A stretch of 12,294 nucleotides of DNA. Origin: Streptococcus oralis. GTDB lineage: Bacteria > Bacillota > Bacilli > Lactobacillales > Streptococcaceae. Location: positions 1 through 12,294 of the forward strand of contig CALHBZ010000276.1 in NCBI GenBank assembly GCA_937930605.1. Direction: 5' to 3'. Both the position numbers and the translations under genes were made by a program. Position 1 is the stretch's first letter; the number at the start of each line of letters is the position of its first letter. Of this stretch, positions 1 to 12,294 are shown piece by piece. The notes below the pieces were generated by a model. That model made no database searches and had not been told where the DNA came from. It saw nothing but the letters and a program-made list of their open reading frames with translations.

Positions 1-18
1 TTATCACAAAATCTTGTG

Positions 19-54
19 AAAAAAAATCTTTGTCATGAAATCATGACAAAGATT
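19..54 (-). terminator. Strong intrinsic terminator after stkP
   Basis: Perfect 14-bp inverted repeat (arms 25-38 and 41-54, two bases between them), followed on the minus strand by eight consecutive T (26 down to 19). It begins four bases after the stkP stop codon, so it closes the gmk-to-stkP transcription unit. A second small dyad (TCACAA at 4-9, TTGTGA at 14-19) lies just beyond the T-run and could form a backup hairpin. That second element is weak and unproven. Confidence 0.93.
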
Positions 55-57
55 CAT

Positions 58-1953
58 CTAGTCTTGTGTTGGAACTTGTGTTCTCTCTCCACTTGATGGA
101 TTAGTGGACGGGTTATTACCTTGATGGTTTCCCTGTGTTGGTGTTGTATCTGTTCCTTGATTCTCACGTTGGGATGAACTTGATGATGAGGATGATGAAG
201 GAGCTGGTTTCGGTTTATAAATCGAAATCTTAATACGTGTTTTATTAAGATCCACCTTTTCACCAGGTTTAGGATCCTGACTAACAACTGTTCCTGCAGT
301 AGTTCCTTCAGGAGCAGTCGATACTTCCACAACTTCGATATTAGCTTCTTTTACACCAACAATTTGAATCAAATTGTTCTTAGTAAATTCGAGACTTGAT
401 CCAATATAACTTGGCATCGAAACGCTGGTCACTTTCTTAGCAACCGTCAAAACAATACTGGTTGCCTTGGTCAAATCATAAGTACTTCCTGCAGCTGGTG
501 TTTGCCTTAAAACAGTTCCCTCTTCTCCTTCGCTAGATTCCTCTTCCTCAATCTTGATGAGATTTTCCGGAACCTTTTTCTCTTTGAGTTCTGCAATAAC
601 ATCCGAGGACTTACGTCCCACATAGTTACTCAGCTGGAAGGATTGCTTGCCTGATGAAACGATTAGATTTACCTTGCTTCCCTCTTTTCGACCACTTCCA
701 GCTTCTGGATCTGTTCGAATGACTCGGCCTTCAGCCACCGTCTCACTGGCCTCTGATTTTTCCTCGCCTGCTTCAAAATTGGACTTTTTAAGGGTTTCTT
801 TGGCCTCTGCAACGGTTTGTCCAGCCACGTCAGGAATGGCAATCGTTGCCGGAGTTTTAGAAAAAATCCAAATGAGAGAAGCGGCAACCAATAAGACACT
901 GGCCACTAAAATCATATAACGAGCCATAAACTTACGTTTCTTAGTTGACTTTTGCTTTGGAGGCGTATCATTGGCCACCTGCTGTACTGGCTGTTTCGCT
1001 TGTGGCTTCTCCACTTGCGGTTGTGCTTTAGGAATTGAAGTCAAAGTGCTCTGAGACACTTTCGGTAGAGTTTTAGTGTCTGCCTTGTTTGCATCATCAA
1101 AGACCAATTTCGGTTCATTTCGGCGATTGTAAGACAAACTACTCGACAGATCCATATACATCTCTGAAACAGACTGATAACGATCCGTCAACTTCTTGGC
1201 AGTCGCCTTGATGACAACATTTTCTAAAGCCTGTGGGACAGATGGATTTTCAGCAATGACTGATGGAAGTGGTTTTTGAAAATGCTGGAGAGCAATCGTA
1301 ACCGCACTATCCCCATCGTAAGGGATATGACCAGTCAGCATTTCATAGAAAATAATCCCCATGGCATAGATATCACTCTGGAGAGTCGCTTTTGAGCCAC
1401 GCGCTTGCTCAGGTGACAGGTAATGAACAGATCCTAGCATAGAATTGGTCTGAGTCAGACTGGTCTCTGCAAAGGCTACTGCAATCCCAAAGTCCGTGAC
1501 CTTGGCAGTACCATCTGGGGTCAAAAGGATATTTTGAGGTTTCAAATCCCTGTGAACGATCCCGCGAGCATGCGCCAAACGCATGGCCAAGAGAATCTGT
1601 CCCATAATACGGACTGCTTCCTCATTTGAAAGAGGGTAATTTTCTTTGATATAACGTTTAAGGTCAAGGCCAGCCACATACTCCATCGCTAGGTATTGTT
1701 GACCGTCTTCTTCACCGATATCTGTTATCCGAACGATATGAGGATGGTCTAGATCTGCCATAGCTCTCGCTTCTCTCTGAAAGCGCGCTACAGCTATTGG
1801 GTCAGTTTGGTAGTTGGTCCTCAGAACCTTGACAGCTACCTCTTCCCCATCCAAGATCAAATCCTTGGCCAAATAGACATCTGCCATGCCTCCTCGACCA
1901 ATCTGTTTTAGAATCCGATACCGTCCGGCAAAAATTTTGCCGATTTGGATCAT
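58..1953 (-). CDS. stkP: Serine/threonine protein kinase StkP with PASTA repeats
   Basis: Membrane Hanks-type Ser/Thr kinase of 631 aa that senses peptidoglycan or wall state and phosphorylates division and wall-synthesis proteins at the septum. The kinase domain is about residues 10-275: glycine-rich loop GRGGMADV (19-26), ATP-binding Lys42, catalytic HRDLKPQN (134-141, Asp136), DFG (154-156), and activation-loop Thr167 and Thr169. A Lys/Gln/Pro-rich juxtamembrane linker (280-342) leads to one transmembrane helix (about 345-365). The extracellular part holds three PASTA repeats (about 369-435, 436-507, 508-579) and a Ser/Gln/Asn/Thr-rich tail (580-631) with nine serines in a row. Pneumococcal StkP, as I recall it, is about 659 aa with four PASTA repeats and a short tail, so this allele appears to have lost one repeat and gained a tail. 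Its ATG overlaps the phpP stop as ATGA, which implies translational coupling to its antagonist phosphatase. Confidence 0.97.
172..198 (-). repeat. Serine-codon trinucleotide tract in the stkP tail
   Basis: Nine consecutive serine codons, mostly TCA with TCC and one AGT, form a near-regular trinucleotide tract. It encodes the start of the low-complexity extracellular tail of StkP. Tracts of this kind can change length by slippage without breaking the frame, so the tail length may vary between strains. That variation is inference. Confidence 0.7.
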
Positions 1954-2690
1954 TCTATAGCCTCCTCGTTCATGTAAACAAGGGCAACTGTAATATTATC
2001 TAAACCACCTGCATTGTTGGCAAAACGAATTAAGGTTGCCACCTTGTCTTCCAAGGAAATATCACTGGTTACAATATCGTAAATCTCACTACCTGAAATC
2101 ATATTAGTCAAACCATCACTATTGAGCAAGAGATAGTCTCCCGGCTCTAGGCTAACCATACCAAAATCTGGTTGAATTTCATCTTTTTGTCCGATAGATT
2201 GAGTAATGATATTTTTCTGTGGGTGTGTTTCAGCTTCTTCTGGGGTCAATTGGCCAGCTTTCAACAAAGCATTAACCAAGGAATGATCACTCGTCAACTG
2301 ATGATACTCTTCACCACGAATCAAACCAATACGAGAATCTCCGATGTGAGCATAGATGGCCTGATTTCCAATAATGGCCACTGCTTCAAGGGTTGTCCCC
2401 ATTCCTTTATAAGCCTCATCGCGACCAAGTTGATGAATTTTTTGATTTTCAATTTCTAGGTAGTGGGCAAACCATTCACGAACTTCATTGACCGTGTCAA
2501 TTTGGGTATCAACCCAAGCCACGCCTAGGTCTGTTACCGCCATCTCACTAGCGATATTTCCTGCACGGTGTCCTCCCATCCCATCAGCCAAGATGATCAT
2601 GGTGCGTCCTGCTCGGTTGACAAAGTGATTGACATAGTCTTGGTTATTTGTTCGTTTCTGACCAACATCTGTTAATAATGCTATTTCCAT
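1950..2690 (-). CDS. phpP: PP2C-type serine/threonine phosphatase PhpP
   Basis: Cytoplasmic metal-dependent (Mn/Mg) phosphatase of 246 aa, the partner of StkP that dephosphorylates the kinase and its targets. The PP2C signature motifs appear in order: Asp18 in NNQD, DGMGG (36-40), MGTT (97-100), GDSR (117-120), SDGL (191-194) and DNIT (231-234). Asp18, Asp36, Asp192 and Asp231 match the usual metal ligands. There is no signal peptide or membrane segment, and the length is normal for stand-alone bacterial PP2C phosphatases. A GGAAGGAA ribosome-binding site lies about 9 bases before the ATG and abuts the rsmB stop. The stop codon overlaps the stkP start by four bases (ATGA). In Bacillus subtilis, as I recall, rlmN lies between rsmB and the phosphatase gene; here it is absent. 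Confidence 0.97.
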
Positions 2691-2705
2691 TGTGTCAGTT
2701 CCTTC

Positions 2706-4019
2706 CTAATCTGATATCTTGCGAAATTGGCTAATGAAGAATCCATCACTTCCGTATAGTTCAGGGGTGATCAAGATGCAGCCATCTTTCAAGATATCCT
2801 TGCATTCGTGTTCTAGTTTTACCTGTTCAAACTCTGGATAACTTTCTAAAAAAGCTTCAACAACTTGAAAGTTCTCCTCTGAGACAATAGTACAGGTACT
2901 ATACGTTATTATACCACCTTTTCGTAAGGTTTGACAAACATTACCTAATATTTCCAGCTGAATTTGCTGTAATGATGCGAAATCCGCTGTTTCTTTGTTG
3001 TATTTGATATCTGGTTTGCGGCGCAAAAGTCCAATTCCAGAACAAGGAGCATCTACTAAAATCTTGTCAAATGAGTCCCGACCGAAAAATTCATGTACTT
3101 TTCTGGCGTCCAATTTTTGTGTCTGAACCCGATCCGCCACACCCAAACGTTGGGCGTTTTCTTGGATCAAGTCCAACTTGTGATCATAAAGATCCAAAGC
3201 CGTAACCTTTCCAGATGTGAGGTAAGAAGCCATATGAGCTGTTTTCCCACCCGGAGCGGCACAGGCATCTAGGACCTCTTCATCCCCTTGTAGATCAAGA
3301 GTCGGAGCAACCAGTTGACTGGACTCGTCTTGGATGGTAATAGCACCCTCTAAAAACAAATCATGTCCCGCAAAGTGGCCCTGTTCCTTGACCAAACCAG
3401 AAGCCGCCAAAGGTGAATCACTCGCCTCTAACACGGCCTTGATTTCCTCTTTTCGGCTCAAGTCGGTCACTCGGATGCTGGCTTTGTTACGCACCAAGAG
3501 ACTGTCAAAAATGGCTTGGGCTCGCCCTTCACCGTATTCTTCCTTGAGTTTAGATACCAACCAAACTGGGAGAGAATAGGCAATGGAATCACGCTTGTTT
3601 TTGCGTTTGATATTGGTAATATCTGGCCAGCCTTCTCGCAAAATACGACGAAGGACAGCGTTGACCAATTTTTCACTGCCTTTTTTACGGGCTTTGGCTA
3701 GTTCCACTGCTTCATTGACCACAGCATGGTCAGGCACCTTGTCCAGATAACAGAGTTGATAGGCGCTCATGAGAAGAAGAACATAGAGCCAGTTATCTAG
3801 CTTATCTCGGTCTTGGATAAAGTGGGACAGATACCATTCTAAGGTGAGTTTGCGGGCTACCGTTCCGTAAACAATCTCTGTCACCAAACCCTTGTCTGCT
3901 GCTGAGAGTTGACTGCCTTTGAGGTGTTTATTTAAAGCAATATTGGAATATGCTTGGTTGACAAAAACATCCTCTAGCACTGCTAGAGCTAGATTTCTAG
4001 CCGTTTCTACTTTAGTCAC
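2706..4019 (-). CDS. rsmB: 16S rRNA (cytosine-967-C5)-methyltransferase RsmB
   Basis: SAM-dependent methyltransferase that makes m5C967 in 16S rRNA (also called Sun or Fmu). An N-terminal NusB-like RNA-binding helical domain covers about residues 1-135 and the Rossmann methyltransferase domain fills the rest. Counting from the upstream TTG, the SAM loop [10 protein letters not shown] is at 252-261, PCSG at 326-329 (Cys327) and the catalytic STCT at 375-378 (Cys377). Two start codons sit side by side: TTG at 4022 and GTG at 4019. I chose GTG because it lies about 9 bases after the AGGAG site and gives the MTKVETAR start I remember from streptococcal homologues (437 aa). TTG would add one residue. 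The gene overlaps the end of fmt by 8 bases and ends 15 bases before phpP. Confidence 0.95.
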
Positions 4020-4947
4020 CAAATCGTTCTCCTACAGTCAATGTTCGTCCAACTCCGTTGAGGAAGGATGCAATGTCCATCTTAGGCTTACCTGCTGGCT
4101 GCACTTGCTTGAGAGATAGAGCTCCGTCTGCCGTTGCAACGATCAATTCCTTCTTGCCAATAGAGAGGATCTCACCTGGATTTCCCTGACCTTCTACTGG
4201 GAGGGCTTCATAAATCTTGAAGCGGTCGCCTTTGAGAAAAGTATGGGCAACGGGCCAAGGATTCATCCCACGAATTTGGTTAAAGAGTTGGCGATTGGTT
4301 TTAGTCCAATCCAGTTTTTCTTCCTCTGGCTTGATATTTGGCGAGAAAGTAACCTGACTTGGATCCTGCGGTTCAGGTTTAATTTCCCCAGCAATATAGG
4401 CAGGCAAAGTATCCAAAAGCAAATCTCGACCAACTATCGCCAATTTTTCAAACAAGGTACCGACATTGTCCTCATCTGTGATGGGAATACTGCGGCGGGA
4501 AATCATATCTCCCGCATCCATTTCTTTAACCATTTCCATAATGGTCACACCAGTTTCCTCATCCCCTTGAATCAAGGCATAATGAATGGGGGCACCGCCA
4601 CGGTGTTTGGGAAGGAGGGAGGCGTGAACATTGACCGCAAAGTCCATGCTATCAAGAAGTTTACTTGGGAGAAATTGTCCAAAAGCAGCGGTCACAATCC
4701 CATCCGCTCCTAAATTCATAATAGCTTCCAGCTCTGGGCTTCCAGATAATTTTTCAGGTTGGTAGATAGGAAGACCCGCTTCTTTGGCAGCCTGCTTGAC
4801 AGGGGTTTCTTGGATCACTTTTTTACGGCCGACAGCGCGGTCTGGTTGGGTCACAACAGCTAGAATCTCGTAACGATCATCTGATAACAAACCCTTCAAA
4901 ACTGTCGCTGAAAAATCAGGGGTCCCCATAAAGATTAGTTTTGTCAT
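4012..4947 (-). CDS. fmt: Methionyl-tRNA formyltransferase
   Basis: Formylates Met-tRNA(fMet) with 10-formyl-tetrahydrofolate so that it can be used for translation initiation. The 311-aa length is typical. The N-terminal formyltransferase domain has FMGTPDF (6-12), [16 protein letters not shown] (106-121) and DAGDM (144-148). Asn106, His108 and Asp144 fall at the same numbers as the E. coli catalytic residues. The C-terminal part (about 205-311) is the tRNA-binding OB-like domain, with the conserved IRGMNPWP stretch at 225-232. An AGAAGGAGAA site precedes the ATG, and the gene follows priA by 12 bases. In B. subtilis, as I recall, def (peptide deformylase) sits between priA and fmt; here it is missing, so deformylase must be encoded elsewhere. 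Confidence 0.97.
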
Positions 4948-4959
4948 TTCTTCTCCTTC

Positions 4960-7356
4960 TTATAAAAATTGCTGCGGTTCGTGGTCAATACTGAGACGAA
5001 GCTCGCTATTTTCACGTTCTTGAGTCAAGGCCAAGACCTGATTGAGGGTTGAACCCAGCTCATCTTCTAAACGGTATTTAATCAAAATCTGGTAATGATA
5101 AAGGTTGTGGGTACGGGCAATGGGTTTTGGTGTTGGTCCAAGGATTTTACTAGTTTCCGATAAACCTGATCGTAAAATTCCCATGACTTCATAGGCACGT
5201 TTGACAACCTCTTCTTCTTTCTTGTGAGAGAGGGTAATCCCAATAGTGAAATAATAAGGCGGATAGCCGAGTTGGCGCCTGATACTCATTTCATAGGCAT
5301 AAAAACCTTCATAGTCCTGATCTTTTGCAAAACGAATGGCATAGTGTTCCGGATTGTAAGACTGGATCAAGACCTGCCCAGCCTTTTCCGCACGACCTGC
5401 CCGACCAGCCACCTGAGTTAAGAGTTGGAAGGTTCTCTCAGAAGAACGGAAATCAGGTAAATTCAAGGCCGTATCTGCATTAAGAACTCCGACTAGAGTC
5501 ACATTTGGAAAATCCAAGCCCTTGGCAATCATCTGAGTTCCCAACAAGATATCTGCTTCCCCTCGGCCAAACTGGTCAAGAAGAGCTTGGTGACTACCTT
5601 TCCTACGGGTCGTATCCACATCCATCCGCAGAATGCGGGCCTGAGGAAAAAGCTCTGCTAGCTCGTCATAAGCCTTCTGAGTTCCCGTACCGTAGTAGCG
5701 AATGCTACGACTCTGACAGTTGGGACAGACATGAGGAATTCCCTTAGAAAAGCCACAGTAATGGCAGTTCATGGTCTTAGTATCCATGTGGAGAGTCAAA
5801 GAAATATCACAGTTGGGACAAGTATCCACCGTCCCACACTCCCGACACATAACAAAGCTAGAATAACCCCGACGGTTGAGCATGAGGACTACCTGTTCTT
5901 TTTTATCCAGGCGGTCTTGAATCGCTTCTAGCAAAGGAGGGGTAAAGTTTGATGTGTCATTTTGTCCGATAAAGTCCCGAAAGTCAATCACTTGAACCTC
6001 GGGTATCGTAGCCAAAGGATTGGCCCGTTGGGTCAGACGTAAGTGTTGATAGACACCTTTTCCAGCCCGCGCTCGGCTCTCTAAGCTCGGTGTCGCTGAA
6101 CCAAGGACCAGAGCTGCTTGATTGTACAGGGCCCGTAGAATGGCGACCTCTCTAGCATGATAACGCGGATTGCTGTCTTGTTTATAGCTAGCTTCATGCT
6201 CTTCATCGATGATCATGACACCGAGATTTTTTAGTGGAGCAAAGATAGCCGATCTGGCGCCAACCACAACTTGAGCATCTCCACGCTCGACCTTGCGCCA
6301 TTCGTCGTACTTTTCACCATTTGACAGGCCTGAGTGGAGAATCGCGACTTTCTCACCAAAACGAGCAATGAAACGCTCTGTCATCTGCGGAGTTAGGGAA
6401 ATCTCAGGTACCAGCAAAATGGCCGTCTTGCCCTTGTCCAAGGCTCCTTGGATAATCTGCAAGTAAACCTCGGTCTTCCCACTTCCTGTAATCCCTTGAA
6501 GGAGGAAAGGAGGTTGCTGACTGCCAATAGCACTAACCACGGCATCGCGAGCTTGTCTTTGCTCTGGGTTCAGCTCCAAAGGTGTGCTTGCTTCAATGCC
6601 TTCGAAATAAGCAGCCGAGCGTTGCACTTCCTTTTGAACTAGGGTTAGAGCTCCTTGCTCCACAAAGAAGTTGACTTGGTCTCTCGAATAGGACTCTAAC
6701 AAGTTAGCCAGAGGAGCACTTCCCGCATGAGCAAGCAAATAGTCTCTTAGCTCTGCCTTTTTCTTAGCACGCGCAGAAATCTCAATTCCTTCTAATCGCT
6801 CGACATGAACCTCATACCAAGACTGGGTCTTGACCTTCTTCTGATCGACTGCCTGGTATTCTAAGCGGAGCAACCCTTTTCTGGTCAAGCGCATCATTTC
6901 TGCCTGTTTGGCTAAATCTAGAGAAGAAAAGGCAAGTGAATCTTCAGAATCAAACAAGCGCTCTTTGTCTGCCTGACTTAGGCCTTCTAAAGGATAGAGA
7001 ATCTTATCATAACTGGAGTTTAAAAATCCTGGAAGCATGGCTTTTAGAATGGAGATCTTGTAAGAAAAGACTGACTTACGAAGCTCCTCAGCCAGCCAGA
7101 GTTGCTCCTGAGTCAAGACGGGAGAAAAGTCTAGAACTTCTGCAATCTCTTTCAAGTCCTGATCAGCCACTTCTTCACCCGACTGGGACTCCAAGCCCAA
7201 CACAATCCCTTGGATCAAACGATTGCCCTTGCCGAAGGGGACATGGACCCGCATACCAACTTCCAGCATGTCTACAAATTCCTCTGGGACCTTGTAACTA
7301 TAGGGCTGGTCCGTCTGCATCAAGGGAACATCCACGATAATCTTTGCGATCGCCAT
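4960..7356 (-). CDS. priA: Primosomal replication-restart helicase PriA
   Basis: Superfamily 2 3'-to-5' DNA helicase (798 aa) that recognises abandoned forks and D-loops and starts reloading of the replicative helicase. An N-terminal DNA-binding region (about 1-250) precedes the helicase core: Walker A GITGSGKT (288-295, Lys294), DEEH Walker B box (384-387), GSATPS motif III (419-424), and QVAGRAGR motif VI (648-655). Between the helicase lobes sits the zinc module with eight cysteines in four CxxC pairs (504/507, 513/516, 531/534, 544/547), all intact. The ATG is preceded by a strong AAGGAGGTGAG ribosome-binding site. A hairpin with a U-run separates it from rpoZ upstream. No good promoter is visible in the 65-base gap, so expression probably depends on read-through. 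Confidence 0.97.
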   Translation of the reverse strand: MAIAKIIVDVPLMQTDQPYSYKVPEEFVDMLEVGMRVHVPFGKGNRLIQGIVLGLESQSGEEVADQDLKEIAEVLDFSPVLTQEQLWLAEELRKSVFSYKISILKAMLPGFLNSSYDKILYPLEGLSQADKERLFDSEDSLAFSSLDLAKQAEMMRLTRKGLLRLEYQAVDQKKVKTQSWYEVHVERLEGIEISARAKKKAELRDYLLAHAGSAPLANLLESYSRDQVNFFVEQGALTLVQKEVQRSAAYFEGIEASTPLELNPEQRQARDAVVSAIGSQQPPFLLQGITGSGKTEVYLQIIQGALDKGKTAILLVPEISLTPQMTERFIARFGEKVAILHSGLSNGEKYDEWRKVERGDAQVVVGARSAIFAPLKNLGVMIIDEEHEASYKQDSNPRYHAREVAILRALYNQAALVLGSATPSLESRARAGKGVYQHLRLTQRANPLATIPEVQVIDFRDFIGQNDTSNFTPPLLEAIQDRLDKKEQVVLMLNRRGYSSFVMCRECGTVDTCPNCDISLTLHMDTKTMNCHYCGFSKGIPHVCPNCQSRSIRYYGTGTQKAYDELAELFPQARILRMDVDTTRRKGSHQALLDQFGRGEADILLGTQMIAKGLDFPNVTLVGVLNADTALNLPDFRSSERTFQLLTQVAGRAGRAEKAGQVLIQSYNPEHYAIRFAKDQDYEGFYAYEMSIRRQLGYPPYYFTIGITLSHKKEEEVVKRAYEVMGILRSGLSETSKILGPTPKPIARTHNLYHYQILIKYRLEDELGSTLNQVLALTQERENSELRLSIDHEPQQFL

Positions 7357-7393
7357 TTTCTCACCTCCTTCTTGTCAGCAAATTCTTGCAATA

Positions 7394-7423
7394 GAAAAAA
7401 TAAGATTGAGTCCCCCCAACCTT
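7394..7423 (-). terminator. Hairpin with U-run between rpoZ and priA, possible attenuator
   Basis: On the minus strand, AAGGTTG (7423-7417) pairs with CAATCTT (7408-7402), giving seven pairs including one G-U. The loop is eight bases and contains most of a G6 run. Then come one A and six T (7400-7395). The left arm overlaps the last bases of rpoZ, including part of the stop codon. It has the form of a modest rho-independent terminator inside an otherwise tight gene run. I infer partial termination that lowers priA and downstream expression relative to gmk-rpoZ. Confidence 0.6.
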
Positions 7424-7736
7424 AAATTTTTTCACCATCTTCTTTTTCTTTAGCGATTTGCTCTTTGATTTTCTTTTCTTCTTCTTCTTTGCGGCGTTTT
7501 TCTTCTTCGATACGGAGACGAACCGCTTCACGTTTTCCTTCTGGATCTGGGTGAATCGTAACGTTTCCTGACTCGATTTCTTCCAAAGCGCGAAGAGTTG
7601 ATTTTTCGGACTTAAACTCTTGAGTAGCTGGCGCACCTGCTTCTAGTTCGTGGGCACGTTTTGCTTCCAAGATTACGAGTGAATATTTTGATGGTACCTT
7701 GTCCAGCAAGGTATCGATAGAGGGTTTTAACATCAT
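7422..7736 (-). CDS. rpoZ: DNA-directed RNA polymerase subunit omega
   Basis: Small subunit (104 aa) that assists folding and assembly of the beta-prime subunit. The conserved omega core lies in about residues 1-60: [20 protein letters not shown] followed by the AKRAHEL helix and [13 protein letters not shown]. After that comes a highly charged Lys/Glu/Arg tail (about 70-104) of coiled-coil character, as is usual in streptococci. Two ATG codons stand in tandem (7736 and 7733). I use the first, which matches the MMLKPS start I remember from pneumococcus. AGGAAACAGG upstream serves as the ribosome-binding site, about 10 bases away. The gene lies 24 bases after gmk and is probably cotranscribed with it. 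Confidence 0.96.
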
Positions 7737-7760
7737 TTGCTTGTACCTGTTTCCTATAGT

Positions 7761-8459
<699 letters not shown>

Positions 8460-8486
8460 TTCTACAGTCTTTCTATCTAGTGTAAC

Positions 8487-8512
8487 AAAAAAGCAGTAAT
8501 ATTTCAACTGCT
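8487..8512 (-). terminator. Intrinsic terminator of rny
   Basis: On the minus strand AGCAGT (8512-8507) pairs with ACTGCT (8497-8492) around a nine-base loop, and a run of T continues through 8487. It begins ten bases after the rny stop codon. The stem is short but perfect and the position is right, so it separates rny from the gmk unit. Confidence 0.75.
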
Positions 8513-8521
8513 CTTTCTTAT

Positions 8522-10135
8522 TTATTTAGCATAATCTACTGCACGAAGTTCGCGGATCACGGTTACCTTGATATTTCCTGGGTAATCGAGGTTGTTTTCA
8601 ATTTTCTCACGAACTTTGTGAGCCAAGATTGTGACTTTGTCGTCTTTGATTTGTCCTGGATTAACCATGATACGGATCTCACGTCCTGCTTGAAGGGCAA
8701 AGCTATTTTGCACGCCTTCAAAGCCATTGGCGATTTCTTCCAAATCATGGAGACGCTTGATATAGCTTTCAAGAGATTCACTACGAGCACCTGGACGCGC
8801 TGCACTCAAGGCATCTGCTGCAGCAACGATCACTGCAATGACGCTTTCAGCTTCGACATCGCCGTGGTGGCTAGCAATCGTATTCACCACTACTGGGTGT
8901 TCCTTGTACTTACGAGCCAACTCCGTACCAATCTCAACGTGGCTACCTTCAACCTCGCGGTCAATTGCTTTCCCGATGTCGTGAAGGAATCCAGCACGAC
9001 GGGCAAGAGCTGCATTTTCACCAAGTTCACTCGCGATGATACCAGATAACTTAGCAACCTCAATCGAATGACGCAAGACATTTTGTCCATATGAGGTACG
9101 GAACTGCAAACGTCCCATAATCTTCATCAAGTCTGGATGGAGGTTTGGCGCACCAATCTCATAGGCAGCAGCCTCACCGTATTCACGGATTTTATTGTCA
9201 ATCTCTTGACGGTTTTTCTCCACCAACTCCTCGATACGAGCTGGGTGGATACGGCCATCTTTGAGCAACATTTCCATGGTCATACGAGCAATTTCACGAC
9301 GAATCGGATCAAATCCTGACAAGGTTACCACTTCTGGCGTATCGTCGATAATCACATCGACCCCTGTCAAACTTTCAAAGGTACGAATATTGCGTCCTTC
9401 ACGACCGATAATGCGTCCCTTCATGGTATCGTCTGGTAGGTGGACTGTAGAGTTTGTTGACTCTGCCACATAGTCACCAGCGATACGCTGCATAGCCTGA
9501 ACCAAGATATCTTTTGCAATCTTGTCTGAACGTTCCTTGACTTCTTGCTCAGCCTCACGAATGCGACTAGCAATTTCCTTGGTCAAGTTTTCCTCTGTCT
9601 GAGCCAAGATAATATCTCGAGCCTCAGTTTGGGAAAGGGAACCGATACGTTCAAGTTCAGCTTCTTTTTGTCTTTCGACTTCCTCTAATTGCTCTTCACG
9701 TGCATCAAGGTTTTTTGCTCTATCAGAAATACTTTGTTCTTTTTGTTCAAGTGTTTTTTCTTTGTTCGTCAAATTGTCGTCTTTGCGGTCAAGGCTCGCA
9801 GCTCTCTCCGTCAAACGACTTTCAATTTGCTTGAGCTCCTGACGTTCTGACTTAAATTCAGCGTCCACTTCTTCACGGTATTTTCTGGCTTCCTCTTTGG
9901 CCTCCAATAGTGCTTCTTTTTTAAGAGACTTGCTTTCGCTCTTGGCTTCATTTAGCAATAAATCCGCTTCGCGCTCAGCTTGTCCTCGTAAATTAGTTGC
10001 TTCTTGTTCAGCATTTAGAAGCATCAACTCTGCAGCCTCTTGTGATGATTTCATCTTAGCTGAGATGCTGACATATCCAATGACTAAACCAATGATGACG
10101 GCAAAAACAACAATCGCAATGGTCATGATTTCCAT
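8522..10135 (-). CDS. rny: Ribonuclease Y
   Basis: Membrane-anchored endoribonuclease (537 aa) that initiates mRNA decay in Firmicutes. An N-terminal transmembrane helix covers about residues 4-24. A long, highly charged coiled coil (about 28-205) follows, rich in Glu, Lys, Arg, Gln and Ala. The KH RNA-binding domain has [11 protein letters not shown] at 240-250. The HD metal-dependent hydrolase domain has His356, the HD pair His385-Asp386 (in FLHDIGKA, 383-390), HH at 423-424 and Asp441. All these residues are present and the length is that of the family. The ATG at 10135 has GAGGT about 6-7 bases before it and gives the MEIM start known from streptococci. It is a single-gene unit with its own promoter (10184-10212) and terminator (8487-8512). 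Confidence 0.98.
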
Positions 10136-10183
10136 GTTTTTACCTCATTAAATTTGTTTATCGAATGACATACATTCCTTAAT

Positions 10184-10212
10184 ATTCTATCATAAAAAAC
10201 CGATTTTCACAA
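10184..10212 (-). promoter_or_regulatory. SigA-type promoter for rny
   Basis: On the minus strand: -35 TTGTGA (10212-10207), a 17-base spacer, and -10 TAGAAT (10189-10184), with TG at the extended -10 position (TGA directly before TAGAAT). The start of transcription would be near 10177, giving a leader of about 40 bases. The -35 box overlaps the weak hairpin that follows the upstream gene. Confidence 0.7.
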
Positions 10213-10238
10213 ACCCAAATTGAAGAGTTTTGTGTGAA
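10194..10238 (-). terminator. Possible weak terminator of the KAP-like gene
   Basis: On the minus strand TTCACACAAA (10238-10229) can pair with TTTGTGAA (10213-10206) if two bases bulge out. A run of six T (10199-10194) follows only after six other bases. The geometry is poor, so read-through into rny is possible. The call rests mainly on its position three bases after the stop codon. Confidence 0.3.
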
Positions 10239-10240
10239 TT

Positions 10241-11950
10241 TTAGACATATAAATTTCTGAATAGATTATCATATTTAGCAAAATGTTCTAATGGAATATC
10301 ATTAATTGTAATTTCCGTTTTTAACTTTGGAACAAGGCGATTCTTAATAAAATATTGATATTCTTCATTTGATTTCAAAGTATCTATTTCATCAATTTGA
10401 TAATTGTTTTTGGTATTATTATTCAGAATATCATAATAAATTTCAATTAAAACTTTTTCTAACTCGTTAGGTGTATAAAACGAGTAAATTCTCTGATCGG
10501 AATTTTCCAACACACCTAAATTTCTGAATTTTTTATTTGTTTTCCCAACTCTCCACAAATATTGTAGCAACTCAAGAAAATATTGTGCTTTTTTCTGAAA
10601 ACTTATATGCTCATTTTTCTTCATATTCTGCTCAATATTCTGCTCAATCGAATCCTTTTCCATTTTTGTATCGAAATTGTCATAATATTTGGGAAGATAT
10701 TTGGGAAGTTTTAGAATTATTTCAAAATAAAGATAGTAATCTTTAGGTTCTAGAGCAAAAGATTTTAAAAGTGACTCGAGGATATTCTCAGTTATTCCCC
10801 ATCCATTTATACAATCCAAAATATAAATTATCATTTTATCATCTTCGGTTATCATGGATATTTCTTCTAAACTTTTTTGAAATGATCTCAAGCTTAATTT
10901 CTCTACTTTTTTTCTTTTATTCTTATCTTGTACAAGTCTCTCATCAATATCTACATAATAAATTTTATAAATTAGTGATAAAATTTTCCCAAGGTCATCA
11001 TCTCTCAAATTACTCTTTTTCAAAATGTTATCAATAACTTCTTCTGTAGATACCATTCGATTATGATTTAGCTTAAATTTATTATCAATTAGATTTTTCT
11101 TTGTTGATTTTATTTCCTCACTATTTAAAATTACAATAATTTTAAATCTTTTATTCTCAGAAAGATAGTCAATATAACCCAATAAATCATTATAATCTGA
11201 AGGGTTATCTGATGTTTCTGCATATGAAACCCGTTCAAAATCATCAAAAATAATGATAGAATCTCGCTTCATCAAATCCGTTCCAACTGTTTTAAAGAAC
11301 CATTTAAAAACTCCTCCAATAAGTGGAATAAAGTCCAAATTTCCGAGTATGGATTGTTTTTCTATTTCATTGATCAATATTTTCTCGGCTTGCTCTCTTG
11401 TTTTTATCCCAAAGCAGGAAATATAGTAGATTTCTTTCTTTTTATAAATTTGATTTTCAAAAAACGTCTTTATAAAAAATGTTTTCCCACTCCCCCAAGA
11501 ACCATCCAGCCAGAAGACATTATGAATAGAGTCTGGACTATTTAAAAACTCCACCAAATGAGTTTGATAAGGATAGTCATCCAAGTCATATTCTGGAAAT
11601 AGCTCTGGGTCCAGTTTCTTATAACTAACTTTTTTAAAAATTATGTCTAAAAACCAAAATAGTATTGTTGGCATAGTCAGTGCTAACAATATTATTACAC
11701 GATTCTCATACAAAATTGAAATAATATCTTTTAAAAAATTATAATTAGATACAAATTTATAGATAGGTAAAGCAAAGCGTTTAAATTGTTCAATCTCCAG
11801 CGCAAGATACAGTACCCATATACTGGCTATAAATATTTTGTACCATTCAACAATTCTAACATTACTACTCCATGATGGTCTTTTCAATAAATATTTCAAT
11901 AGTTTGAAATTCAGAAAAGTATTAAATATGCTGTTCATTATATTTCTCAT
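10241..11950 (-). CDS. Membrane-anchored KAP-like P-loop NTPase, accessory gene
   Basis: Protein of 569 aa that I cannot assign to a named gene. Two hydrophobic segments (about 39-54 and 85-106) look like transmembrane helices and put the rest in the cytoplasm. A P-loop NTPase domain follows: WLDGSWGSGKTFF (147-159) is Walker A with Lys156, and SIIIFDDFER (231-240) is Walker B with Asp236-Asp237. VILNSEE (273-279) sits where a sensor-like Asn is expected. A third hydrophobic stretch (207-219) lies between the Walker motifs. The DGxWGxGKT and DDFER forms resemble KAP NTPases, whose member PifA of plasmid F excludes phage T7. The C-terminal half (about 300-569) is Lys/Glu/Asn-rich and unrecognised. 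The gene is far more AT-rich than its neighbours (13 G/C in 60 bases at 10921-10980, against 29 in 60 at 9361-9420 in rny), which suggests transfer. A defence role is inference. Confidence 0.78.
   Translation of the reverse strand: MRNIMNSIFNTFLNFKLLKYLLKRPSWSSNVRIVEWYKIFIASIWVLYLALEIEQFKRFALPIYKFVSNYNFLKDIISILYENRVIILLALTMPTILFWFLDIIFKKVSYKKLDPELFPEYDLDDYPYQTHLVEFLNSPDSIHNVFWLDGSWGSGKTFFIKTFFENQIYKKKEIYYISCFGIKTREQAEKILINEIEKQSILGNLDFIPLIGGVFKWFFKTVGTDLMKRDSIIIFDDFERVSYAETSDNPSDYNDLLGYIDYLSENKRFKIIVILNSEEIKSTKKNLIDNKFKLNHNRMVSTEEVIDNILKKSNLRDDDLGKILSLIYKIYYVDIDERLVQDKNKRKKVEKLSLRSFQKSLEEISMITEDDKMIIYILDCINGWGITENILESLLKSFALEPKDYYLYFEIILKLPKYLPKYYDNFDTKMEKDSIEQNIEQNMKKNEHISFQKKAQYFLELLQYLWRVGKTNKKFRNLGVLENSDQRIYSFYTPNELEKVLIEIYYDILNNNTKNNYQIDEIDTLKSNEEYQYFIKNRLVPKLKTEITINDIPLEHFAKYDNLFRNLYV
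10625..10648 (-). repeat. Perfect 12-bp tandem duplication (IEQN x2)
   Basis: ATTGAGCAGAAT on the minus strand occurs twice head to tail, exactly in codon register. It encodes IEQN-IEQN (residues 435-442) of the KAP-like protein. It lies 36 bases from a second perfect 12-bp duplication in the same gene. Confidence 0.9.
10685..10708 (-). repeat. Perfect 12-bp tandem duplication (LPKY x2)
   Basis: CTTCCCAAATAT on the minus strand occurs twice head to tail, in codon register. It encodes LPKY-LPKY (residues 415-422) of the KAP-like protein. The unit differs from the nearby IEQN repeat but has the same 12-bp length. Confidence 0.9.
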
Positions 11951-11970
11951 ATATCGCTCATATATCTCCC
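11946..11970 (-). promoter_or_regulatory. Duplicated start region with a four-codon leader ORF
   Basis: GATATATGAG occurs twice on the minus strand (11966-11957 and 11955-11946), one base apart, so each copy carries an ATG. GGGAG (11970-11966) is the only ribosome-binding site. It lies 4 bases before the upstream ATG (11961) and 15 before the ATG of the KAP-like gene (11950). The upstream ATG reads Met-Ser-Asp-Ile and then stops at a TGA that overlaps the main ATG as ATGA. The main gene may therefore be translated by coupling from this mini-ORF, or from the next in-frame ATG (11938). This is inference from spacing alone. Confidence 0.5.
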
Positions 11971-11990
11971 TTTTAATCTATATTATCATG

Positions 11991-11999
11991 ATTATACCA
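11991..11999 (-). promoter_or_regulatory. Extended -10 promoter of the KAP-like gene
   Basis: TGGTATAAT on the minus strand is a perfect extended -10 element: TG at 11999-11998, one base, then consensus TATAAT at 11996-11991. No clear -35 box stands 16-18 bases upstream, which extended -10 promoters tolerate. Transcription would start near 11984, leaving a leader of about 34 bases. The accessory gene therefore need not rely on yoeB transcription. Confidence 0.7.
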
Positions 12000-12134
12000 C
12001 AAAACAAGAGTTATAAAGCGGATTCAAGGACAAAGATTGTAATCGCTATACTAAATTTCTTTTCTTATTTTTTGTCTTAGGAAGTCTGTCATTTTCCAAA
12101 AAATTTTATCTTCAGTTTGCTAGCTAAATTTTCT

Positions 12135-12164
12135 AAAATAAAAAAGCCTACCTTTCAGTAGACT
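12135..12164 (-). terminator. Intrinsic terminator of yoeB
   Basis: On the minus strand AGTCTAC (12164-12158) pairs with GTAGGCT (12151-12145), seven pairs with one G-U, around a six-base loop. The run T6-A-T4 follows (through 12135). The first base of the stem is the last base of the yoeB stop codon region, so the toxin gene is terminated immediately. Confidence 0.8.
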
Positions 12165-12294
12165 TAGTAGTGATCTTTGAAGGACAAGAAAGCCACGCTA
12201 TCTCCATCTATCATATAAATCAAGCGATTTTCTGCATCAATGCGCCGTGACCAAGCTCCTTGATAGTCATACTTGAGTGGTTCTGGTTTCCCAA
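12164..12294 (-). CDS. yoeB: YoeB-type mRNA interferase toxin, 3' part
   Basis: The last 42 codons and stop of a RelE/YoeB-family toxin; the 5' half is cut off by the window edge. The full family length is about 84 aa. The fragment begins GKPEPLKYDYQGAWSRRI and ends in DHY. Aligned by eye to E. coli YoeB, it keeps Glu46 (KPE), Arg65 (AENR) and the terminal His83-Tyr84, all the catalytic residues, so the toxin looks intact. YoeB cleaves mRNA at the ribosomal A site and is held inactive by the antitoxin YefM, whose gene is normally just upstream and would lie past 12294. The pneumococcal chromosome has a yefM-yoeB pair next to rny, as I recall, which supports the identification. Confidence 0.94.
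   Translation of the reverse strand, partial: GKPEPLKYDYQGAWSRRIDAENRLIYMIDGDSVAFLSFKDHY

Follow-up and report, generated by a model that had tools for sequence, protein, structure and literature searches.

The window analysed here is the whole stretch of 12,294 nucleotides from Streptococcus oralis, and the gene of interest lies in it between rny and yefM-yoeB. As judged from sequence comparison, and with a probability of about 0.6, this gene forms a defence system of recombining streptococci by itself: its product would be a KAP NTPase anchored in the membrane, which carries an exchangeable recognition module and resembles Tmn and PifA in kind. A wider form of this reading, held tentatively and at somewhat below even odds, is that a single streptococcal gene supplies an innate immune receptor, its constant, membrane-anchored KAP NTPase being combined with recognition modules swapped by homologous recombination at one slot to give a repertoire of alleles, the same form occurring at different loci in the mitis group and in a Streptococcus suis clade. 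The first-pass annotation had described a KAP-like NTPase with two N-terminal helices, inserted in a possible defence setting; these points held, while the division into a constant N-terminal part (N-part) and an exchangeable C-terminal module (C-module) had been missed. The features of the window are listed below; the names rny, yoeB, tmcAL-like, def, MerR-like, StkP and Ser-rich adhesin, here and in the text, were assigned from the sequences themselves and are what we take these genes to be.

8522..10135, minus strand: rny (RNase Y), the conserved flank of the hotspot, matched in 284 of 284 genomes of the genus
10241..11950, minus strand: gene of the KAP-family P-loop NTPase (569 aa), an open reading frame with an ATG start and with Pfam and PADLOC profile matches
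10241..10900, minus strand: hypervariable C-terminal module, residues about 351-569, the first part of which overlaps the lid
10245..10261: insert boundary on the rny side, from alignment with cargo-free sites
10766..11629, minus strand: NTPase core and lid, residues about 108-395, with Walker A (G150-T157), Walker B (about 232-240) and R355
11285..11338, minus strand: conserved hydrophobic segment between Walker A and Walker B, residues about 205-222, from column entropy
11633..11857, minus strand: N-terminal hydrophobic hairpin, helices 32-52 and 84-106, from hydropathy and AlphaFold2, predicted to insert into the membrane
11991..12001, minus strand: extended -10 promoter element TGTGGTATAAT, present in 12 of 12 readable upstream regions, the window included
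12131..12140: insert boundary on the yoeB side, from alignment with cargo-free sites
12164..12294, minus strand: 3' end of yoeB, the toxin gene of yefM-yoeB, which runs off the window (from sequence and frame)

The gene is a single AT-rich unit, as first noted, with a GC content of 0.25-0.30 in 500-base windows against 0.386-0.508 in all windows up to position 10250. Its product belongs to the KAP family by HMM search: the Pfam profile KAP_NTPase (PF07693) was matched with an E value of 4.2e-7 and 30 bits, above the gathering cutoff of 20, the best stretch covering residues 127-198. The STAND-like Pfam profile NPHP3_N, a precomputed domain in many homologues, reached 22.4 bits on the window protein, below its cutoff of 24.8; the NACHT profile gave no match up to an E value of 1 in Pfam, and no NCBIfam profile scored above a cutoff. 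The sole defence model matched in PADLOC was the candidate PDC-S49 (E 5.9e-18), with residues 132-294 aligned to profile positions 13-196 of 624, and it is the only model of any kind matched beyond the general P-loop families. The best stretches of the PADLOC and PHROG matches fall within the NTPase region, and the profile searches matched no family with a known non-defence role.

The catalytic motifs are intact, as previously read: an alignment of 111 sequences shows no or almost no variation in Walker A (GSWGSGKT, with K156), Walker B (D236 and D237) and R355. Both clear hydrophobic helices lie N-terminal to Walker A at residue 150. They are supported by hydropathy (19-residue windows above 1.4 starting at 33 and at 75-88) and by the full AlphaFold2 model (mean pLDDT 71.6), in which helices 32-52 and 84-106 appear with modest confidence (pLDDT about 62-70). 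The hydrophobic segment at about 205-222 is strongly conserved (mean column entropy 0.11-0.14), with pLDDT below 50 over residues 201-227. No known fold was found for the C-terminal tail, no catalytic Pfam family matched the tail of the window protein, and no separate effector domain was found in the KAP protein, which leaves the hairpin or the segment at about 205-222 as effector candidates. As noted earlier, the C-terminal half is like no known effector; that remark is still valid but understated the case, since this half is a hypervariable module.

The claim that the gene has its own promoter also agrees with the comparison: a consensus promoter scan listed none upstream of the KAP gene, though the extended -10 element is conserved there in all of the 12 upstream regions read, which include the window (the L028 and L032 loci were missed by the start pattern). 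An 11-bp unit, ATGAGCGATAT (window positions 11951-11961), sits between the ribosome-binding site and the start codon; among the same 12 regions it is found in no copy at nine loci, in one copy in the window and at L026, and in two copies at L027. One copy creates a four-codon leader whose stop overlaps the KAP start, and such a leader possibly tunes KAP expression. At one of the 13 long copies (L030, genome G006) the KAP gene is broken into two frames.

The contrast between the two halves of the protein was seen in a set of 202 sequences, comprising the window, 12 loci and 189 database proteins taken from the best 120 listed of 730 and of 744 hits; the 198 with a tail of at least 120 aa were used for the classes. 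In these 198 sequences, residues 1-300 share 87-100% identity with the window, a similarity that is in part a product of selection because one of the database listings was ranked by N-part score; the contrast is present as well in the 12 genus loci, which were chosen without such ranking. After about residue 340 the tails fall into 5 classes when grouped at 60% identity and into 10 when grouped at 70%; tails of different classes are at best 36-53% identical. Mean column entropy stays at 0.07-0.58 as far as residue 320 and lies at 1.0-2.3 beyond residue 360. The tail classes of the mitis group are still homologous, sharing L, W, G, Y and D positions.

Divergence at the DNA level follows the same division. 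In the 78 pairs formed by 13 intact copies with DNA, codons 1-300 have a median dS of 0.19; for the codons beyond 350 it is 1.02, rising to 1.18 between classes, where dS is near saturation; rny, with a dS of 0.16-0.20, is similar to codons 1-300 of the KAP gene. Sliding identity of the window with L024 and L026 is 88-100% over most of the N-part and about 39-74% over the module, with 92-100% in the rny flank and 75-93% on the yoeB side. Amino-acid change is also faster in the module: nine within-group pairs give a pooled pN/pS of 0.60 for the C-module and 0.19 for the N-part. When identity was followed by sixths, KAP fell from 90-95% to 33-41%, against 90-95% throughout for HsdR (8 copies) and 87-95% throughout for the tmcAL-like protein (75 copies). 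The SIR2 protein (five ORFs, some of them partial, at L090, L100, L101, L107 and L132) went from 96-97% to 66-80% toward the C-terminus, and a control methyltransferase-like cluster (cluster 1) was low in the first sixth (59%), perhaps owing to wrong start calls.

Exchange of the C-module was tested in four pairs that were picked after their dS values had been seen and are given with uncorrected p values: between L022 and L023, synonymous differences number 46.5 at 174 sites of the N-part and 4.3 at 110 sites of the C-module (p 1.5e-7; dS of rny 0.47), L027-L024 (p 0.004) and L025-L023 (p 0.024) point in the same direction, and in L033-L023 the contrast does not reach significance (p 0.12). 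By this measure, the C-module shared by L022 and L023 is much more recent than the remainder of the gene. The tree of the N-part is poorly resolved, two C-groups not being significantly rejected (p 0.276 and 0.0575) and a third being contained without support, so that the argument rests on divergence contrasts and not on topology. On these contrasts, exchange of the C-module as a block is well supported.

The same design occurs in a second clade. Three genomes (G065, G258 and G051; loci L034-L036) encode relatives whose N-part is 41-45% identical, and all three carry the gene at one common locus different from that of the window, where a MerR-like gene precedes it and def follows. Inspection of L034 and L035 by eye shows a common N-part and different ends. 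From a search with L036, the 66 nearest proteins among the best 120 listed of 224 hits were used, the named ones being from S. suis and one from S. iners, and 64 of 67 tails, L036 included, were usable. At 40% identity they fall into 8 groups and at 20% into 5; they are 69-305 aa long and largely unalignable, while the N-parts of the group representatives are 73-98% identical.

The extent of this divergence bears on the best-surviving alternative, namely that the protein serves defence but its C-module varies to escape inhibitors encoded by phages and not to perceive different triggers. Selective inhibition of Tmn alleles by anti-Tmn proteins of Dhillonvirus phages, described in passages of PMC11846954, could produce the same pattern of variation. 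However, the modules of the S. suis clade diverge as wholes, with different lengths and little or no similarity between groups, which would exceed what is usually needed to evade a bound inhibitor, and we regard this explanation as unlikely.

The position of the gene gives further support to a defence role. When aligned with four cargo-free sites that have yoeB, the window matches as far as about 10245-10261 and resumes matching at about 12131-12140, so that the insert comprises little more than the gene and its promoter. The genus search gave a match in 18 of 284 genomes, and each of the 13 long homologues stands immediately upstream of rny and in its orientation; six named loci among them belong to S. 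mitis, S. pseudopneumoniae, S. oralis (two) and Streptococcus sp. (two). The gene is present in 13 of the 97 genomes in which rny reaches 95% identity or more. The first-pass annotation had held that near-universal presence in relatives, or a match to a family with a known non-defence role, would speak against its reading; the gene is confined to a minority of relatives, and the profile searches matched no such family.

The rny interval was examined in 93 of the 97 relatives (13 with and 80 without KAP), and 90 were readable after three had ended at a contig edge. Cargo was defined as ORFs of at least 100 codons on the rny strand, with yefM-yoeB counted apart. Cargo-free intervals numbered 63 of the 90, comprising 37 without any such ORF and 26 with yefM-yoeB only; the others carry KAP (13), HsdR (8), SIR2 (3), a large Ser-rich protein (2) or DUF6994 with a second ORF (1). 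The far flank lay beyond 5 kb at 11 cargo sites. By this comparison of intervals, the KAP gene is a single-gene accessory insertion between rny and yefM-yoeB, as had been supposed. The earlier link to a toxin-antitoxin locus holds in part: yefM-yoeB is present at 10 of 12 fully read KAP sites, but the connection is loose, since it is also found at 26 of 63 cargo-free sites (Fisher p 0.011), and it is an association that implies no dependence. Next to the KAP gene lie rny, yefM-yoeB or a tmcAL-like gene, both in the window and at all of the 13 sites.

Defence genes, that is, HsdR of type I restriction-modification systems and SIR2, occupy 11 of the 14 non-KAP cargo sites, one representative of each having been scored by PADLOC (REase_I and ThsA/SIR2-type) and the others assigned by clustering. 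The predominance of defence cargo supports the original defence reading. It also weighs against the alternative, slightly less probable again than escape from inhibitors, of a non-defence accessory membrane NTPase, whose tail would have been diversified by other partners, such as bacteriocins, conjugative elements or transforming DNA. The Ser-rich proteins, at 2 of the 14 sites, do show that the slot accepts other kinds of cargo, but the match to PDC-S49 as the only model beyond general P-loop families argues in the same direction as the cargo.

The slot and its surroundings vary in other ways too. The eight HsdR loci (L070, L082, L087, L090, L107, L112, L123 and L126) differ in the genes upstream of hsdR, which include PDC-S42 (L070), a KwaB-like gene (L126), two unknown pairs (L082/L087 and L112/L123) and an ORF resembling the tail of the SIR2 protein (L090/L107); they perhaps represent a nested defence slot. 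A second variable slot lies one gene on, with the tmcAL-like gene on one side and the next methyltransferase-like gene on the other (L096, L108, L084 and L075). It contains an OLD/PARIS-like ATPase at L096, a NACHT protein with SNaCT7 at L108, and unknown proteins that are membrane-bound in appearance.

Taking the protein as a defence NTPase with an exchangeable recognition module, a mechanism may be proposed. The hairpin would tether the protein to the cytoplasmic membrane, and the C-module would recognise a phage product and otherwise hold the NTPase off. Upon recognition, ATP would drive assembly, and the hairpin or the segment at about 205-222 might then disturb the membrane, so that the infection is stopped. 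The phages covered would depend on the C-module of an allele, and these modules might be swapped through homologous recombination in the two conserved stretches on either side, the 5' half of the gene and the rny flank. If this is true, a receptor repertoire could be renewed in commensal streptococci with no need for a diversity-generating element. Natural pairs of alleles that are nearly alike save for one module make the role of the module testable by comparing them. The opposite arrangement, with the variable C-module as effector (a polymorphic toxic domain) and the N-terminal half as sensor or regulator, is the least likely of the alternatives: polymorphic toxins likewise join a constant N-part to a polymorphic C-part and no known fold was found for the tail, but the place directly after the variable part, where such toxins have their immunity gene, is taken by rny at 13 of 13 sites, the mitis-group classes are homologous, which swapped unrelated toxins would not be, and the tail of the window protein matches no catalytic family in Pfam.

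Among known systems, PifA of the F plasmid is a KAP-family phage-exclusion protein; the PADLOC matches included no Pif-named model. The resemblance to PDC-S49, found by the PADLOC search that had been recommended, is significant over the NTPase but falls short of the full length and leaves the hairpin and tail of the window protein outside; PDC-S49 is itself only a candidate, and a full-text literature search for its name found no paper. Like NACHT/STAND sensors, the window protein combines a P-loop switch with a variable C-terminal part that follows it, but its above-cutoff match is to KAP and its effector is likely to be the hydrophobic hairpin. In the window itself, a StkP-like PASTA kinase (58-1953) scores as the PADLOC system PD-T4-6 (E 2.7e-199). 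Since PD-T4-6 is reported in 99.1% of S. suis isolates in a passage of PMC12813430, the label probably counts a housekeeping kinase.

Tmn is among the closest known systems. According to passages of PMC11846954, Tmn (TmnA) is a one-gene defence system consisting of a KAP-family NTPase with two transmembrane segments, its mechanism is called unexplored, and its natural alleles differ in the phages that they stop. The window likewise has a single KAP NTPase gene with two predicted transmembrane segments; unlike it, Tmn is not credited with a swappable C-module in those passages. No Tmn-named PADLOC model was matched by the window protein and nine homologues up to an E value of 10, in a search without a Tmn positive control. 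QatA of the qatABCD system is described, in passages of PMC12424860, as a KAP NTPase with an unassigned C-terminal domain, the loss of which protein does not fully disrupt defence; it is encoded with qatB, qatC and qatD, and no neighbours like these occur in the window or at the 13 sites. Sensors based on a KAP NTPase are diversified by some clade 5D retroelements, as stated in a passage of PMC10907252, and are by analogy a precedent for variable KAP sensors reached by another route. By the same kind of analogy, the window protein would work like Tmn, QatA and the clade 5D sensors while being filed under none of them.
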